Positions 1 to 36,280 of a stretch of 36,280 nt of DNA are shown one piece after another. The notes beneath the pieces were generated by a model that saw nothing but the letters and a program-made list of their open reading frames with translations, had not been told where the DNA came from and ran no database searches. Numbering within the stretch: position 1 is the stretch's first letter; each line of letters opens with the position of its first letter. The DNA is taken from positions 1 to 36,280 of the forward strand of contig CAIWJG010000706.1 in the NCBI GenBank assembly GCA_903912925.1, read 5' to 3'. This DNA is from an uncultured Verrucomicrobia subdivision 3 bacterium. Its GTDB lineage: Bacteria; Verrucomicrobiota; Verrucomicrobiia; Limisphaerales; UBA8199. The translations under genes and the position numbers were made by a program.

Positions 1-153
1 ATTGACTGGACCCTCCGCGAAAGCGCCCGTGCCAAGATCAAAGTCATGGTGAAGCGCATCCTGAACAAATACGGCTACCCGCCCGACTTGCAGGAGGATG
101 CCGTAAAGACCGTCCTCGCGCAGGCAGAGCTGCTGTGCGCGGAGTGGGTTTGA
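1..153 (+). CDS. hsdR: Type I restriction enzyme R subunit (HsdR), C-terminal end only
   Basis: The window opens inside this gene; 50 codons remain and end at TGA 151-153. The readable peptide starts [20 protein letters not shown] and ends in AELLCAEWV, with [21 protein letters not shown] between them. This is the typical last segment of the HsdR C-terminal domain (EcoEI_R_C/DUF3387 type), which follows the helicase motors of the ATP-dependent restriction subunit. HsdR works with HsdM and HsdS to cut unmethylated foreign DNA after translocation. The partner genes would lie left of the window and are not visible. Next to it are a CHAT remnant and a toxin-antitoxin remnant, so this looks like the edge of a decaying defence region. 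Recognition is from sequence memory of the family, not a search. Confidence 0.8.
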
Positions 154-189
154 TCGTTTCGTCACCGCCAATGCGTTCGTGCTCGCCAA

Positions 190-415
190 TGCCGGCGGGC
201 CTTCCGCATCGCCGGCGCGCAGACCGTGCTGGCGAGCCATTGAAAAGTGCGACAAGGCCACCCGCCAGTTGATGACGGAATTCATCCGGTGCTGGCGCTC
301 AGGCGAGCCCCGCGCGAAGACGTGGCGGGAAGCGCAGTTGTCTCTGCTGCGCAAGGAAGAGTTTTCAAACCCATACTTCTGGGCCGCTTTCACCCTGACC
401 GGCCAGTGGCAGTGA
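190..415 (+). pseudogene. CHAT-domain protease remnant (C-terminal end, frame broken)
   Basis: Two frames together rebuild the end of a CHAT (caspase-like) domain. Frame 1 reads RRAFRIAGAQTVLASH up to a TGA at 241-243, where family members usually have a Trp. Frame 2 then reads DKATRQLMTEFIRCWRSG, then KTWREAQLSLLRKEEFSNP and YFWAAFTLTGQWQ, ending at TGA 413-415. The first part matches the 'glqrAFriAGAxxVlaSlW' strand of CHAT domains and the last part matches the usual C-terminal 'PYYWAaFvLiGdW' strand. At least one frameshift and one nonsense change lie at about 238-255. The upstream catalytic His and Cys blocks are absent, so this is a relic. CHAT proteases often sit in defence or signalling genes, which fits the HsdR neighbour. 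A short ORF from GTG 179 covers the frame 2 part but is unlikely to be a functional gene. Confidence 0.6.
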
Positions 416-546
416 ATACCTTTGAGACTCCCGGGGGTAGCTACCGCCTCCGCCGGGCCTCGCAATTGACGCCAGGCTTACCGCAGACCAGTGGAAAGGG
501 GGGTATGCGTGAAAATCGCGCATACCGTCAAAGCCACCACACAGGG

Positions 547-580
547 AATGCAGAAGGAAGAATGCAGAATGCAGAATGGC
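547..580. repeat. 7-bp tandem repeat (ATGCAGA type)
   Basis: Imperfect tandem copies of ATGCAGA lie just after the CHAT remnant. The same heptamer makes up the large inverted array at 30561-30666, so this is a dispersed repeat family of this genome. There is no coding potential that I trust here. Confidence 0.7.
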
Positions 581-673
581 CGCGCGAAGCCACCTCATGC
601 GACATCAAAGCCACCTCAAAGCGTGTTGCTAGCCGGGCGGTAGCCACCCCAATGCGTCATCAAAGCCACCTTC

Positions 674-827
674 ATGCGACCTCAAAGCCACCCCAATGCG
701 ACCCTCATGCGACCCTCATGCGACCCTCATGCGACCCACATGCGACCCACATGCGACCCTCATGCGACCCTCATGCGACCCTCATGCGACCCTCATGCGA
801 CCCTCATGCGACCCCCATGCGACCCTA
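674..827. repeat. 11-bp tandem array, unit ATGCGACCCTC
   Basis: Twelve consecutive 11-bp units run from 696 to 827, most of them ATGCGACCCTC, with ATGCGACCCAC at 729-750, ATGCGACCCCC at 806 and a final ATGCGACCCTA at 817. A 22-bp precursor-like unit at 674-695 combines ATGCGACCTCA with AAGCCACCCCA, and degenerate AAGCCACCTCA pieces extend back to about 590. Because 11 is not a multiple of 3, every forward frame reads the same 11-residue cycle MRPSCDPHATL, which creates several overlapping false ORFs. Units follow each other directly with no spacers, so this is not CRISPR. Apart from these repeats I see no gene between 416 and 931. Confidence 0.9.
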
Positions 828-900
828 AGGCTCTCACAAAGCGCCAACAATGCGACCTTCATATGGGACGGAGTCAAACCAGAGGTCTTACAAGTGTCAC

Positions 901-921
901 TCCTCACTCGCCAAGTGAGGA
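901..921. terminator. Perfect 8-bp hairpin near the end of the toxin remnant
   Basis: TCCTCACT at 901-908 pairs with AGTGAGGA at 914-921 around a 5-nt loop. It lies just beyond the stop codon of the minus-strand toxin remnant (932), so it could end that transcript. No T-run follows on either strand, so the terminator role is a guess and it may only be a repeat palindrome. Confidence 0.3.
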
Positions 922-931
922 CACCTTGTCG

Positions 932-1123
932 TCAGCAAGCTGACTTACCGGCAAGCGAGGCGGGAACGGAGAGGAAATACCCTTTGCGCCGAATTATACA
1001 GGGAATAGGGAGAGGCCGAGAAGTTTCGCGGGCTGGGTCAGCCGCCGCCTTTTGGGCGAAGTCGGCGGAGTCGGGCTCTGGGAGGTACAGCTTGCCAAGC
1101 GTGGAGGTGTCCCAGTAGCTCAT
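932..1123 (-). pseudogene. Truncated PIN-domain toxin (VapC-like)
   Basis: The ATG at 1123 lies four bases past the antitoxin stop. The product begins MSYWDTSTLGKLYLPEPDS, the first strand and helix of a PIN-domain RNase toxin, whose first conserved acid is the Asp in WDTS. After about 28 residues (ending near DFAQKAAA) the sequence no longer resembles a PIN domain and it stops after 63 codons. Intact VapC toxins run to about 130 residues and need further acidic residues in the middle and C-terminal parts, which are missing. The tail runs into non-coding hairpin DNA, so a deletion or replacement removed the rest. Upstream spacing and orientation still match a toxin-antitoxin operon. Confidence 0.65.
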
Positions 1124-1127
1124 GCCC

Positions 1128-1376
1128 TCAGTTGCCGCGGTCTTCGTCGAGAATCTGTTCGAGGGTGGGGCCGGTCTTGCCAGTGGAGAGCCGCTGGCGC
1201 AACTGGGCGAGCTTCGCGAGCCAAGCCTGCCGGTTCGGCGCTGGGTTGGTCTGCGGGACACCCGTGAGCTTAGCCACCGGGCGGCCGTGGCTGGTGATGA
1301 CCACTTCTTCGCCTTGTTGGACCATGCCCAGCAATTTCACCAAGTCAGCTTGTGTTTGTTCCAACGTCGCAGTCAT
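1128..1376 (-). CDS. Phd/YefM-type antitoxin
   Basis: This 82-residue protein carries the compact Phd/YefM fold: an N-terminal region MTATLEQTQADLVKLLGMVQ followed by GEEVVITSHGRPVAKL, the beta-strand and turn with the G-R-P-V-A-K/R-L signature. Members bind DNA as dimers through the N-terminal half to repress their own operon and neutralise a toxin with the C-terminal half, here the segment from about residue 45 to LEQILDEDRGN. The toxin gene directly downstream (start at 1123) is truncated, so this antitoxin seems to be an orphan. The start at 1376 gives the usual family length. Such solitary antitoxins can persist as local repressors or as protection against related toxins, but nothing here shows either. 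Confidence 0.85.
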   Translation of the reverse strand: MTATLEQTQADLVKLLGMVQQGEEVVITSHGRPVAKLTGVPQTNPAPNRQAWLAKLAQLRQRLSTGKTGPTLEQILDEDRGN

Positions 1377-1460
1377 GCAGCCATATAACCACTTTCGGAC
1401 CGGAAGTCAATTCAACGATTGGGGGCTTCAAGCCCAGGCAGCATCTGACAAGAACAGTCC

Positions 1461-1494
1461 TTATCCGCGTATATCTGCGTCCATCTGTGGTTGT
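1461..1494. repeat. Short decamer-like repeat (ATCTGCGTCC type)
   Basis: The stretch has a loose 10-bp period: TATCCGCGTA, TATCTGCGTC and CATCTGTGGT. I believe similar strings recur between genes in related genomes, but only this copy is present in the window. It lies between the antitoxin start and the glycosidase start. Confidence 0.35.
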
Positions 1495-1631
1495 ATGGAT
1501 TTGTTGCGACTCAGCGGCGGGCACGTGCGACGGCTGGATCAGGAGCTCTCCCAGCCGTAACCCGCGGCTTGATGTTCCACCCAGGAGGCATAGATTCGCG
1601 GGAAGTGACACCGACACAAAAGCAGTTCTCC

Positions 1632-4337
1632 ATGAATAGCGGAGCGCCCAAAAGGAGGGTGCTGGCCAATCGGCTGGCAACCTGGCGAAGTGTGTGCGTT
1701 GCCATCGCCGCCACCGCGTCGACGCTGGCAGGGGGTGGTTCTCAGTTGCTGAACGCTCAGCCAGGCTCTCTTTCTCCGGGAGGGGGCGAGATCCAATCAC
1801 TCGGTCGGGCGTCGAAGGTGGTCGCCGTAGAAGGGGCATTCGGCAAGGTTGAGGTGGATGTTACCCGGCCTTCGCTCGTCCGATTATGCCTGGGCACACC
1901 CAAGGGACTGGGCGCGCAATCCCTCTTGGCTACTCAAGGGCCACGCCCGTGGGCGCACGGCGGCTACACGTACGTGGTGGCCGAAGCCGGCAAGCGTTAT
2001 GAGAGCTGTCTGCTGGAGCCGGAGCAGGTGAAGGTCACCCGGGAAAGCGGACGCAATGTGCTGCGAGTCCTCGGCGTCAAATTGGCTGGCGACGGCGAGT
2101 CGCCGGTAGCCACGGAAGACTGGACGCTCAGCGCCCCCGGCGACGGGTCGCAATTGGTGTGGAAGATCGTGCGCCGGTGGCAACGGGACTTCACGTCCAC
2201 GTATTCCGGCAGCCCGGGGCTCTTCTTCTCGTTCAAACGCGAGCAAACAAACTCCACCACCAGCACGATGTGGTACGATCCGTTGCGCATTGCGGCGAGC
2301 GAAAGCAAGCTCTACGCCTTGCAGCACTTGCCCGGACGCATTTCGGAGAACCTCGTGCAGACGCTGCGCGACCGCGACACCTGGGCAATCTTCAAGCTGT
2401 GGACCACTTGGCAGACCCCGTGCGATCTTCGCCTGGAAGTTGCGGGCGGGCATCTGTATCGGCGGGGCAGTTACGCCCAGTTGAGCGAGGTGGGCGCGGT
2501 GACCGACCCGAGCCCGCGCGCGACCCACCGGAAAGGCCAGGTCGAAGATATCACGCTCCGGATCGGCGGCGTGGACAAGAGCGCCACCGGATACCAGTTG
2601 GCTCTCACCTTGCCCGACAAGGATACCGAGGCTTCGCTCCGCGACTTCTACGGGTCCGTGTTCAACGGCGGGGCGGTGAACGACCAGAAGGGCTTCGACT
2701 TCGGCAACGAGTCGGACGGCTGGTATTATGCCGGCTCGTGTTGGATGTACGGGGCGACGCTGGCGGCGGGGGTTCCGGCTGCCGGCCGGTTGTCGGCGCA
2801 CCCCTACGACGCGGCCCAGGCCTTCCGCGAGCATCTGGCGCACATCTTCAGCGTCATGGACGAGCGGGGGCGGGCCCATTTCGGCTACAACCAGGAAGGC
2901 CAATGGGTGGACGATAACCTGCATGTGATCATCGGCGCTCGCTTCTACCTGCTCCACAGCGGCGATCTGGCGTTCATCCGTGAGTGCCTGCCCGCCATGG
3001 AACGGACTTTGGGGTATTTCATCGAGCGCCGCAACCCGCAGGGGCTGTTCAAGCTGGAGGATGTCGGTGCCCATTGGTATTACGACGCCATCACCACCGG
3101 CGGCATCAACGGCTATTACAATGCGTTCTTCTACAAGGCAGCGCTCGACCTCGCCGAGATGGAACACGCCGCCGGACGCCAGGCGCAGGCTCGCCAATAT
3201 CGAGACCTGGCCGAATCGATCAAAACGGCGTTCAACCGGGTGCTCTGGAAGGAAGACGCTCCGGGTGGACCGCGCTACCTCGATTGGATCGACGCGCAAG
3301 GACAGGAAGTCTCCTATTTCTGCGATTTGTGTCAATGGCCGCCGATTGCCGTGGGGATTGCCTCGCCGGAGCAGGCCCGCAAGATCGTCGCCACGGCCGA
3401 TGCCCGCATCGCCCAACTGGAAAAGGAGCACGGCTACCAGGGCTACGCCGGCCTGTCGGCCTTGTGGCCGGTGCCCCAGCCGCTGAATCCGCTGGCGTGG
3501 CAAACCTACGGTCGCTACATGAACGGCGGCAGCCTGCTCTGCCAGACGTATTGGGAGATCGTGGCCCGGTCCCGAGCCGGGGATGCGGCGGGGGCGGCTC
3601 GACGCTTGCAGCGATTTGCCAAGCGGGCGGCGGAGATCCGCTGGGCGGGTGACAATGCGGCGGACATCCTCGGTGAGATGAAGCACGGCGATACGGAGCC
3701 CTACCTGGCTGATATGGTGGCCGTTACCGCCGCCGCAGTCCACGGGGTAATGGGGATCCAGCCGACCTGGGATCAGCTCGTCGTGACGCCGTGCCTGCCG
3801 GTTGAATGGCCGCGGGCGGAGGCCGACGTCCTCTACAAGGGCCGGCGTCATCGCGTGACGATTGAAGGCGGGACAGTCCAGGTGCAGCCGCTGGAGCAGG
3901 TGATCGCGCTGCCGCCGTTTTGGCTGATGGACTTTAACCTCCGCAAGACGGCCGAAGGGGAAGCGCAGACCACCAACATCAGCTTTCTGGGACATTACGG
4001 CGACCGAATCCAACTTAGCACTAACGCCACGTCGGGCTCCTATCTGAGCCCGGCTCATGACTGGGCCATGCTGGCCATTCCCAAGGAGTTGACTGTCGCC
4101 GCCGATTTGAATGGCGGCCGGATCTCTGTCGCCGTCGAAGCCTCCGACGACGGATTCAAGTCGGTGCGAGCGCAGACGAAGCTCTCCGTGCGGGACGGCG
4201 TGAAGGCGTATTCGTTGCGGGGCTTGCGCGGCCACGCAGTGCGCGTGCGGTTTGAACTGCTTCGGCAGCGAGGGGCCGCCGCCTCGCCGATCGTGGACGG
4301 GTTCCGTCTGGTCTGCCCGGGGCCAGCGCGGTTCTAA
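1632..4337 (+). CDS. Secreted six-hairpin glycosidase-like protein
   Basis: The protein is 901 residues from the ATG at 1632, chosen because a typical export signal follows (basic MNSGAPKRRVLANR, then an alanine-rich core, likely cut near LLNA/QPG); the frame is open upstream to 1491 but that part looks non-coding. Residues about 50-320 are beta-rich. Residues about 330-700 look like an (alpha/alpha)6 barrel with repeated aromatic and acidic helix starts, such as GWYYAGSCWMYGATLAAG, QWVDDNLHVIIGARFYLL and GINGYYNAFFYKAALDLAEM. A C-terminal beta domain follows (from about 705, GIQPTWDQLVVTPCLP). This order is found in six-hairpin glycosidases such as GH63/GH78/GH95-like and amylo-1,6-glucosidase-like enzymes. 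I cannot fix the family or the catalytic acids. It probably trims plant- or algal-type sugars in the periplasm or outside the cell. Confidence 0.75.
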   Translation: MNSGAPKRRVLANRLATWRSVCVAIAATASTLAGGGSQLLNAQPGSLSPGGGEIQSLGRASKVVAVEGAFGKVEVDVTRPSLVRLCLGTPKGLGAQSLLATQGPRPWAHGGYTYVVAEAGKRYESCLLEPEQVKVTRESGRNVLRVLGVKLAGDGESPVATEDWTLSAPGDGSQLVWKIVRRWQRDFTSTYSGSPGLFFSFKREQTNSTTSTMWYDPLRIAASESKLYALQHLPGRISENLVQTLRDRDTWAIFKLWTTWQTPCDLRLEVAGGHLYRRGSYAQLSEVGAVTDPSPRATHRKGQVEDITLRIGGVDKSATGYQLALTLPDKDTEASLRDFYGSVFNGGAVNDQKGFDFGNESDGWYYAGSCWMYGATLAAGVPAAGRLSAHPYDAAQAFREHLAHIFSVMDERGRAHFGYNQEGQWVDDNLHVIIGARFYLLHSGDLAFIRECLPAMERTLGYFIERRNPQGLFKLEDVGAHWYYDAITTGGINGYYNAFFYKAALDLAEMEHAAGRQAQARQYRDLAESIKTAFNRVLWKEDAPGGPRYLDWIDAQGQEVSYFCDLCQWPPIAVGIASPEQARKIVATADARIAQLEKEHGYQGYAGLSALWPVPQPLNPLAWQTYGRYMNGGSLLCQTYWEIVARSRAGDAAGAARRLQRFAKRAAEIRWAGDNAADILGEMKHGDTEPYLADMVAVTAAAVHGVMGIQPTWDQLVVTPCLPVEWPRAEADVLYKGRRHRVTIEGGTVQVQPLEQVIALPPFWLMDFNLRKTAEGEAQTTNISFLGHYGDRIQLSTNATSGSYLSPAHDWAMLAIPKELTVAADLNGGRISVAVEASDDGFKSVRAQTKLSVRDGVKAYSLRGLRGHAVRVRFELLRQRGAAASPIVDGFRLVCPGPARF

Positions 4338-4367
4338 AGTTCTCCCGTTTCCAGCGAGCAGCCCCCT

Positions 4368-4395
4368 GTAGGCCGCGTGCCCCCGCGCGGCGTTC
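4368..4395. repeat. REP-like palindrome, copy 1
   Basis: GCCGCGTG at 4372-4379 and CGCGCGGC at 4384-4391 form a stem around 4 nt, preceded by TGTAG. This matches the core of the copies at 5828-5961, 13764-13783 and 20780-20799. It lies 34 bp after the glycosidase stop and could protect or end that mRNA. Confidence 0.65.
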
Positions 4396-4396
4396 G

Positions 4397-4471
4397 GGCT
4401 TCGGATTTCCTTCGGATTTCGGTTTTCGGATTTCGGTTTTAGGCAGATACTAACCGAAACACCGAAACATC
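4397..4471. repeat. 7-bp repeat array (TTTCGGN) with inverted partner
   Basis: Tandem units TTTCGGA and TTTCGGT run from about 4397 to 4440. The inverse units (AACCGAAACACCGAAACATCG) follow at about 4451-4471, so the transcript can fold into a hairpin. This sits between the glycosidase and the TolB-like gene. Confidence 0.7.
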
Positions 4472-4537
4472 GATTCAGGGCGCCCTTGGCCCGGGGCAGA
4501 CGGGCGTAGCCGCGCCCCATGTCATTAAGAACTAAAT

Positions 4538-5803
4538 ATGCAAATAAGAGTGAATCGTCGTCAGTTCCTGGTCGCCGCGGCGGCAGCTTCGGCTGTGGCT
4601 AGCGTGTCGTGCCGCTCGTCGGTGGGCGTGCGCCAGAGCCGTGGCCGCCAGCCCAGGCTTTTCTTCGTCTCGCAAGGCAAGACCGCGTTGATCAATGCCG
4701 ACGGCAGCGGCCTCCGCTACCTGGAATTCAATGTCCCGAACCAGGTTACCTGGCAACCAGGCGCGTTCTTCTCCGACGGACACCGAGTCCTGTTCCTGAG
4801 CATGGAGGCGAGGCGGGACGGTCCCGGCAAGCCGTTTGAGGACTACTACACCCAGACCCCGACGCACCTTTGGATTTATGACCTGGATTCCGGCTCCCTG
4901 AAGGAGATCGCCACGCGGGAACGGTTGGCGGTGTTTTATACCCCCGCACTCCTGCTCAACGACGAGCGCATGCTGGTGCAGGTTGTGCGCAACAAGGTGG
5001 GCCAGTTGTTCAGCATGAACCTCGATGGAACCGACGCGCGCGAGTTCACGCGTGCGGGCGAAGGGTTGCCCTATGGCCTCAGCCTCAGTCCTGATGGGCG
5101 GCGCGTGGCCTATCACCTCGCCAGTCCCGCGGGCTATCAGATTTGGACCAGCGACTCGGAAGGCGGGAATCGTCTCCGGGTTGCCGCGCAGCCCGGCCAT
5201 CTCTATTTCGGCCCGGCATGGTCTCCTGACGGCCAGTGGCTGGCCTATCAGGACTGCCAGCCCGGGGAGGATCCCGGGCACGATTGGTCGGACGTGGTGG
5301 TGAGCCGCCCGGATGGCTCGGAGCAGCGACTCCTGACCAAGGACAAACCAATGTGGTTCGCGGCCACGTATGGCAACCCGCAGAATCGGGGCGGCGGCTC
5401 AAACCTGGTTGCCTGGTCGCACGATGGTGCGATTCTGCTTCCATGCCGCCTGCCGGGATCGAAAGTGGCGTGGGAGTTCCAGCCGCAGCGGCCTGATACG
5501 GACCATTTCAACCGGGACTATAAGCCAGACTCGGCGCGTGGCGGCACAGAGATCTGTCGGCTTGATCCCCGCGATGGCTCAATCACCCGTCTGACTGTGT
5601 GCCAGCCGCCGGTTTGGGACTTTCGGGTGAGCGAATCGCCGGGGGGCAAATGGATTGTCTTCTGCCGCGTGGCTACGGGCGGCGTGCCGGCCATCTGGGT
5701 GACTGACTCTAAGGGAGGCAATCCGCGCCAACTCACGATGGGCTTGGAGGACCGCGGCGCTGATCATCCGCGCTGGCTGCCGCAATCCTCTGGAACCCCG
5801 TGA
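4538..5803 (+). CDS. Tat-exported TolB-like beta-propeller protein
   Basis: The 421-residue product begins with a twin-arginine signal, NRRQFLVAAAAASAVASVSC, where SVSC may also act as a lipobox. The mature part is built of PD40/TolB-type blades: LFFVSQGKTALINADGSG, LSLSPDGRRVAYHLASPA, PAWSPDGQWLAYQ, LVAWSHDGAILLP and KWIVFCRVATGGVPAIWVTD. These recurring 'SPDG-x-x-(V/L)-A-Y' strands mark six or seven blades. Related propellers include TolB, periplasmic sugar-site proteins and oligogalacturonate lyases (PL22), which also keep His residues for a metal; several His are present here (for example GHLYFGP and GHDW) but I cannot show that this is a lyase. It follows the glycosidase in the same direction and may act on related sugars. 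The start is set by the Tat motif. Confidence 0.75.
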   Translation: MQIRVNRRQFLVAAAAASAVASVSCRSSVGVRQSRGRQPRLFFVSQGKTALINADGSGLRYLEFNVPNQVTWQPGAFFSDGHRVLFLSMEARRDGPGKPFEDYYTQTPTHLWIYDLDSGSLKEIATRERLAVFYTPALLLNDERMLVQVVRNKVGQLFSMNLDGTDAREFTRAGEGLPYGLSLSPDGRRVAYHLASPAGYQIWTSDSEGGNRLRVAAQPGHLYFGPAWSPDGQWLAYQDCQPGEDPGHDWSDVVVSRPDGSEQRLLTKDKPMWFAATYGNPQNRGGGSNLVAWSHDGAILLPCRLPGSKVAWEFQPQRPDTDHFNRDYKPDSARGGTEICRLDPRDGSITRLTVCQPPVWDFRVSESPGGKWIVFCRVATGGVPAIWVTDSKGGNPRQLTMGLEDRGADHPRWLPQSSGTP

Positions 5804-5827
5804 GCAGGGAATCCCCCGGGGGGCGAG

Positions 5828-5961
5828 CAGCGATTCTCATTATGGACGAGATGGGGGCGCCGGGTGAGGGCACCCGGCCTACAAGCGGGCGATTTTCCGG
5901 GAGATGTAGGCCGGGTGCCCACACCCGGCGGGGGGTGACAGGGCCATAATGAGAACTGCTG
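5828..5961. repeat. Inverted pair of REP-like palindromes (REPIN/MITE-like), copies 2 and 3
   Basis: The left arm 5828-5883 and right arm 5905-5961 are close reverse complements, beginning CAGCGATTCTCATTATGG and ending CCATAATGAGAACTGCTG. Each arm holds a perfect 8-bp stem: GCCGGGTG/CACCCGGC at 5859-5866/5871-5878 and at 5910-5917/5922-5929. The whole can fold into one long hairpin. The outer sequence ATAATGAGAA(T/C) is the same as the right end of the element at 13735-13814, so it is one family. No clear flanking duplication is visible here. It separates the propeller gene from the prp operon. Confidence 0.8.
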
Positions 5962-6029
5962 ACATTGGCAAAAACAACCTTTCCTAACGTCCACCTGGTG
6001 ATGTAGTCTCCATCGCATCCGATAATTCT

Positions 6030-6938
6030 ATGCATACAACTTTGTCATCCCCGGGGGCGCGACTGCGGGCGGCGGTTGAATCAGAACGGCCGCTGCAGAT
6101 TGTCGGCGCGGTGAATGCCTTTTGCGCGCTGCTGGCCGAGCGGGCTGGTTTCCGCGCCCTCTACCTGTCCGGTGCCGGGGTCGCCAACGCTTCGCTGGGC
6201 CTGCCGGACCTTGGGATGACGACGCTGTCGGAGGTTTGCGAGGATATCCGGCGGATTACCCAAGCCACCGCTCTGCCACTCCTGGTGGATGCTGACACGG
6301 GCTGGGGGGGAGCCTTCATGATCGCGCGGACCATAAAAGAAATGACGCGGGCCGGCGCGGCCGGCTGTCACCTGGAGGATCAAGTGTCGGCTAAACGGTG
6401 TGGTCACCGGCCGGGCAAGGAACTCGTAAGCGCGCCAGAAATGAGCGACCGCATCAAGGCCGCCGTGGACGCTCGGCCAGACGCGCAATTTGTGATCATG
6501 GCCCGCACGGATGCCCGCGCCAGCGAGGGGGTTGATGGCGCCATTGATCGGGCGCGCGCCTATCTAGCGGCAGGCGCGGACATGATCTTTGCCGAGGCGC
6601 TGTCTAACCTGGATGAGTATCGCCAGTTCACCGCGGCGCTGGGCAGCCACGTTCCCGTTCTAGCCAACCTGACGGAGTTCGGGTTAACGCCATTGTTCAC
6701 GCTGGATGAACTCCGCCAGGCCGACGTGCGCCTGGCGCTATACCCGCTCAGCGCCTTTCGCGCGATGAACAAAGCCGCCGCCACGGTTTATGACACGGTG
6801 CGCGCCCAGGGCACCCAGCAAAGCGTCGTGGACCTCATGCAGACGCGCAAGGAGCTCTATGACGTGCTGCAATATCAGTCGTATGAGCAGAAGCTCGACC
6901 GGCTGTTCGCCGAAAAGAAGACTAAAGGAGCCGTATGA
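6030..6938 (+). CDS. prpB: 2-methylisocitrate lyase
   Basis: The enzyme splits 2-methylisocitrate into pyruvate and succinate, the last step of the methylcitrate cycle for propionate. The 302 residues have the isocitrate lyase/PEP mutase barrel: [19 protein letters not shown] near the N terminus, then [12 protein letters not shown] with the Mg-binding acids, then [15 protein letters not shown], where KRCGH is the active-site loop signature with the catalytic Cys. [14 protein letters not shown] and the C-terminal helix region [19 protein letters not shown] are also typical of PrpB. Its stop overlaps the next start (ATGA at 6935-6938), so it is translationally coupled to prpC. The start at 6030 gives the normal family length; no strong ribosome binding site is evident. 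Confidence 0.95.
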
Positions 6939-8089
6939 GTGAAGCTGTGCCGACCCCGCCCTTCAAACCAAAGAAATCGGTCGCTTTATCGGGCGTCCTA
7001 GCCGGGAACACCGCCCTGTGCTCGGTGGGCCGCACTGGGAATGACTTGCACTACCGTGGCTATGATATCCTAGACCTGGCGGCCCATTGCCAATTCGAGG
7101 AAGTGGCGCACCTTCTGGTTCACGGACGGCTGCCGACTGCGGCTGAACTGGCGGCCTACAAGCTCAAACTCAAGAACCTCCGCGCACTACCCATCCCCGT
7201 GCGCACCGTGCTCGAAGCCTTGCCCGCCTCCGCTCATCCAATGGACGTGCTGCGAACCGGGGTCTCGGCGCTGGGCGCGGTGTCACCCGAAACGAAGATC
7301 CACGATCCCGTTGCCGCTCGCGATATCATTGACCAACTCCTCGCCTCGCTCGGTTCGATGCTGCTTTATTGGCACCACTACGCCCGCAGCGCCCGGCGCA
7401 TCGAGGTCGCCACCGACGACGACTCAATCGGCGGGCATTTCCTCCATCTGCTGCACGGCCGCCCGCCCAAGGCATCCTGGGTCGAGGCGATGCACGCTTC
7501 GCTGATCCTGTACGCGGAGCATGAGTTTAATGCCTCGACGTTTACCGCGCGCGTTATCGCCGGGACCGGGTCCGACATCTATTCCGCGGTCACCGGCGCT
7601 ATCGGCGCCTTGCGCGGCCCCAAGCATGGCGGCGCCAACGAGGTTGCTTATGAAATCCAGCAGCGCTACGCCGATCCGGATGAAGCGGAACGCGATATCA
7701 TTCGCCGGGTTGCCAGCAAGGAGATCATTATTGGTTTTGGCCATCCCGTCTATACCGTCAGCGACCCGCGCAGCAAGGTGATCAAAGAAATCGCGCGCAA
7801 GCTTTCAGAGCAGGAGGGAAACTCGACCCTCTTCGCGATTGCCGATCGGATCGAGACGGTTATGTGGCGCGAGAAGAAGATGTTCCCCAATCTGGACTGG
7901 TTGAGTGCCGTATCCTATCACCTCCTCGGGGTGCCCACTAATATGTTCACCGCGTTATTCGTCATGGCCCGCACCGCCGGCTGGGGGCCGCATATCCTCG
8001 AGCAGCGCGTTGACGACAAGATCATCCGGCCCAATGCCAATTATACCGGGCCTGAAGATTTGCCTTTCGTGCCCCTGGCACGAAGATAG
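6935..8089 (+). CDS. prpC: 2-methylcitrate synthase (citrate synthase family)
   Basis: It joins propionyl-CoA and oxaloacetate to make 2-methylcitrate. The 384-residue length is that of the short citrate/methylcitrate synthases. Visible marks are [20 protein letters not shown] with [10 protein letters not shown] near the start, [13 protein letters not shown] with an active-site His, [20 protein letters not shown] with the second catalytic His, and [20 protein letters not shown] near the catalytic Asp region. The sequence alone cannot exclude activity with acetyl-CoA, but its place between prpB and prpD strongly favours methylcitrate. The ATG overlaps the prpB stop by 4 bp, and prpD begins 9 bp after its stop, so the three genes form one operon. 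Confidence 0.95.
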
Positions 8090-8098
8090 CCTTGCTTT

Positions 8099-9556
8099 AT
8101 GTCACATGACGATCTGAGGTCCGCTGTGCGCCCTGCGCCAGACACGCTGCTGCAGCAATTGGCTGATTACACGCTCGCCGTCGATCGCATCACGAGCGAA
8201 GAAGCGATCCACACCGCGCGCCTGTGCCTGCTCGACGGTTTGGGGTGTGCCTTGCTGGCGCTCTCGTATCCCGCCTGCGTCAAATTGCTCGGCCCCGTCG
8301 TGCCGGGTGCGGAAATGCCGGGACGAGGCGTGCGGGTTCCCGGGACGACGTTTGAGTTGGACCCGCTTCAAGCTGCCTTCAACATCGGCACGATGGTGCG
8401 CTGGCTCGATTTCAATGACACCTGGCTGGCCGCTGAGTGGGGTCATCCCTCTGACAATCTGGGCGCTATCCTTGCCGTAGCCGATTTTGTCAGCCGGAAC
8501 GCTGGGGGGGAGCGAACTCCGCCGCTGACCGTCCGAGACGTGCTGATCGCAATGATTCAGGCGTACGAAATCCAGGGCGTCCTGGCGCTCGAAAACAGTT
8601 TCAATCGCCTGGGTCTGGATCATGTCCTGCTGGTGCGCATTGCCTCGACGGCGGTGGCCACGCGTTTGCTCGGCGGCACGCGCGCGCATATCATCAATGC
8701 TTTATCCAATGCTTTTCTCGATGGCGGGGCGCTGCGCGCGTATCGCCACGCGCCCAACACGGGCTCGCGCAAAAGCTGGGCCGCCGGGGATGCCACCAGC
8801 CGCGCGGTGCGGCACGCGCTCTTTGCGCTCAAAGGGGAGATGGGCTACCCCAGCGCCCTCACCGCGAAGACCTGGGGTTTCGAGGAGGTGGTGATGCGCG
8901 GGCAACCTCTTCGCGCACCGGCCCAGGGATTTGGCAGCTACGTCATGGAGAATATCCTGTTCAAGATTTCCTTCCCGGCTGAGTTTCATGCGCAGACCGC
9001 CGTTGAGGCTGCGCTTTGTCTTCACCCCCAGATGGTCAGCCGTTTGGATCAGGTCGAGCGTATCCGCATTGAGACACAGCAAAGCGGCAAGCGGATCATA
9101 GACAAGACCGGCCCCCTGAACAACCCAGCCGATCGTGACCATTGCCTACAGTACATGGTTGCCGTCGCGTTGCTTCGTGGTTCATTGACCGCGGCGGACT
9201 ACGAGGACGAAGCCGCCGCCGACGCGCGCATTGATGTCCTGCGGGCCAAAATGGAGGTCGTGGAGCACCCAGGCTTTTCCCGCGATTACATGGATCCCGG
9301 CAGCCGCTCCATCGCGAATGCCGTGCAGGTCTTCTTTCGCGATGGCACCGCCACCGAGCGGGCGGTAGTTGAATATCCCATCGGCCACCGTCGCCGCCGG
9401 AAAGAGGGTCTGCCGCTGCTGCTGGCAAAGTTCGAAAAGAATCTCCGTGGGGTCCTGTCCGCCCGGAAAGCAGAGGCCGTCCTTGCATTGTGCAACGAGC
9501 CGGCGCGATTGGAGCAGACAAATGTGGCTCAGTTTATGGAGTTGCTTAGCGCCTGA
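8099..9556 (+). CDS. prpD: 2-methylcitrate dehydratase (MmgE/PrpD family)
   Basis: PrpD removes water from 2-methylcitrate to give 2-methyl-cis-aconitate. At 485 residues it has the usual length. Family marks include ARLCLLDGLGCALLAL, GTMVRWLDFNDTWLAAEWGH-type active-site sequence, PSDNLGAILAVADF, GSRKSWAAGDATSRAVRHAL and FKISFPAEFHAQTAVEAAL. The following hydration to methylisocitrate needs an aconitase (AcnB or similar) that is not in the window and is probably supplied by the TCA-cycle enzyme elsewhere. As third gene of prpBCD it completes a compact propionate module. No dedicated regulator such as PrpR is adjacent. Confidence 0.95.
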   Translation: MSHDDLRSAVRPAPDTLLQQLADYTLAVDRITSEEAIHTARLCLLDGLGCALLALSYPACVKLLGPVVPGAEMPGRGVRVPGTTFELDPLQAAFNIGTMVRWLDFNDTWLAAEWGHPSDNLGAILAVADFVSRNAGGERTPPLTVRDVLIAMIQAYEIQGVLALENSFNRLGLDHVLLVRIASTAVATRLLGGTRAHIINALSNAFLDGGALRAYRHAPNTGSRKSWAAGDATSRAVRHALFALKGEMGYPSALTAKTWGFEEVVMRGQPLRAPAQGFGSYVMENILFKISFPAEFHAQTAVEAALCLHPQMVSRLDQVERIRIETQQSGKRIIDKTGPLNNPADRDHCLQYMVAVALLRGSLTAADYEDEAAADARIDVLRAKMEVVEHPGFSRDYMDPGSRSIANAVQVFFRDGTATERAVVEYPIGHRRRRKEGLPLLLAKFEKNLRGVLSARKAEAVLALCNEPARLEQTNVAQFMELLSA

Positions 9557-9751
9557 GCCCCGAACGCGAGGTCGTTCGCAACCCGGGCGGGGATGAGCGT
9601 CGGACGGAAATAAGGCTTCAGTCATGCTTATGCCGTGGTATGCTTAGCCTGTGAAACGTGAGCGACTTACTAAGGACTCCTTTTCAGTCAGACTGGGGAG
9701 AACTGCCCGGGCCAAGCGCCAGCATCTAACCACACACTCCCCCTTTACGCC

Positions 9752-11410
9752 ATGAGCGAAGTATTGGTGATCGGCCACCGTAACCCCGATACGGACGCGA
9801 TTTGTTCCGCCATAGGTTACGCGGAGTTTAAGCGGCGCACGGGTATGCCCGAGGCTGTGGCTGCGCGATGCGGCGACACGAACGACCGCATCGATTTCGT
9901 GCTGGATACGTTTGGCATGCCAGCCCCGCGCTTTGTAGCGGATGTGGCCCCTAAAGTTCGGGACGTGATGCAGACCGAAGTGTTCAGCGTCACGCCGGAT
10001 AGCACCGCGGCGGAGGCGCTCGGGTTGATGGACGAACACGACATTCGCTTTCTGCCGGTGCTGGATGCCAAGCGCACTTGCCGCGGTCTGCTCTCGTTGT
10101 TCAAGCTGAGCAAGTTTCTATTTCCAGCCGCCAACCGGCTGATCGATTCGCGACGCGTGCTGTCGTCCGTGGAGAATCTTTCGCACACGCTTGGAGGCAC
10201 ATTGCTGGTTGCGCAGGATGCGGACCGCGAGGAGGATTTGATACTGATGATCGGCGCGATGAGTCTGGAATCGTTTGCCGAGCGACTGGAGAAGTATCCG
10301 CGCGAAAAGCTCGCCGTGGTCGTGGGCGACCGGTGGGACATTCAGAATCTTGCTATCCGTGAAGGCGTGCGGGTGTTAATCGTGACCGGCGGGTTGGAGG
10401 TCGAACGGAAAACCCTGGAAGTGGCGAAGAAGAAAGGCGTAAGCTTGATTTCATCGCCGCACGACACCGCCACAACCGCATCACTTTGCCGCGCGGCGGT
10501 GGCGGTGCGGCACATGTTGAACGAGGATTTTCTCTCGATGCCCGAAAACGCGTCGCTGGCGACGGTGCGATCCAGCGCGGCGGCCTCGGGTTTTGCGGCA
10601 TTCCCCGTCGTCGATGCCAACGGCTGCACGGTGGGCGTAATGTCCAAGACGGACTTCCTGAAGACGGTGCGCCGTCGGCTCATTCTGGTGGACCACAACG
10701 AGCTTTCGCAAGCGGTGCTCGGCGCGGACCAGGTCGAGATTATCGAGGTCATTGATCATCATCGTATCGGCACTTTGACGACGCATCAGCCGATTCTGTT
10801 CCGCAACGAACCCGTTGGTGCGACCAGCACCATTGTGGCGGATTGCTTCTTCCGACAGGCGATCGAGATGCCGAAGGGGATCGCGGGCCTGTTACTGGCC
10901 GGGTTGGTTGCCGACACGCTTAATCTTACTTCGCCCACTAGTACGGCCCACGACGCTGAAGTGCTCGCCAAGCTGGAAAAGATTGCGGAGGTTAACGCGC
11001 GCGAGTTCACGGAAAAGCTATTCGCTTCCGGCTCACTGCTCACGCTCAAGCCGGCACCGCAGGCAGTCACGACGGATTGCAAAGAGTATCGCGAGGGTGT
11101 CGCGACGTTCAGCGTGGCGCAGATCGAGGAGATCGGATTCGACCAATTTGCGAAGCGAAAGGATGAGTTGCTGGTGGCACTCACAGAGTATCAGCGGCAT
11201 CACGGCTACCTTTTCTCGGCGCTGATGGTGACGGACGTGGCGCGGCAATGCACGATGCTGCTGGTCGCTGGCTCGATGAGGTTTCTGGAGCGAATTGACT
11301 ACCCGAAAGTCGAGCCTGGGATTTTCGAGCTTAGAGAGGTGGTATCGCGCAAGAAGCAATTGTTGCCGTACCTGACCCATTGCTTGCAGCGGATGCCGAG
11401 CGCGGATTGA
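9752..11410 (+). CDS. ppaC: Mn-dependent inorganic pyrophosphatase with CBS and DRTGG domains
   Basis: This family II (DHH) pyrophosphatase cleaves PPi to two phosphates. The N-terminal DHH part begins LVIGHRNPDTDAICSAIGYA, giving metal-ligand His and Asp residues. From about residue 70 a CBS pair is split by a DRTGG domain: VRDVMQTEVFSVTPDSTAAE (CBS), then KLAVVVGDRWDIQNLAIREG (DRTGG), then NEDFLSMPENASLATV with GVMSKTDFLKTV (CBS). The DHH core resumes with LVDHNELSQAV and IEVIDHHRIG, then GLVADTLNLTSPTST. The DHHA2 domain at about 420-552 has the QYRHHGY-like EYQRHHGYLFSALMV segment. CBS domains in this subfamily bind adenine nucleotides and set activity by energy state. At 552 residues it is the long, regulated form. 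It stands alone between prpD and the polysaccharide locus. Confidence 0.92.
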   Translation: MSEVLVIGHRNPDTDAICSAIGYAEFKRRTGMPEAVAARCGDTNDRIDFVLDTFGMPAPRFVADVAPKVRDVMQTEVFSVTPDSTAAEALGLMDEHDIRFLPVLDAKRTCRGLLSLFKLSKFLFPAANRLIDSRRVLSSVENLSHTLGGTLLVAQDADREEDLILMIGAMSLESFAERLEKYPREKLAVVVGDRWDIQNLAIREGVRVLIVTGGLEVERKTLEVAKKKGVSLISSPHDTATTASLCRAAVAVRHMLNEDFLSMPENASLATVRSSAAASGFAAFPVVDANGCTVGVMSKTDFLKTVRRRLILVDHNELSQAVLGADQVEIIEVIDHHRIGTLTTHQPILFRNEPVGATSTIVADCFFRQAIEMPKGIAGLLLAGLVADTLNLTSPTSTAHDAEVLAKLEKIAEVNAREFTEKLFASGSLLTLKPAPQAVTTDCKEYREGVATFSVAQIEEIGFDQFAKRKDELLVALTEYQRHHGYLFSALMVTDVARQCTMLLVAGSMRFLERIDYPKVEPGIFELREVVSRKKQLLPYLTHCLQRMPSAD

Positions 11411-11479
11411 AGGTTGGAGTTCGGGCCTTAGCCTGAATAAGGGAGCTTTAGGAATTATGCAATGAACCTGGATAGAGTT

Positions 11480-11494
11480 TGGCACGAGAGCAGC
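11480..11494 (+). promoter_or_regulatory. Possible sigma-54 (-24/-12) promoter before the Wzz gene
   Basis: TTTGGCACGAGAGCAGCG has GG at 11481-11482, ten bases, then GC at 11493-11494, with a perfect TGGCACG -24 half. The -12 half is CAGC and not the usual TTGC, so it is a weak match. It lies about 150 bp before the chain-length gene. A near twin lies before the nucleotidyltransferase gene on the other strand at the far end of the same locus. Confidence 0.35.
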
Positions 11495-11641
11495 GTATAT
11501 TGAAAGTGCTGTGAACACAGTTACGTTGCAAAGTATTGAAAACAAGCTGCTTGCCGGGAATTATGGCCATTCCCGCTGCAACAACGCTGTTTGGCAATAC
11601 AGTGCATCTGCAATGCGTGGGCAATCTGAATTGCATGAAGT

Positions 11642-13702
11642 GTGGGGGTTGACCGCCCCAGGCGAGGTCTGGGTGACTGCGCACTCCACTTGAACACGAT
11701 CACAGACAACCCAGCTCCGGGTGCACCGAGCGGTGCCGGGGTTTCGCCTGGGCCCGCGAATCCGTCCGGTCCTTCGCCGGCCACAACGGGTGCTAGCTTG
11801 CCCTTTGACCCGTGGCGATTGCTTGCGGCGCTAAGGCGCCGGTGGCCGATTATTCTGGCCGCTGGCGGAGTGGTCGGGGGGCTCCTGGGGGTGGCGGGCC
11901 ACTTCATGTTCAAGACCAGTTACGCGGCCGGTGCGCAACTGATGCGGCAGGAATCTGCGGCAAGCTTCCGCGCCTCAGAGGTCGGCGAACCTTTCACGCC
12001 CCGCCAGCTTTCCGTCGCGACCCTGGTGAGCTTTATGCGATCATCGGCGCTGGTGCAGCGTTTGGCCGAGCAGACGCGGATTCCCGCGCGCGCCATCGTC
12101 CGCGGTCTGACCATCGCGCCCGAGCGCAACACGGATTTGATCAACCTCACCTTTGCCTCCACCCAGAGCCCGGAGACCGCCGTGCGTATATTGAACGCGT
12201 TCGGCAACGAGGTGGTGCGGCTCACGCGCGACATGCAGTCGCAGGAGTCCGCCGCGATGAACCGCATGTTGAAGCGGCAGATCGCCAAAACCGAGGACGA
12301 ACTGCGCGCGGTGAATCAAGAGCTGCTCGATTTCTCACGGCAGACCGGAATTATCAACGCCGACAGGGAGATCGAAGCCTACTTGCGCAGCCTCGGCGAC
12401 TTCGATATGCGGCTGCAGACGGCGCGCATTGATTACGAAACGCTGGACTTGAAGATTGGCGACTTGGAGCGGGAGTTGTCCGCCAACAATCCGCTCGCCG
12501 AGCACGTTCAGGCGGCGCGTGACCGGCTGAACGAGCTGTTGCAGCAATACACGGATTCCAATCCGTATGTTCTGGAACAGAAGGCCAATTTGGCGGAACT
12601 GGAAGCGCGGCTGAAGGAATCCGAGGGCAAACCTGCCGCGCCGCCACGCCAGAGCGAGACCGGAATCGCCACGAGCTTCTATGTCGAGCTCCTAAACCTG
12701 AGAACCCAGAAGAAGGTCACTGCGGCACAGGTCGAAAAGCTCAAGACCGTGAGCGCGGACTTGGGGGAAAAACTGCGCGGCCTGCCCGAGAAAGACATGC
12801 AAATGGCCCGGATCAAGGCGCGGCGCCAGTCGCTGGAGGTCTCCCAATCGCTGCTCGCCAGCCGCCAGCGGGAGGCCCAGCTCTACGAGGATAACGCCCT
12901 GGGCTATTACCGTTTCTTTGAGTCGCGGCTGGATGAGGTCGAGCGGGCCGAACCCGCTAAGAAGCTGGTCATGCTCGCTCTGGGCGGAGTCGTTTTTGGC
13001 GCTCTTTTTGCCGTTGCCTTCGTGTGCTTGGTGGAATCCCTCGACGACCGCATCAAGACCGCTGCGGATCTGAAGCGTGTCAGCAAGCTGCCGCTGCTGG
13101 CAACCATGCCCGACCTCGCTGCCCTCGACGGGGTGGCGCAATCGAACTGGGCCTTCTCCACCTGGCTCGCGCTGCAGGCCAAGCTCGCTGCCGGTCCCAA
13201 TGGCGAGGTGGTCAGCGGCTTTGTTTCCGCCAGCCTCCACGAGGGCTGTTCCACGTGGGTCGAGCTGCTCGCCCGCGCCGCCAGCCAGCGCAATGAATCG
13301 GTGGTGGTCGTGATGAATCGCCCGCCCGTCACGGGCACCGCGATACCGCTCGCCGAGGCGCTCGCCCATCCCTCCCGAGTGGCGGCCGAGCCGGGCCGCA
13401 CTCAGTGGCTCCTGGCCCCTGCCGACTGGCGCTGGGACACTGAGCGGCGGCGGCAGTGGCAGGCCGCCCTCGAAATCTGGAGTCACACCGCGGAGCTGGT
13501 GGTGCTCGCCGAACTCACGACGGCCGACCAATCCGAAACGCTGCTGTTCGCGGAGCGACTGCCCCATCTTATCTGGCTCGCCGGCAGCGGCATGTCGCGC
13601 ACCCACGGCACCAGCGAGCGTTTGCAAACCTTTCAAAATGCCGGCTGCCGCTTTGCCGGCGCAGTGCTCAATCGCGAAGTGAAGTTGTTCCCGTGGCTAT
13701 GA
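11642..13702 (+). CDS. Polysaccharide chain-length/co-polymerase protein (Wzz/GumC type) with degenerate tyrosine-kinase domain
   Basis: An inner-membrane protein that would set chain length and link synthesis to the outer-membrane exporter. After a Pro/Gly/Ala-rich N terminus it has LLAALRRRWPIILAAGGVVG with the first membrane span at about 69-90, a long periplasmic coiled coil (about 200-430, rich in Glu, Gln, Leu), and a second span at about 442-464. The cytoplasmic part (about 520-686) aligns in outline with BY-kinases, but the P-loop reads HEGCST (533-538) where EGKST is expected, the next strand ends VVVVMNRP instead of an Asp-rich Walker A' motif, and no Tyr cluster follows. It therefore probably lacks kinase activity. 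The start is uncertain: GTG 11642 or TTG 11690. Its stop overlaps the ancestral start of the next gene (ATGA, 13699-13702). Confidence 0.85.
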   Translation: MGVDRPRRGLGDCALHLNTITDNPAPGAPSGAGVSPGPANPSGPSPATTGASLPFDPWRLLAALRRRWPIILAAGGVVGGLLGVAGHFMFKTSYAAGAQLMRQESAASFRASEVGEPFTPRQLSVATLVSFMRSSALVQRLAEQTRIPARAIVRGLTIAPERNTDLINLTFASTQSPETAVRILNAFGNEVVRLTRDMQSQESAAMNRMLKRQIAKTEDELRAVNQELLDFSRQTGIINADREIEAYLRSLGDFDMRLQTARIDYETLDLKIGDLERELSANNPLAEHVQAARDRLNELLQQYTDSNPYVLEQKANLAELEARLKESEGKPAAPPRQSETGIATSFYVELLNLRTQKKVTAAQVEKLKTVSADLGEKLRGLPEKDMQMARIKARRQSLEVSQSLLASRQREAQLYEDNALGYYRFFESRLDEVERAEPAKKLVMLALGGVVFGALFAVAFVCLVESLDDRIKTAADLKRVSKLPLLATMPDLAALDGVAQSNWAFSTWLALQAKLAAGPNGEVVSGFVSASLHEGCSTWVELLARAASQRNESVVVVMNRPPVTGTAIPLAEALAHPSRVAAEPGRTQWLLAPADWRWDTERRRQWQAALEIWSHTAELVVLAELTTADQSETLLFAERLPHLIWLAGSGMSRTHGTSERLQTFQNAGCRFAGAVLNREVKLFPWL

Positions 13703-13803
13703 AACTATCCTCGCTGTTTCGGGTAACTCTGGCGGCAATTCTCACTGTGGAGGAGATGAGGACGCCGGGTGCCCTCACCCGGCGGGGGGTGACAGGGTCA
13801 TAA
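13699..13803 (+). CDS. 34-codon leader ORF left by insertion at the start of the first wza gene
   Basis: ATG 13699 overlaps the upstream stop (ATGA) and reads MKLSSLFRVTLA, a good export-signal beginning, before entering the inserted palindrome and stopping at TAA 13801-13803. That TAA overlaps the ATG of the export gene (TAATG, 13801-13805). If the insert and one copy of its 12-bp flank are removed, the frame joins directly to LAFAVAVAPWAALA of the export gene. It is thus the displaced original start of that gene. Translation of this leader may couple to the downstream start. Confidence 0.7.
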   Translation: MKLSSLFRVTLAAILTVEEMRTPGALTRRGVTGS

Positions 13804-13814
13804 TGAGAATTGCT
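13735..13814. mobile_element. 80-bp REP/MITE-like insertion flanked by a 12-bp direct repeat (copy 4 of the family)
   Basis: The element starts GCAATTCTCAC and ends ATAATGAGAATTGCT, giving near-perfect terminal inverted repeats, and it carries the stem GCCGGGTG (13764-13771)/CACCCGGC (13776-13783). It is flanked by identical GTAACTCTGGCG at 13723-13734 and 13815-13826. The inner part GGCGGGGGGTGACAGGG and the ATAATGAGAA end match the right arm of the paired element at 5905-5961. The GGGGGGTGA run lies about ten bases before the ATG at 13803 and can serve as a ribosome binding site. No transposase is encoded, so it would need help in trans. Confidence 0.8.
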
Positions 13815-14843
13815 GTAACTCTGGCGCTCGCATTTGCCGTGGCCGTGGCCCCTTGGGCCGCTTTGGCCGCGCCGGAGGGCGTCATTCCCGTCGTGCCCAA
13901 ACCCGAGGCGCCGCAGGTTTTCGCCGGTTCCAACGCCAAGACGAAGGCCGCTTGGCAGACCCGTTACACCCTGGGGCCAAATGACGTCGTCAGCTTCGCC
14001 TTCTATGGCCGTCCGGAGTTGGCGCGACCCGATGTGCTCATCGGACCGGATGGCCGGGTGGGCTACATGCAGGCACAGGGCATCATGGCCAGCGGCCTCA
14101 CGATTGATGAATTGAGGGAAACGGTGACGGCGGAATTAGCGAAGTTCTATCGCCGGCCACGAATCATAGTGACCCCGGTGGAATTTCGCAGCAAGAAGTT
14201 CTACGTTCTGGGCAAGGTCGTTAACAAAGGCGCCTACACGCTGGAGCGGCCGATCACGATCATCGAAGCCATCGCGCAAGCCGGCGGGCTGGAAACGGGA
14301 CTCTTTCAGCTCAACACGGTCGAAATGGCCGATTTGCCCCGCAGCTTCCTCATCCGCAACCAGCAGCGCGTAGCCGTCAATTTCGAGAAGCTGTTCCGGA
14401 ACGGGGACCTTTCGCAGAACATTTTCCTCGAACCGGACGACTATCTCTACTTTCCATCCTCCAGCGCCAACGAGATTTACGTGCTCGGCTCGGTGAGGTC
14501 GCCCGGCGCCCAAGGCCTGGACATGGACGCGAGCGTGTTGGGAGCGATTACGCTGGGCGGCGGTTTCGCGGAGCGCGCTTACAAACAACGAGTGCTCGTC
14601 GTGCGCGGCGGACTCGAGAATCCGAAGCGGTTCGTAGTGAACCTCGCAGACGTGCTGGCCGGCAAAGCGCTCGACTTCCGGCTCGAGCCGCGCGACATCG
14701 TTTACGTTTCCGACCAACCGTGGTCGCGCGTCGAAGACCTCGCCGACATGGCGGCGACGTCGTTCATCCAAGCCATGGTCACTATTTGGACCGGAAAAAG
14801 CATTGGTCCGGTTATCAAGAACCCGTTTGTCCCCACCCTCTAA
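13803..14843 (+). CDS. Polysaccharide export protein, Wza/GumB family (first paralogue)
   Basis: This 346-residue exported protein would form the outer-membrane or periplasmic channel for the polysaccharide. A signal peptide spans roughly 1-20 (MRIAVTLALAFAVAVAPW, cut after AALA). The Poly_export domain begins TLGPNDVVSFAFYGRPEL and continues to RRPRIIVTPVEFRSKKFYVL; SLBB-type beta-grasp repeats follow, YVLGKVVNKGAYTLERPITI and YVLGSVRSPGAQGLDMDASV. No lipobox Cys is seen, unlike its paralogue at 15450-16547, with which it shares near-identical blocks such as NIFLEPDDYLYFPSS. The present start ATG 13803 and its first four codons come from an inserted element; the original start was ATG 13699. 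The reading frame of the signal peptide was preserved in sense, so the gene is likely still functional. Confidence 0.88.
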   Translation: MRIAVTLALAFAVAVAPWAALAAPEGVIPVVPKPEAPQVFAGSNAKTKAAWQTRYTLGPNDVVSFAFYGRPELARPDVLIGPDGRVGYMQAQGIMASGLTIDELRETVTAELAKFYRRPRIIVTPVEFRSKKFYVLGKVVNKGAYTLERPITIIEAIAQAGGLETGLFQLNTVEMADLPRSFLIRNQQRVAVNFEKLFRNGDLSQNIFLEPDDYLYFPSSSANEIYVLGSVRSPGAQGLDMDASVLGAITLGGGFAERAYKQRVLVVRGGLENPKRFVVNLADVLAGKALDFRLEPRDIVYVSDQPWSRVEDLADMAATSFIQAMVTIWTGKSIGPVIKNPFVPTL

Positions 14844-14857
14844 TAGCAATCGCTTTT

Positions 14858-15460
14858 ATGAATACTCTGAAACCTAATCCGGTCATTGTGAGCGGAGACA
14901 ATTTGGCCGAGGCCTTTGCGCCGATGCTTGCTCGAAAGCAAGACAAAGAGAATGCCCGCGTGCCGCTGTTTGCCAATGCTTCGCTCCGGCGCGTATTGCT
15001 TCACGTGGCGGTCGCTTCGGGCGCTTGGCTGCTCTATCTTGCCGTGGTGCGGGAAACCCCTGGTTTCTGGACGAATGCCGGCGGATACCCGATCTGGCTT
15101 CGGGAAACGGCTAGCTGTTACTATCCCATGTTATTCGGCCAGGGGGCCCTCATGGTCTTTGTTGCCTCCAGCATGCTGTTGGGACCTTCCCAATCGGTCC
15201 GCGAGTGGTGGGCGGAGGCCGCACTGCTGGCGCTGGTTGGCTTCCTGGTCCTCGCCTCGGGGGTGGTAACCATCGCCGACAATCTGACCGATTACATTGA
15301 CGGCAATCCGCCTGGGTATCATCACCAACACATCCCCGCTTTCAAGCCGGAGGAGTCATCCGCAATCCAGCCGCTAGAGATCATGGGTTGGGCTAAGTAT
15401 GCTGTCGCTGAGCTGGGTTCTTCCCCCAACATTCCGGGCCCGAAATCGTATGTGCTCTAG
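14858..15460 (+). CDS. Unknown membrane protein inside the polysaccharide export cluster
   Basis: This 200-residue protein is not one I recognise. ATG 14858 is chosen because it follows the upstream stop by 14 bp and leaves the hydrophilic N terminus MNTLKPNPVIVSGDNLAEAF; the frame is open further upstream, but that overlaps the previous gene. Three likely membrane spans are seen: about 48-64 (VLLHVAVASGAWLLYLAVV), 90-107 (LFGQGALMVFVASSMLL) and 121-140 (AALLALVGFLVLASGVVTIA). Between the first two spans there is an extracytoplasmic-looking loop, and the C terminus is about 60 polar residues with a His-rich GYHHQHIPAF segment. It lacks the features of an exosortase or Wzx/Wzy. Its stop overlaps the next gene by 11 bp, so it is part of the operon and probably serves export. 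Confidence 0.7.
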   Translation: MNTLKPNPVIVSGDNLAEAFAPMLARKQDKENARVPLFANASLRRVLLHVAVASGAWLLYLAVVRETPGFWTNAGGYPIWLRETASCYYPMLFGQGALMVFVASSMLLGPSQSVREWWAEAALLALVGFLVLASGVVTIADNLTDYIDGNPPGYHHQHIPAFKPEESSAIQPLEIMGWAKYAVAELGSSPNIPGPKSYVL

Positions 15461-16547
15461 CAGTCTCATCTCGAGGGCGGTCGGTCTGACGCGATGCGCC
15501 GCCGTCTCCCTCGGAGTAATGCTTCTCATCGGCTGCAAAACCACCAAGTCAACGTTTGATCCGCGAGTCTCGCAGAGGTCCGCTGGCGGCTCGACCAACC
15601 TTTTCGTGAGCGCGACCACGAACCAGATCAAGCCCGATTGGCTCAAACCCTCCAGTACCCCGTTTATTATCGGCCCTGGCGACCGGCTGGATCTGGAAGT
15701 GTTGGGCAGATCGGGCACGCGCGGCGCCACGTTCGTCTGCCCGGATGGGAAGATTTACTATGACCTGCTGCCGGGATTGGAGGTTTGGGGATTAACGCTG
15801 GCCGAAACAAAACAATCGCTAGAACGCGAGCTGGCAAAGTATTACACCCGGCCGCAAGTATCGATCGCGCTGACGAGTGTCGAAAGCAAACGGGTCTGGG
15901 TGCTGGGCCGGCTCAACAAGTCCGGGATCTTCCCCCTGAGCGGCCCCATGACGATTATCGAGGCCATCTCGCGTGCCGGGGGACTTTTCACCTCGCGTTT
16001 TAGCGGCACCACCGAGGAACTGGCCGACCTCAATCACAGCTTCATCATTCGCAATGGCGAGATGTTGCCCGTGAACTTTCAGAAGCTGCTCCGCGCGGGA
16101 GACACTTCCCAGAATATTTATCTCGAGCCCGATGATTTCATTTATCTGCCCTCCTCCCTTTCCTCCCAGGTCTTTGTACTGGGCAGGGTTAATGGGCCAC
16201 GTCCGATCGGATTTGTTGACAACATGACGCTGACAACTGCCATCGGCAAGGCGCTTGGCACAGCGCCGGACGCCCACCTTTCCCAGGTGGCGATTGTGCG
16301 CGGCTCGCTCACCGAACCAAAGATCGCGATCGTGAACCTCGCGGCGATCCTGACTGGCCGCGCCCCGGATGTGCTCCTCCAGGCCCGGGACATTGTTTAC
16401 GTGCCCCAATCCCCCTATCGCACGCTCGAACGCTACGCGAAAATGATCACCGACACCTTCGTGCGCGCCGTCGCTGCGAATGAAGGCGGCCATGCCGTTG
16501 ATTCGGGTTTCACCGGTGTGGGGGTGAGCACTCCGATCGGGCAATGA
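15450..16547 (+). CDS. Polysaccharide export lipoprotein, Wza/GumB family (second paralogue)
   Basis: ATG 15450 begins a 365-residue lipoprotein: after SRAVGLTRCAAVSLGVMLL comes the lipobox LLIGC with Cys 29. An upstream ATG (15399) is possible but gives a poorer signal. The Poly_export part is FIIGPGDRLDLEVLGRSGTR to YYTRPQVSIALTSVESKRVW, and two SLBB repeats follow (WVLGRLNKSGIFPLSGPMTI and FVLGRVNGPRPIGFVDNMTL). The layout and the blocks FQKLLRAGDTSQNIYLEPDD and ARDIVYVPQSPYRTLERYAK match the first paralogue closely, so the two arose by duplication around the small membrane gene. Lipidation suggests that this copy sits in the outer membrane like Wza, while the unlipidated one may be a periplasmic or lid partner. 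It overlaps the gene before it by 11 bp. Confidence 0.9.
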   Translation: MCSSSLISRAVGLTRCAAVSLGVMLLIGCKTTKSTFDPRVSQRSAGGSTNLFVSATTNQIKPDWLKPSSTPFIIGPGDRLDLEVLGRSGTRGATFVCPDGKIYYDLLPGLEVWGLTLAETKQSLERELAKYYTRPQVSIALTSVESKRVWVLGRLNKSGIFPLSGPMTIIEAISRAGGLFTSRFSGTTEELADLNHSFIIRNGEMLPVNFQKLLRAGDTSQNIYLEPDDFIYLPSSLSSQVFVLGRVNGPRPIGFVDNMTLTTAIGKALGTAPDAHLSQVAIVRGSLTEPKIAIVNLAAILTGRAPDVLLQARDIVYVPQSPYRTLERYAKMITDTFVRAVAANEGGHAVDSGFTGVGVSTPIGQ

Positions 16548-16563
16548 CCCTTATCACTCTGTT

Positions 16564-17799
16564 ATGAAGCCAGCTTCCGTTTCACCCAAGTCATTCGTTA
16601 TCCCGTCACTGGATGGGCTGCGGGCCATTTCGATTCTGCTTGTCTTCCTGAGCCATGCGGGCCTGCAGCGCGTCGTTCCAGCTTTGTTCGGGGTGACCGT
16701 CTTTTTCTTCCTCAGCGGCTATCTGATCACAACGCTGTTGCGCCTCGAATACGAACAGACGGGCGGGGTCAGTCTGCGGGACTTCTATTGGCGCCGCGTG
16801 CTGCGCATATTTCCCCCCTTCTACCTGGTGCTCGGCGTCATCGTCCTGATGGCGCTCACCGGCGTGCTCAAGGGCGGCTTCACGTGGACGGCTGTGGGCG
16901 CGCAGGCGTTCTACCTTTCGAACTACCAGGAAGTCTTCGGCCACGGCGGGCAGCCGCGAGGCAGCGAGATGTTCTGGTCGCTCGCCGTGGAGGAGCATTT
17001 CTATCTCGTGTTTCCCTTGGTCTTCCTCGTTTTGCGTCGCTGGCTCCCGCAAGCGCGCCACCAGTTTTACGCCCTGGCCGGCCTGGCCGCCGCCGTGCTC
17101 GCCTGGCGCTTCACGCTGGTTTACGGCCTGCACGCCATTCCGCTGGATCCGAGTGTCAGTCATCATCCGCGCATCTGTCACGCCACCGACACACGGCTCG
17201 ACTCGATTCTTTTCGGCTGCATGCTCGCCGTCTATGGCAACCCGGCGATCGATCCCACGCGTTTCAGCCGCCGCTTTTGGCTCCGCTTGGGAGTCCCCCT
17301 CGGCATTGGCGCGCTGCTCTGCTCCTTTGTCTATCGTGACCCGGGCTTCCGCGAAACCTTCCGCTACACGCTTCAAGGGCTCGCGATCTTCCCCATATTC
17401 ATCGCGGTGATTCGGTTCGCTGACAGTCGTCCTTTCGGGTTCTTGAACTGGCGCTGGGTGCGGTTCCTTGGCGTGCTTTCCTACAGCCTCTATCTCACAC
17501 ATGCGCCGGTGATCACCGTTTTCCAACAATGGCTGCCGTTGCCTGCCGGCTCCGCGGGTCTGTCCAAGACACTCCACCTGGTGGTGCAAGGGGTGCTCGC
17601 CTTCATTTTGGCTGTTGCGGTTTCGACCTTGATTCATTACGCGGTGGAGAAACCTTGCGCCCGCCTGCGCCGAAAGTTTTCGCGCGTCAAGGCGCCGGAG
17701 CCCGTTTCAGGCTCAACTTCCGCGTCAGACATTCCCAATGAAGCGGTGGTTGCCGGCGCCGAAGTCAGCATGCCTTTAGGTCTGAAACGTGAAACGTGA
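16564..17799 (+). CDS. Membrane acyltransferase (acyltransferase 3 / OafA-like)
   Basis: The 411-residue integral membrane enzyme belongs to the family that O-acylates surface polysaccharides. The start shows FVIPSLDGLRAISILLVFLS followed by HAG, the conserved DGLRA and catalytic His region. It continues with FFFLSGYLITTLLRLEYE, then FYWRRVLRIFPPFYLVL (the RRxxRIxP signature), and FWSLAVEEHFYLVFPLVFLV (the SLxVEEQFY-like block). About ten hydrophobic spans can be counted up to about residue 365, ahead of a basic cytoplasmic tail with RLRRKFSRVK. It starts 16 bp after the second Wza gene, in the same direction, and closes the + strand half of the locus. It probably adds acetyl or similar groups to the exported polymer. 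Confidence 0.92.
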   Translation: MKPASVSPKSFVIPSLDGLRAISILLVFLSHAGLQRVVPALFGVTVFFFLSGYLITTLLRLEYEQTGGVSLRDFYWRRVLRIFPPFYLVLGVIVLMALTGVLKGGFTWTAVGAQAFYLSNYQEVFGHGGQPRGSEMFWSLAVEEHFYLVFPLVFLVLRRWLPQARHQFYALAGLAAAVLAWRFTLVYGLHAIPLDPSVSHHPRICHATDTRLDSILFGCMLAVYGNPAIDPTRFSRRFWLRLGVPLGIGALLCSFVYRDPGFRETFRYTLQGLAIFPIFIAVIRFADSRPFGFLNWRWVRFLGVLSYSLYLTHAPVITVFQQWLPLPAGSAGLSKTLHLVVQGVLAFILAVAVSTLIHYAVEKPCARLRRKFSRVKAPEPVSGSTSASDIPNEAVVAGAEVSMPLGLKRET

Positions 17800-17805
17800 A
17801 ACGTG
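17782..17805. repeat. 7-bp tandem repeat (GTGAAAC)
   Basis: Three direct copies of the heptamer GTGAAAC overlap the end of the acyltransferase gene and code for its last residues. The same heptamer occurs at 20763-20774, 20835-20856 and 23889-23913, so it is the most dispersed of the window's heptamers and has no inverted partner at these sites. Confidence 0.75.
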
Positions 17806-17868
17806 TTGCGTGTTCCGTAGTGCGTGTAATGAGGAGTCCGCAGCATACGCTACACCCAAAGCTGCCGA

Positions 17869-17910
17869 GGCTGCTCCCTCGCCCCATCGGATGGGGCTGG
17901 GGTGAGGGGT
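17869..17910. repeat. Hairpin of the CTCCCTC...GGGGTGAGGGG family
   Basis: GCCCCAT-CGG-ATGGGGC forms a perfect stem inside CTCCCTC and TGGGGTGAGGGG. The element at 31231-31266 has the same ends around a different stem. I recall similar intergenic hairpins in many GC-rich bacteria. It lies between two convergent genes and may help to stop transcription. Confidence 0.55.
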
Positions 17911-17945
17911 TGCTCGGTGCGTCTATCCCGCGGTCTTGGCAGTAA

Positions 17946-18045
17946 GTAGGAGACGACGTAAGGAGTCTCTGACCTCTTGGTCTGCCGCCCAAACCTGCAC
18001 TTTCTCGGAACGTGCTGATTAGAGACTCCTTACGTCGTCTCCTAC
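17946..18045. repeat. 25-bp perfect inverted repeat between convergent genes
   Basis: The arm 17946-17970 (GTAGGAGACGACGTAAGGAG plus TCTCT) is exactly complementary to 18021-18045, with a 50-bp spacer. It sits between the ends of the acyltransferase and the GT4 gene, just before the GT4 stop at 18050. It may be a two-way terminator or a small non-autonomous element; no target duplication is seen. Confidence 0.75.
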
Positions 18046-18049
18046 AGCT

Positions 18050-19207
18050 TCAGATGGCCGAGGGCAACTTCCGGGCGAGCGTGGTGCGATACACCCTCAG
18101 CACCTGCTCCGCGTTCAAGGCCCAGTCGAAGCGCCGTGCGTTGCGGATACCCGCCTGCCGGAGGCTATCGCGGTGCGTCTCGCTCGAGGCCATGCGCGCC
18201 AAACCTGCCGCCAGGCTGGCAATGTCCTCCGGTTCGACCGTGTCCGCGGCCTCGCCCACCACTTCCGCCAGCGCGCCGCGCGTGGAACTGAGCACCGGAC
18301 ATCCACACGCCATGGCTTCGGCCGGCGGCAGACCGAAGCCCTCGAAGAGGGACGGATAGACCATCGTCTCCGCCGCGCGGTAAAGGTTGGGCAACGACGC
18401 ATCGTCCACAAACCCGAGAAAGCGGATGTCCTGGGCGAACGGCGATTGCGCCGCCGCCGCGCGGATGATCTCGGCGCCATGCCAATCGCTGCCGCCCAAA
18501 GCGAGCAGCCAGTTTGATTTTGTATCCGCCTTGAAACGGTTGAACCCTTCCATGAGCCGCACATGGTTTTTGGCCGGGTGCTCGAGCCGCGAGACGAAAA
18601 GAAAGAACGGCGCGTCGAGTTTCCAGCGGGAAACCGCCTCGGCTTGGGCCGGCCCGCGGAGGCCCGGATGAAAGCGGGCGTGGTCAATGCCGTTGTGGAT
18701 GACGGTTTGTCGCCGGATCGGGATGCCGAAGAAACGCTCGACGTCCTGCGCCGTGTTCGTGCTGACGGCGATGACCTCATCCTGCCGGCGGGCCAGCCGC
18801 TTGACGACCACGCGCCCGTAAAACATGCGCGCTGCATCGTACTTGGCCCGGACATGAAATGGCGCGAGGTCGTGAATGGTCGCCACCAGCGCGCACGAAC
18901 TGCCGGGCAGCAGCCGGCGGTAACTGGGCACGTGCAGGACGTCAATGTGCCATCGGCGGAGCAGCGACGGCAGCACTACTTGATGCCAGAGCACGTTTCT
19001 GGCCGCGGCGCGCCACCGCTCCGGCACGGTCACGAGCTCGGCGCGGCCCGCCGCAAAGTCGAACCGTGGCAGGTCCTGCTCCAGCACGAACAACACGAGC
19101 TGGTGGTCCCCTTTTTGATCGAGAAGGGCGCGCACGAGCGCGAGCACATACTGCCCGACACCGGACCGGCCGCGCTGAATGACCGAGGTGGAAATCGCAA
19201 TGCGCAT
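18050..19207 (-). CDS. Glycosyltransferase, GT4 family
   Basis: This 385-residue GT-B enzyme would transfer a sugar from an NDP donor to the growing polysaccharide unit on the cytoplasmic face. The N-terminal half has the acceptor-side RSGVGQYVLALVRALLDQKG and VATIHDLAPFHVRAKYDAAR. The C-terminal half starts with PFFLFVSRLEHPAKNHVRLM and carries the donor-binding motif MVYPSLFEGFGLPPAEAMA, an E-x7-E pair at Glu 289 and Glu 297, followed by GCPVLSSTRGALAEVVGEAA. These are standard for the GT4 group. It lies last in the minus-strand half of the locus, 5 bp after the stop of the GT26-STAS gene, so the two are probably co-transcribed. Donor and acceptor cannot be read from sequence. Confidence 0.92.
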   Translation of the reverse strand: MRIAISTSVIQRGRSGVGQYVLALVRALLDQKGDHQLVLFVLEQDLPRFDFAAGRAELVTVPERWRAAARNVLWHQVVLPSLLRRWHIDVLHVPSYRRLLPGSSCALVATIHDLAPFHVRAKYDAARMFYGRVVVKRLARRQDEVIAVSTNTAQDVERFFGIPIRRQTVIHNGIDHARFHPGLRGPAQAEAVSRWKLDAPFFLFVSRLEHPAKNHVRLMEGFNRFKADTKSNWLLALGGSDWHGAEIIRAAAAQSPFAQDIRFLGFVDDASLPNLYRAAETMVYPSLFEGFGLPPAEAMACGCPVLSSTRGALAEVVGEAADTVEPEDIASLAAGLARMASSETHRDSLRQAGIRNARRFDWALNAEQVLRVYRTTLARKLPSAI

Positions 19208-19212
19208 GGGGG

Positions 19213-20757
19213 TTAGGTCAGGAGGTAATTGTCCATGCGCAGAATGCGCAGCACGTTCAGCACTGCCGGCTGCGGCGCGGTGAACTTAAGCTGGATGCCG
19301 CACAGCCGCGCCTGCTTGCGCAGCCGCACCATCAACCGCACGCCCGTGCTGTCCACGAAGCGGACGTCGGCGAGGTTGATGTTCATCTGGTATTGCCCGT
19401 CTGCGCCTGGCTTCGGCGCGGCAAGCCCGTCTGCGTCTGGCTTGTCCAGGAGCAGGGTCGTCATGCGCCAGACCTGCTCCTCGTTGGCGGCCACGATATC
19501 ACCCTGCCAGGCCACCACCTCGTGCGGTCCGGCCAGGTTCAACGTGCTCACGACGCTTGGCTCGTCCCGGCGGTCATGAATCAAAATCCGAGCGGCCGTG
19601 AGGTCTGCCGCCAGCGGGAAGAATTCGGTCAGCCGCATCAACGCCAGCGCGCGCAAGACCGGCTTCGTCGGCGCGACCAGCACCAATTGACGCCCGTTCG
19701 CCCGAAGCTGTTTTTGCAGCCGCACCAGCAATCCCACGCCGGTGCTGTCCAGGAACTGCACCGCGGACAACTCGAAGATGACGTGGGCTTCGCTGGTCGG
19801 CAGGCCGGGCCAGAGTTTGGCGTGCTCGCGGACGGTGGCGACATCGAGGCGCTCGGCGAAGCGGACGACCTGGTAAACGCCGTTTTTCGTGGACTGGGCG
19901 ACGACGCGGTTGGCTTGTTGCGCGTGACTGCGCAGGCTGCGGAGTTGCCACCACTGGCGAAGAATGACGACCCCGAACACGAACAAGTCGCTGAAGTAGC
20001 GACGGAACAGACGCTGCGGTTCTTGCAGCAGGCGGTAAACCCACTCTAATCCCGTGCGCTGCATCCAGGGGGGGGCGCGCCGCACCAGGCCGGCGAGAAA
20101 ATCAATGGTCGCCCCCACCCCGATGCTCATCGGCACGCCGGCGAGATGAAGGTGCATGGATATCCACTTTTCCTGTTTGGGGCAGCCGAACGCCACGAGC
20201 AGGATGTCCGGTTTGGCCTCGCGCACGCGTCGGAGAATGTCCTCCTGGTCCATTTCGAGCAGCGGCTTGAACGGCGGCGAGTAAGCGCCGACGAGCTTCA
20301 GGCTCGGATGGCGGGCCCGAACATTCCGGGCCGCGCGGGCGACGCTCTCATCGGTGCCTCCCAGGAAAAACACCCGCCAACCTTTGTCCGCCGCCGCGGC
20401 GAGAAGTTGCGGCACCAGGTCCGAACCGGTGACGCGCTCCGGCAGTGGATTGCCCAGGAAGCGCGAGGCCCAGACCAGCGGCATACCGTCGCACAAGACC
20501 AGGTCGGCCTCGGCGAGAATGCGCCGCAGCTCGACATCGCCCAAAGCCTGCACCGCGAAATCCACATTGGCCGTCGCGGCATAATGGGGCCGGCCCGACG
20601 CAATCATGTCGCTGATGAGGCGCAGCGCGTCCGCGGCCGTGACCCGGTCGAACGGCACCCCGAGCATGGCAATTGGGGAAGGAGGCGGAGGAGCGGTCGT
20701 GGTGCGTGGTGCGTGGTGCGTGGTGGAGCAGGGGGGCGACAATTGTAGGGTGGTCAT
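19213..20757 (-). CDS. GT26 glycosyltransferase (WecG/TagA/CpsF) fused to two STAS domains
   Basis: Residues about 31-245 form a WecG/TagA domain: MLGVPFDRVTAADALRLISD, ATANVDFAVQ with the conserved Asp 66, EADLVLCDGMPLVWASRFLG, VFFLGGTDES, LLVAFGCPKQEKWI, GVGATIDFLAG and RAPPWMQRTGLEWVYRLLQE. Such enzymes add an N-acetylmannosamine-type sugar to a lipid-linked precursor. Two STAS domains follow, at about 294-393 and 400-514. Each keeps the anti-sigma-antagonist centre, VQFLDSTGVGLLVRL (DSTG 337-340) and VRFVDSTGVRLMVRL (DSTG 469-472), in which the Ser is phosphorylated in SpoIIAA-like proteins. I know of no standard enzyme with this layout. The first 30 residues (TTHHAPRTT region) come from a heptamer repeat, so M31 at 20667 may be the true start. 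The gene start is duplicated upstream by a repeat insertion. Confidence 0.88.
   Translation of the reverse strand: MTTLQLSPPCSTTHHAPRTTTAPPPPSPIAMLGVPFDRVTAADALRLISDMIASGRPHYAATANVDFAVQALGDVELRRILAEADLVLCDGMPLVWASRFLGNPLPERVTGSDLVPQLLAAAADKGWRVFFLGGTDESVARAARNVRARHPSLKLVGAYSPPFKPLLEMDQEDILRRVREAKPDILLVAFGCPKQEKWISMHLHLAGVPMSIGVGATIDFLAGLVRRAPPWMQRTGLEWVYRLLQEPQRLFRRYFSDLFVFGVVILRQWWQLRSLRSHAQQANRVVAQSTKNGVYQVVRFAERLDVATVREHAKLWPGLPTSEAHVIFELSAVQFLDSTGVGLLVRLQKQLRANGRQLVLVAPTKPVLRALALMRLTEFFPLAADLTAARILIHDRRDEPSVVSTLNLAGPHEVVAWQGDIVAANEEQVWRMTTLLLDKPDADGLAAPKPGADGQYQMNINLADVRFVDSTGVRLMVRLRKQARLCGIQLKFTAPQPAVLNVLRILRMDNYLLT
20698..20725. repeat. 7-bp tandem repeat (CGTGGTG), four perfect copies inside a gene start
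   Basis: Four exact copies of CGTGGTG lie within the N-terminal part of the GT26-STAS reading frame and code for its His/Ala/Pro/Arg/Thr-rich segment. They lie ahead of the first conserved GT26 residues, so they do not disturb the enzyme. Confidence 0.85.
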
Positions 20758-20848
20758 AGAACGTGAAACGTGAATGTAGGTCGCGTGCCCTCACGCGGCG
20801 CTCCGGGGTGTGACAATTGAAGGGTGGTCATAAAACGTGAAACGTGAA
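20738..20848. repeat. 37-bp direct duplication with a REP-like insert (copy 5 of the family)
   Basis: The 37-bp blocks 20738-20774 and 20812-20848 match at 35 positions and include, on the minus strand, the ATG and first codons of the GT26-STAS gene. Between them 20775-20811 (37 bp) carries TGTAGGTCGCGTGCCCTCAC followed by GCGGCG, the REP-like core with stem 20780-20787/20792-20799. Both blocks also hold the GTGAAAC heptamers. The arrangement looks like an insertion with a long duplication. Confidence 0.8.
20754..20831 (-). CDS. 25-codon leader ORF from the duplicated gene start
   Basis: The upstream copy of the gene start reads MTTLQLSHPGAPREGTRPTF and five more residues, then stops at TGA 20756-20754, which overlaps the ATG of the GT26-STAS gene (ATGA). 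Its first seven residues are the same as those of the gene. Whether it is translated is unknown; the overlap would allow coupling. Confidence 0.45.
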   Translation of the reverse strand: MTTLQLSHPGAPREGTRPTFTFHVL

Positions 20849-20856
20849 ACGTGAAA

Positions 20857-21258
20857 CTAGAAGAGCCTGCGCCACGCCGACATCGTGACCGCGCACTCCA
20901 CCAGCCCATCGCGGCGGATCCGGACAATGGCGCGATAGCCGCCGCTCGGTTCGATGCAGTCACCGCGCCAAAACGCGACGCCATTGGTGGCGATGGCAAT
21001 TTCGCTGGGGTTGCCGCTGGCGGTGAGTTTGAGGCGCACTGACTCGCGGTAGCCCACGTCGCGGAACGTCCGCGACTGGCCGCACGCGCTGACGGTCAGC
21101 TCTGCGAAACCGCCCCCCGTCTCGTTGCAGACCACCACCCGCGAAGGGTTGGAGCGGGTGAACGCCAGCCCCGCCGCCAGGCCCAGCATGAGCAGGGCGC
21201 CCGCTGGCCATTGGACCCGGCGGTGTTGCCACCATTCAGGCTGTGAAGCGGTTCGCAT
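20857..21258 (-). CDS. Small single-span membrane protein of unknown function
   Basis: The 133-residue product from ATG 21258 overlaps the end of the upstream GT4 gene by 23 bp, which supports co-translation. Its N terminus is short and polar (MRTASQPEWWQHRRVQW), followed by one membrane span, PAGALLMLGLAAGLAFT, at about 18-34. The outside part of about 95 residues is beta-rich with three Cys (VVVCNETGGGF, TVSACGQSRTF, GDCIEPSGGY) and a further one near the end (VECAVTM). An upstream in-frame start (21384) would lie wholly inside the other gene and is rich in Arg, so I reject it. I do not recognise the family. Position inside the glycosyltransferase operon suggests a role in polysaccharide assembly. 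Confidence 0.65.
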   Translation of the reverse strand: MRTASQPEWWQHRRVQWPAGALLMLGLAAGLAFTRSNPSRVVVCNETGGGFAELTVSACGQSRTFRDVGYRESVRLKLTASGNPSEIAIATNGVAFWRGDCIEPSGGYRAIVRIRRDGLVECAVTMSAWRRLF

Positions 21259-22465
21259 AGTAGTCGCTGAGTTGTTTGCCGAGCCGGGACCAGGAGAGCC
21301 GGGCGTGGACGGTGCGCGCGCCTTCCGTTTCCAGGTGCGCGCGGAGCGCCGGCGTCGTGAGCGCGCGGGCGGTTTCCCGGACAAATGCTTCGGGCGTATC
21401 GGCGAGGAGCAAATCGTGGCCGTGGCGGAGGTCGAGACCCTGCGCGCCGATGGTGGTGGAGACGACGGGCGTGCCCATCGCCAGGCTCTCGGGAATCTTC
21501 AAACGCGTGCCGCCGCCGATGCGGAGCGGAACGATTTGCAGCCAGGCGCGGCGATAAAAGGGACGCACATCCGGCACGCCGCCGGTGACCGTAACGCCCG
21601 GGCGTTGCGCGTAAGCCTGCACCTGCGCCCCGGGCGCTTTGCCGACGATGAGCACGCGCAAGTCCGGCACGCGCGCGCGCAGCAATTCATGCAACTCGGC
21701 AAAGAACCAGCGCAGCGCGTCCACGTTCGGCGTGTAATCCATCGCCCCGCAGAACAACACGGTCGGTTCGGTGGCGCGTGGTTCGGGCGCAGCCGCGGGG
21801 GTGAAGTAATCGAGGTCCACGCCGTTGGTGACGACCTGCACCGCTACGTCGCGGCTGATGCGCTCGCGGATGAATGTCTCGTCGTCCGGACCGCAGACCA
21901 CTTCCACTGCCGCGCGCCGGGCGACGCGGCGTTCAAAGCGCTTGAGCTTGGTGATATTTTCCCAATCGAGCACGGCCTGGCGCGCGCCGCGCGAGAGGGC
22001 GTCGCGCTGGGCAAGCTGGAACTGGAGGTCCACGCGGCTGCGGTCCACCGCCAGCGGCAGGCGCGAAACGGGTGGCGGGTTGCGGGCTGCGGGTTGCGGC
22101 AGGAAATACTGCGCCATCACGATGTCGCAGACATGCGCCAGGTCGTAGCGCTCGCCGTCGGCAAAGCGGTGAATCGCCTCCCTGACGTGCGGCAATAGCC
22201 AATGGCGAACGGTCGCCGGCAGCGGATTCAACAGCCGGTCGGGAAACAGGCGCGGCCAGTTCGGATGAGTGAAAGGCACGAACTCCACCCGGCGGCAGAA
22301 CTCGGCAAAGACCGATTTCTGTTCGCAACGTTCGCCCGCCTCGCTCAGGGCGAGCAGGTCAACCGTGTGGTCGCGGGCCAGCGAACGCAGCAGGTGAAAC
22401 GTCCGCTGGTAAGTGCCGCGATCCACCGGGAACGGGATGTAAGGGTAAACGACGAGAATGCGCAT
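21236..22465 (-). CDS. Glycosyltransferase, GT4 family (TIGR03087-like, PEP-CTERM/EpsH-associated)
   Basis: This 409-residue GT-B enzyme begins MRILVVYPYIPFPVDRGTYQ, the PYP-P-x-GD/RG start seen in sugar transferases that accompany exosortase/PEP-CTERM polysaccharide loci. Other marks are AVLDWENITKLKRFERRVAR, VVTNGVDLDYFTP, VLFCGAMDYTPNVDALRWFF and VPLRIGGGTRLKIPESLAMG with TPVVSTTIGAQGLDL. The family assignment is by these patterns; no exosortase is in the window. A loop at about residues 123-137 (PQPAARNPPPVSRLP) is encoded by a 7-bp tandem repeat (22075-22099), which looks like a tolerated insertion. The gene lies 84 bp after the nucleotidyltransferase-fold gene and overlaps the small membrane gene that follows. 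Confidence 0.88.
   Translation of the reverse strand: MRILVVYPYIPFPVDRGTYQRTFHLLRSLARDHTVDLLALSEAGERCEQKSVFAEFCRRVEFVPFTHPNWPRLFPDRLLNPLPATVRHWLLPHVREAIHRFADGERYDLAHVCDIVMAQYFLPQPAARNPPPVSRLPLAVDRSRVDLQFQLAQRDALSRGARQAVLDWENITKLKRFERRVARRAAVEVVCGPDDETFIRERISRDVAVQVVTNGVDLDYFTPAAAPEPRATEPTVLFCGAMDYTPNVDALRWFFAELHELLRARVPDLRVLIVGKAPGAQVQAYAQRPGVTVTGGVPDVRPFYRRAWLQIVPLRIGGGTRLKIPESLAMGTPVVSTTIGAQGLDLRHGHDLLLADTPEAFVRETARALTTPALRAHLETEGARTVHARLSWSRLGKQLSDYYANRFTA
22075..22099. repeat. 7-bp tandem repeat (GCGGGTT) inside the GT4 gene
   Basis: About three and a half copies of GCGGGTT (one with GCGGGCT) run in frame within the glycosyltransferase and encode the segment AARNPPP. It is one more heptamer of the type seen between genes, here kept inside a coding region. 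Confidence 0.7.
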
Positions 22466-22549
22466 GAAACGTGGTGCGTGTTCGGGTTTCGGATCTCGGT
22501 TTTCGGCTTTGGGTTTTCAGGTTTCTTCCGCCACACGTCGCGTGAAACA
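22466..22549. repeat. Intergenic heptamer-like repeats (TTTCGGN)
   Basis: The gap between two minus-strand genes holds TTCGGGTTTCGGATCTCGGT and then TTTCGGCTTTGGGTTTTCAG, a decayed form of the TTTCGGN heptamer also present at 4397-4440. GAAACGTGGTGCGTG at 22467 also recalls the GTGAAAC and CGTGGTG units. Confidence 0.5.
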
Positions 22550-23836
22550 TCAGTTAAACCTGTGCCAGAGCTGTTCGTAGGCGGCGACCAGACCGGCAAA
22601 GCTGGTCGCTCGAGTGCGGATCTCGCGCTGAACGCGGCGAAGCAGCATCGCCTCTGTCGGCGGGGATGCTTCCCACAGCAACAGGCAGAGCGCGTGCAGC
22701 AGCCGTTGGCGCGGATAGGCGGCGCCCGCCGTGGCCAGCGCTGCTCCCAGCCCGAAGGCGCGCACGTTGACCAGGCGGTTGCGGTGCGGCGAGGTCTCCG
22801 GGCACTTGTCCGCGCGGCTCAACGCGTAGGCGCGGGTGGTCGCGAAAGCCGTGTCCAGGCGGCGGTTTTCCAGCCAGAGCCAGAGCTGGTTGCCCAGTTC
22901 GCTTAATTCAGCGTGCCGCCGCGCCAGGGCCGCTTGCGGCTCCGTCGAGCGAACCGGATGGAGCTTGAAGGCGACTCCCGCTGCGTGATGCTGGCGGAGG
23001 GCTTGGAACGGAGCGGTGGCGCCCGAGGCCTCCAGCCGGGCCAGGCGCTCGTGTCGCTCCCGGCAGCTCCAGTGATACAGGCCGTGAGCGGTGAGCAGCA
23101 CATCTCCGAAAGCCAGTTCTGCCTTCGCGAGGTTGCGGCCGACAAAGTCGGCTTCCTCCGGTCCGAAGCGCTCGCGCCGGAGGCGTTCCGCGCTGAACAG
23201 CAGACCCGAGCAGCGGTTCAGCAGCAGCCGCGTCGCTTCGTGCAGGGGTATGGCCCGCGAATCACAGTGCTGCGCGCAACCCGTCAGCAGCGAGTCATCC
23301 CCCACCAGCCAGCGCCGGCCCAGCACCAGGTCGTAGTAGAACATCGCAGGCGCGCTGCGACGCAACTTGTCCAGCGTTAGAAGTTTGAACTCGACCTCCA
23401 GCCCGGCTTCGGGGGAGAGCCGCGCGCCCAAGGCGTGCAGCCCCGCGCGGTACCTGCGCTCGGCCAGCAGCAGGTTGCCCCGTACGAAGACATAGAACTC
23501 CAGATCGTTGTAAGGCCGGTCGCCGGACGCATCCCGCAGCACCCCGCCTTCCCCGCGACCGTAGCCCCCCGCCAGCAGCAGGCCCTCAAGCTGCGCCGCC
23601 GGGATCAGTTGCGCCACCTCACCGGCTACCCGGGCGCACACCAGCGCCAAATGCCGCTCCAGCGCTTCGCTGCCGTCCAGGGTAAAACGACGCGGCCCTG
23701 GGTGATGCGTATGCACTGCACCTGCACTGGTGCCGGCGGCTGCAGCGCCGTGGTCCAGAGGGTCGCCAGGGGGCAATTCCCACGGAATACGGCCATTTTT
23801 CAATATTGTTGTCACGGTATCGTTCAATACGAGCAT
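22550..23836 (-). CDS. Nucleotidyltransferase-fold protein of the polysaccharide locus
   Basis: The 428-residue product has a Pol-beta-type nucleotidyltransferase motif: LEGLLLAGGYGRGEGGVL (hG-G from residue 90) followed by YNDLEFYVFV, in which D111 and E113 form the Dh(D/E)h metal pair. A third acid may be the Glu in GLEVEFKLLTLDKL. The rest, from about 150, is mainly helical and Arg/Leu-rich (ATRLLLNRCSGLLFSAERLR, AFGDVLLTAHGLYHWSCRER) and I do not recognise it. Such proteins can transfer nucleotides to small molecules or proteins; the substrate is unknown. It heads the minus-strand half of the polysaccharide locus. The start is uncertain: the candidate sigma-54 site just upstream would start transcription at about this ATG, so a later start such as GTG 23716 is possible. 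Confidence 0.7.
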   Translation of the reverse strand: MLVLNDTVTTILKNGRIPWELPPGDPLDHGAAAAGTSAGAVHTHHPGPRRFTLDGSEALERHLALVCARVAGEVAQLIPAAQLEGLLLAGGYGRGEGGVLRDASGDRPYNDLEFYVFVRGNLLLAERRYRAGLHALGARLSPEAGLEVEFKLLTLDKLRRSAPAMFYYDLVLGRRWLVGDDSLLTGCAQHCDSRAIPLHEATRLLLNRCSGLLFSAERLRRERFGPEEADFVGRNLAKAELAFGDVLLTAHGLYHWSCRERHERLARLEASGATAPFQALRQHHAAGVAFKLHPVRSTEPQAALARRHAELSELGNQLWLWLENRRLDTAFATTRAYALSRADKCPETSPHRNRLVNVRAFGLGAALATAGAAYPRQRLLHALCLLLWEASPPTEAMLLRRVQREIRTRATSFAGLVAAYEQLWHRFN

Positions 23837-23843
23837 CCCTATC

Positions 23844-23857
23844 GCTCGTAGCGTGCC
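23844..23857 (-). promoter_or_regulatory. Possible sigma-54 (-24/-12) promoter before the nucleotidyltransferase-fold gene
   Basis: On the minus strand TTTGGCACGCTACGAGCG has GG, ten bases, GC, with a perfect TGGCACG half. It resembles the site at 11480-11494 (TTTGGCACG then AGCG after a matching gap). The -12 half is again not TTGC. It is so close to the annotated ATG that the true start codon may be further in. Confidence 0.35.
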
Positions 23858-23888
23858 AAATCCAAATGCAATGCCAGGAAGGCAGCCG

Positions 23889-23913
23889 GAAACGTGAAAC
23901 GTGAAACGTGAAA
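23889..23913. repeat. 7-bp tandem repeat (GTGAAAC)
   Basis: Three and a half copies of the GTGAAAC heptamer lie in the divergent gap between the nucleotidyltransferase-fold gene and the cytochrome gene. The same unit occurs at 17782 and at 20763-20856. Confidence 0.8.
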
Positions 23914-23958
23914 TTTGCGGCGTTTAGAGGTTCGCGAAATGTCTTTGCGAAATCTCTT

Positions 23959-23979
23959 TTGACACCAGGACCATCCTGG
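23959..23979 (+). promoter_or_regulatory. TTGACA box next to a 15-bp palindrome, possible promoter/operator
   Basis: TTGACA at 23959-23964 is followed directly by CCAGGA-CCA-TCCTGG at 23965-23979, a perfect palindrome with a 3-nt centre, about 30 bp before the cytochrome start. No good -10 box is visible at the right spacing, so this is only a candidate operator. Confidence 0.25.
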
Positions 23980-24010
23980 ATGATGCTGCCCGCCAATTAC
24001 AAATGAACCT

Positions 24011-24436
24011 ATGACCAGAATCATCCTTATCGCATGTGTTAGCGTCTCCTTCGCCTTGGGGCATGGCAGCGCCCAGGCGGCCGAGAAGAAGGGGGTGGAC
24101 CTCTCGAAGCTTCCGCCCACCTCAGACAAAATCGGTGTCACCTACGCCACGGACATCAAGCCCATGCTTGAAAAGTCGTGCCTCCGGTGCCATGACGGCG
24201 TGAAGCCGAAAGCCAAGCTGCGCCTGGACAGCCTGGAAGGCGTGCTCAAAGGCGGTGAGGATGGCAAGGTCATCCTGGCCGGCGACAGCGCCGGCAGCAT
24301 GCTCGTCCACAGCGTCGCGCACCTCGGGAACGCGGATGGCTATATGCCGCCGCCCCGGAACAAGGCGGGGATTCAGCCGTTGACCAAGGAGCAGATCGGG
24401 CTGATTCGCGCCTGGATTGACCAGGGCGCGAAGTAG
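24011..24436 (+). CDS. Planctomycete-type cytochrome c, single domain
   Basis: The 141-residue protein has a signal peptide of about 23 residues (MTRIILIACVSVSFALGHGS, cut near AQA/AE). The mature part contains one haem-binding CxxCH motif, SCLRCHDGVKPKAKLRLDSL (CLRCH at 57-61), in the setting typical of the PSCyt1 domain common in Planctomycetes and Verrucomicrobia: a preceding IKPMLEKSC segment and a following GDSAGSMLVHSVAH and MPPPRNKAG block, where a Met may be the second iron ligand. In larger relatives this domain is fused to DUF1549/DUF1553; here it stands alone. It is probably a periplasmic electron carrier. It lies 11 bp before the GH5-like gene and is likely co-transcribed with it. 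Confidence 0.85.
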   Translation: MTRIILIACVSVSFALGHGSAQAAEKKGVDLSKLPPTSDKIGVTYATDIKPMLEKSCLRCHDGVKPKAKLRLDSLEGVLKGGEDGKVILAGDSAGSMLVHSVAHLGNADGYMPPPRNKAGIQPLTKEQIGLIRAWIDQGAK

Positions 24437-24447
24437 GCCGGCGAGAA

Positions 24448-25896
24448 ATGAACCGGCCTGTTGTTCTGGTGCTGCTCGCGCTCTGCTGCGGCGGCTGTGC
24501 CTGGGGCGGAACGCTATCAAGCGCAGGTAAAGCGCCGTTGCCGAAGATCCAGATCCGCTCGGACGGGCAGGGGTTCGTAACCGCCAAGGGCAAGCCGTTC
24601 GTGCCGTTTGGGCTGACTTACTTTCGTTCCGGCACCGGTTGGGCGCCGCAGGTATGGAAGAAGTTCGATGCCGATGCCACGCGTCGTGATTTCGTCCGCA
24701 TGAAGGAGCTGGGGGTGAATTGCGTGCGGGTCTTCATCAGCTATGGCTCGTTTTACCCGGAGCCGGGCAAGCTGGAGCCGGAGGGCTTGGCGAAGTTCGA
24801 CGTGTTTCTCAAACTGGCGGAAGAGCAGGGGATCTATGTCCATCCCACCGGTCCCGACCATTGGGAAGGCTCGCCGGAGTGGGCCCGGGGGGATCGCATG
24901 GCGGACGAGCGCGCGCTGGCGGCGACGGAGACCTTCTGGCGCCTGTTTGCCGCAAGGTATCAGGGGCGTTCGGTGATTTTTGGCTACGACCTGCGCAATG
25001 AGCCGGAGATGGGGTGGGACGGGCCGGTGATGCTCAAGCGGTGGAACGACTGGCTGCGCAGCACATACGCCACGGGCGAGCGAGTGGGGCAGGCCTGGGC
25101 CGGCACGAACCAGACCTTCGAGCTGGGCAGCGTCCCGATCCCCCAGGCCAAAGATGCCCCGGGCAGCCGGGAGTTGCTGGACTATCAGCGCTTTCGCGAG
25201 GACCTGGCCGACGAATGGACGCGGCGGCAGGTGGCGGCGATCAAGGCCGCCGACCCTCAAGCGCTGGTCACGGTGGGGCTGATCCAGTGGTCGGTGCCCT
25301 CGCTGCTGCCTGGCGTGCGGCATTACGCGGGGTTTCGGCCGGAGCGGCAGGCGAAGCTGCTGGACTTCATGGAAATCCACTTCTACCCGCTCAATCGCGG
25401 GGCCTACGAATACCGCAACGACGAGGAGGAGGCGCGGAACCTGGCCTACTTGCAGGGGGTCGTGGGCGAAGTGGCGAGGACCGGCAAGCCGGTCGTGGTG
25501 GCTGAATATGGCTGGTATGGCGGCGGCAAACCGCGTTTCGACGGCGGGAAGCACCCGTTTGCTTCAGAGGAACAGCAGGCCCGCTGGTGCCGGAAATTGG
25601 TAGAGACGACCGCCGGTCCTGCCGTCGGCTGGCTCAACTGGGGACTTTACGATCAGCCCGAAGCGACCGACCCGAGCGAGTTCAGCGGCCTGCTGACCGC
25701 GGACGGCAAACTCAAAGCCTGGGGCCGCGAATTCCAGCAGCTCGCCCGCCGGTATCGCGGCAAGCGGATTGCGAGCCGGACGCCGATGTCCACGCCAGTG
25801 CTTGATTGGGATGCGTGCCTGACGAGCGCCGCCGCCGGCAACCGCTTCCGCGAACAGTATTACCAGGCCCTCCAGCCAGCGCATTTCCGGCCCTAG
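24448..25896 (+). CDS. GH5-like glycoside hydrolase lipoprotein
   Basis: This 482-residue protein begins with a lipoprotein signal (VLVLLALCCGGC) and has a TIM-barrel of the cellulase/mannanase (GH5, clan GH-A) type. The N-terminal strand region reads FVTAKGKPFVPFGLTYFRSG, followed by RMKELGVNCVRVFISYG. The acid/base is probably Glu 185 in YDLRNEPEMGWD and the nucleophile Glu 353 in PVVVAEYGWYGGG, at the ends of strands 4 and 7. FMEIHFYPLN matches the strand 6 'HxYP' region. The position of the catalytic pair is normal for the clan; the exact family and substrate are open. It is likely anchored in a membrane facing the periplasm or outside, and could act with the glycosidase at 1632-4337 on similar polymers. 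Confidence 0.8.
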   Translation: MNRPVVLVLLALCCGGCAWGGTLSSAGKAPLPKIQIRSDGQGFVTAKGKPFVPFGLTYFRSGTGWAPQVWKKFDADATRRDFVRMKELGVNCVRVFISYGSFYPEPGKLEPEGLAKFDVFLKLAEEQGIYVHPTGPDHWEGSPEWARGDRMADERALAATETFWRLFAARYQGRSVIFGYDLRNEPEMGWDGPVMLKRWNDWLRSTYATGERVGQAWAGTNQTFELGSVPIPQAKDAPGSRELLDYQRFREDLADEWTRRQVAAIKAADPQALVTVGLIQWSVPSLLPGVRHYAGFRPERQAKLLDFMEIHFYPLNRGAYEYRNDEEEARNLAYLQGVVGEVARTGKPVVVAEYGWYGGGKPRFDGGKHPFASEEQQARWCRKLVETTAGPAVGWLNWGLYDQPEATDPSEFSGLLTADGKLKAWGREFQQLARRYRGKRIASRTPMSTPVLDWDACLTSAAAGNRFREQYYQALQPAHFRP

Positions 25897-25960
25897 CCGA
25901 CTCAGCCCCCAATCTATTCCCCGAGATTGAGTTTGCCGGAATTTTCCTCAACTATGCGCC

Positions 25961-26533
25961 ATGGCAAAGTCGAGACTCCTTGGTTGTTTGGCCCTGGGCG
26001 TGGCGCTGCTGCTGACGGGATGCGGCCCGCAGGCTTCGATTCCGCAGGGCGTCCAGGTTTTCTTCTCGCCGGGAGGTGGAGCTACAGAGGCAGTGGTCAA
26101 TGTCCTGGATCACGCGACCAACGCCGTCCTCGTGCAGGCCTATAGCTTCACCTCGGCGCCCATTGCCCAGGCCCTGGTGCAAGCCCATCGGCGGGGCGTA
26201 AAGGTACAGGCAATCCTCGACCGCAGCCAGCGGACGGAAAAGTATTCGGAGGCGGATTTCCTCAAGCACAGCGGCATCCCCACCCTCATTGACGCCCGGC
26301 ACGCCATTGCGCACAACAAGATCATCATCATTGACGGCTATCTGGTTCTTACGGGGTCATTCAACTTCACGCGTGCGGCGGAAGAGCACAACGCTGAGAA
26401 TCTCCTGGTGATCAACGACCCCGTGCTCGCCAAACAGTATATCGAGAACTGGTACGCGCACGAACAGCACTCGGAGCCGTTCGAGCGCGCGGATAAGCCC
26501 GTGGAACGGACGGGCCGCACGAAGCGCTATTAG
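25961..26533 (+). CDS. Phospholipase D-type nuclease (Nuc-like) lipoprotein
   Basis: The 190-residue product has a lipoprotein signal, GCLALGVALLLTGC, and one PLD domain of the Nuc type, in which two chains form the active site. The first half shows GVQVFFSPGGGATEAVVNVL and AVLVQAYSFTSAPIAQALVQ, and the catalytic HxK(x)4D motif lies in AHNKIIIIDGYLVLTGSFNF, followed by NAENLLVINDPVLAKQYIEN with the usual Glu/Asn. Members degrade DNA or RNA non-specifically and Nuc homologues are exported. The lipobox suggests a periplasmic or surface place. It stands 64 bp after the GH5-like gene in the same direction. The C-terminal tail is short and basic (RTGRTKRY). Confidence 0.9.
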   Translation: MAKSRLLGCLALGVALLLTGCGPQASIPQGVQVFFSPGGGATEAVVNVLDHATNAVLVQAYSFTSAPIAQALVQAHRRGVKVQAILDRSQRTEKYSEADFLKHSGIPTLIDARHAIAHNKIIIIDGYLVLTGSFNFTRAAEEHNAENLLVINDPVLAKQYIENWYAHEQHSEPFERADKPVERTGRTKRY

Positions 26534-26583
26534 CGCCTTGCGCCATGCTTGCCCGAGCACTCTAGTCCCGGCTTGAAAGCACC

Positions 26584-27474
26584 GTGCCGAAACCTGAAGC
26601 TCAGCCCGTGCGTTGGAAGAAGATCACATTGGTCGGCGTTGGCCTGTTAGGCGGCTCCCTGGGCATGGCCCTGCGGAAGCGGCGACTCGCGGGGTCCGTA
26701 GTAGGATTTGTCCGCCGCGTGGCTAGTGTGACCGAATGTGAAGAGCTCGGCGCCGTCCACCTGGCCACCCGCAACCTGCGGCAGGCCGTCGAAGGTGCGG
26801 ACCTGATTGTCCTGTGTACTCCCCTCGCTCAAATGCGTTCCCTGGTCGAGCGGATGCTTCCGTGGCTCAAACCGGGCGCGATCGTTACGGACGTCGGGAG
26901 CGTCAAGGGGAGCGTCGTGCGGGATTTGGAAACGCTCGTGGCCAGTGCGGAGGCGCACTTTGTCGGCAGCCATCCGATGGCCGGCGCGGAGAAGATGGGC
27001 GTGACCGCAGCCCGGGCGGATTTGTTCGGCGGCGCCGTTTGCGTGGTGACGCCTACCAGGAAGTCCAACGCGGCAGCGGTGCGCCAGGTCGAGCAGTTGT
27101 GGCAGTCGGTCGGTTCATGCCTGCTCCGGCTTACGCCGGAAGCGCACGATGAGTTCGTCAGCCGGTCCAGCCATTTGCCGCATGTCGTGGCCGCGCAATT
27201 GGCGCGCCTCATTCTCAGTCCGGGACATCCGAAAGAGCAGGGGATGCTGTGCGCTAACGGGTTCCGGGACACTACCCGCATCGCGTCCGGCTCGCCGGAG
27301 ATGTGGCGGGATATCGCCCTGGCCAATCGGCGGAACCTGTCGCGCGCCCTGGAGGCGTTTGCGCAGGGTCTGCAGGAGTTCAAACGCGCGCTTAGGAGAA
27401 GGGACGTCGAGGCCGTGGGGAGCTTTTTCGAGCAGGCCAGGGAAAGGCGCGAGCAGTGGTCGAAGAAAGGCTAA
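26584..27474 (+). CDS. tyrA: Prephenate dehydrogenase
   Basis: This NAD(P)-dependent enzyme turns prephenate into 4-hydroxyphenylpyruvate on the way to tyrosine. The 296-residue product starts with a GTG and has the dinucleotide-binding LVGVGLLGGSLGMALRKR (GxGxxGxS). It continues with LIVLCTPLAQMRSLVERMLP, the substrate-site GSHPMAGAEKMGVTAARADL, and HDEFVSRSSHLPHVVAAQLA, which is the conserved His segment. Alternatively arogenate may be the substrate; the sequence cannot tell. No chorismate mutase or ACT domain is fused. It heads tyrA-aroA-cmk-plsC, an order with parallels in many bacteria. Its stop codon lies within the left arm of the heptamer hairpin before aroA. Confidence 0.92.
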   Translation: MPKPEAQPVRWKKITLVGVGLLGGSLGMALRKRRLAGSVVGFVRRVASVTECEELGAVHLATRNLRQAVEGADLIVLCTPLAQMRSLVERMLPWLKPGAIVTDVGSVKGSVVRDLETLVASAEAHFVGSHPMAGAEKMGVTAARADLFGGAVCVVTPTRKSNAAAVRQVEQLWQSVGSCLLRLTPEAHDEFVSRSSHLPHVVAAQLARLILSPGHPKEQGMLCANGFRDTTRIASGSPEMWRDIALANRRNLSRALEAFAQGLQEFKRALRRRDVEAVGSFFEQARERREQWSKKG

Positions 27475-27556
27475 ATGCGAAAGCCTAAAATGATCCCGAA
27501 CCCTTTCCTCTTTAGCCTTCAGCCTTTAGCCTTTAGCCTTTAGCCTTTAGCCTTTA
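27463..27556. repeat. 7-bp repeat array (TTTAGCC) with inverted partner, overlapping the tyrA stop
   Basis: The right arm has six near-perfect copies of TTTAGCC at about 27512-27556, one of them TTCAGCC. The left arm, AAAGGCTAAATGCGAAAGCC, starts inside tyrA and includes its TAA. The arms pair as a hairpin between tyrA and aroA, ending just before the aroA start at 27565. Confidence 0.85.
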
Positions 27557-27564
27557 CTAAATAC

Positions 27565-28899
27565 ATGGGCTTGCCTGAACTCATTGAGATTGTCCCGCTC
27601 GACCAGCCGGTGCGGGCGGAGATTACGGTGCCGGGTTCCAAGAGCATCACGAACCGGGCCTTGGTCCTGGCAGCACTGGGCGAGGGCGAAACGACCTTGC
27701 AGGGTGCGCTCTGGAGCGAGGACACGCAGGTGATGGTCGAGTGCCTGCAGGAACTTGGGTTCATGGTGAACGTGGTGACCGATCCCCAGGAGCCGTGCAA
27801 TCGTACCGTGACGGTTTATGGCAAGGGGGGCGAAGTCCTGCCAGGGGGGACGGAGGCTCAGCCGTTGGAACTCTTTGTGGGCAATGCCGGCACTGCCGCC
27901 CGGTTTCTGGCGGCGATGGTCTGCCTCGGCAAGGGCGTTTATCGCCTGCACGGGGTGTCGCGAATGCACGAGCGCCCGCAGGCCCCGCTATTCCAGGCCT
28001 TGCGCGAGCTGGGCTATCGCCTCGAGTCGCCCAACGACAAGCTGCCCGCCCTGATTCACGGGGCCGGCCCGCGCACCGCCAAGTGCCGGGTGAGCATTGA
28101 CGAGAGTTCACAGTTTGCCTCGGCCTTGCTGCTGGGTGCGAACGCAGGAAAATGGCAGGTGACCCTGTCAGGGGAAAATGCGGAGGAGTCGCCTTATGTG
28201 GTCATGACTTCCAAGCTGATCTCGGCCTTTCCCCGCTGCGGAGGCTGGTTCCAGGTCGAGCCGGACGCTTCGAGCGCCAGTTATTTTTGGGCCGCGGGCT
28301 TCCTGCTCAGCTTTTGGGAAGCTTTGAGGGCGGTGCGGAGTCATCAGGACCCGTTTCCGGCCGGAGTCCTGGCGCCGGCCTCTGAAGTGGTTGTCAAGGC
28401 AGGTCCAACCTCCGATTGGCAGGTGGATGGAGCGTTTCCGCGCTTCCTGCCGTTGACGGCAGTCATTTCCCGGCAGACGGACCTTGGGGACAGCATCATG
28501 ACGGCGGTCGTGCTGGCGCCGTTCCTGGTGAAGCCGGTCCGCTTCACCGATCTCGGCCGCTTGCGCGTGCAGGAATGCGAGCGCGTCGCCGCCCTGCGAA
28601 CGGAGCTAACGAAGTGCGGCGCGAAGGTCGTTGAGGAAGGTGATACGCTGACGGTCTTCCCCTCCGAGCTCCACGGCGCCGAGATCGAGACCTACAACGA
28701 CCACCGCATAGCCATGTGCTTTGCAATTCTGGGATTGAAAGTCCCCGGCATAAGACTGCAGAATCCGGCCTGCGTGAAGAAGACCTTCCCGAATTTCTTT
28801 CAGAAGCTGGCTGCTCCGGCGCCCCACGGTTTGGGGGTCGCCATTCTTGACGGCAAGAGCGGGCGCGTCCTGAGTGAGGTAGAACTATTTGCAGCATGA
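27565..28899 (+). CDS. aroA: 3-phosphoshikimate 1-carboxyvinyltransferase (EPSP synthase)
   Basis: EPSP synthase joins shikimate 3-phosphate and phosphoenolpyruvate in the aromatic pathway. The 444-residue length is typical. Marks in order are [20 protein letters not shown] (the PGSKSxxNR substrate loop), [20 protein letters not shown] (GNAGTxxR), [42 protein letters not shown]-like [33 protein letters not shown] (the R-x-KE/E-x-R-like block) and [19 protein letters not shown] (DHRxAM). It is intact. Chorismate made downstream would feed the prephenate dehydrogenase next door. The start lies directly after the TTTAGCC repeat array, so the ribosome binding site is poor (TTTACTAAATAC precedes ATG). 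Confidence 0.97.
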
Positions 28900-28910
28900 A
28901 ACACAAAGAA

Positions 28911-29085
28911 GTTACATTAGTTGCATCGTTACATCGTTACATCAGCAAGGCGGTGGCAGCTTTTCTCGTCTCCCATGCAACCCATGTAACTCATGCAACT
29001 CATGCAACTCATGCAACTCCTGTAACCCCTGTAACCCCTGTAACCCCTGTAACCCCTGCAACTCATGCAACCTTTGTAACTTGTT
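28911..29085. repeat. 8-9-bp repeat arrays in inverted orientation between aroA and cmk
   Basis: The left arm 28911-28943 has copies of GTTACATC/GTTGCATC. The right arm, about 28974-29085, has about twelve copies of a 9-bp unit (AACTCATGC, later AACCCCTGT). The arms are inverse complements of each other. Short ORFs reading CNSCNPCNP or THATHATPV are products of the repeat and not genes. Confidence 0.85.
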
Positions 29086-29094
29086 GACAACCCC

Positions 29095-29802
29095 ATGCCC
29101 CACCTGAAGCCTAAGGCACCGATTGTAATCGCGATTGACGGCACGAGCGCCAGCGGCAAGAGCACCAATTCCAAGCTGGTGGCGAAGGCGCTGAACTTCG
29201 TGCACGTGGATACGGGCGCGATGTACCGCACGCTGGCGTGGTATTGCCTCAAGCAGCGGGTGGATGTGCAGGACGACAAAGCCGTGGCCGCTGCCTGCCG
29301 CCGGTGGAAGACCGCGCTCAAGTGCGACGACGGCATTGCCTACCTGGAGGTGGGTGGGTATTACCCGGCCACGGAGATCCGCACGGCCGAAGTCAGTGCC
29401 GCGGTGCCGCACGTGGCGGCGGTGCCCAAAGTGCGCGATTGGATGAAGAAGACCCAACGCGAGTGCCTTAAGTTCGGCAGCCTCGTTATGGAAGGGCGAG
29501 ATATCGGCACGAATGTGTTCCCGGAAACGGATTTCAAGTATTACCTGGATGCCAAACTGGAGGAGCGCTCGCGCCGCCGGGCGGCGGACGGCATCCAGGA
29601 GAACCTGGCCGCGCGCGACCAGCGGGACAGCCAGCGGGCTGCGGCGCCGCTCATGATCGCCCTAGGAGCCAAGGTCATCAATAACTCCCTCATGACCGCG
29701 GAACAGACCAGTGGGACGATCCTGGCGGATATCAAGAAGCGCACGGCAGATCGAGAGAAGCGGGCGGTCAAAGGGGCAACTACTGAAAAGCTGAAACGCT
29801 GA
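29095..29802 (+). CDS. cmk: Cytidylate kinase
   Basis: The enzyme phosphorylates CMP and dCMP with ATP. The 235-residue product has the P-loop [20 protein letters not shown], then the CMP-site [17 protein letters not shown], the [20 protein letters not shown] segment (GRDIGT-VfPdA-KiYLtA in the family) and [14 protein letters not shown] with the LID arginines; the final conserved DS-R block reads [13 protein letters not shown]. The P-loop is normal. Its last codons (TEKLKR, stop 29800-29802) are encoded by the left arm of the heptamer hairpin at 29783-29868. Neighbouring aroA and plsC in this order are common in other phyla, where rpsA may replace plsC. Confidence 0.93.
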
Positions 29803-29868
29803 AACATGAAACCCAAACCGTCCCATCCGAATTTCAGCATTTCAGCATTTCAGCATTTCAGCATTTCC
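29783..29868. repeat. 8-bp repeat array (ATTTCAGC) with inverted partner coding the cmk C terminus
   Basis: The right arm has four copies of ATTTCAGC at 29830-29861. The left arm at 29783-29810 (CTGAAAAGCTGAAACGCTGA then AACATGAAA) is its inverse and encodes the last residues and stop of cmk. A long stem would form between cmk and plsC, right next to the plsC TTG start at 29871. Confidence 0.85.
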
Positions 29869-29870
29869 CT

Positions 29871-30524
29871 TTGAACCTTCCCTATTTCCTTGGCTGGTGT
29901 GGCTTCCGGGTGTTCTTTAAGTTTTACTTCCGGTGGCACGTCTATAACGCCGATCGGGTTCCGCTCAAGGGGGGGGTGATTCTGGCCTCGAACCACGCCA
30001 GCTATATAGATCCGCCACTGGTCGGGGCCGGCCTGCGGCGCCTCGTCAGCTACCTCGGGCGCGAGAATCTGTTTGGCATTCCCGTGCTGGGCTGGGTCTT
30101 GCGTCACTGGGAGGTGGTGCCCGTGGATCGAGATGGTGGCGGGGCCGTGGGGCTCCGGGCCATCCTCGATCGGTTGCTGGCGGGCAGCGCCATCCTGCTG
30201 TTCCCTGAGGGCACGCGGACCTACGATGGCAAGATCCAACCGGTGCGCGCGGGCATCGGACTCACGGTGCTTAAATCCACGGCGCCGGTGGTACCGGTGC
30301 GGGTGTTTGGAATGTTCGAGGCGTATGGTCGGCATCAGCTCTTCCCGCGCCCATACCCGGTAGCCGTGAAGTACGGCCAACCGATGCGCTTTGAACAACT
30401 GCGGGCGGAAGCAAAAGTCTGCTCAAAGCCCCGCCTCAAGCAGATCTACCAGCAGGTCGCTGATGAAATCATGGCGGCGGTTGTCAGGCTGGAGCCGTAC
30501 GAGGACAAAGCGCAGTTCCCGTGA
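29871..30524 (+). CDS. plsC: 1-acyl-sn-glycerol-3-phosphate acyltransferase
   Basis: PlsC adds the second acyl chain to lysophosphatidic acid at the inner membrane. The 217-residue product, from a TTG start at 29871, has the catalytic motif in LASNHASYIDPPLVGAGLRR (NHx4D: His 42, Asp 47), then LGRENLFGIPVLGWVLRHWE, the acyl-acceptor site LLFPEGTRTYDGKIQPVRAG (FPEGTR) and APVVPVRVFGMFEAYGRHQL. A hydrophobic N-terminal stretch (PYFLGWCGFRVFFKFYFRW) would attach it to the membrane. The start is fixed because the conserved core begins soon after and the 5' side is repeat DNA. It ends the tyrA-aroA-cmk-plsC group, and a large inverted array follows. Confidence 0.92.
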   Translation: MNLPYFLGWCGFRVFFKFYFRWHVYNADRVPLKGGVILASNHASYIDPPLVGAGLRRLVSYLGRENLFGIPVLGWVLRHWEVVPVDRDGGGAVGLRAILDRLLAGSAILLFPEGTRTYDGKIQPVRAGIGLTVLKSTAPVVPVRVFGMFEAYGRHQLFPRPYPVAVKYGQPMRFEQLRAEAKVCSKPRLKQIYQQVADEIMAAVVRLEPYEDKAQFP

Positions 30525-30560
30525 GGCGTCCCGCCTTGCGGATCACGCCCAGGAGTGGAA

Positions 30561-30666
30561 ATGGAGAATGCAGAATGCAGAATGCAGAATGCAGAATGGG
30601 GAATGGCTCCTGTTCAGCCTGCGGTTTTCATTCCCCATTCTTCATTCTGCATTCTGCATTCTCCAT
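30561..30666. repeat. 7-bp repeat arrays (ATGCAGA) as a large inverted pair between convergent genes
   Basis: The left arm 30561-30605 and right arm 30629-30666 contain ATGGAGAATG, several copies of ATGCAGA, and ATGGGGAATG, in inverted order, with a 23-bp loop. They lie between the plsC stop (30524) and the stop of the DUF4404-like gene (30679). A hairpin would form in both transcripts, so it may act as a two-way terminator. The heptamer is the same as at 547-580. Confidence 0.9.
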
Positions 30667-30678
30667 TCTTCCTTCCCC

Positions 30679-31011
30679 CTAGATCCCCAGGTTGGATAGC
30701 GTGCTGCTGATGCCGTTGACGATTTGGACCAGGCGGGGGTGAGATTCCTCGAAGCCGCGGACGGAGGAGCCCAGGCCCTCCAGCGAGAGCTTGAGCAGCT
30801 CCGGATTCTGTTGCGCGCGGGTGGCTTCGTGGGCGGAGACCTCCGTGAATCCCGCGATGCTTTGGGCCTGCTCCTCGTGCGTCTTGGACAGTTCAGCGAC
30901 CTCCGCCTTCAGTGTGCCCAGCAACTCCAGCAGTTCCTGCCGGCGTTCTTCTTTGACGGCTTCGGCGCCCTGAATGCGGGCTTCGATCTTGCCTATAGTG
31001 TCCTCAATCAT
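30679..31011 (-). CDS. DUF4404-like small coiled-coil protein
   Basis: The 110-residue product is almost wholly helical. It starts MIEDTIGKIEARIQGAEAVK and contains ELLELLGTLKAEVAELSKTH with heptad Leu spacing, then EEQAQSIAGFTEVSAHEATR and a C-terminal segment LVQIVNGISSTLSNLGI. The length and pattern (repeated Leu-Leu-x-x-Leu-Lys-x-Glu, a central 'A-x-S-I-x-x-F' and an amphipathic end) fit DUF4404, whose function is not known. The recognition is by pattern only. It has no signal or membrane span, so is cytosolic. It stands alone, with the large heptamer hairpin after its stop and several hairpin repeats before its start. Confidence 0.65.
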   Translation of the reverse strand: MIEDTIGKIEARIQGAEAVKEERRQELLELLGTLKAEVAELSKTHEEQAQSIAGFTEVSAHEATRAQQNPELLKLSLEGLGSSVRGFEESHPRLVQIVNGISSTLSNLGI

Positions 31012-31134
31012 CGTGTTGGTTTCAGTTTCAAGTCAACATAGCGATCCTGGGGCAGTCGGCAAGTGAAACCAACGGCCTTAGAGGGTCTCGGGCGCATCTC
31101 GGCGCCACCACCAAGGCGGATAGCCGAGCCAACC

Positions 31135-31200
31135 GGAACGCCGGATTCATCCGGCAGGCGGGCGAGTAGCACTGGGGCTGCCGGATGAATCCGGCGTTCC
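31135..31200. repeat. 22-bp perfect inverted repeat
   Basis: GGAACGCCGGATTCATCCGG plus CA at 31135-31156 is exactly complementary to 31179-31200, with a 22-bp spacer. Each arm also contains the small palindrome CCGGATTCATCCGG. It lies in the gap between the DUF4404-like gene and the end of tmk. No flanking duplication is clear. It may be a small mobile hairpin element. Confidence 0.75.
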
Positions 31201-31230
31201 GTTGGTGCTGTCAGGATGCGCCCGATGGTC

Positions 31231-31266
31231 TCCCTCTCCTACGGGGAGAGGGCCGGGGTGAGGGGG
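31231..31266. repeat. Hairpin of the CTCCCTC...GGGGTGAGGGG family, second copy
   Basis: CCCTCTCC pairs with GGAGAGGG and is followed by CCGGGGTGAGGGG, the same tail as in the copy at 17869-17910. It lies about 20 bp beyond the tmk stop (31289) on the minus strand and may help to end that transcript. Confidence 0.5.
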
Positions 31267-31288
31267 AACGTGTCCTCCAATTGCGTAT

Positions 31289-31945
31289 TTACGGCTTATC
31301 GCGCGCGAGGAGCGGCTGCACCAGTTCCCAGATCGCAGCTTGAGTCACGGCCACTTCGCCCGTCGCGTCAAATTGCCGCACGCGCTGCGGCTCGGCGGCG
31401 GCGATCGCCAGGTAGCCTTCCTCCACGCGCTCGAAGAAACCCCGATCGGCTTCCTCCATCCGGTCTCGCTGGAAGCGCAAGGCCAGGGTGGGTTGACGCG
31501 CCAGCCGCCGGGCTTCGCTGACTTCCTGGGGGATGAGAAAAAGCAGTGTCAAATCCGGACGTGTGTCGCCGACGGCTACGTCAATGATGCTCTTCACCAT
31601 CCGCAAATCAAGCTGCCGGCCATAGCCTTGGTAGGCGGTGGTCGAGTCATAGAAGCGGTCGCACAGAACAATCTCCCCGGCTGCGATGGCCGGGCGAATC
31701 ACCTCCCGGACCAATTGCGCGCGGCTGGCGTTCATCAGAAGCAATTCCGCCTCCGCGGTCATCGCATGGTTGTCCGGGCTGTGCTTGAGCGTGTGGCGGA
31801 TTTCTTCACCAATGAGGGTGCCGCCAGGTTCGCGCATAGTGCGCACGCTGCAGCCCGCAGACCGCAAGCGTTCTGCCAGCAGAGAAATCTGTGTCGTCTT
31901 GCCGCTGCCTTCCGTACCCTCAAACGTGATGAACAAGCCCTTCAT
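31289..31945 (-). CDS. tmk: Thymidylate kinase
   Basis: The enzyme phosphorylates dTMP to dTDP. The 218-residue product has the P-loop FITFEGTEGSGKTTQISLLA, the MREPGGTLIGEEIRHTLKHS (DR/REPGGT) segment, then VLCDRFYDSTTAYQGYGRQL with the DRY/F-x-D-S signature, and a LID region near EEADRGFFERVEEGYLAIAA. All main motifs are intact and the length is normal. On the minus strand it follows cysS after a gap of 108 bp filled by a heptamer hairpin, so the two may share a transcript with the hairpin between them. Confidence 0.95.
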   Translation of the reverse strand: MKGLFITFEGTEGSGKTTQISLLAERLRSAGCSVRTMREPGGTLIGEEIRHTLKHSPDNHAMTAEAELLLMNASRAQLVREVIRPAIAAGEIVLCDRFYDSTTAYQGYGRQLDLRMVKSIIDVAVGDTRPDLTLLFLIPQEVSEARRLARQPTLALRFQRDRMEEADRGFFERVEEGYLAIAAAEPQRVRQFDATGEVAVTQAAIWELVQPLLARDKP

Positions 31946-31958
31946 CTCAAAAGGGGGA

Positions 31959-32049
31959 AAAGCTGAAATTGAGAAAGCAGAAAGTAGAAATAAGAATGGA
32001 AAGCGCGGGCCTTTGGATTTCTGCTTTCTGCTTTCTCAATTTCTGCTTT
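31959..32049. repeat. 7-bp repeat arrays (GAAAGCA) as an inverted pair between cysS and tmk
   Basis: The left arm (31959-31989, AAGCTGAAATTGAGAAAGCA then GAAAGTAGAAA) and right arm (32018-32049) are inverse complements over some 30 bp with few mismatches. The loop is 28 bp. It lies wholly between the cysS stop (32054) and the tmk start (31945). Confidence 0.85.
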
Positions 32050-32053
32050 GTAT

Positions 32054-33469
32054 TCACAAGCGTTTGGCCCGCGCGCCCCTGGGGGTGTCCTCGATGACCC
32101 ACCCTTTGGCCTTCAATTCGCCGCGGAGCGCGTCGGCGCGTTTGAAATCTTTAGCCTTGCGGGCTGCCTGCCGTGATTCGACCAGCGCGGTGATCTCCGC
32201 CGGCACTTCCACTTCTTTAGGCGCGCCGACGCCCAGCACCGAATCCAGCCTGTCCCAAGTGGCCAATGCCGCAGCGGCGGCAGCGGGGCTCAGGGCATTC
32301 TCTGCCAGCTTGCGGTTGGTGTCGCGGACCCACTCAAAGATGGCGCCCCAAGCGCCGGAAATGTTCAGGTCATCGTCCAGGGCATTGGAGAATTTACTGA
32401 GCAGGGACGAGTCAACATTCCCTTGCGCGGCACCGGCCAGTTCGCGCAGTTTCGTCAGGCACTCGTCGATGCGCGTCAGCGCCGCTCTCGCCCCGTGCAG
32501 CCCCTCCAGCGTGAAGTTGAACGTCTCGCGATAGTGGGCCGTCAGCAGCAGGTAACGGATCTCGCGCCCGGTAAACCCTTTCGCCAGCAAGTCGCGGAGC
32601 GTGAAGAAGTTCCCGAGCGACTTGCTCATCTTCTTCCCTTCGACCAGCAAGTGCGCCCCGTGCAGCCAATGCTTCACGAAAGGCCGTCCCGGCGGCTGCA
32701 CCCCCGCGCCCTCGCTCTGGGCGATTTCATCCTCGTGATGCGGGAACATCAGGTCCTCGCCGCCCAGGTGCAGGTCGAAGCTTGGCCCGAGCAGCTTCAT
32801 GCTCATGGCGCTGCACTCGATGTGCCAGCCAGGCCGGCCTTCGCCCCAGGGGCTGGGCCAGAACACTCCGCCGTCTTCCGGCACGCGGGCCTTCCAGAGG
32901 GCAAAGTCAGCCACAGCTTCCTTTTCGTATTCATCGCTCCGCACGCGTTCGCCCACGCGCATCTCATCAAAGTTAAGCTTCACCAACTGCCCATACCGCG
33001 AGCCGCCGGCGCGATACTTCTCTATGCTGAAATAGACCGATCCGTCCGGCGTCTGATAAGCCAGCCCGCGCGCCAGCAGCTTCTCGATCAGTGAGATGAT
33101 CTCCGCGATGTATTCGGTCGCGCGCGGCGTTTGGTCCGGCTGCCGGCAGTTCAGGGTCTTCAGGTCGTCGAAGAAGGCCGCTTCGAACTTGCCGGTAAAC
33201 TCCTTAAGCGTAGTCCCCATCTCGCGGACCCGCCTGATGATCTTATCATCCACGTCCGTGATGTTCATCACCTGCGTGACGGCGTAGCCCTTGAAGTCCA
33301 GGTAGCGCCGCACCAGGTCGCCGAAGATGAACGTCCGCCAATTGCCGATGTGCGCGAAGTCATAGACCGTCGGCCCGCAGCAATAGAGGCCGACCTTCTT
33401 CCCGCCAGCATCCAGCGGGATGACCTCTTGCACGGAGCGCGACAAGGTATTGAACAGCTTTAAACCCAT
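32054..33469 (-). CDS. cysS: Cysteinyl-tRNA synthetase
   Basis: CysRS loads cysteine on tRNA-Cys. The 471-residue length is standard. Marks are LYCCGPTVYDFAHIGNWRTF, with the zinc-ligand Cys in CCGPTVY and the HIGH-type AHIGN, then DVDDKIIRRVREMGTTLKEF, GWHIECSAMSMKLLGPSFDL with further zinc ligands (Cys, His), GGEDLMFPHHEDEIAQSEGA, and the KMSKS loop in EGKKMSKSLGNFFTLRDLLA. The C-terminal DALR and anticodon region ends with DALRGELKAKGWVIEDTPRG, typical of the family. It is intact. The start at 33469 is fixed by the usual first strand (MGLKLFNTLS). Confidence 0.97.
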   Translation of the reverse strand: MGLKLFNTLSRSVQEVIPLDAGGKKVGLYCCGPTVYDFAHIGNWRTFIFGDLVRRYLDFKGYAVTQVMNITDVDDKIIRRVREMGTTLKEFTGKFEAAFFDDLKTLNCRQPDQTPRATEYIAEIISLIEKLLARGLAYQTPDGSVYFSIEKYRAGGSRYGQLVKLNFDEMRVGERVRSDEYEKEAVADFALWKARVPEDGGVFWPSPWGEGRPGWHIECSAMSMKLLGPSFDLHLGGEDLMFPHHEDEIAQSEGAGVQPPGRPFVKHWLHGAHLLVEGKKMSKSLGNFFTLRDLLAKGFTGREIRYLLLTAHYRETFNFTLEGLHGARAALTRIDECLTKLRELAGAAQGNVDSSLLSKFSNALDDDLNISGAWGAIFEWVRDTNRKLAENALSPAAAAAALATWDRLDSVLGVGAPKEVEVPAEITALVESRQAARKAKDFKRADALRGELKAKGWVIEDTPRGARAKRL

Positions 33470-33618
33470 AAATGAATGCGCTGGAGCTTAGGCGCGAGCC
33501 GGGGAAAGAAAAGGCTAAAGAGGAACGAGCAGCTCCGGCGATGCGGAGTTCGCATCGCGGAGAGCGACCCTGGCGACCGCGAGCGGGGGAGCTCGCCAGT
33601 GTGGCTTTGTGGCCTTGG

Positions 33619-35358
33619 TTATTTCGTGCCTTTGGGGTTGCGCCCAGGCGCTGGCTTCCCTGTCTTCCATTCCAGAATCTGCTTGTCCACCAGCAGGCGA
33701 GGACGAAGGGTTTCATAGGGCAGTTTCTGAACGGATGTCTTCCTCTCGATGGCCAGCACCGCGGCGGTGGCCGCGGATTGCCCCAGGATCATGAATACCG
33801 GCTCCATGCGAATGGACCCGTAGGCGATGTGCGTCGCGGACAGGCAAACGGGCACCAGCAGGTTCTCGCACTCGCCGCCCTTCGGCACGATCGAGCGATA
33901 CGAGATCGGGTAGGGCGCCGAGACGCCCACCTGCACGTCCCCCTCGTTTTCTGCATGGCCGCCCTTCACGATGCGCTGGCAGTTGTGGGAGTCCATCCCG
34001 TAGGCGCCCAGGCCCACTGGGTCTTCCGCCGTTTGGTGGCCGCGGCAATGGTGCTCCGTCATCACGTAGTCCGAAATCATGCGCCGGGCCTCGCGCACGT
34101 AGAGTTGATGGGGCCAGTTGCCCGTATCGAGGAACTCATCTCTCGCCGGGCCCCATTTCTGCATCTCGGTGCGGATGTTCTCGGGTACGCGCGGGCTGGT
34201 GGCCAGGAAATAAACGAAGCCGCGCACGTAGTCCTCATGCGCCTGCCAAATCTGCTCCCGTGTGGCGTAATCGGCATCCGGGTAAGCGTAATTGGCCCCA
34301 ATGAAGTCAGTAGAGAAACCGCCGTTGTTATTGATGTCGGTCTTGTGGTTAGGCATCCAGATCGGGTTCCAGAAGGACCTGAGTTCAGGTGTGCGCTGTG
34401 CAGCGACGAGCGCTTCAAGATAGCGCGCCAGCAGCTCGTATCTCGCCGGATCATACTTGGGCGGAGGCCGGTGCGGCAGCCGGTTGGCGGGGTCCTGGGT
34501 GTAGCAGAGGCGGAAATTGTAAGCCTGGACACGCGCATCACCGTCGCTCGGCTTGCCGCCGTCGCCGGACTGGATAAACGGCAGCAACCCGCTGCCCGGG
34601 TCGCCCGCTTTCAAATACGGGTCAACTGGAGCCGTGAATTGGTGCTTGGGCGTCTCGGCCCGGATGCCGTTGATCGTCTCATTGTACTTTGAATTCGCCT
34701 CTCGCCCGACGGTGTAGCCCACCCCCGTCTTCGCCATCAAATCCCCCTCATAGGTGGCATCCACGAACATGGCGGCGCGATAGACCTTGCCGTTCTCCAT
34801 TGCGATTTCCGCAATGCGCCCGCCTTGCTTCTTCACGGAGGCAAGGCGTTGCTGGAAATAGACAGCCACCTTGGCCTCGTTGACCATCTGGAAGAGGATG
34901 TCTTCGGCCACGTGCGGCTCGAAGGTCCACATGGTGGCATCCGGGCCGCTCAGCTCGTTGGCCGTCGAGCGCCCGGCGCGGTGAGCGAAATACTCCTCGC
35001 ACTGCTCAAATCGCCAGGCGTTGCTGTTTGCATAGTGCAGTGCAATTCGATGATAGAACTCGCGCGCCATGCCGCCGATGGCCGCCTTGTTGCCGATGTC
35101 CGTCGCGCCGAGCCCGCCGGAAGTCAGCCCGCCGAGGTGATTGCCGAACTCGGCGATTACCGCCGTCTTACCCATGCGAGCTGCTTGCACCCCGGCTGCC
35201 ACGCCGCCGGCCGTGCCGCCATAGATGCACAGGTCGGCCTCGATCACCTCCGTCGCATTGAGCGATGGTAGTATTGCAAGGCAGAGCGTTGCCAGCAGGT
35301 GCCCGGCGAGGATTGCCCATCTCCACGTGCTCAGGTGGGAACATCCAACATCCAACAT
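33619..35358 (-). CDS. Secreted FAD-dependent oxidoreductase (FAD_oxidored type)
   Basis: The product from ATG 35358 is 579 residues and begins with a likely signal (RWAILAGHLLATLCLAILPS, cut near LNA/TEV). It is followed by the FAD-binding EADLCIYGGTAGGVAAGVQA (GGTAGG at 47-52), FGNHLGGLTSGGLGATDIGN, and further on AAMFVDATYEGDLMAKTGVG, the family's usual second binding block, with GMDSHNCQRIVK and a C-terminal IRMEPVFMILGQSAATAAVL. Members are frequent in Planctomycetes and Verrucomicrobia and are often exported; substrates are not known. The frame is open to 35586, but that extension is encoded by the 7-bp repeat array (35337-35437) and unlikely to be translated as such. If it were, the protein would have 655 residues. 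Confidence 0.82.
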   Translation of the reverse strand: MLDVGCSHLSTWRWAILAGHLLATLCLAILPSLNATEVIEADLCIYGGTAGGVAAGVQAARMGKTAVIAEFGNHLGGLTSGGLGATDIGNKAAIGGMAREFYHRIALHYANSNAWRFEQCEEYFAHRAGRSTANELSGPDATMWTFEPHVAEDILFQMVNEAKVAVYFQQRLASVKKQGGRIAEIAMENGKVYRAAMFVDATYEGDLMAKTGVGYTVGREANSKYNETINGIRAETPKHQFTAPVDPYLKAGDPGSGLLPFIQSGDGGKPSDGDARVQAYNFRLCYTQDPANRLPHRPPPKYDPARYELLARYLEALVAAQRTPELRSFWNPIWMPNHKTDINNNGGFSTDFIGANYAYPDADYATREQIWQAHEDYVRGFVYFLATSPRVPENIRTEMQKWGPARDEFLDTGNWPHQLYVREARRMISDYVMTEHHCRGHQTAEDPVGLGAYGMDSHNCQRIVKGGHAENEGDVQVGVSAPYPISYRSIVPKGGECENLLVPVCLSATHIAYGSIRMEPVFMILGQSAATAAVLAIERKTSVQKLPYETLRPRLLVDKQILEWKTGKPAPGRNPKGTK

Positions 35359-35437
35359 CCAACGCCCAACACCCAATGCTCGGTCCAGTGGCGGTGGTTG
35401 GAAGTTCGAGGTTGGAGGTTGGAGGTTGGATGTTCCC
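35337..35437. repeat. 7-bp repeat arrays (CATCCAA/AGGTTGG) as an inverted pair at a gene start
   Basis: The left arm 35337-35378 starts GGGAACATCCAACATCCAAC and has several copies of CATCCAA/CACCCAA. The right arm, about 35398-35437, has copies of AGGTTGG and ends TTGGATGTTCCC. The arms are inverse complements. On the minus strand this hairpin covers or adjoins the start of the FAD-oxidoreductase. Confidence 0.85.
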
Positions 35438-35582
35438 GTTTGGGTCCGGACTTCAGGGCACAAAACTTCCATTTCGGGGGATTCCATCTCCAGGCGTGAG
35501 GGGGAAGCGGACCTCCGAATTGGGAACCGCGCTCGCATTGGGTGTGGGGTTCTATCGTGGCCCGCAAGACGGCCCGCGCCAC

Positions 35583-36158
35583 TCATCGCTTCGGGCCTCC
35601 CGGTTTCCCGGAGGGTGCCGATCCGTCAGCCGGTCCTTTCTCGCTCTCGCCTGCAGGTTTGGTGCCTCGGACTTCGGACCTCGCCTCGGCGATTTGCTTC
35701 TCCTTTAACGGCCGGAAGTTTCCCTGTTCGCAACAGGCCACGAAGGTCTCCGTCACCGACTTCAGCTCTTCCCACCGCGCGCGGATTTGCTGGGACTCCT
35801 TGGGCGTAATCTGATTGTCGGAGGCGGCCGCAGCCACCACCGCCAGCAAGTCCGCGAATTCCTGCACGATCTCGTTGGTGGCGGGAATCAGGTAGGACGG
35901 ATGCGGATTGGTGGTGTTGGGGTTCCGAATGAAGAACCCGCCCGCGCGCTGGCAGATCCATTGGACGAGGCGTGGGTCGTTGGAGCAGCGGATCAGCGCG
36001 TCAATGCGGTCGAGCGGGTTGGTGCTGCCGCTGCCGGCGGCGGGATCGCCCGGCTCCGCCCATTTGTAAATCATCGAGAGCGAGAGCCCCAGCTCGGCGG
36101 CGACCTGCTTGGGACTGCACTCCTGGAAGACTTCGCGCAAGAGTTCGTGTGACTGCAT
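35583..36158 (-). CDS. HTH protein, possibly phage CII/CP76-like regulator
   Basis: The 191-residue product starts MQSHELLREVFQECSPKQVA and continues into AELGLSLSMIYKWAEP, a clear helix-turn-helix at about 14-36 (SPKQVAAELGLSLSMIYKW). The next part, DRIDALIRCSNDPRLVQWIC followed by QRAGGFFIRNP, resembles the 'DR-x-x-L-x-x-x-T-G-D-x-x-x-x-x-W-L-x-x-x-x-G-G-x-F' pattern of CII/CP76-type phage regulators. A second helical half (EIVQEFADLLAVVAAAASDN and ITPKESQQIRARWEELKSV) follows, and the tail of about 30 residues is polar and low in order (KPAGESEKGPADG). I think it is a DNA-binding regulator; its targets are unknown. No phage genes surround it. It lies alone before the FAD-oxidoreductase in the same direction. 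Confidence 0.65.
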   Translation of the reverse strand: MQSHELLREVFQECSPKQVAAELGLSLSMIYKWAEPGDPAAGSGSTNPLDRIDALIRCSNDPRLVQWICQRAGGFFIRNPNTTNPHPSYLIPATNEIVQEFADLLAVVAAAASDNQITPKESQQIRARWEELKSVTETFVACCEQGNFRPLKEKQIAEARSEVRGTKPAGESEKGPADGSAPSGKPGGPKR

Positions 36159-36251
36159 GGGGCAACAGTGAAAGACCGATGCCCCGTTGGCAAGGCGGAA
36201 GAGGGCCGGAAGAGGGCGGTAGGCGCATTCGCGAGTTCCCGGTTCGGTGTC

Positions 36252-36265
36252 CCGGCTTTAGCCGG
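36252..36265. repeat. Small palindrome at the window edge
   Basis: CCGGC-TTTA-GCCGG forms a 5-bp stem, followed by TCTGGCGCGCC. It may be part of another REP-like element cut by the window edge. Apart from it, 36159-36280 upstream of the HTH gene holds nothing that I can name. Confidence 0.35.
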
Positions 36266-36280
36266 TCTGGCGCGCCACCG

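Follow-up and report, generated by a model that had tools for sequence, protein, structure and literature searches.

The translation start of a wza-like polysaccharide export gene in an uncultured Verrucomicrobiota-type bacterium (genome of 8.8 Mb in 997 contigs) was most probably moved by the insertion of a MITE, which would have supplied both a ribosome site and an in-frame ATG, leaving the gene working and coupled to its upstream neighbor through a short leader. We give this reading a probability of about 0.83. It is built on the observed anatomy of the insertion, the family and its target-site duplication across the genome, relatives that lack the element, and the reading frames; from these we infer that the new ATG is used, that translation is coupled and that the gene continues to function.

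The window (the whole stretch of DNA analyzed, 36,280 nucleotides) carries a wzz-like gene followed directly by the export gene (Table 1). The stop codon of the first (TGA, 13700-13702) overlaps an ATG at 13699-13701; its product matches NCBIfam TIGR03007 with E=7.1e-24, under that model's curated cut-off, and has no match in Pfam. The second product contains Poly_export (Pfam, 5.2e-14) together with SLBB domains, and is Wza-like in that PF02563, PF22461 and PF10531 all exceed their curated cut-offs. A second Wza-like gene, seen in the ORF list and by domain search, lies downstream of the first at 15399-16547.

Table 1. Features of the wzz/wza junction (window coordinates)
Feature	Position	Strand	Basis
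Wzz/Wzc-like polysaccharide chain-length determinant gene	11642..13702	+	ORF list; start codon uncertain
Old start ATG with its present leader (34 codons, stop TAA 13801-13803)	13699..13803	+	Translation; relatives have the homologous overlap (ATGA)
Target-site duplication, left copy, TAACTCTGG	13724..13732	+	Exact match to 13816-13824; family register
MITE of 83 bp: terminal inverted repeats, inner hairpin (13763-13784)	13733..13815	+	Inverted repeats, family alignment, genome copies
Shine-Dalgarno-like GGGGGGTGA, element-borne, 10 nt before the new ATG	13784..13792	+	Sequence; common to many family right ends
Putative new start ATG in the right terminal repeat, forming TAATG with the leader stop	13803..13805	+	Sole candidate start in interval
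Wza-like gene for polysaccharide export (346 codons; signal peptide MRIAVTLALAFAVAVAPWAALA)	13803..14843	+	ORF list, Pfam
Target-site duplication, right copy, TAACTCTGG	13816..13824	+	Family register

An earlier note on this DNA had described a REP-like palindromic element of 80 bp flanked by two identical 12-mers (GTAACTCTGGCG, 13723-13734 and 13815-13826). Both the 12-mers and a palindromic element between them are present, but the element measures 83 bp and the true duplication 9 bp, the 12-mer being the 9-mer plus an extra G and an extra CG that match by chance. The 9-bp register of the window copy follows from other copies of the family, in which the 9-bp duplications lie directly against the same CAGCA...TGCTG ends, and this rules out a 12-bp duplication. 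The family terminal inverted repeat is CAGCAATTCTCATTATGG; in the window copy its arms are 15 nt long and 87% complementary, and they are better conserved in other copies, from which the element at the junction differs at several positions of the family alignment. The duplication that flanks it is still perfect. With terminal inverted repeats, a target-site duplication of fixed length, a short sequence, many copies and no transposase gene, the element is a MITE. REP sequences share with this family their shortness, palindromic structure and high copy number; however, they have neither true terminal inverted repeats nor a target-site duplication of fixed length, whereas the family has terminal inverted repeats abutting a fixed 9-bp duplication, and the label REP-like was therefore dropped.

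The earlier note had also proposed looking for more copies in the genome, and these were found in numbers far beyond chance. The 80-bp core has 77 matching places in the window's own genome, and the terminal sequence AGCAATTCTCATTATGG occurs there at 370 ends (≤2 mismatches) versus 0 for a reversed-pattern control. In a survey covering a subset of the loci behind these ends, we counted the 49 copies that were complete with both flanks and took the 9-mer immediately outside CAGCA...TGCTG; the duplication was exact in 26 of the 49 and had at most one mismatch in 31, against a random expectation of ~1e-4 per copy. Copies span 83-391 bp, the chief length classes being 83, 134, and 114-150 bp in ~9-bp steps. 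Counting this genome, 17 of the 97 genomes searched carry the terminal sequence, with ~177 ends in one other. When the 10 DDE_Tnp_1 loci of the own genome were searched for a parent transposon, none was flanked by paired MITE ends. A candidate parent, a HipA-like gene enclosed by two family ends that point outward, 1.85 kb from each other (L137:792-2638, G045), has no matching 9-bp duplication and was set aside. The window itself holds a second family copy of the 134-bp class at 5828-5961, which has no matching 9-bp duplication. A sister subfamily in the same genome (L174, L190, L177) is built on a 9-bp repeat, with members of 114, 123, 132, 141 and 150 bp, and element plus duplication always adds a multiple of 3; its copies within genes stop the frame and then re-offer an ATG in the same frame.

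Relatives of the export protein reach 81% identity in a scan of genome collections. Seven of them lack the element (L087, L089, L090, L091, L092, L097 and, from a different collection than the others, L032), and in all seven the Wzz stop overlaps the next ATG as ATGA and the signal peptide is continuous. In L087, for example, ...LFPWL and a stop are followed by MKSFWNRLGRGVVAARLVGILAPGG..., and the corresponding sequence of L092 is MKLLPAWAVLLTATVLFLSAGAGARAQ. The earlier note had predicted an empty site with a joined signal peptide and a single copy of the repeat; the ATGA overlap and joined peptide were found as predicted, and the exact site with a single TAACTCTGG was not, the relatives being too diverged (the closest 81% identical). 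Nor are the 83 bp a conserved part of the gene family, the other finding that would have spoken against an insertion. Given the 9-bp duplication in many copies and the element-free relatives with ATGA, the insertion itself is nearly certain.

In other relatives (L093, L096, L099, L101, L104, L105, L106, L109 and L113), Wzz-like and Wza-like sequences share one open frame of ~970-1040 codons, so tight linkage of the two products is common in the group; all nine (L101 at 802-3924) look like fusions of the chain-length determinant to the export protein. In L088 (74% identity; 2600-3120), the ATGA overlap of Wzz stop and ATG is followed by repeat DNA unrelated to the MITE, and the frame stays open from the ATGA start through the repeats into the export protein. 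One of these repeats, a palindrome of 73 bp, matches at 36 places in that genome. Unrelated repeats have thus reached the same start region in independent events, a hint that the exported protein tolerates insertions at its very N-terminus.

At the junction in the window, removing the element and one repeat joins the old start in frame to the export gene (MKLSSLFRVTLALAFAVAVAPWAALAAPEG...), as the earlier note had worked out; its coordinates for the overlap of ATG 13699 with the Wzz stop, the leader stop and the overlapping ATG were likewise all confirmed, as was its placing of the new ATG and the ribosome-site-like sequence inside the element. The insertion adds 92 bp (83 + 9), which is not a multiple of 3, and the leader from the old start reads MKLSSLFRVTLAAILTVEEMRTPGALTRRGVTGS and then a stop. 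ATG 13803 is the only in-frame ATG, GTG or TTG between the stop at 13680 and a GTG at 13839, which sits in the hydrophobic core of the signal peptide; we looked for an alternative start upstream, between 13680 and 13803, and there is none. The signal peptide is as hydrophobic as the joined version (11-residue maximum of 2.71 at present and 2.68 when joined). The start of the export gene has likely been replaced by that of the element, and the sequence points to use of ATG 13803 in the cell. The G-rich core of the Shine-Dalgarno (SD)-like sequence is 12-13 nt from this ATG, a long spacing, and in folding predictions, which place strong hairpins across the junction, the SD-like sequence and the ATG are both mostly paired. 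A search for the anti-SD in the genome's own 16S gave no match, so that its pairing with GGGGGGTGA is putative. Because of the long spacing and the predicted pairing, simple initiation at 13803 is doubtful, and re-initiation at TAATG by ribosomes that have read the leader would be the likelier route.

The events can be pictured as follows. The start of the wza-like gene would originally have overlapped the wzz stop as ATGA; the MITE would then have inserted into the signal-peptide codons, with duplication of its 9-bp target, and thrown the old start out of frame. Its right end, GGGGGGTGA-N8-TAATGAGAATTGCTG, would have brought in a ribosome site and, in frame with the export gene (ATG AGA ATT GCT GNN), an ATG, so that the new protein would begin with MRIA and continue into an intact hydrophobic core and cleavage region. 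Ribosomes leaving wzz would most likely translate the leader and melt the element's hairpin, stop at the leader TAA and re-initiate on the overlapping ATG, and coupling would be kept in two steps. Counting against this explanation, an in-frame ATG would arise here by chance in about one third of insertions, of which only the survivable ones could come to our notice.

Downstream sequence is available for 62 distinct right-end-like copies, and in these the element ATG begins three genes, encoding the export protein, an epimerase and a permease. The LivM-type permease (L182) begins MRVALKKHW at the element ATG; taking away element and duplication rejoins ATG AAC GCG GCC CTC AAG AAG in frame (MNAALKKHW); with the element in place, the former start begins a leader that crosses it as far as TAATGA, overlapping the new ATG. 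Its duplication matches at only 6/9 positions, which suggests an older insertion in a gene that is still open. The NAD-dependent epimerase (L026) begins MRIAAQHILVTGGAGFIG at the element ATG. In alignments with its homologues (up to 81%), the match mostly sets in no earlier than residues 4-8; the contig starts within the element. The family has thus apparently given genes start codons at least twice more in this genome. Open frames of ≥200 codons after the 62 ends number 7 in frame 0 and 2 and 3 in the other frames, small numbers, and in frame 0 some have a later start of their own; the long frames at L023, L029, L165 and L176 were set aside as start donations, since they look like chance in-frame extensions of genes that start further on. 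For insertions inside frames, 8 of 13 joined frames match the frame of the element ATG versus an expected one third, but several of the spanning frames may be spurious and we do not claim a phase bias. A broader proposal, that the right end (GGGGGGTGA plus TAATG) is a portable re-initiation cassette that lets operon genes survive insertions at their 5' ends, has repeatedly replaced native starts (wza-like, LivM-type, epimerase) and forms part of the element's success, is one that we regard as rather doubtful.

The insertion might instead have damaged the gene, with a weak or unused new start, much reduced Wza output and a good signal peptide left by chance after a recent, slightly harmful event. 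The perfect duplication would fit this, as would the predicted pairing of SD and ATG, family copies that interrupt the frame in other genes (L190 and L174, for example) and the second Wza-like gene, which might compensate. Yet the 346-codon frame is open and its domains are intact, though the element differs from other copies at several positions, and two further genes start at the same element ATG; we consider damage quite improbable. An effect on the mRNA, in which the hairpin lowers or uncouples wza relative to wzz expression by way of partial termination or RNA stability, with the start shift as a side effect, is also unlikely, if slightly less so. Strong hairpins are indeed predicted over the junction, and small repeats of such kind have been proposed to act on the mRNA of neighboring genes (PMC2759123; PMC2229807), but no T run follows the hairpin, and the in-frame ATG and stop/start overlap would go unexplained, even if this reading is compatible with them. 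That two loci were joined at a repeat during metagenome assembly could be imagined from the 997 contigs, many of which end in an element of this family; the identical 9-bp duplications on both sides, and the direct succession of wzz and wza in relatives, are what a single insertion would leave, unlike a chance join, and make such an artefact extremely improbable.

The closest precedent is the RU-2/YPAL element in Yersinia YPO1552, a MITE that forms part of a signal peptide (Delihas, 2007; PMC2759123; reviewed in PMC2229807). There, the repeat's own frame gives about the first 30 residues and the signal sequences of homologues are unrelated, whereas at wza the element would give only ~4 residues, the SD and the ATG, with the old signal core kept and the old start now opening a leader whose stop overlaps the new start. 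Rickettsia palindromic elements (RPE; Ogata et al., 2000, as cited in PMC2229807) likewise place a palindromic mobile sequence within protein-coding genes. RPEs, however, stay in frame and are translated as an added peptide (PMC2229807); at wza the old frame stops and translation would restart, and an RPE-type insertion is ruled out by the leader stop at 13801 and the 92-bp gain. In the open-licence literature, our search turned up no report of an operon gene that gets both its SD and its start from a MITE.

Unless the whole family proves to be a portable start, the junction is better seen as a fine natural example than as a new principle. Together with its element-free relatives, it offers a worked example of a small transposon that would move an operon gene's translation start while frame and export signal are kept. 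With at least three genes in one genome having seemingly taken their start codon from one family, the frequency and cost of start replacement become measurable. In annotation, a start codon within a terminal repeat may be mistaken for the ancestral one. Other repeats in the window include a tandem array at 668-826 (11-bp unit, 14.5 copies) and several more whose period is 7 or 8 bp, at 20698, 27510, 29831, 30560 and 35340.
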